Shown piece by piece: positions 1 to 64,000 of a DNA stretch of 64,000 nt; positions within the stretch are counted from its first letter, which is position 1, and every line of letters starts with the position of its first letter. Both the position numbers and the translations under genes were made by a program. Origin of the DNA: an uncultured Clostridia bacterium (GTDB lineage: Bacteria; Bacillota; Clostridia; Christensenellales; CAG-314). The stretch is taken from NCBI GenBank assembly GCA_947053925.1, contig CAMRUG010000005.1:17743-81742 (forward strand). The letters run 5' to 3'. Below the pieces are notes generated by a model that made no database searches, had not been told where the DNA came from, and was given only the letters and a program-made list of their open reading frames with translations.

Positions 1-168
1 TATGATATAATTATTACATTCGATAATTAAGAAAAGGATTTTCTTAAACTGTATTTAAATGCACAGTTATTATATTGTGCGACTGTTTTTTAAGCCGAAC
101 GCGCTATATCATTTGAAACGTACAAATCAAAATAGTAATAAGGTAAAAACCAAGAGGACATAATTGTT

Positions 169-666
169 ATGGAAGATACAATCAAAAACAGCAATACGGA
201 CAAATCTAAAATTACAATAGCGTCGGGCGTATTGAATATAGTATCGGGCGCAATACTTTTTTTAGATGCGGTTTTGTTTGCAATAGCGGCGATCGTATGC
301 CTGATGATGGTTGTAACTCCGTTTATAATTGCCGCAGTGCCGATGTTTTTCATTTTGGGATTTATAGGCTTACTCGCTTTGGGCGCGGCAATAGCAGACG
401 AAATTGTCGGAATCGGTTCGGTTATCACGTCGGCAAAAGGCGGAACGCCGTCGCGCATATTTACTATTATATCCGTAGCAGTAAACGCTATTATTTTACT
501 GCCTAATATTTTGTCGCTTATAAACAATGTTTTCTGTCTTATCGGTGAAACGGAGTCGATAGGAATATGGATTGCGTTAATAGTAATCAACTCGCTGTCA
601 ATTATTATCGCTTTAACTTGTCTGATAATAAACGCATACGCATTGAAAAGCAAAAAATACAACTAA
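169..666 (+). CDS. hypothetical multi-pass membrane protein
   Basis: 165-aa ORF with several long hydrophobic segments; preferred over the overlapping antisense ORF 90..662, although no clear RBS distinguishes them. Confidence 0.6.
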   Translation: MEDTIKNSNTDKSKITIASGVLNIVSGAILFLDAVLFAIAAIVCLMMVVTPFIIAAVPMFFILGFIGLLALGAAIADEIVGIGSVITSAKGGTPSRIFTIISVAVNAIILLPNILSLINNVFCLIGETESIGIWIALIVINSLSIIIALTCLIINAYALKSKKYN

Positions 667-864
667 CCTGTTTATATCGAAAGCACCTTTTGCCGACACA
701 AAATAATTCTACGGACAACGGTATTTACCGAAAATTAAGAATATAATACTATTAAAACCGCAAATATGATATATGATTTTTTTAAAATCAACCTAAAAGC
801 AATTGCGCTGTTTTTCAAATTCAAATACCAAACTTTATTAAATAATTACTTTAAAAGCAAACAT

Positions 865-897
865 AAAGACTGCCGCATTAAATACGACAGTCTTTTT
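865..897. terminator. hairpin terminator between convergent genes
   Basis: AAAGACTG..cgcattaaatacga..CAGTCTTTTT stem plus T-run between ORF 169-666 (+) and ysxC (-). Confidence 0.6.
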
Positions 898-915
898 ATA
901 TAGATAGATTTTAGG

Positions 916-1536
916 TTAATCGCAAAGTTCTGCGTTTAAATGCGCTTGAAGTACTTTTGCTATACGGTCTAAAACCGCTTCCTTTCCCGTTTTGTTTAAA
1001 GAAGACACTGCAATTAAATTGCTTTCTCCAACGTGCAGATAATTTGCAATACTGCGGATGCGGTTTTTTACCTGACTTTTGGAAATTTTGTCCGCCTTTG
1101 TTGCAATAATCGTAAACGGCACGTTGTTTTTAAACAGATAATTGTACATTGTTACGTCGTCTTTTGTAGGGTCGTGGCGGATATCCACCAAAAAGAAAAC
1201 GTGTTTCAATTCTCTTTCTTTAGCCAGATACTTTTCCAACAAGTCCGCCCATTTCAGTTTTTCGGCATCGGAAACTTTTGCAAAACCGTACCCCGGTAAA
1301 TCTGCAAGAATAAATTCCGTTTCATCTCCGTCGTTTATCAAAAAGTAATTGATAAGCCGCGTGCGCCCCGGTAATTTTGATGTACGCGCAAGCTTGCCGT
1401 CGTTGACAAGATAGTTTATAAAACTGCTCTTGCCTACGTTAGACTTACCTGCTACGGCTATTTGAGGCACATTTGAGACTATGCACTGTTCGTACTTTGC
1501 CGCGCCTTTTATATAAGTTGCACTGCGTATTATCAT
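916..1536 (-). CDS. ysxC: ribosome biogenesis GTP-binding protein YsxC/EngB
   Basis: G1 GKSNVGKSSFIN, DLPGYGFA and ATKADK motifs; adjacent to lon. Confidence 0.95.
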   Translation of the reverse strand: MIIRSATYIKGAAKYEQCIVSNVPQIAVAGKSNVGKSSFINYLVNDGKLARTSKLPGRTRLINYFLINDGDETEFILADLPGYGFAKVSDAEKLKWADLLEKYLAKERELKHVFFLVDIRHDPTKDDVTMYNYLFKNNVPFTIIATKADKISKSQVKNRIRSIANYLHVGESNLIAVSSLNKTGKEAVLDRIAKVLQAHLNAELCD

Positions 1537-1544
1537 AAGTTAAA

Positions 1545-3851
1545 CTATTTTACCAAAGCGTTATCGTAAACCGTTGCTATATCTTCCGCAAGAATAAACT
1601 CGATATTATCGCGTACTTCCTTGGGAATTTCGTCAAGGTCTTTTTCGTTATCCTTGGGGATAATTACTTTGCGTATGCCTACGCGGTAAGCCGCCAAAGC
1701 CTTTTCGCGCAGTCCGCCGATAGGCAGTACTTTGCCGCGTAAAGTTATTTCGCCCGTCATTGCCACTTTGCCCGATACGGGTATGCCCGAAAACGCGGAC
1801 ATTACCACCGTTGCCATTGTTACGCCTGCCGAAGGACCGTCCTTAGGTACAGCCCCTTCGGGAACGTGAATATGAATATCCGTCTTTTCAAAACGGGATT
1901 TATCTATCCCGTATTCGTCTGCAAGACTTTTTACGAGAGATATTGCAGTACGGGCAGATTCTTTCATTACGTCGCCCAAGTTACCAGTCAGCTGCACTTC
2001 TCCTTTGCCTTGGAATAACGTAGCGTCGACATTGAGCGTTACGCCGCCAACTCTCGTCCAAGCAAGTCCGCGCGCGCTTCCGACGGTATCGGGTATCATA
2101 CCCATTTCGTCCTTGTGCTTTTCCATTCCCAAATATTCGCGTAGATTATCTGTTGTTACCGTTACCTTAGTTACGTTGTCCGTTACGAGTTTTAAAGCAA
2201 CTTTACGGCAGATAGCCGCAATTTCTCTTTCGAGATTTCTCACGCCCGATTCGCCCGTATAACGTTCGATAATTTTACCATAGGTTTCGTTGGAAATTTC
2301 TATTGCGCCGTCGGGAATACCGTGAAGAGCCATATTCTTTTTGAGCAGGAATTTATTTGCAATTTCTATCTTTTCCAGTTCGGTATATCCTGAAAGTTCG
2401 ATAACTTCCATTCTGTCCAAAAGCGGTTCGGGAATATCGTCCGTTGCGTTTGCCGTACATACGAACAGCACCTTAGAAAGGTCGTAAGGCACCTCCATAA
2501 AATGGTCGGTAAAACTGAAATTCTGTTCGGGGTCTAATACTTCCAGCATTGCGCTTGCAGGGTCGCCTCTGTTATCCTTGCCCATCTTGTCGATTTCGTC
2601 AAGCAGTAAAACGGGGTTTATAACGCCTGCCTGTTTCATCATATAAATGATTTTGCCCGGAATTGCCCCGACATAGGTTCTGCGGTGTCCGCGGATTTCC
2701 GCCTCGTCCCGTACTCCGCCGAGACTTACTCTGAGATACTTACGGTCGAGAGCCCTTGCAATACTGCGTACAATAGACGTTTTGCCTACCCCCGGAGGAC
2801 CGACAAAGCACAAAATAGGTCCGTTAAGTTTGCCCGTTAATTGCATAACGGCAAGGTATTCGACAATTCTGTCCTTGATTTTTTCCAGTCCGTAATGGTC
2901 TTCGTCTAAAATTGCCCTTGCGCGGTTCAAGTCCTTGTTGTCCGTAGATTCCTTTGTCCAAGGAACGTCGCACAGCCAGTCCAGATAATTGCGTATAACC
3001 GCGGCGTCGGGAGACGTCGGCGACATTTTTGAAAGGCGCGAAAGTTCCTTATTTGCCTTTTGCGCAACTTCTTCGGGCATACCGCTGCTCTTTATTTTGT
3101 CAAGATACTCCTGCTTTTCGTTAGCGTCGTCCCCAAGTTCGGCAGATATTGCCTTGATTTGCTCGCGCAGGTAGTATTCCTTCTGTCCGTCGGAGACCTG
3201 CTGTTTTACACGGTTTTGAATACGTTTTTCGGCAAGCGCGATTTCCAAATCGCCCTCAATATACGCACAGATTTTTTCCATACGCAGTTCTACAGACGTT
3301 TCTTCCAAAATAGCCTGTCTGTCGGAAAGGCGCGTTACCACTTCGTTAGCGACAACATTGGTAAAGGACAGATAATCTATCGTCTGGTTGATTGCAAACG
3401 ATTTGAGTTCCGCCTTGTTAATACTATTATTCGTTTCGGCAAGTTTTGCAATGTATTTAAGCGTCGTATCGAATAACGCGCGCGTTTCCACGTCGTTTTT
3501 GCAGGTAAATTCCAACGTCGTAACGTTTGCAAAAATAATTTTGTCGTTCATCGTAACGTTGGTTGCCTTTGCCGCTTCCAAGGTGCGCACCATTATTACA
3601 GTTGCATCGCTTGTGGCGCTTTCGACAGAAGCGACTTCGGCAATAACGCCCGTAGCGTACATATCTGTCGGCTGACTGGGCTTAGCCTTTACTCCGTCGA
3701 TTTGACTGACCATAAAAAATTTTCCGCCGTTATCCAAAGCGTATTTGATTGCGTTGCGAGAGATATCGCGGGCAACTTCTACTTTAGCGCGGATATTCGG
3801 GAAGAAAAAATTACCCCGCATTGCCAAAACAGGCAAATTACTGTATTCCAT
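1545..3851 (-). CDS. lon: ATP-dependent protease Lon
   Basis: 768 aa; Walker [29 protein letters not shown], and DGPSAGVTM catalytic Ser region. Confidence 0.98.
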
Positions 3852-4066
3852 TGATTCTATACCCCTTTTTGTCCGAGAAAGTTTCGGACAGCGTTTTTCG
3901 TTAGTTTGTTTAATTGCGCAAATATTATTTCGCCGTAAAACTTTATTTTACGGTTATTATATATTAAAAAGCGTTTTAATGCAACAAAAAAGCAAATACA
4001 ACGCACAAAATACAGACGTAAAAAGAGTCAAGCGCAAATGCTTGACTCTAAAATGTTTGACATATT

Positions 4067-5281
4067 TTAAACTGCCTGACGGGTAATCAAAGGTTTGCCG
4101 TTGCTTTCTACGCAATTACGGGTTATACGCACAGATTTGACGTCGCCCTTTGACGGAGCGTCGTACATACATTCTAACATTACGTTTTCCATAACCGAAC
4201 GCAAACCGCGCGCGCCCGTTTTGAGTTTGATAGACTTTTGCGCTATTGCCGCAATTGCGTCTTCGTCAAACTGCAATTCGATATCGTCTATTTTAAACAG
4301 TTTAGTATACTGCTTAACAAGCGAATTTTTGGGTTCGGTAAGAATTTTTACAAGCGCGTCTTCCGAAAGCGGAGACAGACCTACCGTTATCGGCAAACGT
4401 CCGACAAACTCGGGAATAAGACCGAATTTGATAAAGTCCTGCGGTTGAAGCGTTTTGACGAGTTCGGCGTGGTCGATTTCTTCCGTACTCTTGATTTGAT
4501 TGCCGAATCCCAACCCTGCGCCTTGCTGACGTTTTTCCGCTATTTTATCCAACCCTACAAATGCGCCGCCGCAGATAAACAAAATATTTGTGGTATCTAT
4601 AGCAATACTTTCTGCTTGCGGATGCTTACGTCCGCCTTGAGGAGGTACGTTTGCAACGGTACTTTCGATAATTTTTAGCAAAGCCTGCTGAACGCCTTCG
4701 CCTGACACGTCGCGGGTAATAGATACGTTTTCGCTTTTTTTCGCTATCTTATCTATTTCGTCTATATAAATAATACCTTTCTCCGCCTTTTTTACGTCAT
4801 AATCGGCGGCTTGTATCAACTTTAATAAAATGTTCTCAACGTCCTCGCCTACATATCCCGCTTCGGTAAGAGTTGTTGCATCGGCAACGGCAAACGGCAC
4901 GTCTAAAACTTTTGCAAGCGTTTTGGCAAGCAGAGTTTTGCCGCACCCCGTAGGTCCGAGCATTAGAATGTTGCTTTTTTCCACTTCGACATCGTCGTCT
5001 TGGGACTTATCGCGCGACAAAATTCTCTTGTAGTGATTGTATACAGCCACTGCAAGCGTCTTTTTGGCGTCGTCCTGACCGACAACGTATTTATCTAATT
5101 CCGCCTTGATTTCGGCAGGTTTTAAAAGATGAAAAGAATAATCGCCGCCGCTTACAACTTCGCTGTCCAAAATGGACACGCACGTTTCGACGCATTCGTC
5201 GCAAATGCACACTCCCGAAGGACCTGCAAGCAGTCTGTTTACTTTATCTTCGCTTTTTCCGCAAAAAGAACAATTTTGCAT
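4067..5281 (-). CDS. clpX: ATP-dependent Clp protease ATP-binding subunit ClpX
   Basis: N-terminal C4 zinc domain CSFCGKSE...CICDEC, Walker [26 protein letters not shown]. Confidence 0.98.
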
Positions 5282-5424
5282 TTTTACTCCTAATATTGTT
5301 ATACTTTGTTAAACGGTGTTCAGTATATAATTTGCACACAAAAAACCGTACTATCGCAACAGCCCTAATATAAATCAACTTTCGCCGACTTTGACAGTAC
5401 TAACAATTCGATTGCAATACGGTT

Positions 5425-6009
5425 TTACTTCCGCTCATAAAATACTTGGTCTACTATACCGTAATCTTTTGCCTCTTCGGCAGTCAAATAGTTGTCTCTG
5501 TCGGTATCTTTCTCTACGACTTTGACGTCCTTTCCAACATTTTTTGCAAGAATTTTGTTTAACTTCTGTTTGGTTTTTAACAACTGTTTCGTTTGAATTT
5601 CAACGTCGGAAGCCTGTCCTTGAGAGCCGCCTAAAACCTGATGAATCATAATTTCGGAATTGGGTAACGCGTAACGCTTACCCTTTGCGCCGCTGGACAA
5701 AAGAAACGCTCCCATAGACGCCGCCATACCTATACAAATAGTAGATACGTCGGGACGGATATAATTCATCGTATCGTATATTGCCATTCCGGCAGTAACT
5801 TCTCCGCCCGGACTGTTGATATAAAGGGATATGTCTTTGGTCGGGTCTTTGGATTCCAGATAAATTAGCTGCGCAACGACAAGGTTGGCAAGTTCGTTGG
5901 TAATCTGTCCCGATAAAAATATTACTCTGTCTTCGAGCAATCTCGAATAAATGTCGAAACTCCTTTCTCCGCTGTCGGTGCGGTCCACTACCATAGGTAC
6001 TAGCGTCAT
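5425..6009 (-). CDS. clpP: ATP-dependent Clp protease proteolytic subunit ClpP
   Basis: [27 protein letters not shown] catalytic Ser, MIHQVLGG catalytic His. Confidence 0.98.
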
Positions 6010-6202
6010 AATGTCATTCTCCTAAATATTTGTGAAAGTTTTCTTTTAAATTTGATTAGAAAACTTTGCCGTAATGTGATTTACAAATTCGTTTTATCCT
6101 TTACGGTACATATTCTAAAATACCGACTCTGTAATTGTATTACAAATAACGGCAATAATATACGTCGGGAAAATTAAATTTTACCCGACGTTAAAAACGT
6201 TT

Positions 6203-7501
6203 TTACGCAATTGTATTTTCTTTCTTCAATAACTCGATTAAAGCTTCCGTTATTACTTGGTTTTCAAAATAATAGGTATCGCCTTCGCGCAATTGCTTAG
6301 AAAAATCTTCGTAGGTTTGTCCTATACGTTCTGCGTACTCTTTGATTTTGGCGTCGACTGCTTTTTTAGCAGGTTTGATTTTCTCCGCCTTAACGATTTC
6401 CTCAAAGACAAGTCTCGTTCTTACTGCCTTGTCTGCGCGTTCTTTGTGATCCTGACGGAGTTGCTCCATCGTCGTACCTGTATACTTAAAGTAATTGTCG
6501 ATATTTAACCCCTGATAACTTAGTTGGTATTTAAAATCTTCGATATACTGGTCGATTTGTTCTTCTATCATCTCGGCGGGAACGTCAATCTTGGTGTTAT
6601 CGACAACCGTTTCGATAAGTTTGCTTTCGTTTTTAGAATCGGCGTCTTTTTGGTAACGTTCGGCAACGGTCTTTTTGATATCGTCCTTATACGCTTTAAG
6701 CGTGTCGAATTCCGAAACGTCTTTTGCAAAATCGTCGTCTAAAGCGGGCAATTCTTTCTTGGTTATTCCGTTAATAGTAACGGTAAATACTGCCGGTTTA
6801 CCCTTTAAGTTTTCTGCGTGGTAATCGGCGGGGAAAGTTACGTTGATGTCCTTGGTTTCGCCTATATTCATACCGACAAGTTGTTCTTCAAAACCTTCGA
6901 TAAAGGTATGCGAGCCGATTGTAAGAGTTTGCTTTTCTGCCGTGCCGCCGTCAAACGCCACGCCGTCAACTTTGCCAGAATAGTCGAGATTGACTTGGTC
7001 TCCGTCTTCGACCGCTCTGTCAGTAACTTCTACAAAGCGCGCGTTACGTTCCTGTACCTTTGAAAGTTCGGCTTCGATATCGGCTTCCTTAACCTTTTGC
7101 GTTGCAATCTTTTTGATTGTCAAACCCTTGTACTGTCCGAGAGTGATTTCCGGACGGACTGTTACAACTACCGCGAAAGTTACGCCTTTGTCGTCCGCTT
7201 TGATAGATTTGTCGTCGATTGAAGGACGGGCTACGGGTTCTACCTTTTTATTTTTATCCAAAAACTCGCTATAATATTCTTGCGCGGCAATATAAAGCGC
7301 GTCTTCAAAGAAAAGTCCCTTGCCGTATCTTTGTTCTAAAACGTTTTTAGGAACGTGTCCCTTACGGAAACCGGCAATATTGTACTTGCCCTTGTTCTGT
7401 TCGTAAGCGCGTCTGTCAAACGCCGCCCATTCGGTATTGTCCATTGTAAACGTAACGGTAAGAGTATTTTTTTCTCTGCTTTGTGTGTATTTCATTTCCA
7501 T
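6203..7501 (-). CDS. tig: trigger factor
   Basis: 432 aa; AGFRKGHVPKNVLEQRYG ribosome-binding signature plus FKBP-like domain. Confidence 0.96.
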   Translation of the reverse strand: MEMKYTQSREKNTLTVTFTMDNTEWAAFDRRAYEQNKGKYNIAGFRKGHVPKNVLEQRYGKGLFFEDALYIAAQEYYSEFLDKNKKVEPVARPSIDDKSIKADDKGVTFAVVVTVRPEITLGQYKGLTIKKIATQKVKEADIEAELSKVQERNARFVEVTDRAVEDGDQVNLDYSGKVDGVAFDGGTAEKQTLTIGSHTFIEGFEEQLVGMNIGETKDINVTFPADYHAENLKGKPAVFTVTINGITKKELPALDDDFAKDVSEFDTLKAYKDDIKKTVAERYQKDADSKNESKLIETVVDNTKIDVPAEMIEEQIDQYIEDFKYQLSYQGLNIDNYFKYTGTTMEQLRQDHKERADKAVRTRLVFEEIVKAEKIKPAKKAVDAKIKEYAERIGQTYEDFSKQLREGDTYYFENQVITEALIELLKKENTIA

Positions 7502-7612
7502 TCTCCTATAAAATGTTTTAAATCAACATTAAAGTAATTTCAACTAGAAATTATAGCATATTAACTTAAAATAAGCAAATGTTTTTACCGCGTTGCAACT
7601 ATGGCAAAATAA

Positions 7613-7655
7613 TAAACGGACAGAAGAAAAGTCTTTTTTTAACTGTCCGTTTTGT
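7613..7655. terminator. hairpin terminator
   Basis: AAACGGACAG ... CTGTCCGTTT inverted repeat downstream of the minus-strand ORF start region, T-rich loop. Confidence 0.45.
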
Positions 7656-7697
7656 ATTATTTTACTATAATCCTATTTTTTAATTTATTAAATTGCT

Positions 7698-8132
7698 TTA
7701 TTTGCTGCCGTTTTCGTGAAACAAGACGTTATCTTGAACCAATATTTTGTCCTTATACTTAACCAAAATAGAATTTCTTTCTTCAAATTTGATTTCGGCA
7801 ATAGCGCGCACGCGCAGAGTCAGAATTTCCTTGGATTTAACGGACGGATAGCCGACTATAAAAACTTCTTCATATTCGTATAAAAAAGATTTAGTATTTA
7901 CCGCTTTACCGTTGATTTCAACCTCAAAATCGCTGTCGAGAATAAATTCTTCGTGATCGGACTTATTATCTAATCGTATAGTAAAATCCAAATAACTATC
8001 GCCGCTGTTTCTTTTACCTATATTAAATCTTACAAATTCCGCCGATATACCGCTATCAAAACAACCTGCGAAAACAATTAACGATAAAATAAATACTAAA
8101 CACAAACAAATAGAAAATGTTTTACGTTTCAT
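7698..8132 (-). CDS. hypothetical lipoprotein
   Basis: Signal peptide with lipobox-like FAGC; DUF4352-like composition is a guess. Confidence 0.6.
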   Translation of the reverse strand: MKRKTFSICLCLVFILSLIVFAGCFDSGISAEFVRFNIGKRNSGDSYLDFTIRLDNKSDHEEFILDSDFEVEINGKAVNTKSFLYEYEEVFIVGYPSVKSKEILTLRVRAIAEIKFEERNSILVKYKDKILVQDNVLFHENGSK

Positions 8133-8352
8133 TTTTGCACTCTCTTAAAATCCAAAATCGGTCATAAACCGTAATTACTGTCGCTTTTTAATTACGACTG
8201 CTATTACTTTCAACTAAATTTATTATATCAGTACATATTGTTTAAGTCAACATTAAAATATTCTTGTGCAAAAGACTAACTGCTAATTACAGCACCGAAA
8301 CAGGCAATTTCGGTTTGCAATATGTCTGACAATAATGTATAATAATTATTAT

Positions 8353-10044
8353 ATGGCTTACGACGCATTGAGCCTGAGCGTACTTGTTAAAGAATTTAAA
8401 GATACGTTAACAGGCGGAAAAATCACAAAAATATATCAGCCTGAAAAGGACGAAATAGTTTTGTTTGTTTTTAACAAGCAAACATACAAACTGCTTATTT
8501 CGGCAAACGCAGGAGTCAACCGCGCGCATATTACAAACGCGTCCTTTGATAATCCCAAAACCGCGCCTACATTTTGTATGCTGTTGCGTAAGCATATTAC
8601 AAATGCTCAAATTACCGACATTAACCAAATGCCTTTTGAACGCGTTATAGAGTTTTCTCTTTCGGTAAGCGACGAATTGGGCTACAAAAAAGATATGCGG
8701 CTGATTTTTGAACTTACGGGGAAAACGTCTAACATTATACTTACAAACGGAGATTACACCGTACTTGACAGCATAAAGCATCTGCCGCAAGACCTTGACA
8801 GCAAGCGGATAATAATGGCGGGAGCAAAGTATAATTTCTTTCTTCCGCAAGAAAAAATACCGCCCTTTGACTACAGCCGTATCCAATTGTTTTTGGCAAA
8901 ATGCTCTACTCCTCTGCGCAAAACCCTGCCCGAAACACTGCTCGGAGTGTCGCAGTCGACGGTAAACGAAATTATGCGCGGACTGGACGAAAACGACCAC
9001 ACCGCTTTGAATAACGCACAGATAATAGAAAGACTAAAAAATTACGAAAAAAATATTTTATCTCCGCGTCCCAACGTGGTTTTGAAAAACGGAGCGCCGA
9101 TAGACGTTAATCCGTTTGATTACAATTCGGTAAAAGGCGACAAAGTGTTTTACGAATCGTTAAACGAAGCGCACGACAACTACTACTACCTTTTAGACAA
9201 AGCGCAGCGGTTTTTAAGCAAGGCGAAATCGGTATCCACCATTGTTAAAAACGCCGTTTCGCGTACGGAAAAGAAACTTGCAATACAACGCCAAAGCATA
9301 CTGGAAGCACAAACCCGCGAAACTTACAAGCAGTACGGCGACTTGATACTTTCTAACCTGTGGCAGGCAAAAGGAGACAAGTTAACCTGCTGCAACTACT
9401 ATGACGGCAAAGACGTAACAATAGACCTTGACAAATCGCTCACGCCGCAGCAAAACGCGCAGGCGTATTACAAAAAATACCGCAAATTGAAATCGTCCGC
9501 CGAACATAACGATAAACTTGTGGAAGAAAACCAAAAACTGCTTGACTACTTGCTTACTATAAAAGACAGTTTACGCTACTGCAACGAAAACGACGACTTG
9601 GAACTTATCAAAGAAGAACTGACGTCTTTGGGATTAATAAAAGAAAAACAGCAAAAGAAAAAAACAGAGACGCCTGTCAAGCCCTTAAAATACGATATTA
9701 ACGGATATTCCGTCTTTGTAGGTAAAAACAACGCGCAAAACAATTACGTTACCTTTAAGATGTCCAAACCCGAAGATATTTGGCTGCACACGCAAAAAAT
9801 ACATTCCTCTCACGTTTTGATAATAAACGGAAAAAAGGAAGAAGTGCCTTTTGAAGTAATAGAAAAAGCGGCGGAAATTTGCGCATACTACTCCCAAGCC
9901 TCGGACGGAACGAAAATCCCCGTAGATTACACGGCTAAAATAAACGTAAAAAAACCGCCGAAATCGCCCCTCGGTTACGTTATATACAATACCTACCAAA
10001 CGGTACTTGTAAACCCAAACAGGCACATTACGGAACTTGCGTAA
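8353..10044 (+). CDS. rqcH: Rqc2/NEMF-family ribosome quality control protein RqcH (NFACT; formerly FbpA-like)
   Basis: MAYDALSLSVLVKEFKDTLTGGKITKIYQPEKDE N-terminal NFACT signature and C-terminal DIWLHTQKIHSSHVLI; the likely start is internal to ORF 8335. Confidence 0.93.
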   Translation: MAYDALSLSVLVKEFKDTLTGGKITKIYQPEKDEIVLFVFNKQTYKLLISANAGVNRAHITNASFDNPKTAPTFCMLLRKHITNAQITDINQMPFERVIEFSLSVSDELGYKKDMRLIFELTGKTSNIILTNGDYTVLDSIKHLPQDLDSKRIIMAGAKYNFFLPQEKIPPFDYSRIQLFLAKCSTPLRKTLPETLLGVSQSTVNEIMRGLDENDHTALNNAQIIERLKNYEKNILSPRPNVVLKNGAPIDVNPFDYNSVKGDKVFYESLNEAHDNYYYLLDKAQRFLSKAKSVSTIVKNAVSRTEKKLAIQRQSILEAQTRETYKQYGDLILSNLWQAKGDKLTCCNYYDGKDVTIDLDKSLTPQQNAQAYYKKYRKLKSSAEHNDKLVEENQKLLDYLLTIKDSLRYCNENDDLELIKEELTSLGLIKEKQQKKKTETPVKPLKYDINGYSVFVGKNNAQNNYVTFKMSKPEDIWLHTQKIHSSHVLIINGKKEEVPFEVIEKAAEICAYYSQASDGTKIPVDYTAKINVKKPPKSPLGYVIYNTYQTVLVNPNRHITELA

Positions 10045-10214
10045 ATGTTGCGCGTTTTTACCGATTTTGTGAATTGTTGGTTGTAATCTTGTTTTAAAGG
10101 CACAATTTTTACAAAATTACTCTGCACTTAGAGCAAGTTACGGGTATCAATGTTTCATTCTCGGTTTTTCTCAACAGCAACTTTACAGTGAACGGCGCCT
10201 GACTCGTTTACAAA

Positions 10215-10357
10215 AAAATCTTATTAACTTTAAAAACGGTTATTCGCTTAAAAAAGGAATAACCGTATTTTTATTTAATTCTTTATACACTACTTTAAGA
10301 TAACATTGCTTTGACTATTGCGCCCGCCCATTTTAAATATGTCGGAAGCGTTTCGTC
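10215..10357. repeat. direct repeat copy 1 (~143 bp); truncated duplicate of the 3' end of the gene at 11646-12452
   Basis: Near-identical by eye to 11567..11708, including the hairpin ACGGTTATTC..GAATAACCGT and the antisense codons for TLPTYLKWAGAIVKAMLS*. Confidence 0.9.
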
Positions 10358-10465
10358 TATCAAATAAAGATCTTATTAAAACCAGCAATCTCTCATTGAT
10401 CTTATCTCACTAACAATAGCACCATAGAAAAATATTGACCTTATAAATCAAAATAAGTCAGCATA

Positions 10466-10672
10466 TTATTCTCTCCCAATTAATTCATCAACACTACAGT
10501 CAAAGTAATCCGCAAGCAACCATAAACTTGTTATACTAGGTTCCTTTTTCTTATTAAGCCACGCACTGATCGCACTTTGCGCAACCCCTATTTCTTTTGA
10601 TAGTGCTACTTGATTTACCGAGTACTCCATCATCATTCGTTTTAAATTTTCATCGAATTTAATATTAATCAT
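10466..10672 (-). CDS. XRE-family HTH transcriptional regulator (68 aa)
   Basis: HTH: VALSKEIGVAQSAISAWLNKKKEPSITSLWLLADYFDCSVDELIG. Confidence 0.9.
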   Translation of the reverse strand: MINIKFDENLKRMMMEYSVNQVALSKEIGVAQSAISAWLNKKKEPSITSLWLLADYFDCSVDELIGRE

Positions 10673-10673
10673 A

Positions 10674-10702
10674 TTGACATTATATCTCCATGGTGTTATA
10701 CT
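10674..10702 (+). promoter_or_regulatory. sigma-A type promoter with operator in the spacer
   Basis: TTGACA (10674-10679) - 17 nt - TATACT (10697-10702); spacer contains ATATCTCCATGG. Confidence 0.75.
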
Positions 10703-10710
10703 AATAAAAA

Positions 10711-10729
10711 ATATCTCTATGGAGATATA
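10711..10729. promoter_or_regulatory. palindromic operator candidate
   Basis: ATATCTC-TATG-GAGATAT palindrome; 16/19 identical to the site at 10682-10700. Confidence 0.65.
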
Positions 10730-10741
10730 AGGAGTGCTATC

Positions 10742-11521
10742 ATGTTTGGATATTATATAGTTAATTTTATAAGAGGACTACTGGTCAACATTCTGTTCTT
10801 TATACTATGCGGTTTGTTTATGGCTATATTTATAGCCATAAGTCCAATTGCTCAAATCATAATCCCGTGCGCTTTCGGTTTGATTATCTTGATAATCGCA
10901 TTAATTTTATATATCAAGTGTTCTGATAAAGTATATTGGTTGTTCGGCATAAGCAGAGAAAACGAATTTGTCTCTCAATACGATATTAGTCTCTATAACA
11001 CTGGAGAGCAGCAAAAAATTGTGGGGAACAAAGCCATTGTCAAACGTGCTGCGAGCAAACGCCCTATATATGCATGCTGGGCATATATATGCCTTATACC
11101 GCATTTGGTTGCAGCAATAGTATGTGCAATATATGCCGCAAAATTCCTCAACAATTCTGGTGAATCAATTTTGCCTATTTTTCTAATGCCAATTGCTGTC
11201 TTTCAATCCGTCTATTTTCTTCTCCGTTTGATATTTTATATTCGTTCTACTTGTTTTAAATGTGGAAAAATATTCTGTTTTGTAGAAACAAACAGCGATC
11301 AAAAATCATACATGTCCGAATTTGAGAAAGACAGAGAAACCAGTGAAAATGTAGGCAGTATATATTCTGGCGGCGACAAAATTGCCGATGTTTACAAAAA
11401 AGGTATAACAACCGATACTTATGTTGGAATTTCAAGCAAGACAACACATTATTGTAATTGTTTATATTGCAGAAAAGCCACTGTCAAAACAACAGAATAT
11501 GTGGATGCATGGAAAAAATAA
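10742..11521 (+). CDS. hypothetical membrane protein with C-terminal Cys-pair (zinc-ribbon-like) segments
   Basis: Hydrophobic N-terminal half, then CFKCGKIFC...CNCLYC; RBS-like ggag ahead of ATG. Confidence 0.75.
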   Translation: MFGYYIVNFIRGLLVNILFFILCGLFMAIFIAISPIAQIIIPCAFGLIILIIALILYIKCSDKVYWLFGISRENEFVSQYDISLYNTGEQQKIVGNKAIVKRAASKRPIYACWAYICLIPHLVAAIVCAIYAAKFLNNSGESILPIFLMPIAVFQSVYFLLRLIFYIRSTCFKCGKIFCFVETNSDQKSYMSEFEKDRETSENVGSIYSGGDKIADVYKKGITTDTYVGISSKTTHYCNCLYCRKATVKTTEYVDAWKK

Positions 11522-11566
11522 ATTTTAAATTTTTATATTGCCACCATACTGAATATTTTGGCAAAC

Positions 11567-11708
11567 AAAATCTCATTAACTTTAAAAACGGTTATTCGCT
11601 TAAAAAGGAATAACCGTATTTATATTTAATTCTTTATACAATACTTTAAGATAACATTGCTTTGACTATTGCGCCCGCCCATTTTAAATATGTCGGAAGC
11701 GTTTCGTC
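11567..11708. repeat. direct repeat copy 2 (~142 bp), spanning the 3' end and terminator of the gene at 11646-12452
   Basis: See copy 1 at 10215..10357. Confidence 0.9.
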
Positions 11709-12452
11709 GATTAGTTGCTTGGCTTGAAGTTTAACTTCGTCCGTCAGTCTGCCCGTATGGGTGAAAATTTCGCCGAAGGCTTTACGGCCGCCTATCGCTA
11801 TTGCGCCGCGCGCGTTTGCCCCTACCGCGACATACCGTCCTATTGCAACTGCGCCCACCGAGACATCGCCTATTGCAACCGCTCCCAAAGAGAATACGCC
11901 TACGCTGACCGCTCCTACAGAAAATATACCCGCGGAGATTGTTCCGACGCTGATAAGCGCCGCGCTTAAAAGACCAACCGAAAAAAGGAATCCCAAAGAC
12001 AGCGTGCCGCAGGAAATAACCCCGAGAGACAAAACCCCGACAGATATTATACCGGTGGATTTAACGCCGACTGCGAGTATACCTCGCGCGTTTACGCCTA
12101 CCGCAATAATACCTCGCGCGTTTTTTGCAACGTGCCACAAAGGCAACCCCCACAGCGTTTTTTTACTTTTACGCTCTTTACTCTTTACCGGTAAAATTTC
12201 GCCCGAAGCGCTACTGTCTTGCGCGCTGTTTGTCGAAGCGGAACGGGCGTTATGTTCGGTATTCAACAGCAAATAATCTGATGAACAGTTAAACAACTCG
12301 CACATTTTTACCAACTTATCCGTTTCGGGATAAGCAATGTCGCTTTCCCATTTGCTTACTGATTGCCGAGATACTCCCAACACATCCGCCAGTTGTTCCT
12401 GCGTATAATTGTACTCTCGGCGCAATTTTGCCAACTTATCGCCAAACGTCAT
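11646..12452 (-). CDS. XRE-family HTH regulator fused to a Gly-pentad repeat (beta-helix-like) domain
   Basis: N-terminal HTH (KLRREYNYTQEQLADVLGVSRQSVSKWESD) followed by many xx(S/A)xG repeats (SVGAVSVGVFSLGAVAIGDVSVGAVAIG). Start set at MTFGDKLAKLR. Confidence 0.85.
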   Translation of the reverse strand: MTFGDKLAKLRREYNYTQEQLADVLGVSRQSVSKWESDIAYPETDKLVKMCELFNCSSDYLLLNTEHNARSASTNSAQDSSASGEILPVKSKERKSKKTLWGLPLWHVAKNARGIIAVGVNARGILAVGVKSTGIISVGVLSLGVISCGTLSLGFLFSVGLLSAALISVGTISAGIFSVGAVSVGVFSLGAVAIGDVSVGAVAIGRYVAVGANARGAIAIGGRKAFGEIFTHTGRLTDEVKLQAKQLIDETLPTYLKWAGAIVKAMLS

Positions 12453-12703
12453 AAAACAAAACTCCTTCAAATCTAAATAAATTATACCCCACATCAGACA
12501 AAAACTCTACCGCTTTGCAGTTTCTTATTGTAAACTTACGGTTGCGTTTTGGCAGAAATTATTCTTTTAAATAAAAAAAATACACAAATTATTATTCAAA
12601 TTAAATTTGCTTAACAGCGACTTGACAATTTTTGTTGCGAAAAAAAACGACAGCAAAAACGGTCGCTCATAAAAAGCAACCGTTTGATTGAAATTTATTA
12701 AAA

Positions 12704-13615
12704 TTATTGATTATCTGTAAGTTTTGCGTCTAGCCAATCGGATATATCTTTGTAAACTTCCGCTTTACAGGTCTCGTTCAAAATTTCGTGGCGCGCGCCT
12801 TCGTACAGTTTCATTGTAACGTCCGTTACGCCGACTTTATTGATATAAAACTTGTTCAGCTTTTTTACGCCCTTGCCGTATTCGCCTACAGGGTCGTTGT
12901 CTCCGGCAACAAGTAAAATTGGCTTGTTTACGTCTATTTGTTTGAAATATTCTTTTTTGTACAGTTTAGCAATACCGTTCATAAACGTTCTGTAAAAATT
13001 AGCGGAACAATTATACGAGCAAAATTCGTCTTCGTTGTACTTTTTTACTTCCGCTTCGTCGCGGTTGAGCCAAGCGTTATGCCCTGCAATTTTCTTTTCG
13101 TATTGTTTAAAAGAAAGATTGACTATTAAATCCGCAGGGTAACGTCCGCCCTTGTTGCGGCACATATTTTTTGCAACGACACGGCAAAGCGAATAACTTG
13201 CGCCCTTGATATAGTTAGAACCGACAAGCACAAAACCTTTGACGTCAGGATTTTCTTCCACAACTGCTTGGGTTATAAAACTGCCGTAACTGTGTCCCAT
13301 CATAAACAGCGGCAAATTGTATTTTTCGCGGCAATAATCGAGCAAGGTCAACTGGTCGCGGACGTTATTAGTCCACATATCGCCCTCTTCGTACCCCAAA
13401 CTGTCGCGTTCGGCAGTTAAGCCGTGTCCGCGGTGATCGTTCATAACGACAATGTAACCGCAACCGTTTAAATAACGGGCAAAATCGTCGTATCTGGCGG
13501 AATGTTCTACCATTCCGTGCGCTATTTTTACTACTGCTTTAGGGGATTTAACGTCATCCCAAACGTATAGTTTTATTTTACGACCGTCGTGAGAAGTAAA
13601 ATCAGACAATACCAT
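12704..13615 (-). CDS. alpha/beta hydrolase (monoacylglycerol lipase-like)
   Basis: NDHRGHGLT, GHSYGSF nucleophile elbow, C-terminal GARHE. Confidence 0.88.
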   Translation of the reverse strand: MVLSDFTSHDGRKIKLYVWDDVKSPKAVVKIAHGMVEHSARYDDFARYLNGCGYIVVMNDHRGHGLTAERDSLGYEEGDMWTNNVRDQLTLLDYCREKYNLPLFMMGHSYGSFITQAVVEENPDVKGFVLVGSNYIKGASYSLCRVVAKNMCRNKGGRYPADLIVNLSFKQYEKKIAGHNAWLNRDEAEVKKYNEDEFCSYNCSANFYRTFMNGIAKLYKKEYFKQIDVNKPILLVAGDNDPVGEYGKGVKKLNKFYINKVGVTDVTMKLYEGARHEILNETCKAEVYKDISDWLDAKLTDNQ

Positions 13616-13846
13616 TATTTAAATTCTCCCTTTGTATTATAGTCTCGGCAAAAAACCGATAATTGCTTAATATAATTATATTATAGCAAGAAATCGGTGT
13701 CAATACCGTTTTTTATCCATAAATGTGGAAAAAAACGCAAATTTATATGTTTACAGATGCAAAAAACACTTCTGCTGTCGGTACGGACAGAAAAAACCGT
13801 CTTATTGCCAAGTTATAATAATCGATATTATACATACACTATCTGT

Positions 13847-14881
13847 ATGAAAATAGTATTCTCGGGCGGCGGCACGGCAGGACACGTTACGCCGAATCTT
13901 GCCTTAATCGACAAACTGCAAAACGAAGAGCTTTATTATATCGGCTCGGACGGAATGGAAAAAAACATTACAAAGCCGTACATTGAAGACGGCAGAATAA
14001 AAGAATACCGCGAAATAACCGCAAACAAACTGCAGCGCAAACTGACGTTAAAAAACTTTGCGCTGCCCTTTCAGTTGATAAAAAGCGTAAGGCAGGCAAA
14101 AAAACACTTGAAAGAACTACGACCCGACATTGTTTTCAGCAAAGGCGGTTTTGTAGGATTGCCTGTAATCATTGCGGCAAAACGGCTCGGTATTCCGTCC
14201 ATTATTCACGAAAGCGATATGACGTTGGGACTGGCCAACCGCATATCCAAAATGTTCGCAACCGAATTTTTGGCGTCTTTCCCCTGCGACAAAAAAGCCA
14301 AAGTCGTAGGTCTTATAATACGCGAAGAAATCATAAAAGGCGACAGACAAAAAGGACTTGCCGATATGGGCTTTGACGGACGCAAACCTATACTGCTTGT
14401 AATGGGCGGAAGTTTGGGTGCGGCTGCGCTTAATAATGCGGTAAAAGAAAACGCGCAACTTGCAGACACTTTCGATATATTTGTAATTACCGGAAAAAAC
14501 AAACAAATTGACTGCGGCTTTGTAAAACAAGCGGAATACATTACTAATATGGGCGATATTTTTGCCGCGGCAAGCGTATGTCTTACGCGCGCAGGTTCGA
14601 CAAGCCTTGCGGAGTTGACTCTTGCAAACGTACCGTTTGTTACCGTGCCTCTTACAAAATGCTCCCGCGGAGAACAGGTAAAAAATGCCAAATGGTTTGT
14701 TGACCGCGGACTAGGGATACAAGTATCAGAAGAAAACCTTGCGGGTAAATTGTCTGCTTCGGTAAAAGCCGCGTACGATAACCGTCAAACGATAATTCGC
14801 AAACAGAATTTGCACAAAGACATTTACGGAACGGATAAAACTATAGACGAGATACTGAAATTTAAGAACAGGCATAAATAA
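13847..14881 (+). CDS. murG: UDP-N-acetylglucosamine--N-acetylmuramyl-(pentapeptide) pyrophosphoryl-undecaprenol GlcNAc transferase MurG
   Basis: MKIVFSGGGTAGHVTPNLAL; FSKGGFVGLPV; VMGGSLGAAALN; RAGSTSLAEL. ORF 13697 carries an implausible N-terminal extension. Confidence 0.92.
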   Translation: MKIVFSGGGTAGHVTPNLALIDKLQNEELYYIGSDGMEKNITKPYIEDGRIKEYREITANKLQRKLTLKNFALPFQLIKSVRQAKKHLKELRPDIVFSKGGFVGLPVIIAAKRLGIPSIIHESDMTLGLANRISKMFATEFLASFPCDKKAKVVGLIIREEIIKGDRQKGLADMGFDGRKPILLVMGGSLGAAALNNAVKENAQLADTFDIFVITGKNKQIDCGFVKQAEYITNMGDIFAAASVCLTRAGSTSLAELTLANVPFVTVPLTKCSRGEQVKNAKWFVDRGLGIQVSEENLAGKLSASVKAAYDNRQTIIRKQNLHKDIYGTDKTIDEILKFKNRHK

Positions 14882-15126
14882 TATATTCTCTTATAAATTT
14901 TTTACATTTTACGATATTACTAACTACACAGATTTGAATCTGATTCAATTAAATAAATAACCGCCGACATACGGAGTGCATAGTAACAGTCGGCGGATTT
15001 CTAATTAGAGTTAAATACGATTAACGTAAAGGCGCAGTTAACATTGTTTTCCTTGTTTACGGCAATACATTTAACGGCGCGATAGAAAATCGCTTTTCTA
15101 TTTGATCAGTTTGTTATCTTTAAGTC

Positions 15127-15380
15127 CTAAGGTACGAACACCAGACAAATAGCAGAAAACACAAAAATAAACGTCGCCGTGATGCCTATTGAAGATACGA
15201 TGCACCACGTTTTTTGCATTTGGGTATACTTTTTTAAAATGATACAAGAAGCAATAAATATCCCAATTACAATAATCAGTGTCAAAATACCTATTAAAAA
15301 ATTTTCAGTGCTTACAGCCCCCCTACAGAAACTGCCAAAGTGTCGAAAACGCTTTCCAAAATTTTCAAAAGAAATTTCAT
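15127..15380 (-). pseudogene. small membrane protein gene interrupted by a frameshift at a G6 tract
   Basis: aggaggt RBS then MKFLLKILESVFDTLAVSVGGL*; after a shift at the C6 (plus-strand) run 15318-15323 the reading continues AVSTENFLIGILTLIIVIGIFIASCIILKKYTQMQKTWCIVSSIGITATFIFVFSAICLVFVP*. Confidence 0.6.
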
Positions 15381-15472
15381 TGATTTAAAAACCTCCTATC
15401 TAAGTTGACAAAAATTACTTTAACGTGCATATACCGTATATACGAGATAATTTTTACAAAAAACGTCTTTAT

Positions 15473-17359
15473 TCAATTTGCAGTTTCGGCAACGGTTTCC
15501 CACTCCTGAATTTTTTGTTCCAATTCGGCATTAGCTTTATTTAAACGTTCGAGAACGGGGGCGAGTTTTGTATAGTCTCCCGTTATATCGGGTTCAGCTA
15601 ATTGTATATTTAAACTTTCGATTTCGCTTTCCAAATCAGTTATTGACTGTTCTATTTCTTTAAGTTTTTTTGCTCTGTTTGTTTGCTCGGCACGCTGACG
15701 CGCATTGCGGTAATTGCTGTTTGCGGACTTATTTATCTGCTGAGGCTTGGGCGTTTCGCACTGCTTGCGCGATATATAACTGTCGTAGTTACCCTCGTAA
15801 CAGTTAACGGCTGAGTTTTCCAGCACGGCAATTTTGCTTGCAAGGCTGTTGACGAAATATCTGTCGTGAGAGACGAAAAGCAATGTTCCCGTGTATCTTT
15901 TCAGCGCCTCTTCGAGCGCTTCGCGGCTGGGCAAATCCAAATGGTTTGTAGGCTCGTCCAACAACAGCAGATTGTTATCCTTTGCCATAATCATTGCCAG
16001 TCCTAACTTGGCGCGTTCGCCGCCCGACAAGTCGGACACTAATTTATAAACGTCGTCCGCGCCCAAAGTAACCCTTGCAAGCAAGTTACGAACTTCTGTC
16101 TGAGACATTTTGGTATTGTCAAACCACAACTGGTCTATTACGCGCTTGCTGCCGTCCAGGTTAATATTCTCCTGATCGTAGTAACCCATTCGGACGTTCT
16201 TGCCGAATACGATTTTACCTGCGTCTTCCGGTTTTAACGCCGCAATGCGCTTGATGAGAGTGGACTTGCCCGTACCGTTTAAACCGAGCAAAGCAACCCG
16301 CTCGCCGCGCTTTAAAGTAAGGTTTACGTTATCAAGAAGCCGTCTCGAGCCGTATCCTAGGCTCAAATTTGCTATTGTAAGCGGAAATTCGCTTGATTCG
16401 GTTGAATAGTCGAATTTAAAACAAGGCGGTTTTTCGTCGCGTTTAGGGGCTTCTATTATTTCCATTTTTTCAAGCGTTTTTTCGCGGGATTTTGCCATAT
16501 CGGCGGTGGACGCGCGCACCTTGTTACGAGCTATATAATCGGTAAGTTTAGCAATTTCCTTTTGCTGTTTTTCGTATTCGCGCGCTTGGTTTTCCTGACG
16601 TTCCGCTTTTAAATACTTATATTTTGTATAGTTTCCCTTGTATGTCTGTATTTCCCGATGCTGAACGTCCCACACCGTTGTACACAGTTTATCCAAAAAA
16701 TATCTGTCGTGAGACACTACTATTAACGTTGATTTTTTGTCGGACAAAAACGTTTCCAGCCAGTCCAGAGTTTTGTAATCCAAATGGTTTGTAGGCTCGT
16801 CCAAAATAAGCAGTTCGGGGCGTAGGAGCAATAGTTTGCACAAAGCCGCTTTTGTCTTTTCGCCGCCCGAAAGCGTATCAACTATACGGTCGGAAAATTC
16901 GCCCATTCCCATACCGTTGATTACGGTACGGACTTTTACCTCAGTATCATAGGCTTCGGACACGTCTGCTTCCACCGTCAATTTGTGGTATTTGTCGGCA
17001 AGGCGCTGATAATCCGTACCGTCAGCGTCGCAAAGCGACATTTCCGTTGCCGCGGCGTTAATTTCTGCAAGCAATTTTGTCTGTCTGTTAAATACCGTCA
17101 TCATTTCGTCAAACAAAGTATTGGACGAAGTAAAATTGCAGTTTTGGCGCAAAAAGCCTATTGTCAATCCGTTACGCTTGTAAAGCGAACCGCTGAACAA
17201 TTCTAAATCTCCGACAATACAATTGAGCAAAGTAGATTTACCTGCGCCGTTTGCGCCCACTACGCCTATATTGTCGCCCTCGTTAACGTCAAGGTTTACG
17301 TTATTAAAAATCGTAACGTCGCCGAAACGGAATTGCCCCGACTTTATTTGTATCAGCAT
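15473..17359 (-). CDS. ABC-F family ATP-binding cassette protein
   Basis: Two ABC domains (GANGAGKSTLL / GLNGTGKSTLI; LSGGEKTKAAL / LSGGERAKLGL), no TM segments. Confidence 0.93.
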   Translation of the reverse strand: MLIQIKSGQFRFGDVTIFNNVNLDVNEGDNIGVVGANGAGKSTLLNCIVGDLELFSGSLYKRNGLTIGFLRQNCNFTSSNTLFDEMMTVFNRQTKLLAEINAAATEMSLCDADGTDYQRLADKYHKLTVEADVSEAYDTEVKVRTVINGMGMGEFSDRIVDTLSGGEKTKAALCKLLLLRPELLILDEPTNHLDYKTLDWLETFLSDKKSTLIVVSHDRYFLDKLCTTVWDVQHREIQTYKGNYTKYKYLKAERQENQAREYEKQQKEIAKLTDYIARNKVRASTADMAKSREKTLEKMEIIEAPKRDEKPPCFKFDYSTESSEFPLTIANLSLGYGSRRLLDNVNLTLKRGERVALLGLNGTGKSTLIKRIAALKPEDAGKIVFGKNVRMGYYDQENINLDGSKRVIDQLWFDNTKMSQTEVRNLLARVTLGADDVYKLVSDLSGGERAKLGLAMIMAKDNNLLLLDEPTNHLDLPSREALEEALKRYTGTLLFVSHDRYFVNSLASKIAVLENSAVNCYEGNYDSYISRKQCETPKPQQINKSANSNYRNARQRAEQTNRAKKLKEIEQSITDLESEIESLNIQLAEPDITGDYTKLAPVLERLNKANAELEQKIQEWETVAETAN

Positions 17360-17370
17360 ATTTTCTCCTA

Positions 17371-17404
17371 AAAATTACGGCGTAAGAATATCCTACGCCG
17401 TAAC
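17371..17404 (-). terminator. hairpin terminator
   Basis: TTACGGCGTA-agaatatcc-TACGCCGTAA, 10-bp stem followed by a T-run on the minus strand. Confidence 0.75.
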
Positions 17405-17406
17405 GG

Positions 17407-19899
17407 TTATTTTTTTGTTTTTAAACGCATCGGGCGTTTGGGTTTGTTTAAATTGAACAGTTTGGTACACGCATAAAGAATAAACGGCGTTGCCAAAATT
17501 TCCACCAAAAGCAACAGAATCTGTTCTCTGCCCAACTGTACATAGTCTAAGAAATTTCTGGTCCAAGGTATGCATACGCAGGCTACTACCAATGCGCAAA
17601 TTCCGAGATACATTGCGGCTTTCCACCTTCTGAACGGCTGACAAGCATAAAACAGTGCGAACAAGCCGCCGAAGGTATATGTTATAGTAACAAGCGTTCC
17701 TAGTTGTTCTTGCGGAACCAAATCGGGAACAAACCTGTGCAATACATACAGTACCGCAGTAGTTAAAATAAATGTTATCGAGGCAGGCAGACAGCGTTTT
17801 AAAACGTTTCCGAAGAAATTGCCTTTGATTCGGCGTTCGTTAGGCTGCAACGCTAAAAACATTGTCGGTAATGCCACTATTACCCAGTCCATAAGCATTG
17901 CGCTGCGGTTGCTTACAAGCGGACTTTTCATCGTCTGCTTAAAAGCAAAGTGCAAAAGTATAAGCATCAGATTTACGACGATAATGTAAATCGTCTTCAT
18001 AAAATACATTGAACTGGAACTTTGTATATTGTTGACAACGCGTCTGCCTTCCGCAACTACTTTCGGAAGATTTGCAAAACTGTCGTCCATAAGCACCAAG
18101 TGCGAAACCTGTCTTGCCGCCGAACTGCCGCCTGCAAGCGATACCGAACAGTCGGACTCTTTCATTGCCAAAATATCGTTTACGCCGTCGCCCGTCATAG
18201 CCACGGTATGTTTGGCTTCTCTAAGAGCCCTTACAAGCATTGCTTTTTGGTCGGGAGAAACGCGCCCGAATACCGTATACTGAGTAGCGACTTCCTTGAC
18301 CTGTTCTTCGGACATTCCCTCAAGACTGATATAATTTTCGGCGTCCTTTATTCCGACACGCAAAGCAATATTGGATACGGCTTGAGGATTGTCTCCCGAA
18401 ATCACTTTGATGTCTACGTCGTTATTAACAAACCACTCTATCGTTTCCGCGGCGTCGGCACGGATATGGTCTTCGATTACAATTACCGCAACGGGTCTGC
18501 GTACTTGCGGCAGAGAATTACTGTCGTAAATTGTAGTTGTAGAATGCGCAAGCAGTAATACGCGCAACCCTTGCGAAGCGTACTTTTTTACCATTTCGTT
18601 TACGCGTTCGTTAGGCACTTTTAAAACGTATTCGGGAGCGCCTAAAATATATGTGCCGCTACCCTTAAAAGATACAGCCGAAAACTTTCTTTCGGATGAA
18701 AACGGAATAGTTGCAACGGCTTGCAATGCCGGTTTTTTAGGACAGCCGAAAAACTTTTTTAACGCTTTACTAGTCATATTGTCGGACTCTAAAGCAAAGT
18801 TAACAGAGGACATAATTTCCCGAACCGTATATGTCTGTCCGCTTTGGCGTAAGTCTATGCTCTCTACAACCTGCATTGTGCCGTCTGTAATTGTACCCGT
18901 TTTGTCAAGACAAAGCGTGTCTACGCGCGCCAGCATTTCGATACAATACAATTCCTGCACCATTGTTTTGTTTTTGGCAAGTCTTAAAAAGGAGGTTGCA
19001 AGCGCAATACTGGTTAAAAGGAACGGACCTGCAGGAATCATAGAGATTATCGACGCGGCAGTAACATTGAGCGCGTCTATATTAAGATTGGCGAGCGAAA
19101 AACCTTCCCACGTATTTGCAGGATCGGACTCGAAATTGACCATATACAAACAAACGGTCATAGGTACTATGATGACTGCTATAAATATAAGAATTTTTTT
19201 GAACGCGCCCAGCATCTGCGAACGCGGTTTTTGATACTGTTTTGCACGGCCTGTAAGCCCCGCTATATAGTTATACTTACCTACAGCCGTTACCTGCGCC
19301 GTGCAGTTGCCCGAAACGATAAAACTGCCCGCATACAAAGTGTCGCCCGCGCGTTTTGTTACCGCGTCGCTTTCGCCCGTCAAAATAGATTCGTTTACTT
19401 CTATAAAACCGTCCAACAATATGCTGTCGGCGCAAATCTGTTCTCCGCCGGCAAGATAAGTAATATCGTCAAGCGCCAAGTCGCTTACGGGAATTTCCGA
19501 AGTTTGTCCGTTGCGCATAACTTTTATCTGCGGTTCGGTTATAAGATTCAATTTGTCTAACGTTAACTTCGATTTTATTTCCTGTACTATGGCTATTGCG
19601 GTATTAGCGATTACGACAGGTAAAAACGTACATTGCGAAGCAAGTCCGTATACGCATAATATTACAGATATTACAATATAAATAACGTTAAAAAACGTGA
19701 ACAAATTGGACAAAATTATGCCCAAAATACTTTTGCCCCGTTTAGTCGCGTCTTTGTTTACCAAACCGTCGTTACGCCGCTGTTCGACTTGCTCCGTTGT
19801 CAGTCCGTAGTCTTTATCGGGAAAGTAACGTTCGACAGACTCTAAACTGTCGGGTAATTTAACGCGTTTATTACGTTTTGCCTTGCTTGTTTCTTCCAT
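17407..19899 (-). CDS. cation-transporting P-type ATPase (HAD-IC family)
   Basis: DKTGTITDG phosphorylation site, TGESDAVTK, MTGDGVNDILAMKESD. Confidence 0.93.
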   Translation of the reverse strand: MEETSKAKRNKRVKLPDSLESVERYFPDKDYGLTTEQVEQRRNDGLVNKDATKRGKSILGIILSNLFTFFNVIYIVISVILCVYGLASQCTFLPVVIANTAIAIVQEIKSKLTLDKLNLITEPQIKVMRNGQTSEIPVSDLALDDITYLAGGEQICADSILLDGFIEVNESILTGESDAVTKRAGDTLYAGSFIVSGNCTAQVTAVGKYNYIAGLTGRAKQYQKPRSQMLGAFKKILIFIAVIIVPMTVCLYMVNFESDPANTWEGFSLANLNIDALNVTAASIISMIPAGPFLLTSIALATSFLRLAKNKTMVQELYCIEMLARVDTLCLDKTGTITDGTMQVVESIDLRQSGQTYTVREIMSSVNFALESDNMTSKALKKFFGCPKKPALQAVATIPFSSERKFSAVSFKGSGTYILGAPEYVLKVPNERVNEMVKKYASQGLRVLLLAHSTTTIYDSNSLPQVRRPVAVIVIEDHIRADAAETIEWFVNNDVDIKVISGDNPQAVSNIALRVGIKDAENYISLEGMSEEQVKEVATQYTVFGRVSPDQKAMLVRALREAKHTVAMTGDGVNDILAMKESDCSVSLAGGSSAARQVSHLVLMDDSFANLPKVVAEGRRVVNNIQSSSSMYFMKTIYIIVVNLMLILLHFAFKQTMKSPLVSNRSAMLMDWVIVALPTMFLALQPNERRIKGNFFGNVLKRCLPASITFILTTAVLYVLHRFVPDLVPQEQLGTLVTITYTFGGLFALFYACQPFRRWKAAMYLGICALVVACVCIPWTRNFLDYVQLGREQILLLLVEILATPFILYACTKLFNLNKPKRPMRLKTKK

Positions 19900-19900
19900 A

Positions 19901-21142
19901 CTAGTCTATTTTACTTAAAACTCCGTTTCGGTATTCGTAAATATCGGCATAGCCCTGTTCTCTGAGTTGTTTTAACTGATAACCGAAATTTTTGATTTTA
20001 TTTAAAACCGTTACATTGTTTTGCTTTCTCAAATCTGCACACTGCCTTATAACATTAGTCCGCTCATCGGCAGTCATCCGCTTATCTAACAGCACCGCTA
20101 TTCCGCGGTTGCCGTCAAACGTTACTCCGCGTTCTTCCATTAAAAGCGCGATACGTTCAAACCCGATAGAAAAACCGCAAGCGGGGATATCCTGCCCCGT
20201 AAGTCTGCCTATCATCTTGTCGTATCTGCCGCCGCCTGCTATAGCGCTGTTAAGCCCGTCGGCATATACTTCGTAAATCGTACCCGTATAATATCCCATT
20301 CCGCGCACAAGCGTAACGTCAAACACTACTTTGCCGTTTTGAATAAGACTGTTTGTAACGTAAAGAATATCTTGAATATTTTGCTTTACGCTGTCGGGCA
20401 AATAACCATTAAGTACGTCAGCGCAAGTTTCAAACGGATTATCGGAATTTACTATACTTTGGATTAAATTTATAAATTCGCCCGCTTTGTCTTTATCTAT
20501 AGCCGAAAGTTCCTGTTCAACGCCGCTAAAACCTATCTTGTCCAACTTATCCAACGAGATAAATACCGACGGTTTTTGACTGTCAGAATAACCGCATTTG
20601 TCTGCCAAAGCAGTCAAAAGGCGCCTGTCCGATAAGTGTACCGTAACGTTATCGAATCCGAGATTGGATAACGCTTGAGTGGTTGCGGAAATAAGTTCGG
20701 TTTCGGCAAGGTTGGTTTCCTCGCCTATAATATCTATATCGCACTGGACAAACTGGCGGAAACGTCCGCGCTGAGGACGGTCTGCGCGCCAAACGCTGTC
20801 CATTTGCATAGCCTTGAAAACAGACGGAAGTTGCCCTATGTTATTAGCGTAAAAACGCGAAAGCGGAACAGTCAAATCGTATCTCAGTCCCAAGTCGCAC
20901 AATTCGCTTTCGGCGGCGTTTTCCAACTTTTCGCCGCGTTTTAAAATTTTGAAAATAAGTTTTTCATTGTCGCCGCCCTGTTTAGACGTCAACAATTCGA
21001 TATTTTCTACCGCAGGCGTTTCGATGCGGGTAAAGCCGTACGATTCGTAAGTTTTTTGTATTGTTGCCATAATTTGCTGTCTTAAAGCAAATTGCTTAGG
21101 TAAAAAATCTCGCATACCCTTTGCAGGCGTTTTAGGTAACAT
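19901..21142 (-). CDS. hisS: histidine--tRNA ligase
   Basis: KGMRDFLP; ETPAVE; FRQFVQCDIDIIGE; GGGRYDKMIG; GFSIGFERI. Confidence 0.95.
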   Translation of the reverse strand: MLPKTPAKGMRDFLPKQFALRQQIMATIQKTYESYGFTRIETPAVENIELLTSKQGGDNEKLIFKILKRGEKLENAAESELCDLGLRYDLTVPLSRFYANNIGQLPSVFKAMQMDSVWRADRPQRGRFRQFVQCDIDIIGEETNLAETELISATTQALSNLGFDNVTVHLSDRRLLTALADKCGYSDSQKPSVFISLDKLDKIGFSGVEQELSAIDKDKAGEFINLIQSIVNSDNPFETCADVLNGYLPDSVKQNIQDILYVTNSLIQNGKVVFDVTLVRGMGYYTGTIYEVYADGLNSAIAGGGRYDKMIGRLTGQDIPACGFSIGFERIALLMEERGVTFDGNRGIAVLLDKRMTADERTNVIRQCADLRKQNNVTVLNKIKNFGYQLKQLREQGYADIYEYRNGVLSKID

Positions 21143-21184
21143 AGGTATTAACTCCTAATTGTGTTTTTTATAATAGAACGTTTT

Positions 21185-22579
21185 TTATACAATGTATTTA
21201 ACATCGTCAGGTTTGGCCGAGCGTATTTCTTCGGCTGTTTTTTCGTAGCCTTTGCGCCCGAACAACGCGTAAGTTGCATTTTTGCCGCCCTCTACCCCCG
21301 GTTGGTTGTATGTATTGATATTGAGCATAGCTCCTACATAAGCCGTTTGCAACTGCATTAAATACAGCAACGCACCTATATTGTATTCGTCAACTTTATC
21401 CATACTTATTGTATAATTCATACGTCCGCGCTTGGTTAACGTATAACGCGTCGCTTTAAGTTCGTTGGTCATAAGTTCGGCAAGAGTATGTCCGCACAGG
21501 AAGCTGACGTCGGGGAAGGATTCGCAGCCGTTGGGTATTGTCCTGTCCGTTCTGAAATTGTTTACTTCCAAAAACGTAATTACTTTGTCGTACGGTCCTT
21601 CGTTATACAACTGCACTTGACTGTGCTGGTCGGTAACTCCCAAAGATTTAACGGGCGTTTGACCGACGTTTACGGTTTTACCGTCAAGGTCAACCTCTTT
21701 ACCAAGACTTTCCGCCCAAAGTTGAGCGTACCAGTCAGCTATATATTTAAGACTGTCGGCATACGGCATCATGACGCCGATATTTTTGCCTTTGTTCATT
21801 GCAATATATTGAAGCGCGGCAACGGCAAGGGCGGGGTTTTGCGCTATATCTGACGACTTAGCGCGTTCGTCCATATCCTGCGCGCCTTTTAACATTTGCT
21901 TGATATCTATACCCACAACCGCCGCAGGAAGCAACCCTACAGGGGACAATTCCGAAAAACGTCCGCCTACGCCGTCGGGGATATACAGCGTTGCGAAATT
22001 CTGTTCTTTTGCAAGTTTTATAAGATTACCTTTGCTTTCGCTTGTAGTTGCAATGATATGCTCGCGAGCCTTGTCTCCCAACTTTGCTTTTAACATATCC
22101 ATAACTATCAGGTACTGACTCATAGTTTCGCTTGTCGCGCCCGATTTAGTTATAACGTTAAAGACGGTATTTTTGACGTCTATTATATCGAATAAAGCAT
22201 TCATTCTTTCGGGGTCGACGTTATCCACAACGTAAAAACGCGGAGTTTTGCGTACAGAACGCGGCAGTTCGTTATAATACAAGTGCTTTAATGCGTAAAA
22301 TACCGCAATAGGTCCTAACGCCGAACCGCCGATACCCAACACTACGAAGTTTTCAAAACGCTTTTGGATATCCGCCGCCATTTTCTCTATTGTTCTGACG
22401 ACTTCCGTTTGGTTATAGGGGCTGTCCATCCAACCCTGCATAGCGTTGCCTCTGCCCTGTTCGACTTTGTTATGAGCCGACTTTGCAAGGGGCAGAATTT
22501 TATTCAATTCGTCATCGGTTATTCCCTGTTGTCCGATAACGCTTGCCATCATATTGTTGTAATTGACTTTTATACTCAT
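21185..22579 (-). CDS. pgi: glucose-6-phosphate isomerase
   Basis: GIGGSALGP; VITKSGATSET; VGGRFSELSPVGL. Confidence 0.96.
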   Translation of the reverse strand: MSIKVNYNNMMASVIGQQGITDDELNKILPLAKSAHNKVEQGRGNAMQGWMDSPYNQTEVVRTIEKMAADIQKRFENFVVLGIGGSALGPIAVFYALKHLYYNELPRSVRKTPRFYVVDNVDPERMNALFDIIDVKNTVFNVITKSGATSETMSQYLIVMDMLKAKLGDKAREHIIATTSESKGNLIKLAKEQNFATLYIPDGVGGRFSELSPVGLLPAAVVGIDIKQMLKGAQDMDERAKSSDIAQNPALAVAALQYIAMNKGKNIGVMMPYADSLKYIADWYAQLWAESLGKEVDLDGKTVNVGQTPVKSLGVTDQHSQVQLYNEGPYDKVITFLEVNNFRTDRTIPNGCESFPDVSFLCGHTLAELMTNELKATRYTLTKRGRMNYTISMDKVDEYNIGALLYLMQLQTAYVGAMLNINTYNQPGVEGGKNATYALFGRKGYEKTAEEIRSAKPDDVKYIV

Positions 22580-22589
22580 AATTACTTCC

Positions 22590-24974
22590 TTATTCGATAT
22601 TATATTTCCCGAACAGACTTTTAAGCGCTTTACCGCGTTTTTTGTTTGCGTGATAATAAATAAACATTGCGTATTTTGCTTTTATGCCGCCGACGCTCAT
22701 CAATGAGATTATCGGCGTGGTTATAGCGCCTTGGTAAAGCATTTGCGCAACGGGGTCGTCCGCCGATTTTGTAGGAGACAGCTTGCGCGTATAGTTTTTA
22801 GCAAACTTTGCAATCGTACGGACAAGAGCAACTTTTTCCGACATATCTTCCAACGTATTTAAAAGAGTATATTCGCCGCGTTGTAATTTAGGACGCTCTT
22901 TCTTGTGCCGGTTGCACAATCTGTAAAACTGTCCTTGTTCTATTGTAAAACTGCCTACAACTTTTTCGTAATAACAGGGATACAGTTCTCTGTCGTTACC
23001 GACGATTTCTTCGCCGTCGACAGATATATCTTCTTTCAAAATTATTTCCTCGACGTTTTTACATACCGAGACGCCGTAAGTACCCTTAACCTTAACGTAA
23101 CCGCCGTTATAATAAACCGAAAACGCGCGTTCGTCAAGCGTTAAACCGACAGTAACGCTTTGCCCTGCTTTTACAAACACTTTGTCGAATGCTCTGAGTT
23201 CGCGCTTGGCGCGCAGTATTCCGCAATCGCAGTTGTCTACATAAATCTGCACGACTTCGCTTGCATCGTACTGACCGACATTCGTTATTTGTACGCTGAC
23301 TTGAACTTTGCCGTTTTTTTGCTCGACTTTAAAATTTGAGTACTCGAACTCGGAATAAGACAGACCGTAGCCGAACGGGAAAAGCGTGCGTATACCGTAC
23401 GAATTATAGTAACGGTAACCCACGAAAATACTTTCGCGGTGTTCGTCGTTTATTCTGTCGTTGGCAAAATAATTGTAGCACGGAATATCCGACATACGTC
23501 TGGGATAAGTTTCCGCCAGTCTTCCGCTAGGCGAAACGTTGCCGAAAATAAGTTCGTAAGCGGCTTCGGTAACCGCTTCTCCGCCCAAATACATATTGAG
23601 CATTGCCTTTGCCTTATTGAGCCACGGCATAGTAAACGGCGAACCGCCGAATGCGATAAATGCTATATTAGAATTGATTTTGCGGAGTTTTCCTAAAAGC
23701 GTTTGCTGACAATTAGGAACAGAGAGTTTTTCGCGGTCATATCCTTCTCCCTCGAAATCCTCCGTCAATCCACCGAAAAACAATATGCAATCGCACTTTG
23801 CCGCAAGCGTTTCCGCTTCCTTTTCGAGTTTCGCAATAGACTTGTCGCCTTTTATGCTATATCCCTTTGCATAGGTAAAATCGACGTTATTGTCGCGAAG
23901 AACATTAAGAAAACTTTTACATTCGGCATTGACGTGGCTGCTGCCCGCGCCTTGGTAACGCGGTTTTTCCGCAAGTTCGCCGACTACCAAAATTTTCTTA
24001 TCTTTGCTTATCGGCAGTAAATTACCTTCGTTTTTAAGCAATACAGCGCAATCGGTTTCTATATCCTTTGCAACACTGTGATGATTAGAGATACTTTCAA
24101 AATCGGCTTGTTTGTTTACGTTGCATTTGTCTACAAGCGTTACAACGTTTGCTGCCGCGCGGTTGATTGCCTGAACAGATAACTCGCCGCTTTCCAACGC
24201 TTTTAAAGTGCGTTTTTCGTGATAGCCCGACAAGTCCTCGGGCATTTCAAGGTCCAGACCCGCTTCGTAAGCGCGTGCCATATCGTAACAAGCGCCCCAG
24301 TCGGACATTACCAAGCCCTTAAAGCCCCACTCGTTACGCAGAATATCCGTTAAAAGATATTTGTTTTCGGTGGCGTATTTGCCGTTGATTTTATTATATG
24401 CCGCCATTACCGTATAAGGCTGAGACTGCTTGACTACGCGCTCGAAGGCGGCAAGATATATTTCCCGCAGGGCTCTTTCGTCCACGACCGCATTTATTGT
24501 CATACGGCGCGTTTCCTGCGAATTTACAGCAAAGTGCTTTAACGAACAACCTACGCCCAAACTCTGCATTGACGACACATAAGCGGAAGCAAGTTCGCCT
24601 GCAAGCAGAGGGTCTTCGGAAAAATATTCGAAATTACGTCCGCACAACGGACTGCGTTTTATATTTACCCCCGGACCCAACACTACGGATACGTTTTCTT
24701 TTACTGCTTCTTTTGCAATCGCCTCGCCTATTCTTGCGGCATTGCTTTTATTCCACGAAGAAGCAACTGCCGAAGCCGTAGGAAAACACGTTGCCTTTAC
24801 GCTGTCGTTAATTCCGTTATTTTTGTCCGCTTGCTTTCTTAACCCGTGAGGACCGTCCGTCATCAAAACAGTTTCCAGTCCGTTTACGGTATGCGTATGC
24901 CACGCACCCTGACCGTGGACGAGTTTTGTTTTGTCGCAATCGGAAAGATTGTTCACAAATTTCTCAATGTCCAT
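22590..24974 (-). CDS. glycoside hydrolase family 3 (beta-glucosidase-like)
   Basis: TDGPHGLRKQ; KHFAVNSQE; GLVMSDWGA nucleophile Asp; C-terminal FnIII-like domain. Start set at MDIEKFVNNLS behind an RBS-like aggatgg. Confidence 0.93.
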   Translation of the reverse strand: MDIEKFVNNLSDCDKTKLVHGQGAWHTHTVNGLETVLMTDGPHGLRKQADKNNGINDSVKATCFPTASAVASSWNKSNAARIGEAIAKEAVKENVSVVLGPGVNIKRSPLCGRNFEYFSEDPLLAGELASAYVSSMQSLGVGCSLKHFAVNSQETRRMTINAVVDERALREIYLAAFERVVKQSQPYTVMAAYNKINGKYATENKYLLTDILRNEWGFKGLVMSDWGACYDMARAYEAGLDLEMPEDLSGYHEKRTLKALESGELSVQAINRAAANVVTLVDKCNVNKQADFESISNHHSVAKDIETDCAVLLKNEGNLLPISKDKKILVVGELAEKPRYQGAGSSHVNAECKSFLNVLRDNNVDFTYAKGYSIKGDKSIAKLEKEAETLAAKCDCILFFGGLTEDFEGEGYDREKLSVPNCQQTLLGKLRKINSNIAFIAFGGSPFTMPWLNKAKAMLNMYLGGEAVTEAAYELIFGNVSPSGRLAETYPRRMSDIPCYNYFANDRINDEHRESIFVGYRYYNSYGIRTLFPFGYGLSYSEFEYSNFKVEQKNGKVQVSVQITNVGQYDASEVVQIYVDNCDCGILRAKRELRAFDKVFVKAGQSVTVGLTLDERAFSVYYNGGYVKVKGTYGVSVCKNVEEIILKEDISVDGEEIVGNDRELYPCYYEKVVGSFTIEQGQFYRLCNRHKKERPKLQRGEYTLLNTLEDMSEKVALVRTIAKFAKNYTRKLSPTKSADDPVAQMLYQGAITTPIISLMSVGGIKAKYAMFIYYHANKKRGKALKSLFGKYNIE

Positions 24975-25359
24975 AATACTCCATCCTAACTTAGATAATT
25001 TTACCATACTTTAACATTATTGTGTAGTATTAAAAGACAAAAAAACGATACATTTTTTCAATATTAAATTATATCTTGAAAATACGAATTAAATGTAATA
25101 TACTGTATCTAAATAAGCGAAATGCATACGTTATCAACTGTTTTAAAACAAGCGTATGGATAAAACAATGCCAAACAAGACCGAATGCCGATACCGTTAA
25201 GAACTTAACGGGTTTATTACAGTGAGTTACTAACTATTGTAATGCAAAAGACTGCGCAAACATTTTTGCAACTGTTAACCGCATTGGAAACAATTTTTAA
25301 ACGTTCTCACGAAGTTCAGTATTACTTCTAATAATTAGCGTAAAAGAAAATTTAAAACT

Positions 25360-25761
25360 ATGATAAGATATGCAACGGAATCAGACTACAAATATCTGAC
25401 CGAAAACGACAGACATATTTTGCCTAACGAACTTAAATATGCAATAAAACGGCGCAGAATACTGATTTACGACGACGGCGGACAAATTGCTTTTACCCGT
25501 TACAATTTGTTTTGGGATAACACTCCTTTTTGCAATATGCTGTTTGTATCAAAACCGCACAGGAACAAAGGCATAGGCAAATCGTTGGTTACCTTTTGGG
25601 AAAACGAGATGAAGCAAAGCGGTTACAATACGGTTATGACTTCGACGCGCTCGGACGAAGAAGGGCAACTGTTTTGGCGCAAAATCGGTTATACCGACTG
25701 CGGCAGTTTTAAAACGGACGGCGAACCGACAGAATTGCTATTTTATAAAACACTCAAATAA
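25360..25761 (+). CDS. GNAT-family acetyltransferase
   Basis: KPHRNKGIGKSLVTFWENE acetyl-CoA binding motif. Confidence 0.82.
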   Translation: MIRYATESDYKYLTENDRHILPNELKYAIKRRRILIYDDGGQIAFTRYNLFWDNTPFCNMLFVSKPHRNKGIGKSLVTFWENEMKQSGYNTVMTSTRSDEEGQLFWRKIGYTDCGSFKTDGEPTELLFYKTLK

Positions 25762-25794
25762 TACAGGATTTTAGGTCAAAAAAGGAGATTTTGT

Positions 25795-27468
25795 ATGCAA
25801 AACAGGTGGTACAAAGAATCGGTATTTTACCAAATTTATCCGCGCAGTTTTAAAGACGGCAACGGCGACGGCATAGGGGATATTAAAGGTATAATTTCTA
25901 AGATAGATTACCTTGCCGATTTGGGAATAGACGCTATTTGGTTTTCGCCGCTTTATGCCAGCCCGAACGCCGATTTCGGATACGATATATCCGACTACAA
26001 AGCAATAAACCCCGAATACGGCACTATGGACGACTTTGACGAGATGGTAGAGAAATTACACGCCAAGGGAATACGGGTTATTATGGACCTTGTAATAAAC
26101 CACACAAGCGACAAGCACGAATGGTTTGAACAAGCCCGTTCTTCCCGCGACAACCCCTACCGCGACTACTATTACTTCCGCGACGGCCGCGGCAAAAACG
26201 GAAAAAAGCCTCCCAACAACTGGACGAGTTTTTTTGTGGGAAGCGCGTGGAAATACGAAGAAAATACCAAGCAATGGTATTTGCATTTGTTTGACGAAAA
26301 CCAGCCCGATCTTAATTATTCCAACCCAAAAGTAATGGAAGAAATAAAAGAGATTTTACACTTCTGGCTAAAAAAGGGCGTAGACGGTTTCCGCTGCGAC
26401 GTAATAACGCTGCTTTCCAAAGCCGCAGGTCTGCCAAACGGCAAACGGCGTATTGCCCTTACCGGTTCGGAACACTACATTGACGGACCGCTAATGGAAG
26501 AATATCTTTCTGAACTACAGGACGTGCTTAAACAATACGACGCGTTTACGGTGGGCGAAAGCGTATTTATAACCGTAGACAAAGCCTTGCGCTACACCAC
26601 AGAAGGCAGTGATTACCTGACTACCGTATTTTCATTCGACCACGTTTCGGCAGACAACCGCTTCGGAATTAAGCAACTGCCCAAAAAATTCAGTTTAAAA
26701 GATTTGAAAAAAGCGTTGACGCGTTGGCAACACGGTTTGTACGGCAAAAGCTGGAATACCCTGTTTTGGGAAAACCATGACAGCGCGCGCATTGTAGGAA
26801 GATATTGCAGCGACAAAATAAACCGCGAGCAGGGAGCGAAAATGCTGGCGAATATTCTTTTGACGCTGTCGGGAACGCCCTTTATTTACCAAGGACAGGA
26901 ATTCGGAACTGTCTCTGCGCGAATGACGGACATAAACGATTATCAAGACGTGGACGCTTTGCGCAGTTACAAACTGTTACGCAAAATTTTCGGCAAACGA
27001 AAAGCAATAAAAACTATCGCTTACTGTTCGCGCGACAATGCCCGTACTCCCATGCAATGGAACGCAGGCAAAAACGCAGGCTTTACGGACGGCGAATCCA
27101 CTTGGCTTAAAGTTGCAAACAGTTACGTTGACATAAACGCCGAAACGGCTGAGCTTACGCCCGATTCGGTACTGCACTACTATAAAAAACTTATCAAACT
27201 ACGCAAAAGCGACAAGGCGTTTGTGTACGGAACATACCTTGACCTAATGCCCAAGAGCAAAAAACTGCTTGTTTATTTGCGCGAGAGCGAATACGGAACG
27301 CTGCTTGTAATAAACAATTTTGCAAACAAAGCCGTTAAGTTTGCTCCGCCGAAAACAGTTAAAAACGGGCAATACCGTCTTTTAGTAAGCAACTACGCCG
27401 ATTCGCCGAATACAATTCAAAAAACGGTATTGCGCCCATACGAAAGCATTGTTTACAAATTGTCCTGA
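25795..27468 (+). CDS. glycoside hydrolase family 13 alpha-glucosidase (oligo-1,6-glucosidase-like)
   Basis: WYKESVFYQIYPRSFKDGNGDGIGDIKGI; DLVINHTSD; GFRCDVI; ENHDSARIVGRY. Confidence 0.95.
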   Translation: MQNRWYKESVFYQIYPRSFKDGNGDGIGDIKGIISKIDYLADLGIDAIWFSPLYASPNADFGYDISDYKAINPEYGTMDDFDEMVEKLHAKGIRVIMDLVINHTSDKHEWFEQARSSRDNPYRDYYYFRDGRGKNGKKPPNNWTSFFVGSAWKYEENTKQWYLHLFDENQPDLNYSNPKVMEEIKEILHFWLKKGVDGFRCDVITLLSKAAGLPNGKRRIALTGSEHYIDGPLMEEYLSELQDVLKQYDAFTVGESVFITVDKALRYTTEGSDYLTTVFSFDHVSADNRFGIKQLPKKFSLKDLKKALTRWQHGLYGKSWNTLFWENHDSARIVGRYCSDKINREQGAKMLANILLTLSGTPFIYQGQEFGTVSARMTDINDYQDVDALRSYKLLRKIFGKRKAIKTIAYCSRDNARTPMQWNAGKNAGFTDGESTWLKVANSYVDINAETAELTPDSVLHYYKKLIKLRKSDKAFVYGTYLDLMPKSKKLLVYLRESEYGTLLVINNFANKAVKFAPPKTVKNGQYRLLVSNYADSPNTIQKTVLRPYESIVYKLS

Positions 27469-27653
27469 CAGAATTATAAACAAACGGTAAAAATTTGCCG
27501 TATCAGTAGTTGCACTAGAAAATTTTTTACGAAGAATTAAAATACAGCGCACTGTGCCTTGCAAAAAGGAATGCACTGATTTATTTTACTTGGGCATTTG
27601 TTTGTGATAAAATAATCTAAAATAAACAGTAATTTATCAAAGAGGATAATACA

Positions 27654-28046
27654 GTGAACAAAGAATGGGAAAGATTATACGAAGAAGCAATGAGCGTTTT
27701 GAATCCGCACGATGTTTCCAACAAAATGTGGGTGGGGAGCGTGGCATCTGCCGTACTTACGAAAAAAGGTAATATTTATAAAGGTATATGCATTGATACG
27801 GACGGCTCTATCGGTATGTGCGCGGAAAGAAATGCTTTGTCGACAATGCTTACATTCGGCGAAAGCGAGATTACAAAAGTAGTTTCGGTATATAAAGACG
27901 GAAATGTAATTCCGTCTTGCGGTATTTGCAGAGAATTTATGATGCATTTAGGCGGAGATACCGAGAATATTGAAATTCTATTGGATAAAGACGGACGGTC
28001 GGCTAGATTGATTGATTTGATGCCTGAATATCCGCGGCATAAGTAA
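27654..28046 (+). CDS. cytidine deaminase-like protein
   Basis: CAERNAL and PSCGICREF zinc motifs; GTG start in-frame with ATTAAA region not excluded. Confidence 0.85.
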   Translation: MNKEWERLYEEAMSVLNPHDVSNKMWVGSVASAVLTKKGNIYKGICIDTDGSIGMCAERNALSTMLTFGESEITKVVSVYKDGNVIPSCGICREFMMHLGGDTENIEILLDKDGRSARLIDLMPEYPRHK

Positions 28047-28124
28047 AACTAAATATTTAGAGAAATAAAAATTGACATCGCTTAAGAGGGGCTCGTCAAT
28101 TTTTGTTGCGTAAGGACGACAATT

Positions 28125-28163
28125 AAAAGAGCGGAGAATTTTAAAACTCTCCGCTCTTTTTTT
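28125..28163. terminator. bidirectional hairpin terminator
   Basis: AAAAGAGCGGAGA-attttaaaac-TCTCCGCTCTTTTTTT. Confidence 0.85.
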
Positions 28164-28208
28164 ACTACGGGAACTGCCGTTAACCGGCAGTTTTTTGTTT
28201 AGTGTAAT

Positions 28209-28670
28209 TTAATTTTTTAACAATGTTTTGATATAATCGTCGGGAGGACTTTCGACGTAAGTTACATAAGGTAATTCGCTTTGGTCATCGCCGTATAACT
28301 TAACCGTAAGTTTGCGGGTTTGATTGTTGTAGCATACGCAGTTGAGCGCAACGGCGGGAGCGTAACCTTCTTTTTCTACCACTACCGTAACGGTACCCCA
28401 TTCGGAAATGTTGACGTCATAGCAGTTAGTAAGCGCGCCGATTTCTATTGCAGGAGACAGACCTTTGTTATCGGTATAAAAACTGCTGCCTAAAACCGTA
28501 ACCTTGGCATTGTGCACGGGGTTATTGTCTAAATCTACAACGGTTACTCTTATATGGGTATCGCTTACCGATGCGGACACGTTTACGGAGTGGTCTATCG
28601 CCGTAAGTACAACGATTACCAAAGCAAGTAAAGAGAGCGCCGCCGCCACGTTTTTTAATGTCGCTTTCAT
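28209..28670 (-). CDS. hypothetical exported protein with carboxypeptidase-regulatory-like (Ig-fold) domain
   Basis: N-terminal TM; RVTVVDLDNNPVHNAKVTVLGSSFYTDNKG resembles CarboxypepD_reg-type domains. Confidence 0.6.
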   Translation of the reverse strand: MKATLKNVAAALSLLALVIVVLTAIDHSVNVSASVSDTHIRVTVVDLDNNPVHNAKVTVLGSSFYTDNKGLSPAIEIGALTNCYDVNISEWGTVTVVVEKEGYAPAVALNCVCYNNQTRKLTVKLYGDDQSELPYVTYVESPPDDYIKTLLKN

Positions 28671-28959
28671 ACGACTATTATACTGTACATTCCTGTTTAA
28701 TATGCCTTGAAATAACTGTATAAAGTAAAAAACGCAGTATACCTGCGCTAATAATTTTAAACGGAATTTTACCGTAATTATTGTTTACGCAAAACTGCAA
28801 AACAACATTTTTCAAAGTTAGCATAACGGTAATTTCGTATTTTTGAGATAAAAAAAATGTTGCCTAGTAAAGGGCGTTTACAACGCCGATAAACTGCGCA
28901 AACCTGACATTTGCAACAGAACAGCGTGTAATTCTATAGAGTATAAAAATACCTTTATT

Positions 28960-29865
28960 CTATTCATTTTCCACGCATACGAGAATATAACTGCCGTTTC
29001 CTGTAATTGCCGCGTGTTCGCCCGAAGACACAAACGCCGTTTCTCCTTTTTTAAGAACAAGACCGTTCAATTCCATTTCGCCCTCGATTACCGTTACCGA
29101 AACAAAACTGTCGTCGCGCCCTACCGTTCCGTCTCCGTTATAACGGTAGGCAGAAAAGTATTTGCATTTGCAAAGCAGACCGTCTTTAACTGTATTTGAG
29201 ATTTCGTATTTATTTAAAGCGGCAACTTTTAAAGCCTTTTCTATATGCAAGGGACGTTTATTGCCGTCTGCGTCTACCCTGTCAAAATCGTAAAGACGGT
29301 ATGTTAGCGTGCTGTTTTGCTGAATTTCGGCAAGGGTAACTCCTGCGCCTATTGCGTGGATTGTGCCGGCCTCAATAAAATACGTTTCTCCCCTATGAAC
29401 GGGTATTTTGTTAAGCAGAGAACAAACCGTACCGTCTTTAAGCGCGGAAAAAAGTTCCTGTTCGGTAACGTTTTTGTTAAGTCCTAAGTAAATGAATGCG
29501 TCCGCTTCGGCATTTAAAATATACCAGACTTCCGTTTTGCCGTACTGACCTTCGTTTTTAAGCGCATAGTCGTCGGACGGGTGTACCTGTACGGATAAAT
29601 TCTGCGCGGAATCTATCAATTTGACCATTACTGGGAAATTGGCAAAAGCATTGACATTTGCGCCCAAATCGCACTTTGTAACTACGTCCGCTAACAGCCT
29701 GCCGCAATGCTCGCCGCTGTCGATAACGGAGGGGCCAACGGGATTGAAAGACAATTCCCACGATTCGGCAACGGTATCTTGATTACTTACCTTGCCGTAT
29801 TGGGTTTTTAATTTTTTACCGCCCCACAAATAACTTTTTAAAGCGGGTTTAAGTTTAATTATCAT
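28960..29865 (-). CDS. manA: mannose-6-phosphate isomerase, class I
   Basis: KSYLWGGKKL; SVQVHPSDDYA; GKTEVWYIL; start set at MIIKLKPALKSYLWGG. Confidence 0.92.
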   Translation of the reverse strand: MIIKLKPALKSYLWGGKKLKTQYGKVSNQDTVAESWELSFNPVGPSVIDSGEHCGRLLADVVTKCDLGANVNAFANFPVMVKLIDSAQNLSVQVHPSDDYALKNEGQYGKTEVWYILNAEADAFIYLGLNKNVTEQELFSALKDGTVCSLLNKIPVHRGETYFIEAGTIHAIGAGVTLAEIQQNSTLTYRLYDFDRVDADGNKRPLHIEKALKVAALNKYEISNTVKDGLLCKCKYFSAYRYNGDGTVGRDDSFVSVTVIEGEMELNGLVLKKGETAFVSSGEHAAITGNGSYILVCVENE

Positions 29866-30173
29866 AACGAATATAATAAACCAATAAACGTTTAATGTCA
29901 AATAGACGGTATAATTATAAACCGTTTTTTCTCCATTCGTATTTTTGCTACCTACACAGTACTATAGGATAACGGTTCCGTATAAGAAAACTCGCACCAA
30001 TCTAAATAAACACAAAACAATTTTTTCCGACATAATTTCTGCGGTATAGTAAATAGATACTTATTAACTACTTGCAGACATATATTTTAAAGTAATATAA
30101 CGGCATAGAACACCGCAAAGATTTTGCCGCACTTTTCGATTGATAAAATTTGACACTGCCGAAAAGATTATAG

Positions 30174-30611
30174 TCAGGTTATGTCTACTCTCTTCCATTT
30201 TGCAAAGTCGGGTGCAACGGCACCGTTTACAAACCGCTCGAATATACCCCTTACCTCGTCAAAGTCTTGCGTATCGTAAAAATACAAACAACTATCTCCG
30301 TTTTGAGTGAAAGCGGTTGCACATAACGAAAACTTTTGATAGCGGACTTCTTTTTTTAACAGTTTAAACTTGATACTGTGAAAAACCGTAAGTTCGGCAA
30401 CGCCCGAAACAAACGGAAATACGTTTACGGCAATGTCAACGCGTTCCTTAATTTTGTCGGTATATGCAGTTTTGAGAAGGGAAAAGCGACTGTCAAGTTC
30501 TACAAAGGATACCAGACGTTCACTATACCGAGCAACCTCCTTTTCATCGTTTACATCAAGCCCCAACGCTTTAAATCTTACATAATACCTTCTTTCTTCC
30601 ATACAAACCAC
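30174..30611 (-). CDS. hypothetical protein
   Basis: 145-aa ORF with no recognised domain; likely start at MEERRYYVRF. Confidence 0.55.
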   Translation of the reverse strand: MVCMEERRYYVRFKALGLDVNDEKEVARYSERLVSFVELDSRFSLLKTAYTDKIKERVDIAVNVFPFVSGVAELTVFHSIKFKLLKKEVRYQKFSLCATAFTQNGDSCLYFYDTQDFDEVRGIFERFVNGAVAPDFAKWKRVDIT

Positions 30612-30666
30612 AAAAACTCAAATAATTTTAGATTTTTCGATTCTTTTACCTTGCAACGTAAAAAGT

Positions 30667-31551
30667 TCACATTGCGCAAAGCAATTCAAATTCTATGCCG
30701 ACAACGCCAAATTCTGCTTGGCGTTCATACGAATAATACTGTAACATATCTTTAGAGTCGGGAACATCCGTTTGCAAATAGCCGCATTTGGTCATATCGA
30801 GATTATTATACAGTTGGTAAAAATCGGCAAACTTATACATATTTTTGACTTGCACTACGCACTTAGTTAAATCGGCGTTAGTATCAAGGTTGTTTAGTAT
30901 AATGTAGTCATTCTCCCGAATCTTACGGCGTTTTTCGTCATACAAGCGGAGTTCAATTGTTTTGTGTTCGCTTACGATTTTATCAAACCACTGTTTGTCA
31001 ACATTCATTTGATGGCTGTTTATGTGCAGAGTATATTCCTTGCTTTCAAAAGTCCGCTGTCCGTCGAATGCGGTATACGAACCGTCTTTTCGGTAGACAA
31101 AACCGCACTTTTGTATAACCCTTTCCGAACGGAGGTTTTGCTTAGCGTGTTCGCATTTAAAGTCAGTTACTCCTTGAGCCGCACGGTACGCAAGCAACGC
31201 TTTACTTGCTTGAGTACAATAACCTTTGCCCCAGTAGGCTCTTGCAAGGTTGTAGCCCAATTCGTGTATTCCGCTTTTGTTTACCGCAACGTTGCCGCTA
31301 CCTATAAGCAGACCGTTTTCGCGCAGAAAAAATCCGAAACAGTTATGACCGCTTTCGGCTATCCACTTTGCAACGTCTTCGACATTTCGGTATGTAGTGT
31401 AATTCATAAACCGCGTAACTTCTTTATCCCCGCACCACTTAAACGCCTGTTCGGCATCCGAAACGTCAAGCGGTATCAAGAACAGTCGCGCCGTTTGAAT
31501 ATATTTGCCGTCTGTTTTCGCCTGCGCTATGCGCTTTGACAAATTTGTCAT
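30667..31551 (-). CDS. GNAT acetyltransferase fused to C-terminal ASCH domain
   Basis: N-terminal GNAT (ELGYNLARAYWGKGYCTQASKALL) then ASCH-like HKTIELRLYDEKRRKIRENDYIILNN...YYSYERQAEFGVVGIEFE. Confidence 0.85.
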   Translation of the reverse strand: MTNLSKRIAQAKTDGKYIQTARLFLIPLDVSDAEQAFKWCGDKEVTRFMNYTTYRNVEDVAKWIAESGHNCFGFFLRENGLLIGSGNVAVNKSGIHELGYNLARAYWGKGYCTQASKALLAYRAAQGVTDFKCEHAKQNLRSERVIQKCGFVYRKDGSYTAFDGQRTFESKEYTLHINSHQMNVDKQWFDKIVSEHKTIELRLYDEKRRKIRENDYIILNNLDTNADLTKCVVQVKNMYKFADFYQLYNNLDMTKCGYLQTDVPDSKDMLQYYSYERQAEFGVVGIEFELLCAM

Positions 31552-32099
31552 TTTACGTCCCCTTTTAAAGGTTTTTCTTTGTCGGTAAGCCCTCTGTGAT
31601 GTTGACAGTAAAACAAATAGTTTATGTATGACGTATCGTAAGGCACAAATTCGCCGTTATTTATTTTGTCTATAATTTGCGCGCAAGTTAGCCACTCAAC
31701 TTCGGAGACCTCTTCCTGCTGTAATTTGACGTCATTTATATCCACGTCCATCGTTACGCAATAAACGTCGTCAAAACCGTAATTGAAATGCACCGTTAGC
31801 GACGGAACGATATTATCGGGTAATGTTATGCTCAGTTCTTCCGCCGTTTCGCGTATTGCCCCATCTTGAGAAGTTTCGCCGGCATCGACACAGCCGCCGC
31901 AGGAAATATCCCACAGATTAGGATAGACTATTTTGCTCGGCACACGCTTTTGACATAACATTTTGCCGTCGGATGAAAATATGCAAATATGAACAACCAA
32001 GCGGTATGTGCCCTTCGGCTGAAAGCCGCCGCGCTCCATAGTTATACCTAACAAACGACGGTTAACGTCGTATAAATCGAATAATTCCATTGTCTTCAT
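31548..32099 (-). CDS. NUDIX hydrolase
   Basis: Nudix box GCVDAGETSQDGAIRETAEELSI; 4-bp overlaps with both neighbours. Confidence 0.92.
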   Translation of the reverse strand: MKTMELFDLYDVNRRLLGITMERGGFQPKGTYRLVVHICIFSSDGKMLCQKRVPSKIVYPNLWDISCGGCVDAGETSQDGAIRETAEELSITLPDNIVPSLTVHFNYGFDDVYCVTMDVDINDVKLQQEEVSEVEWLTCAQIIDKINNGEFVPYDTSYINYLFYCQHHRGLTDKEKPLKGDVK

Positions 32100-32560
32100 C
32101 CTTTTTTATATTCGGTAACGAATACTGTCTTCTCGGGCAAATTGTTGACGGATTGTTTAAGAAACGTCGGAAAAAAGTCCGTATTTGTCAATTCGTCGGT
32201 GCTTACCCAAGTAAAACTTGACTTGCCGTTTAAATTACGGAACGTCTGCTTTTGGCATATACTTTGCGGAACTTCTGCCAAAAAGAAAAAACATAATTCG
32301 TGATAATCGAAACCGTCCATATCAAAAAAATTTTGATGCACATACAAAGGACGTATAATACGCGGTTTTTCGCCCAACTCTTCCGTAAGTTCGCGTTCGA
32401 TAGCGTGTTCTACCGTTTCGCCGAACATAACCCTACCGCCAAGACACACCGAAAAGTTTGCGTTATCTCCTTTTTCCACAAGAATTTTACCGTCATATAA
32501 TATTACAGCGGCAACTCGGACGTTAAGTTTGCCTATTTCCGTCGTTAAAGTTAAATCCAT
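32096..32560 (-). CDS. NUDIX hydrolase
   Basis: Nudix box GGRVMFGETVEHAIERELTEELGE; start set at MDLTLTTEIGK with RBS aggag. Confidence 0.9.
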   Translation of the reverse strand: MDLTLTTEIGKLNVRVAAVILYDGKILVEKGDNANFSVCLGGRVMFGETVEHAIERELTEELGEKPRIIRPLYVHQNFFDMDGFDYHELCFFFLAEVPQSICQKQTFRNLNGKSSFTWVSTDELTNTDFFPTFLKQSVNNLPEKTVFVTEYKKG

Positions 32561-32657
32561 TTTGCTTCTCCTAAAAAAAGGATACCACAAATAAAACGGC
32601 GTGTCAAATAAAAGCAAAAAATACGGCAATTATTGACTGTAACAAACTAAACTTTCG

Positions 32658-32686
32658 TTGACAATAAGAATAAACAATGGTATACT
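32658..32686 (+). promoter_or_regulatory. sigma-A type promoter for the SCIFF precursor gene
   Basis: TTGACA (32658-32663) - 17 nt - TATACT (32681-32686), ~42 bp upstream of the ATG. Confidence 0.75.
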
Positions 32687-32727
32687 TACGGTAATATTAT
32701 TTTTAAGTCTAGTAGGAGGAAACTCAA

Positions 32728-32877
32728 ATGAAAAGAATAAAGACTCTTGAAACACGCAATCTTTGCGAAAGCGCTAAAAACGGTGGCTGCGGAGAATGCC
32801 AAACTTCTTGCCAATCTGCTTGCAAAACAAGTTGCGGCGTAGCAAACCAAAAGTGCGAAAACACTCAAAGCAAATAA
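32728..32877 (+). CDS. scfA: SCIFF (six cysteines in forty-five residues) ranthipeptide precursor
   Basis: MKRIKTLETRNLCESAKNGGCGECQTSCQSACKTSCGVANQKCENTQSK*; RBS aggagga; 7 Cys; maturase encoded downstream. Absent from the supplied ORF track. Confidence 0.93.
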   Translation: MKRIKTLETRNLCESAKNGGCGECQTSCQSACKTSCGVANQKCENTQSK

Positions 32878-33146
32878 TTAAACCGTTTACCGCTTAATGC
32901 CGCCACAAGTTGGCGGTGTTTTATTAGTGCGTATTATACTTTTTATTTAAAAAAAAAACGGTTATTTGCAAATACGCGGTTGAGATAAACAGACCGCGTA
33001 CTTTACGGCTTTTTGTGCTTGCACATTACAATTATTAAGTTGAGTATCAGCAACTAAACGGAAATAAAACGGGCATACTCGGACATTACTAATTAAACCC
33101 TATCAGCGCACCGCTATTGCATTACTGATTGTAATTGAAATTAAAT

Positions 33147-33180
33147 GTACAACGCCGCCGAACGTTTGGTCCGAAACAAA
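33147..33180. repeat. 34-bp direct repeat, copy 1
   Basis: gtacaacgccgccgaacgtttggtccgaaacaaa; identical copy at 33357..33390. Confidence 0.97.
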
Positions 33181-33356
33181 TAGTCAAAATAATGTCCGCG
33201 AACTGTTGGCGTGTACAACAGCTTCGCGCCATTGCGGGGGCTGCTGGGGTATGCGTCTCCCCAGCGTAGTCTGATTTGTGAAGCAAAACAGAGTTTGTTT
33301 CCGCATAGTCGGACTTCGGCGGGTATAAGTTGCTAGCACAAAGCGTTAGCGACTGC

Positions 33357-33390
33357 GTACAACGCCGCCGAACGTTTGGTCCGAAACAAA
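33357..33390. repeat. 34-bp direct repeat, copy 2
   Basis: Identical to 33147..33180; sits immediately upstream of the maturase RBS. Confidence 0.97.
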
Positions 33391-33403
33391 AAAGGAGTTT
33401 TTT

Positions 33404-34780
33404 ATGATACACCAATACAAACTAAACGGATACAATATTGTACTGGACACTTTTTCCGGCTCTATCCATTCGGTAGACGACGTTGCCTACGACGTTATCG
33501 AAATGATTGATAACAAAATTCCGCAAAACGTTATTACCGATACGTTAAGCCGAAAATACGGCATAGACAAGCAGGAGATTATTGACTGCATAGACGATGT
33601 AAAAGAACTTGAAAAACAAGGCAAATTGTTTACGCAAGATACTTTTTCGCCTATTGCCACAGCTTTTAAAGAAAAAAGCGGCAACGTCATAAAAGCGCTG
33701 TGTCTGCACGTTGCGCACACTTGCAACCTTAACTGTTCGTATTGCTTTGCAAGTCAAGGCAAGTATCACGGCGAAAGAGCCGTGATGAGTTTTGAAACGG
33801 GCAAACGCGCGTTGGACTTCTTGGTGGAAAATTCAGGCACGAGAAAAAATCTCGAAGTAGACTTTTTCGGCGGAGAACCGCTGATGAACTGGCAGGTTGT
33901 AAAAGACCTTGTAAATTATGCGCGCTCTATCGAAAAGCAAAAGAACAAAAATTTCCGTTTTACTCTTACGACAAACGGCGTTTTAATCGACGACGACGTA
34001 ATAGACTTTTGCAACAGAGAAATGAGCAATGTTGTACTGAGTCTTGACGGGCGCAAAGAGATACACGACCGCTTGCGCGTAGATTATCTCGGAAACGGGA
34101 GTTGGGATAGAATAGTACCCAAGTTCCAAAAGTTGGTTGAAAAACGCGGCGACAAAAATTATTATATGCGCGGTACGTTTACTCACGCCAACCCCGATTT
34201 TATGAAAGATATCGAGACTATGCTCGATTTAGGTTTTACCGAACTGAGTTTAGAACCCGTCGTTTGCAGCGAAACGGACGAAGCGCGATTGACCGAAGAC
34301 GATATTAGAATTGTACTGGAACAGTACGAAGAATTGGCAAAACTGATGATAGAACGTAAAAAGCAAGGAAGACCGTTTACGTTTTACCACTATATGATAG
34401 ACTTAACGGGCGGACCGTGCGTATACAAACGCGTGTCCGGCTGCGGAAGCGGCACCGAATATATGGCGGTTACTCCGTGGGGAGATTTGTATCCCTGTCA
34501 TCAATTTGTAGGCGAAGAAAAGTTTAAACTGGGAAACATTTACGACGGAGTTACGAACAATGCTCTCCGTGAAGAATTCCGCAAATGCAACGTTTACGCA
34601 AAGGCGGAATGCAAGGACTGCTGGGCTAAGTTGTACTGCTCGGGCGCGTGCGCGGCAAATGCTTACCACGCTTCCGGCAACATAAACGGTATTTATCCTT
34701 CCGGCTGCGAACTGTTTAAAAAACGAATCGAGTGCGCCGTTATGATTAAAGTTTTCGACCAAACGCGCGACGGAAACTGA
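33404..34780 (+). CDS. scfB: radical SAM thioether-forming SCIFF peptide maturase
   Basis: Radical SAM CNLNCSYCF; SPASM-like C-terminal Cys cluster (CGSGTEYMAVTPWGDLYPCHQF...CKDCWAKLYCSGAC); RBS aaggag; precursor upstream. Confidence 0.95.
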   Translation: MIHQYKLNGYNIVLDTFSGSIHSVDDVAYDVIEMIDNKIPQNVITDTLSRKYGIDKQEIIDCIDDVKELEKQGKLFTQDTFSPIATAFKEKSGNVIKALCLHVAHTCNLNCSYCFASQGKYHGERAVMSFETGKRALDFLVENSGTRKNLEVDFFGGEPLMNWQVVKDLVNYARSIEKQKNKNFRFTLTTNGVLIDDDVIDFCNREMSNVVLSLDGRKEIHDRLRVDYLGNGSWDRIVPKFQKLVEKRGDKNYYMRGTFTHANPDFMKDIETMLDLGFTELSLEPVVCSETDEARLTEDDIRIVLEQYEELAKLMIERKKQGRPFTFYHYMIDLTGGPCVYKRVSGCGSGTEYMAVTPWGDLYPCHQFVGEEKFKLGNIYDGVTNNALREEFRKCNVYAKAECKDCWAKLYCSGACAANAYHASGNINGIYPSGCELFKKRIECAVMIKVFDQTRDGN

Positions 34781-34857
34781 AATACCCTATTCGGGCGCAA
34801 AGATTAAGTAGGCGTCCGAACTTTACGGAATTTAATAAACGGTAAATTTGAGGGAAT

Positions 34858-36207
34858 ATGAACAGTAAAACGCCGATATGCGATTTTGTTAAAAAATACG
34901 CCGAACAAAACTATGTACGTTTACATATGCCTGCCCACAAAGGCAGGTGCTTTTTAGGCTACGAAAACCGTGATATTACAGAGATTGACGGCGCGGACAG
35001 TCTGTATGACGCCAACGGTATAATAGCCGAAAGCGAGCATAATGCAAGCGTTTTGTTCGGGTCGGCGGCAACGCTCTACTCCGCCGAGGGTTCATCGTTG
35101 AGCATACGCGCAATGCTGTACTTAACACGTCTTAAAACCGCAAATAAGGGGCGTAAGACGGTTATTGCCGCAACCAGAAACGCGCACAAGGTTTTTGCTT
35201 TGACTGCGGCGTTGCTTGATATAGACGTATTGTGGCTTACAGACGAACGGGAAAACTCCTCTCTATGCAACTGTCTTATTACGCCGAAAGGACTGAACGA
35301 AACTCTAAAAAAACTGACAATTCCTCCCGACGCGGTATTTATTACATCACCCGACTACTTGGGCAATATTGCGGATATAAAAGGGCTAAGCGAAGTCGCT
35401 CACAAATACGGCAGTCTTTTAATCGTAGACAACGCGCACGGAGCATATTTAAAATTTGTTGACGGCAAACTCCACCCCATCGACTGCGGCGCGGATATGT
35501 GCTGCGACTCCGCGCACAAAACACTGCCCTGCTTGACGGGCGGAGGATATTTGCACATTAGCAAAACCGCGCCCGAATACTTGAAAACTCACGCAAAGGA
35601 AGCGTTGGGTATGTTCGGCTCTACAAGCCCTAGTTACCTTATTTTACAGTCGCTCGATAACGTTAACGGACTGCTGTTTGACGGATACGCGGATAAGATT
35701 TTAAAAGCCGCACACGCCGTTACAAAGTTAAAACAAACGCTGAAAAATTACGGTTGGACTTTACTGGAAAACGACGAGCCGTTAAAAATTACCGTTGACG
35801 CAAACGCCAACGGATACGACGGACGTGAACTTGCGAATATACTGATAAAATCAAAAATAATGCCCGAGTATTACGACCGCGACTACATCGTTTTAATGTT
35901 TTCGGCAGAAAACGGAGATAAAGATATTTCGGCATTAGGAAGCGCACTGAAAGATATACAGTTAAAAGAAAAAATCTCACGAAAGTTTATCAAATTAAAC
36001 CCTGTTAGTGTAATGTCTATGCAACAGGCTTTAATGAGCCCGTCAGAAACGGTAAATATACAAAACGCGCTCGACCGCATACTGGCTTGCCCTACCGTAT
36101 CCTGTCCGCCTGCCGTACCGATACTTTACGGCGGAGAAATAATAACACGCGAATCAGTTGAACTGTTCGAGTACTACGGAATAACGGAAGTTAAAGTGGT
36201 GAAATAA
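34858..36207 (+). CDS. Orn/Lys/Arg decarboxylase family PLP-dependent enzyme
   Basis: RLHMPAHKGR; DNAHGAYL; SAHKTLPCLTGGGYL PLP-Lys motif. Confidence 0.92.
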   Translation: MNSKTPICDFVKKYAEQNYVRLHMPAHKGRCFLGYENRDITEIDGADSLYDANGIIAESEHNASVLFGSAATLYSAEGSSLSIRAMLYLTRLKTANKGRKTVIAATRNAHKVFALTAALLDIDVLWLTDERENSSLCNCLITPKGLNETLKKLTIPPDAVFITSPDYLGNIADIKGLSEVAHKYGSLLIVDNAHGAYLKFVDGKLHPIDCGADMCCDSAHKTLPCLTGGGYLHISKTAPEYLKTHAKEALGMFGSTSPSYLILQSLDNVNGLLFDGYADKILKAAHAVTKLKQTLKNYGWTLLENDEPLKITVDANANGYDGRELANILIKSKIMPEYYDRDYIVLMFSAENGDKDISALGSALKDIQLKEKISRKFIKLNPVSVMSMQQALMSPSETVNIQNALDRILACPTVSCPPAVPILYGGEIITRESVELFEYYGITEVKVVK

Positions 36208-36301
36208 ATTTACAAAAAATTAAAATGTAAACGACAGAGTTTTTAATTTCTGCCGTTCGGTTGTTAAACTAACAAGAACTGCCAAATGCAGTTGTTTGTA
36301 A

Positions 36302-37024
36302 TTAGAAATCGATTTCCTTTATAAAAGCAATATCTTTCCGATATACTGTCAACGTTTTTTCTTTTGTTTCAACCTCATAATTCGCATTCGGTTCGTCTCC
36401 GTATGAAGTTGCCGTAACTTCGCCGATAATAATACTGCCGTCATTAAGTTTGATTTCAACTCTACGAAACTCAAATCTTTCAAACAAAATATCAGTTAAA
36501 CTGTCGCTTTTTAATCCCTCTTTCATCAACTTATCGACAAAGCTTACTGCTTGCTCAATAAGTTCTGCTGCGGTGCGCAACAATTGCAAAGTAAGCGACA
36601 CACTGTTTTTACTTTTAGGATTAACTATAATTTCAGTATTTTCGTTTTCCTCTGCCAAATCGTCAATTATCATTCTAAAAGAATACTCGGTATAATCGTC
36701 GTAACGTTTTTGCTTTAGTATTTTACTTTCATCTGTATATACTGCATAGTAATACGAATTGTTATTTCTTAATCTATATTCGCGCCAATTATCCTCGTCG
36801 CCCGCAACATATACCGAAGTATAAAAATATAAACCGCTTAAAACAGCTGCACGAGATTTAACATTATCGTTTAGCATCATTTCGTTTAATCTGTTTTCAA
36901 TTTCTTCCGAATCGAGTAACAATTCATTTGTACTGTCATAAATAGCATAATTCGATAATTCTAATATTGCTTGCTTCGCACTTTCTTCCATATTTTTATT
37001 TGAAAACTGTATGATTTTTGCCAT
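36302..37024 (-). CDS. hypothetical protein
   Basis: 240-aa ORF, RBS-like ggag upstream; no recognised domain. Confidence 0.6.
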   Translation of the reverse strand: MAKIIQFSNKNMEESAKQAILELSNYAIYDSTNELLLDSEEIENRLNEMMLNDNVKSRAAVLSGLYFYTSVYVAGDEDNWREYRLRNNNSYYYAVYTDESKILKQKRYDDYTEYSFRMIIDDLAEENENTEIIVNPKSKNSVSLTLQLLRTAAELIEQAVSFVDKLMKEGLKSDSLTDILFERFEFRRVEIKLNDGSIIIGEVTATSYGDEPNANYEVETKEKTLTVYRKDIAFIKEIDF

Positions 37025-37247
37025 ATCTTTCTCCTTTTATCTTTTTACCGTTTTTAATACCTGTAATAATAAAAAACAATTGATTATTTAAAAAAATACC
37101 GCTGCAAAAAACGAGAATAACCATCTGGAAAATAACACGATTTACACTCTGCTACTTTAACATGTCTAAAAATTCGGGGACGCAAAGCGTCCCCTTAATA
37201 CCTCTTATGAATTAGTAAATTCGTTTTAAATAAATTACAATTATAAC

Positions 37248-39293
37248 CTATTCGTCTTCGTGGAGTTTTTTGGCTTCTTCGACTATCTTGGCAACGCTTG
37301 CGGGAGGAACTTCCTCGTAACGCGCATATTTCATCTCGTACTTGCCGCGGCCCTGCGTCATACTGCGTAGGTCGGTTGCGTATTTAAGAATTTCCGACAA
37401 GGGGGCTTCGGCTGTTACGATTTGCTTACTGCCTATACTTTCCGTACCCATAATACGTCCGCGGCGTTTGTTCATATCGCCCATAACGTCGCCGAGGTAG
37501 TCGGACGGAACGGTAATTTTGAGTTCGTAAATAGGTTCGAGCAGTACGGGACCTGCCTTTACGCAGCCGTCTTTGTAAGCGAGAATAGCCGCCATTTGGA
37601 ATGCGATATCCTTACTGTCTACGGGGTGGGAAGAACCGTCGAACAACGTACATTTGAGGTTGACCATAGGATATCCTGCAAGCACGCCCTTTTGAATTGC
37701 GGTACGCAAACCTTTTTCTACCGACGGGATAAACTGACGGGGAACCGTTCCGCCTACTACTGCGTCGACAAACTCGAATACGCCGTCTTCCGCGCCCGGT
37801 TCAAAACGTACTTTACAGTGTCCGTACTGTCCTGCGCCGCCCGATTGCTTCTTGTGTTTGCCTTCCGCTTCCGCCATTTTACGGACGGTTTCACGGTAGG
37901 GAATACGCGGATCCTGCAACACTGCTTCGCAGTTGAATTTAGATTTGAGTTTTTTGCAGATAACGTCTAACTGAGTATCGCCGAGACCGGACAAAAGCAT
38001 TTCGCCCGTTTCGGGGTCTTTGGTAACGGTAAATGCAATATCTTCGTCTTTAAGTTTGGAAAGTCCGCCGAATACCTTGTCTTCGTCTCCTTTCTTTGCG
38101 GCATAAACCGCACGCGAATATACGGGGCAGGGAAGTTCGATTGGTTTTAAAGAGACAGTACCGCTTTCGCACAAAACGTCGCCAGTGGACGTTGCCGAAA
38201 GTTTTGCAAGAGCGGCTATATCGCCTGCGCAAGCGCAGTCTGTGCTTTCCTGCTTTTTACCTTTCATAAAGTAAACGGTGCTGATTTTTTCGTTAGCTTC
38301 GCTGGAAAGATTCTTTAAAGTCATACCGTTCTTTAACGTACCGCTGACAACCTTGAACAGCGACAGTCTGCCTACAAACGGGTCGGCAATTGTTTTAAAT
38401 ACGCGCAAAATAACGGGCGCTTTTTCGTCTGCGGCAATTTCCTTTCCGTTTACGTCGCGAGTAGGACGTATTGCGGGACTGGGCAAAGAGCCGACTATCG
38501 TATCCATAAGATTGATTACGCCCTTATTGGTAAGTCCCGAACCTGCAAGTACGGGAATTGTCGTTCCGTTTAAAAGTCCTGCCGAAAAACCGCGCGTAAC
38601 TTCTTCATCGGTGAGTTCTTCGCCGTCAAAGAATTTCATCATAAGTTCGTCGTCGCTTTCGGCGGCAATTTCGATTACGGAACTGCGGGCGCTGTTGTAT
38701 TGGTCTTGAAGGCTTGCGGGAATTGCCGTTTCGCCTTTGGTGTTAAAGTTTAAATATGTGCCGGAAATAACGTCGACATAGCCAACCATTTTGTGTCCGT
38801 CGAGTTCGGGAACGATAATTGACGCGGCTTTGTTAAAGCGCGCTTTGATAGCGTCTACCGTTGCCGAATAGTTTGCATTTTCCTTATCTATACCGCTGAC
38901 GAAAATCAGAGAAGGAATTTTGTGCTCGGTACAGTATTCGAGAGCCTTTTCCGTGCCTACGGTCATACTGCCCGTTGCGCCCGTAACGATAATGGCACTA
39001 TCGCAAACAGACAGCGCTTCCAGCATTTCGCATTCAAAATCAAAATATCCCGGTACGTCGATAATATTGATTTTAGTTCCCTTATAAGTGCAATTTGCAA
39101 CCGACAGACTGATAGAGATGTGTCTTGCAATTTCCTCTTGGTCAAAGTCCATTGTCGAGTTGCCGTCGTCAACCTTACCCAAACGGTCGGTCGCGCCCGC
39201 ATTATAAAGGATTGCTTCGGCAAGCGTGGTTTTACCTTCGCCGCTGTGTCCGATTAAAGCAACGTTTCTGATATCTTTTGCGTAAACTGCCAT
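37248..39293 (-). CDS. elongation factor G-like translational GTPase (EF-G paralog family)
   Basis: GHSGEGKTTLAEAIL; DVPGYFDF; KKQSGGAGQYGHCKVRFEP; RRGRIMG. Confidence 0.92.
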   Translation of the reverse strand: MAVYAKDIRNVALIGHSGEGKTTLAEAILYNAGATDRLGKVDDGNSTMDFDQEEIARHISISLSVANCTYKGTKINIIDVPGYFDFECEMLEALSVCDSAIIVTGATGSMTVGTEKALEYCTEHKIPSLIFVSGIDKENANYSATVDAIKARFNKAASIIVPELDGHKMVGYVDVISGTYLNFNTKGETAIPASLQDQYNSARSSVIEIAAESDDELMMKFFDGEELTDEEVTRGFSAGLLNGTTIPVLAGSGLTNKGVINLMDTIVGSLPSPAIRPTRDVNGKEIAADEKAPVILRVFKTIADPFVGRLSLFKVVSGTLKNGMTLKNLSSEANEKISTVYFMKGKKQESTDCACAGDIAALAKLSATSTGDVLCESGTVSLKPIELPCPVYSRAVYAAKKGDEDKVFGGLSKLKDEDIAFTVTKDPETGEMLLSGLGDTQLDVICKKLKSKFNCEAVLQDPRIPYRETVRKMAEAEGKHKKQSGGAGQYGHCKVRFEPGAEDGVFEFVDAVVGGTVPRQFIPSVEKGLRTAIQKGVLAGYPMVNLKCTLFDGSSHPVDSKDIAFQMAAILAYKDGCVKAGPVLLEPIYELKITVPSDYLGDVMGDMNKRRGRIMGTESIGSKQIVTAEAPLSEILKYATDLRSMTQGRGKYEMKYARYEEVPPASVAKIVEEAKKLHEDE

Positions 39294-39397
39294 AGTAGTA
39301 CTCCTAGTAATTTATTTGTTTGATGATATTGTTTCTACAAACCGTCATTTTAAATTATAAACTACTTCTGTCAAAATTTCAATACCGTTTTTAAAAT

Positions 39398-40084
39398 TTA
39401 TTCATAAAATACGCTATATTTTTTTGTTATATCCTCGTTGTTTTGGTTTAAAACCGTCAATGAACTTTCCTCTTTGGCGGTTTTTTTGTACTTTTTGCGG
39501 ATACGCCGCGCAACCCCCTCTAAACTGTCAAAAATCTGCGCATTGGGGCATACGCGCGAAAAACAGTGTTTAAACATATTCATACTGCTGCTTGCAAGAG
39601 CAATGCAATCGAAACTGCCGATATGTTCGCTAACCCTTTCGGTAATGTATTCCACTATCGCGCGTTCGTTACACTCTTCGGCTATTAACGGAAATTCGTC
39701 CATTGCGCAGGCAATAACGTTAGGTTCTTGCAAACGCTTTAATACGGCGGAATCTCCCGCTACAAGCACGCCCGAAGCAGTATATGCCGATGCGTGCAAA
39801 ACGGGCGCTTCGGAAGAATACAGCGGCACGGAAGAAATATACGACAGTTTTTTGTACAACAGCATAGACAGCGTTACCGAAGATATAACGATAAAGTCGC
39901 AGTTAAGTTTGGTCAAGTCTTGTATTGCTTTGCTAGCGGCATAGTATAACGTTCCGTAATTTTGCTTTCCGAAAGGAAAAACGCCGTCGCAAATCTTACA
40001 AATATAATTTGCCGAAAAAGACTGTTTGAGTTTGTAATACATAGAAAAAACGCCGATTCCGTCGTCGATTAAGCCTATTGTCAA
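39398..40084 (-). CDS. glutamate racemase-like protein, apparently lacking catalytic cysteines
   Basis: N-terminal LIDDGIGVFSM and FPFGKQNYG resemble MurI; CNTA and GCTH positions read SSVT and SSS. Confidence 0.6.
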   Translation of the reverse strand: MTIGLIDDGIGVFSMYYKLKQSFSANYICKICDGVFPFGKQNYGTLYYAASKAIQDLTKLNCDFIVISSVTLSMLLYKKLSYISSVPLYSSEAPVLHASAYTASGVLVAGDSAVLKRLQEPNVIACAMDEFPLIAEECNERAIVEYITERVSEHIGSFDCIALASSSMNMFKHCFSRVCPNAQIFDSLEGVARRIRKKYKKTAKEESSLTVLNQNNEDITKKYSVFYE

Positions 40085-40402
40085 CGATATATCCTCCTTT
40101 ATTGCTAAAAGGTATTAAGACACTTTAATATTGTACGAGCCAAAGCGCCGCAAAATGTCTGATTGCGCCCGATAAACCGTAAAAGAAAATAGCCGTTAGT
40201 TTATTTAAAAACAGCGGCGGTTATATTTTAAATGTAATTTATAGGTGAACGACGCCGCATAGTAAAAAACTTTTAATATAAAGTGTTTAAAACTGTTGCT
40301 AAAAATATCAAAGTGTGCTAATATTATTAGGCAAAAATGGTATATTATGGCACAATAAATTGTATTGGATAATTTTTGTGCAAAAATAATAAGGAGATAC
40401 TA

Positions 40403-41011
40403 ATGCCTAACATTAAATCAGCAGAAAAAAGAGTTTCTGTATCAGCAACTAAAAAATTACAAAACCAAATGGTTCGTTCTCAAATGCAAACCGCTATCAA
40501 AAAATTTAACGCCGCTATTTCTAACGGCGATATTGAACTTGCAAAGCAATTGCTGCCCGTTACAAGTTCTAAAATAGATAACGCGGCAATCAAGCACGTT
40601 ATTCACAAAAACGCGGCAAACCGTAAAAAGGCGCAAATAGCCAAAACACTATCGCAACTCGAAAAGGGTATTATCGTTGTTAAGGTTGACGCTAAGACAT
40701 TGAAACAAGCCGAACAAAAGGCAGCGGCTGCTAAGAAAGCAGAAGAAGCCGCGGCTATCAAGGCTCAAAGAAACGAAGCTAAAAAAGCCAAGGAAGCGGC
40801 AAAGGCTCCTGCAACGACAAAATCCAAAAAGTCGGCTGCAGCACCCAAAGCACCTGCTAAGGCAAAGAAAGACGATACTGCCGCTACTACCGCTAAAAAA
40901 ACGACAAAGAAAGCCGCAGCAACCGAAGAAACTGCAACCGCTCCTAAAAAGCGCGCAACAAAGAAAGCTGTTGAAGCGCCCGCCGAAGAAGCGGAAGACG
41001 AAATTAAATAA
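40403..41011 (+). CDS. rpsT: 30S ribosomal protein S20 with long Ala/Lys-rich C-terminal extension
   Basis: MPNIKSAEKRVSVSATKKLQNQMVRSQMQTAIKKF...KIDNAAIKHVIHKNAANRKKAQIAKTL is S20; the tail is ~110 aa low complexity. RBS aaggag. Confidence 0.93.
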   Translation: MPNIKSAEKRVSVSATKKLQNQMVRSQMQTAIKKFNAAISNGDIELAKQLLPVTSSKIDNAAIKHVIHKNAANRKKAQIAKTLSQLEKGIIVVKVDAKTLKQAEQKAAAAKKAEEAAAIKAQRNEAKKAKEAAKAPATTKSKKSAAAPKAPAKAKKDDTAATTAKKTTKKAAATEETATAPKKRATKKAVEAPAEEAEDEIK

Positions 41012-41033
41012 TTACAATGTTTTAAAATTTAAA

Positions 41034-41063
41034 ACAACTCCGAACTTTCGGAGTTGTTTTTTG
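41034..41063 (+). terminator. rpsT terminator
   Basis: AACAACTCCGAA-cttt-CGGAGTTGTTTTTTG. Confidence 0.85.
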
Positions 41064-41326
41064 TTCAGGGGTGAATTATACTTTCAAGTGCAACACTCTG
41101 AAATAAAAAAGAAGTATATATAAATCTTCGGGTTTTAGTTTGCACAACAAATTTTTACCGAAGATATATAAACATCGGCGCAAAGATAATATCGATTTGC
41201 TATATTGTTAATATTACTAGAACTGAATTTACAACTGCTTGACTATACGAAAAATTTTAAAATCTAAAAAATGCTTTTAGCGGCTTTAACAGCATACCCT
41301 ACCGATATAAAAAACGGCGATTGTTT

Positions 41327-42100
41327 TTACTTGTCTATATTTGTTTTAATCAAAGTTTCCGCTTCGTTTTTTGATTGTGGCTTTATGGGAGACTGTATGC
41401 CGCCTGCCCCGTCCGCACCGCCTAGTCCGTCAAAAATACCGTCTATGCCGTCGCCGCCTAGCACGATAATTAAAATTATAACTGCGCATACCGCCACGGT
41501 AAATGAAGAAACTTGCCAACTGTTAAACAGTTTCAACTTGGTACTTGCGTCCATACTAAGCGTCATAATGAACCCCAGTTGCAACAAACCGTAATAACCG
41601 AGAGTCGATACCCAAGTAGTTTTAGTAAATATTACCAAACATACATATCCTGCGATTGAGAGAACGGTAAAAACCAAGAGATACCAACCGTAATAACGGT
41701 TAAGGGCATTTATGTACAACGGCAATATAAAAACAAACAGATATACAGCCGCAAGCAACGCTACGCACAGCATAAGCCACAAGTCATTGTCGAATCCGCG
41801 GTTGATATACCAACTGCGCAGATAAAAGCCCATTGACAGAGCATTGATAAAAACCGAAAGCAATTTTACAATTTTATTTTTGCGGAACACCAGAGACAAA
41901 ACTACATTGAAGACCAAAATGCAAGAAGCGATTGCAAATATATACCAAAAATCCAACGGAATAAAACGCGCAACCCATCCTACAACAGAGGTTACAAGTA
42001 AAAACAGTATTGATAGCAGCAAAGTTTGCAAACAGCGTTTCATAATAATCTCCTGTTTAACTTTCCAAACAAGTATATCAAAAAATATCAGAAAATACAA
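41327..42100 (-). CDS. hypothetical multi-pass membrane protein
   Basis: Many hydrophobic segments; acidic/Gly-rich loop GGDGIDGIFDGLGGADGAGG. Confidence 0.65.
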   Translation of the reverse strand: MYFLIFFDILVWKVKQEIIMKRCLQTLLLSILFLLVTSVVGWVARFIPLDFWYIFAIASCILVFNVVLSLVFRKNKIVKLLSVFINALSMGFYLRSWYINRGFDNDLWLMLCVALLAAVYLFVFILPLYINALNRYYGWYLLVFTVLSIAGYVCLVIFTKTTWVSTLGYYGLLQLGFIMTLSMDASTKLKLFNSWQVSSFTVAVCAVIILIIVLGGDGIDGIFDGLGGADGAGGIQSPIKPQSKNEAETLIKTNIDK

Positions 42101-42199
42101 TAATTATCTTTGACAATTTAACTTTGTTGTGATAATCTATACTAGCACTAAATAATTTACCGGTGTGGCTCAGTCGGTGTTACAATTAAATATCAATAT

Positions 42200-42275
42200 G
42201 CTGGTGTGGCTCAGTCGGTAGAGCAATTGATTCGTAATCAATAGGTCGGGAGTTCGATTCTCTTCACCAGCACCA
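42200..42275 (+). tRNA. tRNA-Thr (anticodon CGT), CCA encoded
   Basis: GCTGGTG..CACCAGC acceptor; GCTC..GAGC D stem; ATTGA-TTCGTAA-TCAAT anticodon arm; GGGAG-TTCGATT-CTCTT T arm; ACCA 3' end. Confidence 0.92.
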
Positions 42276-42308
42276 ATACCTTGACAAGATTAGTCAAGGT
42301 ATTTTTTA
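42276..42308 (+). terminator. tRNA-Thr terminator
   Basis: AATACCTTGAC-aagatta-GTCAAGGTATTTTTT; second copy at ~42663-42697. Confidence 0.85.
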
Positions 42309-42310
42309 TA

Positions 42311-42697
42311 GAAACTTATAACTCAGAACTCCCGACGGAGTTCGCTTAGCCGAGCGACGTAGGAGCGAACGCCACGCAGCCGCAGGCGAAGTATTCTCTT
42401 CACCAGCACCATAAAAGTCTATCAAATATTGGTAGGCTTTTATTCTATTTACTCTACCCGACCTATTGGGTGCCGCTTCGCTCGACTTCACTAGGTCGGG
42501 AGTTCGCGCGTCGACAAACTTTGTTTGCCGCGCCTTGCCGAGAGGTCTCCGCTTGGCGGAGTTTCGGCAAATTCTCTTCCCCCGGTCGCAAGCACAGCAT
42601 TGCTCCTCGCTTTGGCTACGGAATCCGCACCGCGGATTTCCGTTACGCGTCGCGCCAGCACCAATACCTTGACAAGATTAGTCAAGGTATTTTTTTG
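42311..42697. repeat. array of tRNA-Thr 3'-end fragments interrupted by GC-rich nested-palindrome inserts
   Basis: attctcttcaccagcacca repeated at 42257-42275 and 42393-42411; aggtcgggagttcg at 42493-42506, attctcttc at ~42571-42579 and ccagcacca at ~42654-42662 form a split copy. Confidence 0.8.
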
Positions 42698-43132
42698 TAA
42701 TTACAATCAATTGCTCTATTATTCACAACATCGTAACTTGATATCTGTTTATTCGTAATACTTGTTTCGTTATATTAGTCGCACCATTATCGGGCGGCGC
42801 GGCTAAGCAATAGAGAAGATTCGCGTTCGGTTTTTAACCGCGCGTAAAAAAAGCAGTTGCCGCATTGTATAATTAAGTGCAAAGTACAATACTTTATATC
42901 TCGACTTTTTATCAAAATGGCTTTCGTTTTTAATACTCTTTTGTTTTGCGTACTATTCAAACACTATTGCAATGCAAAATAAAAAGTGATACAATGATAT
43001 GGGTAATGTTATGAACAAATAAATCTATCTTATTTTGACCGGTTCACAAAAGAGACAGCACAGCAAACAAGGTTGAAATTTTGCAGAATTTAAATGCAAT
43101 TTAAATACTTTACACACGATACAGAGGCAACT

Positions 43133-44512
43133 ATGTACTATTTACAAAACCGCTGGGTTAAAGAAGGTAAAATATTACACTACTACGGCTTACGCAACAA
43201 AGACAAAATGTTTTGCAACAAGATAAAATTGTCGGCAAAACAAATTGCCGTTATCGACAAACTGCCCTGCGAATTAACTGCCGCAGAGTTAAAAATAATC
43301 TCTAAACTAACAGCCGAAAATATCGTTACCGTTGCTCCGAAAACCACTCCGCGTTCGCTAGAAGAAGCGCGGTTTTGCACTAACTGCGCCGCAAACGACT
43401 TTGCTATTGCAGGATTGGAATTCGATTCAGACGGGCTTTGTCCTATGTGTCAGACAAAGGAGGAAACACGGCGCCTCAAAAGTATCGTACCCATCGTAAA
43501 CGAATTTAAACGCTCAAAAAAATCGCGTTTTGACATTGCGGTATTTTACACTGGCGGCAAGGATTCGACTTACCTTTTGTACTACCTATCTAAGGTTTTA
43601 CATTTACGCGTATTAGCACTTACCTGGGAGATACCTTATATATCGAAAAGCGCGCAAAAAAGCATAGAAGGCGCAAAGAAGACGTTAAACACCGTGGAAT
43701 TTATAACCCGCAAGATGAGCGATAACGACTTAAAGACCATCTACCGCCGTTTGTACGAATTAAACGGCAACACCTGTGCGTGCCCCTCGCTTGCATATGT
43801 TTTGTTTTATCCCGAACTTGTAGACAACAAAGTACCCTACTTTGTTGCAGGCAACGAAACGGCGCAAATCGTCGGTTTGTACTATAACCATATAGCGCCT
43901 AAATTCGCATACTCTTTCAGGAACAACAAAACACTCAATTTTTTAATTAACATCGGCAGAATACTGACTTTGCATCCGCCGCTTAAAAAGGGGCAATTCC
44001 ACACTCTTGCCACAATGAAACAATTAGCTTACGGCGACAACCCTTTGCAAAAATTATCCGATTACGCCAACCCGCTCGTATCCAACGTATGCAAGGCAAT
44101 ACGCACGGTTCCGCATACGGTTAAGCCGTTAAAACGTGCAATACGGCGTTCGTCTTGGACGGGCAATATACCCGCTTTCGTTCAAGTCGATATGTCGTTA
44201 GTCAGCGGCGGCTACGACTGGCAAACAATCAAAAAAATAATTACTGACGAATGCGGCTGGGTGGCGCCTGACGAAACGGACAAAGGTCTGCACACAAGTT
44301 GCAAAATAGAAAAGTGTAAAGAATATACGCAGTTTAAACGCTTTTACGATATGCAAAGCGATATGATACCTTTTAGCGCGTTAGAAATTGCGCTTGCCAG
44401 CCGCGACGGCAATATTTCGCGCGAAGAAGCCATTTGCGAATTGTCGAACTCGTTGGGGTTTTCTCTTGAAGAAATAGCCGAATGCGCCGTAATGAAGGAA
44501 TACCTCAAATGA
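43133..44512 (+). CDS. PP-loop ATPase (adenine nucleotide alpha hydrolase superfamily) with Cys-pair motifs
   Basis: FYTGGKDSTYLLYYL PP-loop; CTNCAANDF...CPMCQTKEE. The ORF track starts at 43094; MYYLQNRWVKEGK looks the better start. Confidence 0.85.
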   Translation: MYYLQNRWVKEGKILHYYGLRNKDKMFCNKIKLSAKQIAVIDKLPCELTAAELKIISKLTAENIVTVAPKTTPRSLEEARFCTNCAANDFAIAGLEFDSDGLCPMCQTKEETRRLKSIVPIVNEFKRSKKSRFDIAVFYTGGKDSTYLLYYLSKVLHLRVLALTWEIPYISKSAQKSIEGAKKTLNTVEFITRKMSDNDLKTIYRRLYELNGNTCACPSLAYVLFYPELVDNKVPYFVAGNETAQIVGLYYNHIAPKFAYSFRNNKTLNFLINIGRILTLHPPLKKGQFHTLATMKQLAYGDNPLQKLSDYANPLVSNVCKAIRTVPHTVKPLKRAIRRSSWTGNIPAFVQVDMSLVSGGYDWQTIKKIITDECGWVAPDETDKGLHTSCKIEKCKEYTQFKRFYDMQSDMIPFSALEIALASRDGNISREEAICELSNSLGFSLEEIAECAVMKEYLK

Positions 44513-45189
44513 ATGCCGTTATTTACTACTCTAACACAAACGAAAGCAAACGTATCGCGCAATACCTTGCAAAAAAGTTAGGATATACCCTACTTGACGT
44601 TTACGACGTAAACGAATATGTTTACGGCAATGCCGTGGTAGTCTTTCCCGTATACTGCCAAAACATTCCAAACAAAGTTAAAGAGTTTTTGGCACGGTTT
44701 AAAGCGGACAATTTTGCGGCAGTAGCAACCTACGGACAAATGGGTTACGGCAACGTATTGTACGAAATTCAGCAGAAATACGCCAGACTGACAGCCGCGG
44801 CGTATGTCCCGACAAAACACGCCTATCTTGACGGAGAGCGGTTTGACCGATTTGACAGACTTGATGTTATTGCAGACAAGTTCCGTTGTCCTGCTCTTAT
44901 TACCGTTCCCAAGGCACACAAACACCCTTTTGCAAACTTTATTAAAGAACTGCGCAGCCGAATAGGAGTAAAAATAATTAGAGACGGTTCAAAATGCGAT
45001 AACTGTGGAATATGCGCAAAAATGTGCAATCAACACGCAATCAAAAACGGCAAGACGACAAATAAGTGTATACGCTGTATGAAATGCGTTGTAAATTGTC
45101 CTAATAACGCTTTAACCTTGCGTAAGTCGAAAATAATGGCAAAATATCTTTCAAAACCCAGACAAACGGAATTGCTAATATATGTTTAG
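44509..45189 (+). CDS. flavodoxin/ferredoxin fusion protein (EFR1-like)
   Basis: Flavodoxin-like N-terminus (AVIYYSNTNESKRIAQYLAKKL) and two Cys clusters CDNCGICAKMCN / CIRCMKCVVNCPNNA; ATGA overlap with the upstream gene. Confidence 0.88.
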   Translation: MNAVIYYSNTNESKRIAQYLAKKLGYTLLDVYDVNEYVYGNAVVVFPVYCQNIPNKVKEFLARFKADNFAAVATYGQMGYGNVLYEIQQKYARLTAAAYVPTKHAYLDGERFDRFDRLDVIADKFRCPALITVPKAHKHPFANFIKELRSRIGVKIIRDGSKCDNCGICAKMCNQHAIKNGKTTNKCIRCMKCVVNCPNNALTLRKSKIMAKYLSKPRQTELLIYV

Positions 45190-45353
45190 CAAAGACGTTT
45201 CGTCTTTTACCGTTTTGTTTAGTTTAACGGTCAATTTATACAATCTTCGATCATTAAAATTTTACCGCCGAAAATGATGTGTACCCCCCCCCAAAAAAAA
45301 AGTTAGATGCTTTTAGGTACACGTTAAAATACGGCGGTTTTTTATACAAAAAA

Positions 45354-45383
45354 AAGCGTTTCCGTCATAAAACGCAAACGCTT
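45354..45383 (-). terminator. deoC terminator
   Basis: AAGCGTTT...AAACGCTT hairpin with T-run on the minus strand. Confidence 0.65.
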
Positions 45384-45398
45384 AGATTGTAAAACAAA

Positions 45399-46049
45399 TT
45401 ACTTCTTGCAGATTTCTACACCGCAGCTTGCCCCTATACGGTCGGCTCCGTTAAGTACCATCAATGACGCTTCGTCAAAGTTGTGAATACCGCCGCTAGC
45501 CTTAACTTTAAGCCCCTTAGGATGTACCATATCGGCCATAAGACTGACGGCTTCCGTCGTTGCTCCGCCTTTGCCGAATCCCGTACTGGTTTTAACGTAC
45601 TGCGCGCCTGCGTTTACGCACGCATTACACGCGGAGATTATTTGTTTTGGCGTAAGATTGCAAGTCTCTAAAATTACTTTTAGCAATACGTCGCCGCAAG
45701 CCTTTTTTACTGCGGCAATATCTTTCTCTACTTTTTTCCACGCGTTAGATTTGGCAAGAGATTGATTCATAACCATATCGATTTCCGTTGCGCCGCTTTT
45801 AATGGCGTTTTTCGTTTCAAACACTTTGGTTGCCGTTGTATTCTCGCCCAAAGGAAAACCTATTACCGTGCAAACTTTTACGTCGGTGCCTTGAAGTTCC
45901 TTTGCCGCCAGTTTGACGTGATAAGGGTTTACGCATACGGAAGCAAATCCGTATTGTTTTGCTTCGGCGCACAAAGTGATGATTTCGCTTTCCTTAGCGG
46001 GTTTTAGCAGAGTGTGGTCAATCATTTTTGCAATATTGTCTTTTAGCAT
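45399..46049 (-). CDS. deoC: deoxyribose-phosphate aldolase
   Basis: DHTLLKP; VCTVIGFPLG; YVKTSTGFGKGGAT; VKASGGI. Confidence 0.96.
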   Translation of the reverse strand: MLKDNIAKMIDHTLLKPAKESEIITLCAEAKQYGFASVCVNPYHVKLAAKELQGTDVKVCTVIGFPLGENTTATKVFETKNAIKSGATEIDMVMNQSLAKSNAWKKVEKDIAAVKKACGDVLLKVILETCNLTPKQIISACNACVNAGAQYVKTSTGFGKGGATTEAVSLMADMVHPKGLKVKASGGIHNFDEASLMVLNGADRIGASCGVEICKK

Positions 46050-46117
46050 AATTTTCTCCTATTGCGTTATTTTATAACAGTATTTTACCACACTGCCGCG
46101 CATTTTTCAAGAAATAT

Positions 46118-46318
46118 CTACTTTTTTTTACGACCCAGTTTGATTATCAGCGTATCGTCGTCGATTTCAAATTCGTTACGTTTGTTTTTGCGCGGCTTGG
46201 GAGGACGTTTTCTCAAAGCCGTTACAACTGCATAAACGATATATGCCAAACAAACCGCTATCCCAACCGAACAAATGATAATTACCGGCAAAACCGATTT
46301 CATACCGCACCTCTGCAA
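46118..46318 (-). CDS. hypothetical small single-pass membrane protein
   Basis: TM helix plus basic tail, 66 aa. Confidence 0.5.
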   Translation of the reverse strand: MQRCGMKSVLPVIIICSVGIAVCLAYIVYAVVTALRKRPPKPRKNKRNEFEIDDDTLIIKLGRKKK

Positions 46319-46603
46319 ATTATTAAAAATATTGTAATGCTTTTAAAATGCGAAAAATCGTTTTTAAGCAAAAAAATTCCGCTTTTTTGGCAGACGCATA
46401 CATAAAATTCAGTTTATTGCAAAACATAATGTTGAAACGCGGCACTATGTGATTGCTTCCGTTTGAAATCGTAAGAAACACAAGTCGGCTACGGTTTAGA
46501 AAGCCTTTACAAAATTATGGGCAAAATACGAATATACTTTATTTACCGCAAAACCGTATTGGAACACTAATAAAAAACGCCCAAAGACTAAGAAGGAGAA
46601 AAA

Positions 46604-47029
46604 ATGAAAAAAGTAATTATTATCGGATTGTTAATTATGACGCTGACAATGTTGTTTGTTTCCGCATACGCTTTTGCAGAAACAACCGAACAGCAAATTT
46701 GCAGTATTGCAATGCAAAACGAAAAAGTAAAAGCGGCAAAATGTTTTGTTTACGAAAGGAACTGCGTTATAGCTATTAAAACGGAGAAGTTTACTACCAA
46801 AACCGAATACGAACAATATTTAAAAAAGTTAACGGACGAAATCAAAACGAAATTTGAAATTGACAACGTATGCGTAACCCGCAATCCCAAAATTATGAAA
46901 AAAATAGAGATGCTCGAAAAACTCGACGAAGATAAGCGCAACAAACTAATTCAGGAAATAATCGACAGAGAATTAAACAAAGAGCATCCTCCCATTAACG
47001 GCATTATGCCCAGAAGCATTGTTTGGTAA
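46604..47029 (+). CDS. hypothetical secreted protein
   Basis: Signal peptide (VSAYAFA-E); RBS aaggag upstream. Confidence 0.65.
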   Translation: MKKVIIIGLLIMTLTMLFVSAYAFAETTEQQICSIAMQNEKVKAAKCFVYERNCVIAIKTEKFTTKTEYEQYLKKLTDEIKTKFEIDNVCVTRNPKIMKKIEMLEKLDEDKRNKLIQEIIDRELNKEHPPINGIMPRSIVW

Positions 47030-47040
47030 AAGTTTTTTAA

Positions 47041-47076
47041 AAAAATACAGCGGATAAATTTTCCGCTGTATTTTTT
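47041..47076. terminator. hairpin terminator
   Basis: AATACAGCGGA-taaatt-TTCCGCTGTATTTTTT. Confidence 0.85.
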
Positions 47077-47136
47077 GTCAGACAAAAATTTAAATTTTAA
47101 CGTTATATTTAAAGTTTGAGTATAGTTTAAATTAAA

Positions 47137-48813
47137 TTACAAACCGAGAATTTTTTCCACCGAAGCGACTACGAGTTTAAAACTTTCTTCCTCGAACGGA
47201 GATTTTAATCCGCACGCTTCCAGTAATTCCACATACGTTTTTGTTCCGCCGTAATTTAAAAACTTGATATACTTTTCAAACGCCGCCTTGTAATCCTGCT
47301 GAGATAAAGCCAAAAACTGCAAAGCGGTAAACTGCGCAAAGCAGTAGTCTATATAGTAAAACGGACTTTCAAAAATATGCGCCTGACGCTGCCAGCGGCG
47401 GCCGTCGGAAATTGCGGGAATTCCTTCCGTAGTCATCCACGGCAAAAATTGCTTTTCTATTTTGTTATAAAAAGCGTTGCGCTCAGCAGGCGTCATATCG
47501 GGATTATCGTAACAGGTCTGTTGGAAATAGTCCACTATCGTGCCGTAGGGAATAAAGGTCAACGCTCCGCCGATATGGTAAAATTTGTATTCTTCCGTCT
47601 TGTCGCCGAAGAACAGGTCAATCCACGGGTAAGCCAAAAATTCCATCGACATACTGTGTACTTCCGCCGTTTCCATAGAAATGCTGGACAAAAATTCGCT
47701 TTCGATAAAGAACGACTTGTAAAACTCCAAGGCGTGTCCGAATTCGTGCGTCAACACGTCTACGTCTCCTGCCGAGCCGTTCCAGTTGGAAAGTATAAAG
47801 GGCAGTTTGTATTCGGGCAGTCCTTCGCAATATCCGCCGCCCCATTTGCCCTCGCGGCTCATAACGTCAAAGCACTCCGATTCTACCATAGTATCGAACA
47901 GTTTGCCCGTTTCTTCGGACATTTCGTTGTACATTTTAGACGCGCTTGCAAACATTTCTTCCGGCGTTCCTATCGGGCGCGGTTCTTCCTTAGTGTAAAC
48001 GTCCATATCGTAAACGCGCTGAACATCCCACCCTAAATCTTTAGCAACTTTACTACGCAATTTTGCCGCCAAAGGAACAAGGTATTTTAAAACGTTTTCG
48101 CGGAAACGCGCAACGTCTTCCTTGCCGTAACAGTTACGCTGCATTTGAAGATACCCAAGCGGCGAAAAGTTTTCGTAACCTAATTTACGTCCCATAACGG
48201 TACGGATTTTTACCAGTTTGTCATACAGTTCGTCAAGTTGCTCTTTGTTATCTTCGATAGCCTGTCCGAACGCCATATAAGCGCCGCGGCGGAGTTCTCT
48301 ATCGGGATTGGTAAAGTACTTGCGGATACCGCTCATAGGCAGTTTTTCTCCGTTGAAGTCAATAACGATGGAACTCATAAGTTTTGTATAAGCGGTTGTA
48401 AGTTTGTTCTGCTCGACTTGCTCGTCGATAATACGCGGGTCGCTGGCGTCTACGCCCATTTGCAAATTTTTGAACATTACCTTGGGAAAGCGCTTTTCCA
48501 GTTCGGGTCTGAACGGAGTATTTAAATAGCACTTGGAAATCTCCGCCATTGCAACGGAAAATTCGGGGCTTACTTCGTCAAGATAGTCTTGTTCCTGCGC
48601 ATAAAACTCGTCGCGCGTATCCTGCGTAAAACGGATAAACGCAATACGGATATTAGTACCGAGTTTTTCGCTGTAATCTTTGTATTCGTCGTGAACGGAA
48701 TAGAATTCCTGCAAAGTTTGAGCATTGTTAAAACGGTTTTTAAACCCGTCGAGTTTTGCCAATACTTCGTCTTTATCGGGACGTACATATTTTATTTGAG
48801 ACAATTTTACCAT
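47137..48813 (-). CDS. M3 family oligoendopeptidase (PepF-like)
   Basis: HEFGHALEF zinc motif with downstream Glu region. Confidence 0.94.
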   Translation of the reverse strand: MVKLSQIKYVRPDKDEVLAKLDGFKNRFNNAQTLQEFYSVHDEYKDYSEKLGTNIRIAFIRFTQDTRDEFYAQEQDYLDEVSPEFSVAMAEISKCYLNTPFRPELEKRFPKVMFKNLQMGVDASDPRIIDEQVEQNKLTTAYTKLMSSIVIDFNGEKLPMSGIRKYFTNPDRELRRGAYMAFGQAIEDNKEQLDELYDKLVKIRTVMGRKLGYENFSPLGYLQMQRNCYGKEDVARFRENVLKYLVPLAAKLRSKVAKDLGWDVQRVYDMDVYTKEEPRPIGTPEEMFASASKMYNEMSEETGKLFDTMVESECFDVMSREGKWGGGYCEGLPEYKLPFILSNWNGSAGDVDVLTHEFGHALEFYKSFFIESEFLSSISMETAEVHSMSMEFLAYPWIDLFFGDKTEEYKFYHIGGALTFIPYGTIVDYFQQTCYDNPDMTPAERNAFYNKIEKQFLPWMTTEGIPAISDGRRWQRQAHIFESPFYYIDYCFAQFTALQFLALSQQDYKAAFEKYIKFLNYGGTKTYVELLEACGLKSPFEEESFKLVVASVEKILGL

Positions 48814-48946
48814 AAATACTTTTCTCCTTTTTATCCACTTATTATATAACCGATTTTGCGTTTTGACAAGTAATGCAAAGGTTCAGATAATGTCAAGTTT
48901 TAAGCGGAATGTTTTTAATAAGACAATGTTTTTTGCCGATTTACAG

Positions 48947-49972
48947 TTAAGCGATTTTTTGTTGCGTAATATCGGGTTGAGTACCGTATGAGACGTTTTC
49001 GATTTTATCGGCAAATTTACCTACGATATCCGCATACGCTTTACTGTCCTGCAAATGACTGCGCGCGTGTCCTGCATCGGGAACAAGATGCAACTCCGAC
49101 AGCGGATTACGGCTTTCGGCATACATATCTACGCTGTGATGCGGATAAATAAAATCGTCGGCTTTGCCGTGAATAAAGCAAACGGGAACGGCGCTGTTTT
49201 TAACGTCCAGTATCGGACTGCATTTTGCAAAATCGTATTTGTACAGAGTTTTTGCCATAGACGCACAATACTCTATAATAGGCGTTGACGGAATATGAAA
49301 CAAATGCTCAAACAATTCGCGGTAATACTGCTCCGTATCGGAAAAAGGACAATCGGCAACAACAAAATCTATATCAGAACGCAAACCGAGTTCCAGCAAT
49401 ACCGTTACCGCGCCCATACTTTCGCCGTGAAGCGCAACAAAACAGTCTTTGCCGAAGGTTTCGCGCGCATAGTCTATAACACGGGACAAGTCAGTCCTTT
49501 CGTGATACCCCATTGTACAGTATTTTCCGTCCGATTCGCCGAAATAACGGTGATCGTATATTATTACGTTGTAGCCTTTGTTGTAAAAAATATCGGCGTA
49601 TTTGAGAGAATTTAGCCTGTTCATTGTGTGCCCGTGGCATATAACGGCGACTTTTTGCCGTAAATCCTTGTTTGCCTGGTCATTAAAAATCACTTCGCCG
49701 CGGATTTTGCCCTGTACGCCGTCCACTTCAAACGCGCGTTTATTCCAAACGTTATCGTAACTGCTATAATCGGTATGCTCCGTTGCCGTTTGGCGCGAAC
49801 GTACCTCTTCAAACGTATGCGGACGGGGAGTACACGCCATATGCAGAATATAACGGGCAATAGCAAGACACATAATTTGCCATATTACGATTATTCCCGC
49901 TGCTACCGCCAAACAGACCCAAAATATCTGATAAGGCGCAAGCGGAGTTGTCGAAGATATTAAATTATACAT
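48947..49972 (-). CDS. alpha/beta hydrolase with N-terminal TM
   Basis: YDHRYFGESDG; GESMGAVTVLLE nucleophile elbow; GHARSH. Confidence 0.88.
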   Translation of the reverse strand: MYNLISSTTPLAPYQIFWVCLAVAAGIIVIWQIMCLAIARYILHMACTPRPHTFEEVRSRQTATEHTDYSSYDNVWNKRAFEVDGVQGKIRGEVIFNDQANKDLRQKVAVICHGHTMNRLNSLKYADIFYNKGYNVIIYDHRYFGESDGKYCTMGYHERTDLSRVIDYARETFGKDCFVALHGESMGAVTVLLELGLRSDIDFVVADCPFSDTEQYYRELFEHLFHIPSTPIIEYCASMAKTLYKYDFAKCSPILDVKNSAVPVCFIHGKADDFIYPHHSVDMYAESRNPLSELHLVPDAGHARSHLQDSKAYADIVGKFADKIENVSYGTQPDITQQKIA

Positions 49973-50131
49973 AAATTTTACTCCTGAATTCTAATGTATC
50001 CTAGATCGGTTTACGATATTTGTATAATATCAAGAATATTGATAACTACCGAAGTATGCGCATAAAATAAGGGCATTTTATTATTTCAAAACGGACCTGT
50101 TATATTTAATACTGCCGATATTAAAAACGCA

Positions 50132-50833
50132 TTACAATTTTAAAATCCGTCCGTTATCGCACGATACTGCAAGACGGTAGATTTCCTGCGCGATTTCTGT
50201 CGGAGTATATGCGCGCGTAGACGTTTCCCGACAGAATTCTTGTATTTCATCAGCGGAATATCCCTTCGACATATCCGTTAAAACGATGGGCGGACAAATA
50301 CAGTTGACTGCGATATTTGTAGATTCGAGTTCTTCCGCAAGGCTCCGCGACAGCCCAGTTAAAGCGTGCTTACTCATAGAGTAAACGCTTTCGCAACTTG
50401 CGCCTTCTATCCCCCATATTGACGAAACGTTTACTATGCTTGCCGCATTGCTTTTGTTTAGCAATGCAAGCGCTTGCTGACAGCAAAAAAACGCGCCTTT
50501 TACGTTTGTATCCATAATTCGGTCGTATTCTTCTTCCGATACGTCTTGAATTTGGTTAGAAATTGCAATACCTGCGTTATTGACAAGGACATCTAACTTT
50601 TTAAAATACTTGTAAACAAAGTCAAACATATTTTTTATTTGCCCTATGTCAGAAACGTCCGCTTTAAACAAATGGACATCCCGTCCTTCCGAACACAAAC
50701 GCGCTTGTAACGCGCGGGCTTCAGATTCGCTCTTGTTGTAATTAAGTATTACGGAATACCCGTTATTTGCAAATTGTTCGACGGTTGCCGCGCCTATTCC
50801 GCGCGAACCGCCTGTTACTAACGCTACTTTCAT
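50132..50833 (-). CDS. SDR-family oxidoreductase (FabG-like)
   Basis: TGGSRGIG; NNAG; YSMSKHAL; start set at MKVALVTGG. Confidence 0.9.
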   Translation of the reverse strand: MKVALVTGGSRGIGAATVEQFANNGYSVILNYNKSESEARALQARLCSEGRDVHLFKADVSDIGQIKNMFDFVYKYFKKLDVLVNNAGIAISNQIQDVSEEEYDRIMDTNVKGAFFCCQQALALLNKSNAASIVNVSSIWGIEGASCESVYSMSKHALTGLSRSLAEELESTNIAVNCICPPIVLTDMSKGYSADEIQEFCRETSTRAYTPTEIAQEIYRLAVSCDNGRILKL

Positions 50834-51085
50834 AATATTGTTTTTATAATATCTATCCCTTACTTTTTCAATTTCGCCGCCGTAAGAACTAAGTACATTT
50901 GTTTTTACTTGATTTAAATTATAGCACAAACAAACCGTCCTTTCCAAACAATATTTAAAATATTTTGAAAACGGATATATACTCAATGTTGTGCTTACAC
51001 GTTAAAAACTTTAATAACTAATTTTTTACGCTTAACCGCTATTTAAGTATATTTAGCAATTTGTATTTAAATCAGTCAAAGCGGT

Positions 51086-52003
51086 TTACTCTTTATTGTT
51101 TGCCTTTGCAATTCTCTCGCACCTGTCCACCACCGCAAGACGGAGTTTCTGAGGCTTTTCGACGCGCACTCCTATGCCCAAAGCGAGAATGTTGTTTACA
51201 AGCATATCGTCGTAAGGAAGAGTGGCTTTGGCAATATACCCGTCGCCCATTTTCGCCACGCAATTAACGCCAAGCCATTCTTCGCAGGCAGATAACGCGC
51301 AGCTTTCGACGGACAGTATAACTTCGCACATTTCCTTGTCCTTTAATACGTCGGTTTGAATTACGCTGCTGTCGGCTTTAAACTGTCTGCCGACAAACCG
51401 CTCTCCCACAGTAAGGCTTACGATACGGGATACTTTGAAATACCTGAAGCCTTTGCGGAGTCTGCAAAAACAGTAAACGTACCACATACCGTTTTTAAGA
51501 ATCAAACAGTACGGCTCGACGGTACGCAGAGAATCGCTTCCGTCTTTTGCGTGATATTCGATTTCGCAGAGTTTCTTTTGAGAAATACATTCCGAAAGTA
51601 CGGTTACCCTGTCGCCTACGGAAACATCCTCCGAATCGACAATGAACTGTTCGGACTTTAAGACCGTTGCGTTAGCGTGAGTACGTTTTAAACCTTGTAT
51701 TTTTTGCGTTACCTGACGCGTTACTTCGTCTTGAATGGAAGAACTTTGAACCGAAAAAACAAGTCTCTGATATTCCTCTTCGGTAAAAAATGTTGCTTTG
51801 AGTTTGTAATTTTCGATTATGCGCCAACCGCCGCCGCGACCGACATAAGATTCGATAGGAACTCCGCCCTCGGATAACATATCCATATACCGGTACACCG
51901 AGCGGGTACTGATTTCAAATTTGCCCGCAAGTTCGTCGGCGCGGACAAGACCGTCTGCGGACAGCAAAGTAGAAAGTATACCTACCAAAACGGGAATTTG
52001 CAT
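51086..52003 (-). CDS. YafY/DeoR-type HTH regulator with WYL domain
   Basis: N-terminal HTH (ADELAGKFEISTRSVYRYMDML); WYL-like MWYVYCFCRLRKGFRYFKVSRI. Confidence 0.88.
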   Translation of the reverse strand: MQIPVLVGILSTLLSADGLVRADELAGKFEISTRSVYRYMDMLSEGGVPIESYVGRGGGWRIIENYKLKATFFTEEEYQRLVFSVQSSSIQDEVTRQVTQKIQGLKRTHANATVLKSEQFIVDSEDVSVGDRVTVLSECISQKKLCEIEYHAKDGSDSLRTVEPYCLILKNGMWYVYCFCRLRKGFRYFKVSRIVSLTVGERFVGRQFKADSSVIQTDVLKDKEMCEVILSVESCALSACEEWLGVNCVAKMGDGYIAKATLPYDDMLVNNILALGIGVRVEKPQKLRLAVVDRCERIAKANNKE

Positions 52004-52686
52004 TTGATTCTCCTTTAAATAACTTGTATTTTTGTTTTGCCGAATTTGTTTTTGCAACACAGTATCAAACAATTAAAATTTGTATTGAATTTAAATAAAA
52101 TATAAAACACTGACAGCATATTGTCAAGTTTTAATCAAAATATTTTTAAAAAATTTAAAAACACTGACAAATGTCTGTCATATTTACTATGCTAAAATAG
52201 ACTTACATAAAACGACTGACGAGGTTTAACAACAATTAACTTCGATTACCCGACCGTTATTGCATCACACCACGCAACAAAGCACTTTTTTGTATAAAAA
52301 AATGCTCTGACCGTATCACACAAGCATAAAACAGCAATCTGTACGAATGTATTTAACACAGCGCTAGTTTACACAAACAAGCAAGCCGATTACAAAACAG
52401 AAAGAAAAATAACGGTAACGGTTTACTGTTTGACTTTTATTAAAGCCGTTTTGTTCAATCAGCGAAAGAATGCAAAGAATGAGCAATAGATTTGTCCGTA
52501 ACAAAACTCTTGAAAAGACAACAACAAAACTTTAACCGAAACAAATTATAAACGTACTGCAATTAGACAACACTATCATAAACTACAACAAAAAACGTCT
52601 GAAAAGTTTATTAAACACACAACTAGCAAAACATTAAAATTTACTGCGTAAAAAGTACTTACTACGATTAAAAAAGGAGAACGACA

Positions 52687-52887
52687 ATGAAACAGAATTA
52701 CTTTGAAGAATTTGACATTGATATTATTTACAAAAAACTTACTGCGCCCAGTAAGCCTATGATGGTAAAAGCAAACGAATTTTTCAGACCCGAGAAAAGT
52801 ATGCTTCAATACTTTCAGGAACAAATAGAGACGTATTATGCCAACACCGCGCCTAAAGTTTATCCTGCTTTTTTAAACAGACAATAA
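52687..52887 (+). CDS. hypothetical small protein (66 aa)
   Basis: RBS aaaggag before ATG; no recognised domain. Confidence 0.6.
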   Translation: MKQNYFEEFDIDIIYKKLTAPSKPMMVKANEFFRPEKSMLQYFQEQIETYYANTAPKVYPAFLNRQ

Positions 52888-53168
52888 ATTTTTTTTGATA
52901 AATTTACAACAACAAGGCTTGTGCCGAAAAACGCATAAGCCTTGTTGTATTTAAACAACGGCTAATTATCGGCTAAACGCCGATTTGAATACAGTTAATA
53001 TTTAATTCAATCGGATTTGCTATCGGCAAATTTTTTAATATATAATATATAATATTTATCAGCAAACAAATATCTTAATACCTTGACTTTATCGGCTTAA
53101 AAGTTTATAATTGTTTTGTATGTGATTTAATGATTTTATCACAGTTGCACTATTTAAATTTACAATAA

Positions 53169-56687
<3,519 letters not shown>

Positions 56688-56714
56688 TTGTAAATTTAAT
56701 ATTAAGTGCAATAC

Positions 56715-56747
56715 AAAAGGAGTTATCAATGAGATAACTCCTTTTTT
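56715..56747. terminator. nifJ terminator
   Basis: AAAAGGAGTTATC-aat-GAGATAACTCCTTTTTTG. Confidence 0.85.
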
Positions 56748-56757
56748 GTGTAAAATG

Positions 56758-57279
56758 TTACTTATTTAACGGTTGATAATTAACAGGTGCGTTTACAAAC
56801 GCCTTGTACTTTTTACAATCGCGCAACAGTTTTAAACGTTCGATAAAAAACTGGTCGACTGCTTCCCATACAAAAACCCAAGCAAATATATCGACTACTT
56901 CCGTCCAAATAGCATTACCGAAAAAACGGTCTAAAAGAACCATTGCTACAAGTCCCAGCAAACCTATTACGGTAAAAATAACGGAAACGATTAAATTACG
57001 CTTTAAATCTATTTGCGTTGCGGCAAGTTTTAATGCAAAATAATTATGTATTGCACTTTTATAAACACTCTGCTCTTGTCCGTCTATACAATTACTGTAA
57101 ATATTCAACTGAAGTTTTTGTTTAGGATTAAATTTTGCCGCGCCGTTTTCTAAAAATTCCGCCACATCTCCCGTAATTATCGGTTCGTCTGTAGGCGAAT
57201 ACGGCGACAAAAAATTGTCATCGTTTAATACAGTCATATTTATATCGTAAACAACCGACGTTTTGTTATTCATAAGCAA
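56758..57279 (-). CDS. hypothetical membrane protein
   Basis: 173 aa, two hydrophobic segments, RBS-like aggag. Confidence 0.6.
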   Translation of the reverse strand: MLMNNKTSVVYDINMTVLNDDNFLSPYSPTDEPIITGDVAEFLENGAAKFNPKQKLQLNIYSNCIDGQEQSVYKSAIHNYFALKLAATQIDLKRNLIVSVIFTVIGLLGLVAMVLLDRFFGNAIWTEVVDIFAWVFVWEAVDQFFIERLKLLRDCKKYKAFVNAPVNYQPLNK

Positions 57280-57474
57280 ATCTCCTTATTGAAACAAAAA
57301 ATTTAACCGATATACTATGTTTAGACACCTGCGCACAAAACAATCAGCCGACAGATAAACCGTATTTTTACGCGCCTTTGAACTATTTATTAACGGTTTT
57401 AAAATGATTAAATTTATAATCACACTGCCGAAATAACTTTATTCAATCCTACCTTGCTTGCACAACTATCTGAC

Positions 57475-58584
57475 TTAATCCGCGTTTATACTCAGTATTA
57501 TGTTAATTTTGCCTTTAGTCATCATACCGGCAAACGCCGTTTGAGAATAGCCGTTTATATGACCTATCGGAGTATATTCCCAAGTGTTTTGCCCGTAGAA
57601 TATTGAAATTTGATTGCCTTGGTAAAGCATCACGTCGCCGTACTGGGTTACAGTTGATTTATCGTCTGTAGGCAGGTCAAAGCCGAGTTCGCCGACTTTT
57701 TCAAATCCGCCGTAATCGTCAACGGTAAGCGTAATATCCCCTTCGGAAAGTTTATCAAGCAGTGCGCGCGCCGCATCGGTGTTGTACAATTCTACAATCA
57801 AAGTGTCGGCAAATCCCTTTATAAAAATCTGTTTATTCAGCATCTTCTCATCGTATTCCTTGTTGCGTTCGTAAGTCGCCTTAACGCTGGCGGCGGTTTC
57901 GTCTATTCCGAAAGGCGCATTGTAAGTATGGACGGTAACTCCGTTTTCCTTCTTGCTATAATGGAATTCCGCCTGAGGTACAACGATTTCGTCCGTATCT
58001 TCGTCATTTTCTACCGCCCAACTTGCCGTTACAGTCAGACTGTCGTCATCGGGTAAATAATACATCTGCGCCATACCGAAGCCCCACGGAAAACACTCCC
58101 AACAGTAACTGTCGTCGGTATGAGGCATAACGTTTAACACTTCCGTTTTAAAATATGTTGCGGTTTTACGAATATCCTGTAACAAAAATCCGAAGAAAGA
58201 AATATCCTTTTGCGTAACCGTTTCTTCCAAAGCAGAAACATCCCATTCGTAAAGCGTGCCGTCGGCATAAAACCCGCGTTTTAAAGTTGCCGTATCGGTT
58301 TTACTGAAAACGTCGTAACTGATAACAGTTTTGCCGTCGTCCGCAAAGATATTGTAAGCGTACAGCCCGTCGTCCTGTTCGTAACTTACACCTGCAACGA
58401 TATGTTTAAGATCATCAAGTTGACTGTCCAAACAGGAATAAATTGCCGCAGTTTCCTTACTGTTATAGGGTTTGGGTATGTACCAAGCAAAAACATGACA
58501 GCCGCAAAAAGTAATAATGCAACAGCAAAGCAATGCTATCGCCGTTATTACGCGCGCTGTTTTAGAGCGTCCCCTTTTAAACAT
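57475..58584 (-). CDS. hypothetical lipoprotein
   Basis: N-terminal hydrophobic segment with lipobox-like FCGC. Confidence 0.65.
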   Translation of the reverse strand: MFKRGRSKTARVITAIALLCCCIITFCGCHVFAWYIPKPYNSKETAAIYSCLDSQLDDLKHIVAGVSYEQDDGLYAYNIFADDGKTVISYDVFSKTDTATLKRGFYADGTLYEWDVSALEETVTQKDISFFGFLLQDIRKTATYFKTEVLNVMPHTDDSYCWECFPWGFGMAQMYYLPDDDSLTVTASWAVENDEDTDEIVVPQAEFHYSKKENGVTVHTYNAPFGIDETAASVKATYERNKEYDEKMLNKQIFIKGFADTLIVELYNTDAARALLDKLSEGDITLTVDDYGGFEKVGELGFDLPTDDKSTVTQYGDVMLYQGNQISIFYGQNTWEYTPIGHINGYSQTAFAGMMTKGKINIILSINAD

Positions 58585-58643
58585 AAAAAAATCTCCTTTC
58601 AATGCATTAAAATGATAGCACCAATCGGAGATTGTGTCAATAT

Positions 58644-58940
58644 TTATATTCTGATTATAACTTTTGTGCCGTCGGCGGCGTCGACTTCGACAAGGTTAAA
58701 ATGTCCGTACCGTTTTATTACCGACTTCAAACATACATACAGTGTTTTTACAAATTTATAATCTATATAATCGGGAGAGATTGCAAGTTTTTTACTCTTT
58801 TCAATCTCCTTTTTCATTCCCTGACGGATAATTTTTACTACCAAACGGCTTTTTAACAGCGAATTGGGAAAAGCCAGATTTATATGCCGTATGCCGTGTT
58901 TGGCTTCACGCTTTTTGCCGATTTTTACTTTGATTTTCAT
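58644..58940 (-). CDS. hypothetical protein, possibly related to the C-terminal domain of the upstream XRE protein
   Basis: TAATG overlap with the upstream CDS; C-terminal LVEVDAADGTKVIIRI. Confidence 0.65.
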   Translation of the reverse strand: MKIKVKIGKKREAKHGIRHINLAFPNSLLKSRLVVKIIRQGMKKEIEKSKKLAISPDYIDYKFVKTLYVCLKSVIKRYGHFNLVEVDAADGTKVIIRI

Positions 58941-59428
58941 TATTCTACCCAAATTTCGACAAAATCGCCGTCTTTGCTTTCAACTTCTACTATCTTACCT
59001 ATTACACCCTTTTCGACTAAGTCAAATATCTGGTTAAAATCGATATTAGACAAAACGTCTTTGCCGTTAATTTGAGGCATATCCGCGCCCGACTCGACAA
59101 ACACTTTGGCAAGCGCAAGCGGTATATTGACGTTGACTTTGTCGCCGTCTTTACTTAGTACCTTGATGCGGAAAAACATATTCTCTATCTGTTTGCGCTG
59201 TTCGACCGGTACAAAAGCCGCATCCGTCTGTTTTCCCATCAAATCGTTAAGAGTAACTTTGAGTATTTCCGAAAGTTCTACAAGCACCGATATATCGGGA
59301 GCGGAAACGTCGTTCTCCCATTTGCTGACGGCTTGCGCGGTTATATTCAATTTCGTTGCGACTTCTTCCTGAGTAAGATTGACGTTTTTGCGGAGCCGCT
59401 GCAATCTTTGACCGAATGATTCTTGCAT
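58940..59428 (-). CDS. XRE-family HTH regulator with C-terminal accessory domain
   Basis: HTH LRKNVNLTQEEVATKLNITAQAVSKWENDVSAPDI; C-terminal IVEVESKDGDFVEIWVE. Confidence 0.88.
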   Translation of the reverse strand: MQESFGQRLQRLRKNVNLTQEEVATKLNITAQAVSKWENDVSAPDISVLVELSEILKVTLNDLMGKQTDAAFVPVEQRKQIENMFFRIKVLSKDGDKVNVNIPLALAKVFVESGADMPQINGKDVLSNIDFNQIFDLVEKGVIGKIVEVESKDGDFVEIWVE

Positions 59429-59992
59429 AATAATTTTTCTCCTCTTTGTTTTAACGGCGAATTTAAAGTCGTCCGTTCAGTCAATAACGCAGTCGCGTTT
59501 TAAACTGTCGAGCGGTAAGCACGGATTGTTTGTCAACTATGTGCCAGTGTACATAATTTAACGATAACCGATACTTTTTAATACGCTTGACGTTTTATAA
59601 CGTTTGAGCACTGTCGACCACGCATATATCTTACTGTAAAATTGCAAAAATAAACAGCGACTATCCGTCTAGTTACACAACTGACGGTTTACTTTTTTGT
59701 CAACTGGTTGGCGAGTTTGCTTGTTTAGACTGCAAATTACGCAAAAACGGCATTTCTCAACCAAGAAAAACCGTTTTATCACCAAACATAAAAAACAGGC
59801 AAAAGTCTGTTTGAGATATTTCCGCAAATCAGCAGACAAAGAGTATGCCGTTTTTTACTTTACGACAGCAATAAAACGATTGCCTATTTGTCCGTCAATC
59901 TGACATTTTTTAGTACCTTACTAAGTAACCGCAGAACACTACAAGCCCACGAAATATTATCCTTGCCGTACCGATTTAAAAAACAGCCTGCA

Positions 59993-60622
59993 CTATTTGG
60001 TGCCGAACAGCCTGTCGCCTGCGTCTCCGAGCCCCGGTAAAATATAACTCTGCGCATTGAGTTCGCGGTCGCACACCGCGCAGTATATCTGAACGTCAGG
60101 ATGCGCTTTGTGCAAATTTGCTATGCCTTCGGGGGCGGCAATAATGTGCATACACTTTATGTTTTTTGCGCCTTTCTTTTTGAGAAGGTCTACCGCCGCA
60201 ATCGCGCTTCCGCCCGTTGCAAGCATAGGATCGAGCAAAATGCTGATTTTACTTTCTATACCTTGCGGTAACTTGCAGTAATACTCTTGCGGAAGACAGG
60301 TAGATTCGTCGCGGTACATACCTATATGCCCTACCTTTGCCGCAGGAAACAGCGTATGTACGCCGTTTACCATTCCTAGTCCCGCGCGCAAAATCGGGAT
60401 AATCGCAACGGAGTTTTCTGCAATTATTTGCTGAACGGTAACTTCGAGAGGAGTTTCTACCTTTACTTCTACGGTGGGAATATCTTTAAACGCCTCGTAG
60501 GTTAAAAGAGTAGAAATTTCTTCGACAAGTTCGCGGAATTGCTTTGTGTTAGTATCCTTGTTGCGCAACATTGCAACCTTGTGGGAAATCAGCGGATGAT
60601 TTATAATCGTAACGTTTTGCAT
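59993..60622 (-). CDS. upp: uracil phosphoribosyltransferase
   Basis: PILRAGLGMV; DPMLATGGSA PRPP motif; GDAGDRLFGTK. Confidence 0.96.
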   Translation of the reverse strand: MQNVTIINHPLISHKVAMLRNKDTNTKQFRELVEEISTLLTYEAFKDIPTVEVKVETPLEVTVQQIIAENSVAIIPILRAGLGMVNGVHTLFPAAKVGHIGMYRDESTCLPQEYYCKLPQGIESKISILLDPMLATGGSAIAAVDLLKKKGAKNIKCMHIIAAPEGIANLHKAHPDVQIYCAVCDRELNAQSYILPGLGDAGDRLFGTK

Positions 60623-60628
60623 AAATTT

Positions 60629-61336
60629 TTACTGTTCCTTATAAATAAGATGTCCGCAGTGTTCGCAACGTATAAAGTCCTTGTTTGCAAACTGAGTATC
60701 TACAACCGCCTTGGGCATTTCCATTTGACAACCGCCGCAACGCACGCCGTCGCGCAAAGGCACAAATACGGGTTTACTGTCGACTGCCGCAACCTTTTGA
60801 TATTCTTCCAAAAGTTTAGGGTCAATTTTAGCCTTTAATGCCGCCTGTTTTTGTCTGAGTTCGTTGATGCGAGGTTTTGCCGACTCTGCCACTTTGTTAA
60901 ACTCTTCCTTGCACTTGGCATACAGTGAGATAATCTTGGGCAGTTTAGAATTTATATCGTCCAGCGTCTTGACGATTTCTTCCCCCTCGTGAGAAATACG
61001 TTTGATTTCGCGTTCGAGAGAGGCAAGCATATCCAGTTGCTCGTTGAGTTTTTTACTCATATAATTGAGTTCGTCTTCCCCCTCGACTTCCTCGATTTCC
61101 TTATAATACTCGTCCAAAACGCCGTTTATCTCAGCCATATTCTGACGTGCCGCCGCCAGTTGGTTACGCAGTTCCGCCGCTTTACTTTCCGACTTTGCAA
61201 TATTGTCTTCGCAACCTTGATGAAGAGCCTTGTATTGTTTGCTTTTAACAAAAAACTCGTTCTTTTTAAGTTCCTTTTCGATACGGTTAAGTTCCCTGTC
61301 TATTGATTGGTATTGTAACATTTCCGCTTGTATCAT
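60629..61336 (-). CDS. coiled-coil protein with C4-type zinc ribbon
   Basis: Long coiled coil then CGGCQMEMP...CEHCGHLIY; start set at MIQAEMLQYQSID. Confidence 0.85.
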   Translation of the reverse strand: MIQAEMLQYQSIDRELNRIEKELKKNEFFVKSKQYKALHQGCEDNIAKSESKAAELRNQLAAARQNMAEINGVLDEYYKEIEEVEGEDELNYMSKKLNEQLDMLASLEREIKRISHEGEEIVKTLDDINSKLPKIISLYAKCKEEFNKVAESAKPRINELRQKQAALKAKIDPKLLEEYQKVAAVDSKPVFVPLRDGVRCGGCQMEMPKAVVDTQFANKDFIRCEHCGHLIYKEQ

Positions 61337-61980
61337 AATTGTTTTCTCCTTATAATTTCCAACGCTTGCTCGACAAGAACAAGTTTTGAACGTACTTCCT
61401 GCGAAGAGCAGGCATTTAAAATATTTGTAAGTTTTGTTTGTTCCCAAAGTAAATAGTCTACAAAATCCTGCGTAGGACAAGAGATATTACTCAGTCCGAA
61501 TTGCAATTCCAACTCCGTCAAAGATTGCCTTTCGTTACTCAAGTCCGCAACAATGACATCGTAAAATTTGCCGTCGTAAATCTTTTCGTCCAAAGTTATT
61601 TTGTAGTCTTCGATAAGCCGCGCCCTTACTTCCGACACATTGCGCATAGGCTGTAAAACCACGGTTTTAGGAAGAGTATCCGCGCCGTCTAAAATAGAAA
61701 TAATTTCCAGCCCGCCCATACCGCATATTGCCGCAGTATCGGCGCGGATATTCCCGAGACCGTTACGGCAGACAAAAGACGCATTGCTTTTAAACGCCGC
61801 AGGACAGTTCTCAGCGGCTTTATTGAGACATTCTTGCGAGATGTCGACAAAGATAACTTGGCGCGCCACGCCGCGTTCTAACGCCTGTATTCCCACATAT
61901 CCGTGGTCGCATCCGACATCTGCCAAAGTGCTGCAATGCGGCAGGCAGTCTACAAGTTTATTGAGCCTTTTACTAAGCAT
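61333..61980 (-). CDS. trmK: tRNA (adenine(22)-N(1))-methyltransferase TrmK
   Basis: LADVGCDHGYVGIQALERG; AAICGMGGLEII; located next to rpoD. Confidence 0.9.
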   Translation of the reverse strand: MLSKRLNKLVDCLPHCSTLADVGCDHGYVGIQALERGVARQVIFVDISQECLNKAAENCPAAFKSNASFVCRNGLGNIRADTAAICGMGGLEIISILDGADTLPKTVVLQPMRNVSEVRARLIEDYKITLDEKIYDGKFYDVIVADLSNERQSLTELELQFGLSNISCPTQDFVDYLLWEQTKLTNILNACSSQEVRSKLVLVEQALEIIRRKQL

Positions 61981-61981
61981 A

Positions 61982-63031
61982 TCAGTCCAGATAATCGCGC
62001 AGTTTTTTAGATTTGGTAGGATTGCGAAGTTTACGCAAAGCCTTTGCTTCAATCTGTCTTATACGTTCGCGCGTAACGTTAAATTCACGTCCGACTTCTT
62101 CGAGAGTACGCTGTTTGCCGTCATCGAGTCCGTATCTTAGACGGATAACTTTTTCTTCGCGAGGAGTAAGTTTGTGCAAAGCCTGTATAAGTTGCTCGCG
62201 GAGCATTGTCTGCGCCGCCGCTTCTCCCGGAGCAACGGTTTTGGTATCTTCGATAAAGTCTACCAAATGGCTGTCCTCTTCCTCGCCTATCGGCGTTTCC
62301 AGACTTACGGGGTCTTGCGCAATCTTTTGTATTTCGATAACCTTTTCCGTCGGAAGCCCCATATAATCGCCGATTTCTTCGGGGGTGGGCTCGCGCCCTA
62401 ATTCCTGCAACAAGGCGCGCTGTGCGCGTACTTGGCGGTTGATAGTTTCTACCATATGTACGGGGATACGGATAGTCCTTGCTTGGTCGGCTATTGCGCG
62501 GGTTATGGCTTGGCGTATCCACCACGTTGCGTATGTACTGAATTTAAAGCCCTTGGTATGGTCGAACTTTTCTACGGCTTTCATAAGCCCCAAGTTACCT
62601 TCCTGAATTAAATCGAGAAACAGCATTCCGCGTCCGACATAACGTTTAGCGATAGACACTACCAAACGCAGATTTGCTTCGGACAGTTTTTGTTTTGCGT
62701 CCTCGTCGCCCTCTAACATACGGCGGGATAACTCTGCTTCTTCTTCGCTTGTTAAAAGGGGTACTTTGCCTATATCTTTAAGGTACATTTTTACAGGGTC
62801 GTCCACCGCTACGTCGCCGATACTCTTGTAGAGAGCGGTATTGTCCTTGTCGAACGTATCTATTATCTTGACGCCGTTAGTTTCCAGATACTTGTATATC
62901 TCTGCATTCTGCTCGGCGGTAAGTTCCAGTTTTTCCAGTTTGGAATCTAAATCTTCAAATGAAATTTTGTCGTTGCCGCCTGTCTTTATCTCGTCGCAAA
63001 GCGTTTTGAGATAGGTTTGAGTAAGTTCCAT
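61982..63031 (-). CDS. rpoD: RNA polymerase primary sigma factor (RpoD/SigA)
   Basis: [74 protein letters not shown]. Confidence 0.98.
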
Positions 63032-63047
63032 ATTATCTCCTTAAAAA

Positions 63048-64000
63048 TTATTCTACCGAATTTATCTTTTGACTTATTTTTCCCAATTCTTCCAACAGCG
63101 AAAGGTCGTCGGGATTCTGCTGTACTTTCTTTAACAATTCTTCTTTTTGCCGAGTTAGTTTGTCCTTTTCGAGCAATGCCCTGCATTCTTTAAAATTCTG
63201 CTTATTTACGGCGTATTTCGACTTGGAAAAATCTACGTCTATTATTGCAGAATATTCTTCAGAAGTTGCGTCGGGACAAACGGTATAAAGCATATCCACC
63301 TGCGGAGTTACGCCGCTGTTTTTACATTCTGTAAGGTATGCGTAAAGGTTATTTAAAAACAGCGTATCGCACTCGGGCGCGCTCTCTAACGATGCGTAGT
63401 CCTGTCCGTTAAGCAGGCACGCCGCCACAAAGTACTGCGCGCGAAGTCTAGGAGACATTTGGTTGGATACTATCGGCTGAACGGTATCTTCTGCCCCGTT
63501 TGAAAGCAACTTACGGCGGATATACTCCTGCGAATAGCCCGTTTTCAGCGAAACTGCCGCAATATACTGCGATTGACGAACGTCGTCAAGCCCTTTTAAC
63601 ATTATCAACGCGCCCCGAACATACTTCGCCAAAGCGTCGTTACGTTTAGCGGCGTCCGCGCTGTCTATCGGGAAGGCAATATCCAAAAGTTTAAGTTTGT
63701 AGTCAGGCAAAGGCAACGCTTCGTCTATTAGTTTTTCAAATGCGTCCTTGCCGTACTTTTTGATAAATTCGTCGGGATCGAGTTTTTCCGGAACGGTCAT
63801 TACCTTTACTTCCAGCCCCGCTTTGTCCAAAATATCCAAACCGCGCACAGTGGCTTTTTGCCCTGCCGCGTCGCCGTCGTAACAGATATACACGGTAGAA
63901 GTCAAACGCGACAGCCATTTTGCCTGACTTTCCGTAAGGCTTGTACCCATACTTGCAACGGCGCGTTTAAAGCCTGCTTGGTACATAGCGATAACGTCCA
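63048..64000 (-). CDS. dnaG: DNA primase, partial (5' end beyond window)
   Basis: TOPRIM segment YICYDGDAAGQKATVRGLDIL; frame open through the right edge; located upstream of rpoD. Confidence 0.93.
   Translation of the reverse strand, partial: DVIAMYQAGFKRAVASMGTSLTESQAKWLSRLTSTVYICYDGDAAGQKATVRGLDILDKAGLEVKVMTVPEKLDPDEFIKKYGKDAFEKLIDEALPLPDYKLKLLDIAFPIDSADAAKRNDALAKYVRGALIMLKGLDDVRQSQYIAAVSLKTGYSQEYIRRKLLSNGAEDTVQPIVSNQMSPRLRAQYFVAACLLNGQDYASLESAPECDTLFLNNLYAYLTECKNSGVTPQVDMLYTVCPDATSEEYSAIIDVDFSKSKYAVNKQNFKECRALLEKDKLTRQKEELLKKVQQNPDDLSLLEELGKISQKINSVE

Follow-up and report, generated by a model that had tools for sequence, protein, structure and literature searches.

Around a single tRNA-Thr(CGT) gene of an uncultured Clostridia bacterium lie broken copies of the same tRNA, some of them split by GC-rich palindromic inserts, which raises the question of what broke these copies and how the inserts came to lie within them. 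The window, meaning the whole 64,000-nucleotide stretch that was analysed (G000:C5:17743-81742), belongs to a draft MAG of 34 contigs and 1.65 Mb. In our judgement this tRNA locus has probably been hit repeatedly by minimal non-coding palindromic mobile elements, its pieces being multiplied by tandem partial duplication, and we propose that an enzyme acting in trans moves the elements. The genome-wide work rested on searches and sequence stretches.

Structure of the tRNA-Thr(CGT) locus

The intact gene and the pieces surrounding it are listed in Table 1. A first-pass annotation had described a 19-mer repeat of the tRNA end with a terminator-like hairpin, a further broken copy with inserts, a second copy of the tRNA terminator, and inverted tRNA pieces. 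The 19-mer and its hairpin are present as described (42393-42411), and the broken copy and its inserts were found where they had been placed, give or take a few bases. The second terminator copy belongs to a 41-nt stretch, tRNA end and terminator together, that is repeated exactly (42267-42307 and 42655-42695), and the inverted pieces were located at 42326-42336 and 42457-42468. Missed at that stage were an upstream 5' fragment (42162-42178) and a 14-nt inverted piece (42705-42718); the inverted pieces around the gene number three, all short.

A 48-nt cassette of the type designated class A (42345-42392) splits the T-loop of fragment 1 exactly between TTCG and ATTC. The three inserts of the locus represent at least two families, class A and class D (for which only 8 copies could be collected), together with one insert without class assignment. 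Parts of the same junctions recur in independent MAGs (81% in G010, query 296-549; 86% in G011, 494-654), so that an assembly slip is unlikely.

Table 1. Features at and around the tRNA-Thr(CGT) gene, in window coordinates
Feature	Position	Strand	Evidence
tRNA-Thr 5' fragment (positions 4-20)	42162..42178	+	exact self match; 34-nt direct repeat D2
tRNA-Thr(CGT), intact	42200..42275	+	ARAGORN; Rfam tRNA 73 bits
Terminator of intact tRNA: perfect 11-bp hairpin and T run	42275..42307	+	inverted repeat I10, direct repeat D1
Inverted T-arm piece GAACTCCCGAC, caps inner end of 3' fragment 1	42326..42336	-	inverted repeat I9
3' fragment 1, T-arm 5' strand GGAGTTCG	42337..42344	+	sequence; direct repeat D12
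Class A palindromic element, 48 nt, at tRNA position 57^58 (TTCG^ATTC)	42345..42392	+	covariance model match G000:C5:60087-60134; junction
3' fragment 1, tRNA-Thr 3' end (positions 58-76), ATTCTCTTCACCAGCACCA	42393..42411	+	D4, 100% identical
Terminator-like hairpin of fragment 1, unlike intact gene's terminator in sequence	42411..42443	+	inverted repeat I6
Inverted tRNA piece CCCGACCTATTG, fragment 2 capping hairpin, pairs with 42489-42500	42457..42468	-	I7, I13
3' fragment 2, anticodon-arm end and T-arm 5' strand, TCACTAGGTCGGGAGTTCG	42488..42506	+	D5, 95% identical
64-bp palindromic insert without class assignment, target TTCG^ATTC; partly common to G011	42507..42570	+	sequence comparison
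3' fragment 2, ATTCTCTTC	42571..42579	+	D3
Class D palindromic element, 75 bp, in acceptor 3' strand of fragment 2	42580..42654	- (reverse orientation)	
tRNA-Thr 3' end CCAGCACCA (42655-42663) and second exact terminator copy	42655..42695	+	D1, 41 nt at 100%
Inverted tRNA-Thr D/anticodon piece AATCAATTGCTCTA, 14 nt	42705..42718	-	I3, 100% complementary

Downstream 3' fragments of a tRNA are the usual trace left by islands that integrate through tyrosine integrase att sites, and partial tRNA genes in prokaryotes have often been attributed to integrated elements (PMC9897764). Here, however, the cassettes lie inside tRNA sequence, upstream 5' fragments are equally frequent, the units are too short for genes, and one cassette type occurs across many tRNAs. 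At tRNA-Thr(CGT) no integrase gene lies between the fragments and there is no room for one; no ORF of at least 90 aa was found between 42101 and 43093. Remnants of ordinary tRNA-integrating islands are on this evidence a highly improbable source of the fragments.

Structure and distribution of the class A element

Class A elements have the layout CTCAGCCGA-(variable covarying hairpin)-GAACGCCACGGAGCGNAGCGGAGT over 30-59 nt, and the consensus from 31 aligned copies reads CTCAGCCGAG-(stem)-CGAACGCCACGGAGCGNAGCGGAGT. The stem is hypervariable yet paired (85% of cells vs 55% shuffled) and covaries, with 51 both-side changes vs 17 shuffled and only 3 G-U cells. A paired, covarying stem with so few G-U cells would point to DNA palindromes that are renewed whole and not to slow RNA compensation. 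GNA triloops occur in 27 of 52 perfect stems, and folding strength was not clearly above that of shuffles.

By covariance model, class A is found in 24 of the 25 genomes of the genus (about 140 matches, 0-14 copies per genome). Beyond the genus, 2 of the family's 16 other genomes carry it, and the order as a whole has 31 positive genomes among 297, mainly from the genus itself and one further family. When 85,462 species genomes from an independent set were searched with a strict class A pattern, 32 stretches matched, two of them likely by chance; the remaining 30 lay in MAGs of uncultured Clostridia, and for many of these the sample label is gut (rabbit, sheep, goat, roe deer). Carriage by phages was considered and rejected, viral contigs having given no match. 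On sequence grounds class A is a discrete element. The first-pass annotation had named absence of the cassettes elsewhere as grounds for rejecting its reading; that condition does not hold, since they are present in other tRNA genes of the same genome and in nearly all relatives.

Insertion sites and preference for tRNA genes

The cassette was removed from 98 distinct class A copies and the joined flanks were compared with tRNA genes. A tRNA match ran across the excised junction in 67 of the 98, a share biased upward to an unquantified extent because tandem relatives are counted among the copies and some loci were reached via tRNA-Thr searches; the match was perfect and ungapped in 37. Insertions recur at 5^6 in Arg(ACG), 16^17 in Leu, 53-57 in Gly and Arg(CCT), 27^28 and 36^37 in Met, and, depending on species, 30^31, 39^40 or 57^58 in Thr(CGT). 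In another family of the order, new loci likewise have class A in tRNA-Thr and tRNA-Leu, and one tmRNA gene is followed by a 3' tmRNA fragment holding a single class A element (L118:645-1300). Insertion had initially been ascribed to the T-arm; GC-rich palindromes are indeed inserted in tRNA sequence, but insertions are found at acceptor-stem, D, anticodon and T positions alike.

The target consensus is YB^ATT, with a pyrimidine at -2 in all 59 distinct sites and ^ATT in most. Orientation of the element is fixed by the target motif, and insertion is usually precise, without target duplication or loss. The motif alone cannot cause the tRNA bias, since the window contains about 15 such motifs per kb and the 43 tRNA genes only 29 between them. 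Targeting of hairpin loops had initial appeal, given hits in T-, anticodon- and D-loops and in an IS200 end hairpin. It was rejected: stems at 96 insertion sites did not exceed in strength those at 6000 control AT sites, and the Arg(ACG) hit lies in the acceptor stem.

The best proof of insertion outside tRNA genes comes from the 3' region of an IS200-like element. This region is empty (GACACG^ATTTCGTG) at three loci (L140, L150, L155) and filled at three others (L143, L144, L149; genomes G021, G015, G013) by a 30-nt class A element without target duplication, and therefore class A truly inserts. That class A might be a part of the IS200-like element was rejected, as the alignment shows insertion into that element. 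A scheme with no mobile element at all, in which tRNA palindromes give rise to the inserts by slippage during replication and fold-back template switching, would fit the capping of fragments by inverted tRNA pieces; however, the cassette flanks are conserved between genera, in many different tRNAs and in an IS element, and because the cassette sequence is common to so many sites a slippage-only origin is contradicted and hardly credible.

Two further repeats were observed in connection with class A. In JAIEBL, a distant MAG, eight class A copies lie, counter to the tRNA pattern, in a dispersed non-tRNA repeat, GTCATTCC ... GGAATCC (L109, L111, L114, L115, L116, L131, L132, L134). A class B repeat, GTAGCGCTCCGTT..CTTACCC..GGGACGA, directly precedes tRNA 3' fragments, some of them decayed; in the window's own genome it is found downstream of tRNA-Glu, Ile, Ser and Pro (L063, L058, L072, L060), and near tRNA-Ser in relatives it is apparently itself a class A target (L195, L209).

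Duplication of tRNA loci

Exact self-fragments (at least 15 nt, within 800 bp) accompany 10 of the 43 tRNA genes of the window's genome: Gly(CCC), Ala(CGC), Ile(GAT), Pro(CGG), Leu(TAA), Leu(AAG), Glu(CTC), Arg(CCT), Arg(ACG) and Thr(CGT). Such self-fragmentation is far above chance, at 0.42 per own tRNA gene vs 0.0018 per non-self pair in the control. All nine upstream fragments are from the 5' half and all nine downstream fragments from the 3' half (Fisher 4e-5), a polarity that follows by geometry if tandem duplications have one of their breakpoints within the tRNA and an intact copy is kept. In about half of the testable cassette-bearing copies, the neighbouring 30 nt match those of the intact gene at 63-100% (control median 27%, maximum 63%).

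These sequences show that class A inserts as a 30-59 nt unit at YB^ATT, mostly within tRNA or tmRNA sequence, and that pieces of the tRNA locus are duplicated in tandem, often with promoter-side or terminator flank, from a breakpoint inside the tRNA; some broken units were later re-duplicated together with their cassette. Tandem duplication appears to be a process distinct from insertion, because the IS200 insertion came without duplication and because identical cassettes in successive tandem units (G016, L137, L219) indicate duplication after insertion. Spread by partial duplication, as first suggested for the inserts, does multiply some broken copies, but each tRNA is hit independently at the short target motif. 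Fragments end in inverted caps, which suggests that the template was switched by fold-back as the duplications arose. The simplest link between insertion and duplication would be that insertions persist mainly in spare copies, since loss of a single functional gene would be selected against.

Interrupted copies could themselves be functional, either by removal of the cassette from the RNA in the manner of an intron or through arrays that make tRNA-derived small RNAs or decoys. Tandem arrays bring their own upstream flank (L219). In G016 (L230, G016:C38:1-520) the tandem tRNA-Arg(ACG) copies are full-length and otherwise clean, each bears a cassette at 5^6, and no uninterrupted Arg(ACG) was found in this MAG; its contig starts inside the array, however, so that an intact gene may be unassembled. 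At a locus in G019 (L170, G019:C1), tRNA-Leu(CAA) carries two inserts, one in the D-loop and one in the variable arm; a terminator copy lies upstream, and the locus has no intact Leu(CAA) gene. Against function, most copies are truncated or decayed, the acceptor stem is also hit, and an intact sister tRNA is nearby for 50 of the 67 interrupted copies; the CAA, CGT, CCC and CCT isoacceptors are wobble-redundant, which also counts against it. We regard functional interrupted copies as very unlikely.

All genomes are draft MAGs, with many class A copies at contig ends. For many cassettes the nearest contig end is no more than about 150 bases away (L165, L190, L217, L218 and others), and the arrays therefore probably break short-read assemblies.

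Candidate mechanisms of movement

As a last step of the mechanism, an enzyme acting in trans would move class A, possibly via single-stranded DNA hairpins. No mobilising gene was identified when the distributions of Y1 transposase, reverse transcriptase and IS110 were compared over 25 genomes, and no recent transposition between strains was seen in the draft MAGs. Reverse transcriptase (only 5 of 25 genomes) and IS110 (only 1 of 25) were rejected as movers.

In a narrower form of this step, class A would travel as single-stranded DNA, a REP- or PATE-like passenger whose carrier is a Y1 (HUH) transposase of IS200/IS605 or RAYT type. The absence of target-site duplication, the fixed short motif and orientation, the subterminal hairpins and the GNA triloops are all consistent with this, and REPs are documented to be cleaved at dinucleotides next to hairpins (PMC8266576). 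Y1 genes occur in 12 of the 25 genomes, with slightly more class A there (p=0.05, phylogeny ignored), but many class A-bearing genomes are without them, and class A is common in G004, G009, G012 and G016, none of which has a Y1 match. The local IS200-like elements have ends unrelated to class A, appear to insert after T-runs and are themselves targets, and class A is without a GTAG-type foot. Carriage by a Y1 transposase is possible, though we find it rather doubtful.

We would put forward, tentatively and with more doubt than confidence, that class A is a new bacterial mobile DNA of about 45 nt whose enzyme recognises tRNA or tmRNA genes as such, by structure, transcription or processing. Under that reading the targeting logic would be comparable to that of eukaryotic elements homing near tRNA genes.

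Comparison with known systems

Like MITEs, class A elements are small, non-coding and would be mobile in trans. The class A ends, CTCAGCC and GCGGAGT, share only CTC/GAG and form no terminal inverted repeats of the MITE kind; target-site duplication was absent from the 37 perfect ungapped junctions and from the IS200 empty/filled pair, and no parental autonomous transposon with class A ends was seen near Y1 genes. A 2024 review of MITEs does not mention tRNA (PMC10969869). REPs, also short hairpins of bacteria, are probably mobilised in trans in single-stranded form, and some lie within other palindromes (PMC3733652); they are extragenic and usually present above 100 copies (PMC2817692). By contrast with these and with the GTAG- or CGTC-tagged REPs and REPINs of RAYT (TnpA-REP), class A has 0-14 copies per genome, 67 of 98 in tRNA sequence, and neither tag stands beside the hairpin in the 31-copy consensus. 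Because it fails defining tests of both, class A is filed under neither MITE nor REP. Its fixed short motif (YB^ATT, 98 copies), fixed orientation and lack of target-site duplication agree with PATEs, but local IS200 ends and target differ from those of class A. With respect to group I or II introns and known RNA families, no Rfam match was found over the insert, tRNA being the sole Rfam family in the window, in agreement with the early view that the insert has no known family; reverse transcriptase is present in 5 of 25 genomes.

Rickettsia palindromic elements, like class A, are palindromes inside genes, but they differ in size (about 150 bp) and lie in frame in protein genes (PMC10969869). 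Tandem duplication changes tRNA copy number in Pseudomonas fluorescens (PMC7661048); those duplications are large-scale, whereas the Clostridia ones are sub-gene units with cassettes. Yeast mitochondrial GC clusters of the GC42 type are about 42 nt, have an AG target motif and no known transposase, and merge and shuffle (PMC4478555). They are, like class A, GC-rich and palindromic with constrained structure and a short target motif; unlike class A, they are mitochondrial and not reported as tRNA-directed (PMC4478555), and no sequence relation is claimed.

We found no description of tRNA-invading palindromes in the open-access literature. Small bacterial palindromic repeats are mostly extragenic; class A differs in that RNA genes are its main target, the cell coping via one intact copy among broken ones. 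The locus is a natural record of how a tRNA locus is duplicated and broken, class A arrays account for odd tRNA-like fragments and contig breaks in such MAGs, and the element offers a tractable system for learning what marks bacterial tRNA genes as an insertion target. The likeness to GC clusters and REPs noted from the outset holds in kind, although by the tests run class A is a member of neither; our best reading is that class A is a mobile element of minimal, palindromic build that resembles GC clusters or REPs in kind and targets tRNA genes.
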